Shown here piece by piece: positions 1 through 6,380 of a stretch of DNA of 6,380 nt (position 1 is its first letter; each line of letters opens with the position of its first letter). The stretch spans positions 1-6,380 of the forward strand of contig JAISEA010000072.1 in the NCBI GenBank assembly GCA_031264475.1. The letters are read 5' to 3'. The position numbers and the translations under genes are program-made. Under the pieces are notes generated by a model, which was given only the letters and a program-made list of their open reading frames with translations, was not told where the DNA came from and ran no database searches. This DNA comes from Treponema sp. (GTDB taxonomy: Bacteria; Spirochaetota; Spirochaetia; Treponematales; Breznakiellaceae).

Positions 1-1419
1 TCAAAACAGCTTCTGGGGCTTATAAACGACATCCTCGATATGTCCAAAATAGAAGCGAACAAGCTCGAAATTATAAACAAGCCTTTTGACTTTGAGAAGA
101 TGGTGCAGGATACGCTGAACGTTATCCAAATCAAGGCGGAAGAGAAAAAACAACAGGTTATCGTGGATTTTAATAAACGTCTCGAGCACATGGTTATAGG
201 CGATGCGCTTCGTTTTTCCCAAGTTCTCCTCAACCTCCTATCAAACGCCGTAAAATTCACCCCTGAGAACGGAAATATTACCGTGAGAGTTAAATGGGAA
301 CGTCTACAAGACTCCGCGGACCATAGCCGCGTGAACCTCCGCGTGGAGGTTATCGACACCGGTATAGGAATCTCACCTGAACAACAATCGCGGCTCTTCA
401 ATGCCTTCGAGCAGGCTGACGGTTCCATCACGCGGCGTTTTGGCGGTACGGGGCTGGGACTAGCCCTGTGCAAACGCATCCTCAACCTCATGGGCGGCGA
501 TATATGGATAAAGAGCGAAATCGGTAAAGGGGCAAGCTTCATATTTGAAGCCCACGTTGCTTTTGGGAACGAGCTTGAACAGGAAATCATCGAATATCCC
601 GACGTAAACGAAAGAATTTTGGTCATTGACGACAGCAAGGATGTGCTTGAATACTTCACTCACATACTCGCTAGTTTTTCGATGAATTGCGAAGCCGTGT
701 CTTCAGGGCGGGACGGGCTTGTACTTCTCGAAGCCGGCGTAAAGAGCAACAACCCATTTAGCATAGTTCTGATTGATTGGAAACTGCCCGGAGAGGACTG
801 CGCCTCCATCATAGGAAAGATAAGGAAAATTTCCGGCGGTATTTCTATTGTGATCATGTCGGTCGCGGATTGGACGGACATTGAGCCGTCCGTTAAATCC
901 CTCAATATAAAACGCTTCCTGCCCAAACCGGTCATGCCGTCCACCCTTTACAACACTATCGTCAATCTGAACGACAAGAAGCATCTTAAAAACATCGTGG
1001 AACGGAAGAGCGAAGAAACCGAAAATATCAATTTGGACGGCGCTCTCGAAGGGAAACGCCTGCTTGTCGCGGAAGACATTGAAATCAATCAGGAAATCTT
1101 GGCGGCGCTCCTTGAAGACACCAAAGTTGCTATTGATTTTGCTATAAACGGCGCTGTGGCTGTTGATATGTTTAAGAAACGAAAGTACGATCTGATCCTT
1201 ATGGACATTCAGATGCCCGACCTTGACGGGTTTGATGCGACTCGGCAGATACGGGCTTTAGGCACGGACGCGGCCGTTTCCATCCCCATCGTAGCTATGA
1301 CCGCCAACGCATTCAACGAAGACGTGAAGGCGTGTATAGACGCGGGTATGAACGAGCATCTCGCCAAGCCTATCGAGGTGAACGAGGTGATGAAAACTCT
1401 GGTGAAATACTTGACGTAA
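1..1419 (+). CDS. Hybrid sensor histidine kinase, 3' part (5' end outside window)
   Basis: The frame is open from base 1 to TAA at 1417-1419 (472 residues, numbered from base 1). It is a membrane- or cytosol-based two-component kinase that would autophosphorylate on His and pass phosphate to Asp. Residues 1-22 (LLGLINDILDMSKIEANKLE) are the second helix of HisKA, so the phospho-acceptor His and any sensor domain lie upstream. The HATPase follows at about 60-188: N box with N78 and N82, G1 box D119-x-G121-x-G123, and G2 box GGTGLG at 148-153. Receiver 1 (about 205-325) has D210/D211, phospho-acceptor D259, S287 and K309. Receiver 2 (about 353-470) has E358/D359, D402, T434 and K456. Both receivers look active. 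No HPt domain follows, so phosphate probably moves to a separate HPt or regulator. An ATG at base 40 is internal to HisKA and is not the true start. The signal sensed cannot be told. Confidence 0.95.
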   Translation, partial: SKQLLGLINDILDMSKIEANKLEIINKPFDFEKMVQDTLNVIQIKAEEKKQQVIVDFNKRLEHMVIGDALRFSQVLLNLLSNAVKFTPENGNITVRVKWERLQDSADHSRVNLRVEVIDTGIGISPEQQSRLFNAFEQADGSITRRFGGTGLGLALCKRILNLMGGDIWIKSEIGKGASFIFEAHVAFGNELEQEIIEYPDVNERILVIDDSKDVLEYFTHILASFSMNCEAVSSGRDGLVLLEAGVKSNNPFSIVLIDWKLPGEDCASIIGKIRKISGGISIVIMSVADWTDIEPSVKSLNIKRFLPKPVMPSTLYNTIVNLNDKKHLKNIVERKSEETENINLDGALEGKRLLVAEDIEINQEILAALLEDTKVAIDFAINGAVAVDMFKKRKYDLILMDIQMPDLDGFDATRQIRALGTDAAVSIPIVAMTANAFNEDVKACIDAGMNEHLAKPIEVNEVMKTLVKYLT

Positions 1420-1438
1420 AATAGGTTACACCTCCCCT

Positions 1439-1639
1439 GTCAGGTTTTAAATTCACAGAGTCAGACTTTAAATTCATAGAGTCAAGTTTTAAATTCATAG
1501 AGTCAGACTTTAAATTTACAGAGTCAGGTTTTGAATTCATAGAGTCAGACTTTAAATTCACAGAGTCAAGTTTTAAATTCATAGAGTCAGACTTTGAATT
1601 CATAGAGTCAGGTTTTAAATTCATAGAGTCAAGTTTTGA
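1439..1639. repeat. 21-bp tandem repeat, nine full units plus a partial tenth
   Basis: Units begin at 1439, 1460, 1481, 1502, 1523, 1544, 1565, 1586, 1607 and 1628 (the last is partial). Each reads GTCA, two variable bases, then roughly TTTTAAATTCATAGA. Three subtypes differ just after GTCA: a (GGTTTT), b (GACTTT) and c (AGTTTT). Their order is a-b-c-b-a-b-c-b-a-c, so the array has an 84-bp super-period. Units 1-4 and 5-8 differ at only six positions by eye, and units 3 and 7 are identical. The AT tract recurs every 21 bp, about two helical turns, so intrinsic curvature is possible. The array lies between the kinase stop and the omega-like gene, just upstream of a probable promoter. There is no spacer sequence, so it is not CRISPR. 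Confidence 0.95.
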
Positions 1640-1644
1640 CTCTA
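1624..1644. other. Perfect 9-bp inverted repeat closing the tandem array
   Basis: TAGAGTCAA and TTGACTCTA are separated by GTT. The left arm is the junction of the last two repeat units, and the right arm is unique sequence that mirrors it. The site could be a weak, AT-rich transcription terminator for the kinase, since T-rich sequence (ATTTTCTGTTTCCTTCTT) follows. It could also be an operator for a dimeric regulator ahead of the next promoter. The sequence alone does not decide between these. Confidence 0.5.
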
Positions 1645-1673
1645 CTGAATATTTTCTGTTTCCTTCTTAAATT

Positions 1674-1682
1674 TGCTATAAA
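1674..1682 (+). promoter_or_regulatory. Probable extended -10 promoter for the omega-like/miaA operon
   Basis: TGCTATAAA fits the extended -10 pattern TG-N-TATAAT with one mismatch. No good -35 box is seen 16-18 bp upstream, which is tolerated in extended -10 promoters. The start of transcription would be near 1689, giving a leader of about 50 nt. The upstream tandem array is AT-rich and could act as an UP-like or curved element. Confidence 0.45.
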
Positions 1683-1704
1683 ATCTACACAAATCATATA
1701 GACG

Positions 1705-1740
1705 AAAGGCGGTGAACTTCGTATAATGAAAAAATTATGA
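1705..1740 (+). promoter_or_regulatory. Ribosome binding site and four-codon mini-ORF before the omega-like gene
   Basis: AAAGGCGGTGA (1705-1715) is a strong Shine-Dalgarno sequence with one mismatch to AAAGGAGGTGA. It lies 10 nt from an ATG at 1726 but 21 nt from the ATG at 1737 that opens the long frame. The 1726 ATG gives only M-K-K-L-stop, and its TGA (1738-1740) overlaps the 1737 ATG as ATGA. One extra A in the A6 tract at 1729-1734 would join both frames into M-K-K-I-M-I-F-P. The layout suggests stop-restart coupling, slippage on the A tract, or a sequence error. Confidence 0.6.
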
Positions 1741-1946
1741 TATTTCCATTAGAAGAACTTATTGAATATAAAGCCAATATGTATGACATTACCGTTGCGG
1801 CGTCGCGGCGCTCGTTTCAACTCTCCATGCTGAAGGATGAAGCTATTGAGCAACATGAAGGCAAGGTCATTTCCCTCGCCGCGAAACAGCTTTTCACGTC
1901 TCAAATCAAATTTCGGTTAGATGTCTCTGCCGATTCCACAAATTAA
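1737..1946 (+). CDS. rpoZ: RNA polymerase omega-subunit-like protein (RpoZ/Rpb6 family)
   Basis: The product is 69 residues. Omega is a small accessory subunit that wraps the beta' C-terminus, helps RNA polymerase assemble and, in some bacteria, takes part in the ppGpp response. The visible match is the family core: a leading helix PLEELIEYKANMYD, then ITVAASRRSFQL (compare N-R-F-D-L-V-x-x-A-A-R-R-x-R-Q in E. coli omega), then GKVISLAAKQLFTSQI at the place of the T-V-I-A-L-x-E-I segment. It is shorter than E. coli omega (91 residues) and lacks the C-terminal tail. The in-frame stop at 1713 means the start must lie between 1716 and 1737; 1737 is the only ATG there, but it is badly placed for the Shine-Dalgarno. 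The last nine codons overlap miaA by 26 bp, so the two are co-transcribed and probably translationally coupled. The family call is by eye, and a spirochaete-type divergent omega is the best reading. Confidence 0.75.
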   Translation: MIFPLEELIEYKANMYDITVAASRRSFQLSMLKDEAIEQHEGKVISLAAKQLFTSQIKFRLDVSADSTN

Positions 1947-2865
1947 ATCCCTCCCTGTTTTGGTCCTCTTTGGACCCACCGCGTCCGGCAAAACCGATGT
2001 AATCAGACAAGTCTTTACATCATCTCAAGCCGAAGTGGTGTCTGCGGATTCTATGCAGGTCTACAGAGGCATGGACATAGGTACTGCAAAACCATCCCCG
2101 CGATTACAGGCGTTGATTCCTCATCATCTCATTGACATTCTGGAGCCTGATCAGGAGTTCAATGTGGGCGACTTTGTCCGTCTCGCTGACGCGGCGGTGA
2201 AAGATATTTGGTCTCGTGGGAAATTGCCGGTGGTCTCAGGCGGAACCGGGTTTTACCTGAAGAATTTCATACAGGGCTTGCCCCTGACTCCGCCTTCAGA
2301 CGCGGACATCCGTGCGCAGTTAAAGGCGGAGCTTCAGGCGAGCGGCGTCGAGCCGCTTATCCGCGAACTAGGGTCCCGTGATGCGGTAAGCGCGGGACGC
2401 ATCCACCCCAATGACTCCTACCGACTTCTCCGCGCCCTGGAGGTCTTGCGGTTGACCAATAAGCCTTTGAGTTCATTCTCAATGCCGAAAAAAATCCGCG
2501 ATGATTTTGACTTTCTGCTCATTGACTTGGAGCGTCCGCGTGACGAACTCTACGCTCGCATTGACGAGCGGTGCGCCCAGATGTTTAAAGACGGGCTTGC
2601 TGAAGAGGTTCACGGTTTGTTTGGGAAATATGGAGCGGATGTACCCGGCATGAGAGCCATCGGATACCGAGAGTTCTTCCAAAACGGTCAATTCCGCTCT
2701 GACTTTGGAGAAGTTGAGGCGCTTATCGCTCGAAACAGCCGCCGTTACGCCAAACGACAGATAACCTTTTTCGCGTCCATTCCGGGCGTAACGCGGCTCA
2801 ACGCTGACGACACCCTTCGGATATTAGACGACTTCATACGGGGTGTTGCACCCTTCGGGTGTTAG
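1921..2865 (+). CDS. miaA: tRNA dimethylallyltransferase MiaA
   Basis: The product has 314 residues, the normal family length. It transfers a dimethylallyl group from DMAPP to N6 of A37 in tRNAs that read UNN codons, the first step toward ms2i6A, in the cytosol. The P-loop GPTASGKT is at 18-25. VVSADSMQVYRGMDIGTAKP (39-58) carries the catalytic Asp43 region, HHLID is at 68-72, SGGTGFYLK at 106-114, IHPNDSYRLLRALEV at 161-175 and MRAIGYRE at 244-251. The tRNA-binding stretch RRYAKRQITFF is at 274-284. No Shine-Dalgarno is seen before ATG 1921, so coupling to rpoZ fits. The ATG places the P-loop at the usual distance from the N-terminus. The last 18 codons (D297 to C314, DTLRILDDFIRGVAPFGC) and the TAG stop fall in two tandem copies of the head of the interspersed repeat, so the C-terminal tail is unlikely to be conserved in length. 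Confidence 0.97.
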   Translation: MSLPIPQIKSLPVLVLFGPTASGKTDVIRQVFTSSQAEVVSADSMQVYRGMDIGTAKPSPRLQALIPHHLIDILEPDQEFNVGDFVRLADAAVKDIWSRGKLPVVSGGTGFYLKNFIQGLPLTPPSDADIRAQLKAELQASGVEPLIRELGSRDAVSAGRIHPNDSYRLLRALEVLRLTNKPLSSFSMPKKIRDDFDFLLIDLERPRDELYARIDERCAQMFKDGLAEEVHGLFGKYGADVPGMRAIGYREFFQNGQFRSDFGEVEALIARNSRRYAKRQITFFASIPGVTRLNADDTLRILDDFIRGVAPFGC

Positions 2866-2886
2866 ACGACTTCATACGGGGTGTTG
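2811..2886 (+). repeat. 38-bp tandem duplication of the repeat-arm head across the miaA stop
   Basis: Two adjacent 38-bp copies, 2811-2848 and 2849-2886, begin CACCCTTCGG and end GGGGTGTTG. They differ at two positions (CGGATATTAG versus CGGGTGTTAG). Because 38 is not a multiple of three, the copies are read in different frames. The first gives T-L-R-I-L-D-D-F-I-R-G-V without a stop, and the second gives A-P-F-G-C-stop. The second copy continues into the long repeat arm of the downstream element; the first stops at the head. Confidence 0.9.
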
Positions 2887-2919
2887 TCCGAAAGGTGGAC
2901 CCGCTGACCCCGTCCTGAC

Positions 2920-2949
2920 GGTTACGCTTGCTTTGCAAGCGGAACCTAC
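2920..2949 (-). repeat. REP-like hairpin, copy 1 (GTAG head on minus strand)
   Basis: GGTT-A-CGCTTGC, loop TTT, GCAAGCG-G-AACC (2920-2946): eleven pairs with one A/G mismatch. On the minus strand the hairpin begins with GTAG (CTAC at 2946-2949 on plus). The imperfect palindrome with a GTAG head matches the general form of REP elements bound by RAYT transposases. Confidence 0.75.
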
Positions 2950-2988
2950 TCGTTGTCTGATACCTCGTGCAAGCGGCGCCTTCTTGTT

Positions 2989-3099
2989 GGGGGTGGCGGA
3001 AGACCCCCGCAGGGGGGAACCGGAGACAGGGGGGCGCACCACAAGGGCGTCTGTGCGCCGTCCTCCGTTGTGGAAAACCGTGTCCCCCTCCTTATACTT
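2989..3099 (+). repeat. GC-rich structured core module, copy 1
   Basis: About 110 bp of this core recur in inverted orientation at 5736-5844. Shared blocks include GGTGGCGGAAGACC, GGAGACAGGGGGGCGCACC and ACAAGGGCG. Visible hairpins are CCCCC-GCA-GGGGG (3004-3016) and GGCGCAC...GTGCGCC (3033-3039 with 3053-3059, 13-nt loop). It could be a DNA structure used in transposition or a small structured RNA. No promoter for such an RNA is clear. Confidence 0.7.
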
Positions 3100-3152
3100 A
3101 TGGCGCCTGCCTTGCGTCGGTGCTTACAGCGATCCTTTTCTTCTAACACCGC

Positions 3153-3181
3153 GTAGGTTCCGCTTGCGTGCAAGCGGAACC
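3153..3181 (+). repeat. REP-like hairpin, copy 4 (perfect, GTAG head on plus strand)
   Basis: GGTTCCGCTTGC (3156-3167), GT, then GCAAGCGGAACC (3170-3181) form a perfect 12-bp inverted repeat. GTAG is at 3153-3156, directly at its 5' foot. It is the only copy with its head on the plus strand, which makes it the opposite arm to copy 1. Confidence 0.8.
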
Positions 3182-3261
3182 GTCCTGTCGGGGACAGCGG
3201 CGCCCCCTTTCGGATAACACCCATTAGGAAGTCGTTAAACACCCGAAGGGTGCGAAGGGTG

Positions 3262-3290
3262 TTGCGCTGTTTCATTTTTCACGGTATAAT
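3262..3290 (+). promoter_or_regulatory. Sigma70-type promoter of the SCP2/aminotransferase operon
   Basis: A perfect TATAAT at 3285-3290 lies 17 bp after TTGCGC (3262-3267), a half-matching -35 box. Transcription should start near 3297, about 28 nt before the ATG at 3325. The TTG of the -35 box is the last part of the repeat motif AGGGTGTTG, so the repeat element abuts and probably contributes to the promoter. Confidence 0.7.
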
Positions 3291-3324
3291 TAAGACACAA
3301 TTTAAGGAATATAAGGAGAAAAAT

Positions 3325-4095
3325 ATGGGAAATACGGTAAATACGGCAAAAGACGCGGTAACAAACGCCTACATCAATATGTTCGGCATACTCGGCGCTC
3401 TGGAGGATTTGTGCGGGTTATCGCAGACGGCGAAAACTTTTCTGCCGCGCCAGCCGTTGACGATCTGTTTTGCGGTAACCAAGGGTCCCGCGGCGCGGCT
3501 AACCTTTAGTCAAGCTGAGTGCGTTATTGCGCCCGGAGAGGGAAAGTGCGATATAAGACTGCCTTTTTCATCGGTGGAAAAATTCAACGCGGTGATTGAC
3601 GGTACGGCGACGCCCATTCCCAGCAAGGGCTTCACCAAGATCGGTTTCTTGCTTAAAAACTTCACGGAATTGACCAAACTGCTTGAGAGCTTTCTTCGTT
3701 CAAGCGATCTTACGGATGCGGACTTTTTCAATGCGTCCACGACCATTATGTTTCATCTGATAGCCCAAGCTGTAACGCAGATCGGCAATCATGATGCGGT
3801 CGGGCGGTTCTCCGCATCGAACATCGTTGATGGAACCGCGGTTCTTTCCATTGCGGGCGGTCCGAAAGCCGCGCTCTGCTTCAAAGACCACGGGGTTTCT
3901 TGTTCGCGCCAAATCCCCAAAGATTTCAATGCGCTCATGGAATTCACGGATATGAAACTTGCCCGCGATCTGTTTGACGGCAAGGTAAGCGCGCTTGCGT
4001 GTGTGGGACGCGGGCTTATCGTAATGAAAGGCAATCTTGGAATGTTAGATAACATCAACCGTATTCTGGACAGGGTTGCGGTGTATTTAGCGTAG
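3325..4095 (+). CDS. Protein with two SCP2-like (sterol carrier protein 2) halves
   Basis: The product has 256 residues and no signal peptide or membrane segment, so it is probably cytosolic. ATG 3325 was chosen because AAGGAG (3313-3318) sits 6 nt before it and the promoter at 3285 would lie inside any longer frame. Residues 166-253 read as an SCP2 fold: TAVLSIAGGPKAALCFKD, a middle strand, LARDLFDGKVSALACVGRGLI, then MKGNLGMLDNINRILDRV, matching the family's 'dG...G.l.i.Gd......l' end. The N-terminal half (about 45-125) has the same order: ICFAVTKGPAARLTF, then EKFNAVIDGTATPIPSKGFTKIGFL, then FTELTKLLESFL. This suggests an internal duplication. SCP2 domains hold lipids or other hydrophobic ligands; the ligand here is unknown. 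The stop is 12 bp before the aminotransferase ATG, so the two form an operon and may share a pathway. The family call is by eye. Confidence 0.7.
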   Translation: MGNTVNTAKDAVTNAYINMFGILGALEDLCGLSQTAKTFLPRQPLTICFAVTKGPAARLTFSQAECVIAPGEGKCDIRLPFSSVEKFNAVIDGTATPIPSKGFTKIGFLLKNFTELTKLLESFLRSSDLTDADFFNASTTIMFHLIAQAVTQIGNHDAVGRFSASNIVDGTAVLSIAGGPKAALCFKDHGVSCSRQIPKDFNALMEFTDMKLARDLFDGKVSALACVGRGLIVMKGNLGMLDNINRILDRVAVYLA

Positions 4096-4107
4096 GAGGG
4101 GATTATT

Positions 4108-5379
4108 ATGGCTGATAAATCTGTTTATGACTATAAGAAAAGCGCGGAAATCTTTGAACGCGCGTTGAAAGTGATACCGTCTGGTATTTACGGGCATCAG
4201 GGACCTGCCGAAGGTTGTTTTACGCCGGTAACGGCGTTTCCGTTCTTTTCTGAACGGGCAAAGGGCGCGTATTTCTGGGACGTCGACGGCAACCGATTCA
4301 TTGACTATATGTGCGCCTATGGACCGAATGTGCTCGGCTACAACGACGACGACGTTGACGAGGCGGTCGCGAAACAGCGGGAGAAAGGCGACTGTATTAC
4401 AACCCCTTCCCGTATTATGGTGGACTTTGCGGAACTTCTTGTGGATACGGTGGCAAGCGCGGACTGGGCTTTCTTTGCCAAGAACGGCGGCGATGCGACT
4501 ACCCTTGCTGTTATGACTGCTCGCGCTCACACGCACCGCAAGAAAATCGTGTTTTTCAAGGGTTACTATCATGGGGTTGCTCCGTGGACGCAAAAGATAG
4601 ATTACCCCGGTGTGCTTCCTGAAGATGTGGCGAATTCCCTTTACGTCCGGTGGAACGATTACGAAAGACTAGCTGAGACCTTTGCGGAAAATAAGGGTGA
4701 AATTGCGGCGGTCATTTCTCAACCGTATTGGCACGGCAACTTTGCGGATAACATTCTACCGGCGGACGGTTTCTGGCAAAAGGTGAGAAAGCTCTGTACG
4801 GATTCTGGTGTTGTATTGATAATTGACGATGTGCGGACGGGTTTCCGTCTTGACTTGGCTGGTAGCGATCATTTCTTTGGTTTTTCGGCGGACCTTATTT
4901 GTTTTTGCAAGGCGATTGCCAATGGTTACAATGTGAGTGCGCTCTGCGGCAAGGATTTCCTGAAGAATACGGTCTCTGGGCTTTCCTACACGGGTAGTTA
5001 TTGGTTGTCTGCGGTTCCGTTTGCCGCGGGGATTGCCTGTATTGAGAAGATGAAGCGTCTTGATCTGCCTCGTCTGCTCAACGAGAGGGGTGAAGCTTTG
5101 ATGAAGGGGCTTGTTGAGGTTGCAAAGCGGCGCGGCTTTGATCTGCGTGTTTCTGGTATGCCTGCGCTTTTCTACCTACGGCTTGCTGACGACGATGTGA
5201 ATGGCAGTCCGTCTCTCATGTTGCACCAGCGGTGGATTGCGGAGATGGTCAAGCGCGGTGTTTATGTAACGAATCACCACAACCACTTTCTCAATTACGC
5301 CTTGAGCGCCGACGACGTTAAGACCACCGTTGAAATCGCGGACGAGGCGTTTCAAGCTATACACCCTTCGGGTGTTTAA
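4108..5379 (+). CDS. Class III PLP aminotransferase, glutamate-1-semialdehyde aminomutase-like
   Basis: The product has 423 residues, a normal fold-type I length. The Shine-Dalgarno AGGAGGGG overlaps the TAG of the SCP2-like gene and lies about 7 nt before ATG 4108, which indicates coupling. FWDVDGNRFIDYMCAYGPNVLGY (56-78) is the class III N-terminal signature. KNGGDATTLAVMTAR (125-139) replaces the usual N-S-G-T-E-A phosphate-binding turn with N-G-G-D-A. FKGYYHG (150-156) carries the aromatic/His pair near PLP, IIDDVRTGFR (238-247) the pyridine-N Asp240, and CKAIANGYNVSALCG (267-281) the PLP-lysine K268. TGSYW (295-299) takes the place of the usual S-G-N-P loop. The closest known fold is HemL, but the altered turns argue against a plain haem-pathway role, and no hem gene is nearby. 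The substrate is unknown; a role linked to the SCP2-like partner is inferred. The last five residues before the stop (H-P-S-G-V) and the stop are encoded by a repeat arm. Confidence 0.88.
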   Translation: MADKSVYDYKKSAEIFERALKVIPSGIYGHQGPAEGCFTPVTAFPFFSERAKGAYFWDVDGNRFIDYMCAYGPNVLGYNDDDVDEAVAKQREKGDCITTPSRIMVDFAELLVDTVASADWAFFAKNGGDATTLAVMTARAHTHRKKIVFFKGYYHGVAPWTQKIDYPGVLPEDVANSLYVRWNDYERLAETFAENKGEIAAVISQPYWHGNFADNILPADGFWQKVRKLCTDSGVVLIIDDVRTGFRLDLAGSDHFFGFSADLICFCKAIANGYNVSALCGKDFLKNTVSGLSYTGSYWLSAVPFAAGIACIEKMKRLDLPRLLNERGEALMKGLVEVAKRRGFDLRVSGMPALFYLRLADDDVNGSPSLMLHQRWIAEMVKRGVYVTNHHNHFLNYALSADDVKTTVEIADEAFQAIHPSGV

Positions 5380-5398
5380 CACGCGAGGCGTGTTTAAA
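5361..5398 (+). terminator. Two hairpins at the aminotransferase stop, possible terminator
   Basis: ACACCC-TTC-GGGTGT (5361-5375) is followed directly by AACACGC-GAG-GCGTGTT (5378-5394), which extends through a one-base bulge to TTT/AAA. The stop codon TAA at 5377-5379 lies between and within them. No run of U follows, so intrinsic termination would be weak. The first hairpin is the general head of the repeat arm, and the second is unique to this copy. Confidence 0.4.
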
Positions 5399-5450
5399 TA
5401 CTTCGCACGGGGCGTTGTCCGAAAGGGTGCGCCGCGTCCACTGAGATGAC

Positions 5451-5479
5451 GGTTACGCTTGCACGCAAGCGGAACCTAC
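5451..5479 (-). repeat. REP-like hairpin, copy 2 (GTAG head on minus strand)
   Basis: GGTT-A-CGCTTGC, AC, GCAAGCG-G-AACC (5451-5476), with the same A/G mismatch as copy 1. CTAC at 5476-5479 reads GTAG on the minus strand, directly 5' of the hairpin. Confidence 0.75.
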
Positions 5480-5512
5480 GCGATGTTAGCGGTAAATAAC
5501 AAATAGTAGAGA

Positions 5513-5566
5513 GCAGTTAGCAAAGAGCAGGAGACCCGCGCTCGCCCGTCTTCCTTTGCTAACTGC
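5513..5566. repeat. 13-bp perfect inverted repeat with 28-nt loop
   Basis: GCAGTTAGCAAAG (5513-5525) and CTTTGCTAACTGC (5554-5566) pair perfectly. The loop adds AGAC (5532-5535) with GTCT (5548-5551). TAACTTTTAGG follows. It is absent from element 1 and has a different base composition from the surrounding arms. It could be a small palindromic insertion or a bidirectional terminator between the convergent aminotransferase and transposase genes. Confidence 0.6.
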
Positions 5567-5672
5567 TAACTTTTAGGGGGGCGCGTCTTTCCCTAAACGG
5601 CACCCTTCGGGTGTTAGACGACTTCACAATGGGGTGTTGTCCGAAAGGGAGCGCCGCTTCCACTGTCTTGAC

Positions 5673-5701
5673 GGTTGCGCTTGCACGCAAGCGGAACCTC
5701 C
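5673..5701 (-). repeat. REP-like hairpin, copy 3 (GGAG head on minus strand)
   Basis: GGTT-G-CGCTTGC, AC, GCAAGCG-G-AACC (5673-5698), with a G/G mismatch at the position where copies 1 and 2 have A/G. CTCC at 5698-5701 reads GGAG on the minus strand, the other head tetranucleotide known for REP elements. Confidence 0.7.
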
Positions 5702-5735
5702 GCGTTGTCTGACACCCTAACACTAATCACTAATC

Positions 5736-5844
5736 ATAAGGAGGAGGGGGCGTGTCTTTCCTTAAACGGAGGTCGGCAAACAGGCGCCCTTGTGGTGCGC
5801 CCCCCTGTCTCCAGACCGCCTGCGGCGGTCTTCCGCCACCCCCC
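5736..5844 (-). repeat. GC-rich structured core module, copy 2 (inverted)
   Basis: Read on the minus strand this matches the core at 2989-3099 over about 110 bp. The hairpin AGACCGCC-TGC-GGCGGTCT (5813-5831 on plus) corresponds to the CCCCC-GCA-GGGGG hairpin of copy 1. The stem is kept although the middle pair changed from C-G to G-C. An AAGGAGG at about 5738-5744 looks like a ribosome binding site on plus but is part of the repeat. Confidence 0.7.
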
Positions 5845-5927
5845 GAACCCATCTTAGGCTACTTTCCCGCATGGGCTTCGGTGTCTGACACCACGCAGGA
5901 AGGCGTACTAGCCTCTAGCCTAGCGCA

Positions 5928-6380
5928 TTAAACTTGCCCCGCCACCAACGGCGCCAACGGTGGATCGGCAAAAATGTCAGCCGCCGCATCGTCTACTAAA
6001 CTAGTGAGCCTGTGTAGCCGATGATATAAACTGCCAAATACCCACTCCGCGGCTCGTTCCACAAGTCCCGCCTTCACCGGATTCTCCGCGATGTACTCCC
6101 GCACACGCAGGAAGTCCGTTATCTCGCTGATTATCCGTGAATAGAACCGTTCCCCCCAGACGTGCCCCGTCCGCCCATTCGCTTTGTTCCACGCCTTGGC
6201 GAAATTACACTTTATCCATTGCATTATTTGCGATAAGTTACCGTCTTTACCCGGCTTTATCGATAAATGGACATGATTGCCCATGATACAGAAGTCCAAT
6301 AGCTGGAAATTGAACTTCAGTTTCGCCTTTTTGATGAAAAAAAGTAAGAGCTTCTTGAATCGGGGATCAAGAAGGATCAT
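5928..6380 (-). CDS. REP-associated tyrosine transposase (RAYT, Y1/IS200-like), 3' part
   Basis: There are 150 residues from the window edge to TAA at 5928-5930. RAYTs are HUH-type single-strand nucleases that nick and join DNA at REP hairpins through a 5'-phosphotyrosine. CIMGNHVHLSIKP (31-43) holds the HUH metal-binding pair H36 and H38. GHVWGERFYSRII (72-84) and LRVREYIAENPVKAGLV (91-107) are typical RAYT blocks, and Y96 is the likely nucleophile. AEWVFGSLYHR follows, as in the family's W-x-x-S-S-x-x-x-Y end. The usual N-terminal part (about 30 residues with an R-x-x-x-Y-H-V-T-x-R strand) is missing, so the ATG at the edge is probably internal and the gene continues beyond 6380. The frame shows no damage in the visible part. 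It converges on the repeat cluster that carries GTAG/GGAG-headed hairpins, its likely substrates. Confidence 0.9.
   Translation of the reverse strand: MILLDPRFKKLLLFFIKKAKLKFNFQLLDFCIMGNHVHLSIKPGKDGNLSQIMQWIKCNFAKAWNKANGRTGHVWGERFYSRIISEITDFLRVREYIAENPVKAGLVERAAEWVFGSLYHRLHRLTSLVDDAAADIFADPPLAPLVAGQV

Follow-up and report, generated by a model that had tools for sequence, protein, structure and literature searches.

The window, the whole 6,380-nucleotide stretch of Treponema DNA analyzed here, probably holds two things that had been read as one: a multicopy transposase of the RAYT superfamily whose units are marked by a short palindrome, and a separate hairpin-bearing repeat, R1, which is likely a non-autonomous passenger. 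The ends of the units, the copy numbers, the free base in the R1 head, the register between R1 and the palindrome and the co-occurrence of R1 with the transposase can all be read from the sequences compared. By sequence, the transposase belongs to the RAYT superfamily as a Y1/HUH enzyme with multiple gene copies; in organization it comes closest to the TIRYTs, relatives of RAYTs with terminal inverted repeats (TIR) on both sides.

Hairpins of the window and the R1 element

The original prediction described a REP/RAYT system with GTAG- and GGAG-headed hairpins beside their own transposase. The four hairpins were present where claimed; with 8 flanking bases, the cores occupy 2917-2949 on the minus, 3153-3184 on the plus, and 5448-5479 and 5670-5701 on the minus strand. 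On the matching strand, the heads at the 5′ foot read, in the same order, GTAG, GTAG, GTAG and GGAG, and the transposase ORF was indeed nearby, lying 226 bases past the nearest hairpin including its flanks. The guess of a spirochaete host was also right: the closest transposase relatives were found in Treponema sp. metagenome-assembled genomes (MAGs), which we take from the isolate series to be of termite-gut origin, and positions 1-3034 align at 95% to one of them, Gx481_bin55 (G001). The pattern GKAGGTTNCGCTTGCN{2,6}GCAAGCG matched G001 exactly at 67 places and G002 at 2; eight other genomes had no match, and neither did any of the ten when the pattern was read backwards. The pattern is therefore not a product of chance, and the hairpins are not confined to this locus.

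Each hairpin of the window forms the 5′ part of a repeat of ∼115 nt, R1 (Table 1). The analyzed sequence of G001 (1.79 Mb; 1,789,074 bases in contigs C1-C117, with the small ends of ∼12 contigs >20 kb left out) contained 234 full-length R1 matches. The hairpin stem is 11 bp long with one mismatch and begins with GGTT; GTC follows directly, which gives CCGTC at the 3′ foot. As single-stranded DNA, one window copy folded far better than its shuffles (z −4.65), a second copy no better (z −0.38), and compensatory changes were seen in 3 of 16 predicted pairs. Inspection by eye showed the hairpin replaced by other sequence in several R1 copies of G003 and G026.

Heads were compared in 134 R1 copies, matched by a pattern that left the first three head bases free and fixed the stem, including the last G of the head, and the following GTC. 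GTAG was found in 52 copies, GGAG in 41, GAAG, GCAG and ATAG in 10 each and other heads in 11. The second head base carried 0.29 bits of information and its neighbors 1.37 and 1.89 bits; the base after the first G is nearly free. GTAG was thus largely not conserved in other copies, and with neither GTAG nor GGAG in 41 of the 134 heads, the claim that these tetranucleotides are the mark used by the enzyme was not supported.

With up to 19 R1 candidates scored per genome under strict filters, six of the 195 genomes of the family yielded R1. All six carry a transposase match of 1e-70 or better, so that the repeat was not equally common in relatives lacking the RAYT. In a scoring of up to 150 candidates per genome, G005 and G007-G010 gave no R1, though the transposase is present there. 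The R1 genomes are possibly close kin, and the co-occurrence is therefore not made up of independent cases.

Other identities were considered for the repeat. No Rfam match was found within the window at E ≤1, and a consensus scan of the window for terminators gave 10 hits compared with 8.2 (S.D. 3.2) in shuffles. Integron attC sites carry the end motifs RYYYAAC/GTTRRRY; judged by eye, this candidate was dropped, since R1 has its similar end motifs in direct and not in inverted orientation. A second repeat of the window, here called the tail, had 148 BLAST matches in G001; 85 of them were followed on their 3′ side, in the same strand, by a full R1 no more than 350 nt away, compared with 3 that had one on the 5′ side.

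Table 1. Position and strand of the features of the window
Feature	Positions	Strand	Remarks
R1, partial	2802..2848	-	3′ part only
R1	2848..2963	-	Head GTAG; holds stop codon of miaA ORF
Tail repeat	2989..3092	+	Inverted relative to the 5742-5853 copy; inverted pairs I4, I7
R1	3139..3253	+	Head GTAG
R1	5379..5493	-	Head GTAG; starts at last base of aminotransferase ORF
R1	5600..5715	-	Head GGAG; 5′ end fused to palindrome half (GGTGTCAGACAACG)
Tail repeat	5742..5853	-	
Palindrome GGTGTCTGACACC	5880..5892	.	Between transposase stop codon and hairpins; proposed 3′-side unit end
Transposase ORF	5928..6380	-	Y1/HUH, 150 aa; HUH is NHVH, catalytic Tyr in YIAENP; N terminus cut by contig end

The transposase and its flanking palindrome

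The ORF runs to the end of the contig, and the N terminus is therefore missing; related open frames are mostly longer, the uncut ones mostly 166-209 aa. The protein is 99% identical to a copy in G001. It scored 83.1 bits with the NCBIfam model REP_Tyr_transpos (NF047646; cut-off 80) and 22.2 bits with the IS200/IS605 model (cut-off 55). A domain scan of the N-terminally cut protein gave Y1_Tnp alone at E ≤1e-3, with no HTH domain, and one solved relative was found, E. coli TnpArep (4er8). Of the two HUH histidines, one was conserved in 97 of 97 copies and the other in 97 of 98; the tyrosine was conserved in 100 of 100. The residues named as reading GTAG in E. coli TnpAREP are Trp-94, Gln-95, Glu-100, His-101 and Arg-104; according to PMC6006769, not all of them are strictly conserved even in REP-associated subclasses. 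In 100 copies of the present enzyme, Trp-94 was always kept, Gln-95 always replaced by Gly, and Glu-100 replaced by Ser (96) or Ala (4); position 101 held Arg (90), Lys (7), Glu (2) or Cys (1), and Arg-104 was kept in 8.

Ten genomes had 1-37 transposase matches each, fragments included, with at least 8 in eight of them. Several of the copies in G001 lie at contig ends. Copies within one genome were 80-95% identical (37 sampled from five genomes), which is not the near-identity of recently active insertion sequences. A second Y1 transposase was considered as the owner of R1. However, all 14 matches of Pfam PF01797 in G001 fell on places also matched by the window protein, and thus no other candidate was seen in that genome.

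Positions 5880-5892 form a 13-letter palindrome, GGTGTCWGACACC. The bare 13-mer is predicted to fold as single-stranded DNA into a 5-bp stem with a 3-nt loop. In nine genomes other than G001 the palindrome (≤2 mismatches) was present upstream of the transposase at 40 of 48 loci and on the 3′ side at 44 of 48; random windows of equal size had it in 14 of 331. The search reached 280 nt upstream and, around the aligned 3′ end, from −60 to +220 nt. The 48 loci were the complete or nearly complete genes among 80, after removal of 14 from G001 and of 18 others that were for the most part truncated or incomplete. In G001 itself, 14 of the 20 transposase loci (21 matches, with two fragments on C68 merged) had the palindrome (≤1 mismatch) no more than 100 nt away. 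For the intergenic null, open frames of 100 aa or longer, some of which are spurious, were taken as genes; it gave 2.8 (S.D. 1.6, maximum 7 in 300 draws).

The 5′ boundary was followed in 13 copies of G004. In every copy GTCTGRCACC precedes the aligned Met by 113, 114 or 126 nt. The 80 nt from this motif onward matched in 78 of 78 copy pairs and the 157 nt to its left in 2 of 78; three of the 13 have another ∼16-18 nt in common with other copies beyond the left end of the unit. Judged from these alignments, homology between the copies begins at the palindrome. The proposed unit consists of palindrome, short leader (∼35 nt to the ATG in G004), ORF and palindrome, with ends marked by GGTGTCWGACACC and not by GTAG.

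Palindromes were found by the hundreds, some in tandem arrays, with exact counts of 207 in G001, 102 in G006, 95 in G004 and 61 in G002, and 0-1 for the reversed control. At least five were present in 14 of 68 genomes with the transposase compared with 4 of 127 without it (Fisher p = 1.2e-4); thresholds of 1, 2 and 10 gave p values between 2e-5 and 3e-4. Four genomes with 7-13 palindromes had no transposase match at 1e-20, and G015-G018, each with at least 20 transposase matches, had no exact palindrome. Among 20 more distant loci the palindrome (≤2 mismatches) was found upstream in 9 and downstream in 8. A variant of the G016 type reads GGGGACAGACCCC in place of GGTGTCWGACACC. Both 13-base palindromes were absent from the literature searched, and their 11-base cores occurred only in papers whose titles do not concern bacterial repeats.

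Relation of R1 to the palindrome and alternative explanations

R1 was found within 100 nt of 1 of the 20 transposase loci of G001 (intergenic null, 3.4) and within 300 nt of 8 (null, 5.0; S.D. 2.0); it is no nearer the transposase than other intergenic DNA of this genome. In the window, one side of the gene lies past the contig end. At related loci, 7 of 12 R1 matches lay within 300 nt (p = 2e-6 if placement anywhere is allowed), which was not significant when intergenic DNA alone, assumed to be 15%, was counted (p = 0.18).

Anchoring was possible for 175 of the 224 usable R1 copies of G001 (234 in total). The palindrome was found at one single offset in 32 of the 175; the mean over all offsets was 0.39. 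In register, 23% of the anchored copies matched GGTGTCAGACA (≥9/11), compared with 0-1% in shifted registers; ∼77% had no palindrome half, and in G001 no 3′ fusion stood out. Of the 16 R1 copies taken from G003 and G026, 11 had the palindrome (≤3 mismatches) at the 3′ end, within ∼20 nt and mostly in one register, and 8 had it at the 5′ end; in the background, windows drawn from one G004 and six G003 loci, it occurred in 41 of 1400. The 3′-end counts were 8 of 12 in G003 (of 19 copies listed), 3 of 4 in G026 (of 5) and 0 of 4 in G004 (of 19), where the four copies had the palindrome at neither end. At ∼115 nt R1 has no room for its own gene, and its ends often coincide with the palindrome; it is therefore most likely non-autonomous and may, on these comparisons, be a passenger of the enzyme proposed to cut the palindrome.

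We infer the following course of events. The enzyme would recognize the palindrome as a small single-stranded hairpin, its tyrosine would nick beside it, and the strands would be rejoined. Such reactions would mobilize the unit and would also spread the palindromes or raise their number, tandem arrays included, and R1 would be moved or recombined by the same enzyme. That one multicopy enzyme of the RAYT superfamily uses the 13-nt palindrome in this way in place of a GTAG-headed hairpin, feeding from one and the same site its own units, the solo and tandem palindromes and the REP-lookalike GNAG-hairpin passenger R1, is offered tentatively, as a possibility somewhat short of probable.

R1 and the transposase might also be unrelated neighbors gathering in the same gaps. 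R1 would then be an independent repeat: a structured RNA, an element resembling a terminator or a satellite that belongs to another enzyme. Its placement near the transposase, not above the intergenic null in G001, the five transposase-bearing genomes in which R1 was not found, and the fold of one copy with its compensatory changes are in line with this. Against it stand the 5′ end fused to the palindrome in a single register, the 3′-end palindromes of G003 and G026 and the finding of R1 only in genomes with a close transposase; the second copy folded no better than shuffles, and Rfam gave no match in the window. We regard this alternative as rather unlikely. Recognition and cleavage of the GTAG/GGAG-headed hairpins by the transposase, as first proposed, is very unlikely. 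The RAYT-superfamily profile match and the dispersed, high-copy hairpins stand, GTAG and GGAG make up 93 of 134 heads, and R1 was found only in transposase genomes. Against this, the second head base is nearly free, Gln-95 and Glu-100 are replaced in every copy compared, the hairpin itself is substituted in several R1 copies, and the gene is flanked by the palindrome, not the hairpin. The reading of R1 as a GTAG REP was rejected on head statistics, the residue comparison and proximity measured against the intergenic null.

The arrangement in the window could in part be a product of assembly, with metagenome contigs joined through repeats. Positions 1-3034 match contig C68 of G001 and 2987-5495 match C115, the switch falls inside the tail repeat, and transposase copies do lie at contig ends. 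We consider this highly improbable, and the main conclusions are independent of the junction because the copy numbers and flanks come from other contigs and genomes. The window and G001, ∼95% identical over 3 kb, make mosaic turnover of intergenic DNA visible between close strains.

Comparison with known systems

A GTAG head and proximity, the usual ties between a REP and its enzyme, can both mislead, as at this locus, and the palindrome offers a concrete alternative mark. CGTC-tagged REPs, reported also from Spirochaetes and said in PMC3733652 to have no dedicated transposase, resemble R1 in the CCGTC at the 3′ foot of its hairpin; unlike those REPs as described there, with stems of 8-9 bp, R1 has an 11-bp stem starting from GGTT, and its hairpin lies within a longer element. 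IS200/IS605 elements share the Y1/HUH transposase and multicopy units with boundaries at different flanks. However, the family model stays below its cut-off, the copies are less alike than the ∼99% given in a table of PMC6006769, and the ends are palindromes present in hundreds of other places.

As described in PMC2817692 and PMC6006769, proteobacterial REP/RAYT systems (TnpAREP) have a related enzyme and high-copy extragenic hairpins, some of them GTAG-footed. The present system differs from them in the free head base, the hairpin within a ∼115-nt element, the multicopy enzyme, the gene not specifically flanked by hairpins in G001 and the replacement of two guide-reading residues. Class 2 (TnpAREP) genes are given in PMC6006769 as low-copy except for subclass 2.3.

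The closest likeness is to TIRYTs or TIRtrons as defined in PMC3733652, which are tentatively equated with subclass 2.1 in PMC6006769. As here, their Y1 enzyme carries HUH and Y---NP motifs and falls into the RAYT superfamily, and the gene is flanked by GTAG-unrelated repeats that can be self-complementary and form genomic families. The published TIR motif GGGGWSAS is fitted by GGGGACAG of G016 relatives and by GGGGTCAG at one G052 and one G054 locus; GGTGTCAG of the window is one base off. Unlike TIRYTs, for which PMC3733652 and PMC6006769 give a median of 238 aa, a mean of 1.9 copies and, for subclass 2.1, a C-terminal HTH-like domain, the present proteins are shorter, matches per genome reach 37, no HTH was seen in the window protein at 1e-3, and palindromes number in the hundreds, partly in tandem arrays. 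PMC6006769 reports that no REP-like sequence was found for subclasses 2.1 and 2.3. If the enzyme belongs near these subclasses, the palindrome would be a candidate substrate and could supply their cognate repeat.

Gene content and repeats of the window

The window is the end of a contig from Treponema and carries the features listed in the table. A near relative, Treponema sp. Gx481_bin55 (MAG G001, JAISCD01), aligns to positions 1-3034 at 95% identity. Inside a repeat referred to as the tail, the window joins sequences from two G001 contigs (C68 and C115), a junction that arose by rearrangement or else through chimeric assembly. The miaA and aminotransferase reading frames end in or at copies of R1, an intergenic repeat, so their last codons and stops are provided by R1 or lie next to it.

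Features of the window
Feature	Position	Remark
Histidine kinase gene		partial
Small ORF		weak Rpb6 (RNA polymerase) likeness, under the Pfam cut-off
Tandem array	1439-1631	period 21/42
miaA (IPP transferase)		ORF end at 2863-2865, within R1
Hairpin	2920-2946
C68/C115 junction	about 2987-3034	inside the tail repeat
Hairpin	3156-3181
ORF		no Pfam match
Class-III aminotransferase gene		ORF end at 5377-5379, at the R1 edge
Hairpin	5451-5476
Hairpin	5673-5698
Palindrome	5880-5892
Y1 transposase gene	right end	minus strand, N-terminus cut off

Tandem arrays that do not overlap number 607 in G001 and cover about 6% of the bases examined; their periods are multiples of 7 in 387 cases and of 21 in 307. 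Among its 21-nt units, 100 of 126 were compared and proved mostly unrelated in sequence: the best identity averaged 10.0 of 21 (9.9 after shuffling), and 1.6% of the pairs reached 16 or more. In the loci sampled from five relatives, array density was lower, at 0-121 per Mb compared with about 339 in G001.

The hairpin as part of R1

The original prediction was a REP/RAYT system, with GTAG- or GGAG-headed hairpins beside their own transposase. The four hairpins were confirmed in position and head. Their exact pattern was found 67 times in G001, twice in G002 and not at all in eight further genomes that carry related transposases. Superposition of 134 G001 copies showed conservation from ~13 nt 5' to ~71 nt 3' of the hairpin with a steep drop on both sides; the hairpin is one part of a longer element of ~115 nt, named R1. 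A profile search of G001 (1.79 Mb) yielded 610 matches, including partial ones and opposite-strand matches to the palindromic part, and 234 were full-length; four copies lie in the window. Two stems are predicted in R1, with both-sided changes in some copies at 3 of 16 pairs.

The heads of the 134 copies were GTAG (52), GGAG (41), GAAG, GCAG and ATAG (10 each) and others (11). The position following the first G is hardly constrained (0.29 bits versus 1.37 and 1.89 at its neighbors). The GTAG/GGAG heads look like a resemblance to the REP mark, in a hairpin with a loosely constrained head. In several R1 copies of relatives, other sequence stands in place of the G001 GTAG hairpin (judged by eye); R1 thus seems able to do without the hairpin. 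Of the 148 G001 matches to the tail repeat (~110 nt), 85 are followed on the same strand, 350 nt or less to the 3' side, by a full R1; for 3 it lies on the 5' side.

R1 and the palindrome around the transposase

Two candidate marks of the transposase unit were compared, R1 and the 13-nt palindrome GGTGTCWGACACC. Of the 20 G001 transposase loci, one had R1 no farther than 100 nt away, where random intergenic positions gave 3.4, and eight had it no farther than 300 nt away, where they gave 5.0 (sd 2.0); there is no positional tie between R1 and the transposase in G001. For the palindrome (≤1 mismatch), 14 of the 20 loci had a copy at up to 100 nt, against a null of 2.8 (sd 1.6) that never exceeded 7 in 300 draws. 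Open frames of 100 aa or more served as genes in the intergenic null, and spurious frames in repeats thus count as coding. In nine other genomes, the palindrome (≤2 mismatches) occurred upstream of the transposase in 40 of 48 loci and on its 3' side in 44, compared with 14 of 331 random windows from these loci. All 13 copies in genome G004 have GTCTGRCACC 113, 114 or 126 nt ahead of the aligned Met; rightward from this motif 78 of 78 pairs match, and in the 157 nt to its left 2 of 78 match, over 16-18 nt. In 10 of the 13, the palindrome also occurs on the right side, near or past the stop codon, at a distance that varies between copies. More distant transposase loci were weaker (upstream 9/20, downstream 8/20), four of them, in G016, carrying the related GGGGACAGACCCC or variants.

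The palindrome is hugely over-represented, with exact counts of 207 in G001, 102 in G006, 95 in G004 and 61 in G002 (reversed control 0-1). Among 195 family genomes, at least five palindromes were present in 14 of 68 with the transposase versus 4 of 127 without (Fisher p = 1.2e-4, kinship ignored). G028, G065, G109 and G131 contain 7-13 exact palindromes and no transposase match at 1e-20. Of 657 G001 palindromes (≤1 mismatch), 337 sit in tandem arrays. Dense palindrome arrays of up to 39 copies (≤1 mismatch) occur in G001 at C35:34237-36564 and C53:55-1707 and on C28, C2 and C29; by eye, the spacer sequence differs from array to array, which suggests that they were amplified locally.

R1 may be linked to the transposase through the palindrome, which occurs at one single offset in 32 of 175 anchored G001 copies of R1 (mean 0.39 over all offsets); its half GGTGTCAGACA is matched in register by 23% of the 175 and by 0-1% in shifted registers. 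For 20 R1 copies of relatives (≤3 mismatches, within about 20 nt, background 41/1400), the palindrome was found at the 3' end in 8/12 from G003, 3/4 from G026 and 0/4 from G004, and at the 5' end in 5/12, 3/4 and 0/4, respectively. At one G026 locus (L303), the palindrome 3' of the transposase doubles as the R1 start and a second palindrome closes R1. Within R1, a half-site of the form C/T-NN-ACA or AACA, then C, recurs in similar form at three places; it resembles the right half of the palindrome, and each time both N positions carry little information. Of the 195 family genomes, six yielded R1, and each of the six has transposase matches of 1e-70 or better; no R1 was found in the transposase carriers G005 and G007-G010. 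The best account is a Y1 transposase marked by the palindrome, with R1 as a likely passenger. The enzyme would then recognize and cleave the palindrome, and it might move R1 as well.

The enzyme and known systems

The transposase narrowly passed the NCBIfam cut-off for REP-associated tyrosine transposases (83.1 versus 80) and fell short of that for IS200/IS605. It is multicopy, with 1 to 37 matches per genome; within each genome, the 37 copies sampled from five genomes share 80-95% identity. Both HUH and Tyr are conserved. PMC6006769 names W94, Q95, E100, H101 and R104 as reading GTAG in E. coli. W94 is kept; among 100 transposase copies, the Q95 position is G in all, E100 is S or A in all, H101 is mostly R, and R104 is R in 8. 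No HTH domain was seen in the transposase, which is therefore treated as TIRYT-like and not as a TIRYT. By its features, this transposase resembles the TIRYTs, RAYT-superfamily genes flanked by terminal inverted repeats, more than the REPtrons with their GTAG REPs (PMC3733652, PMC6006769).
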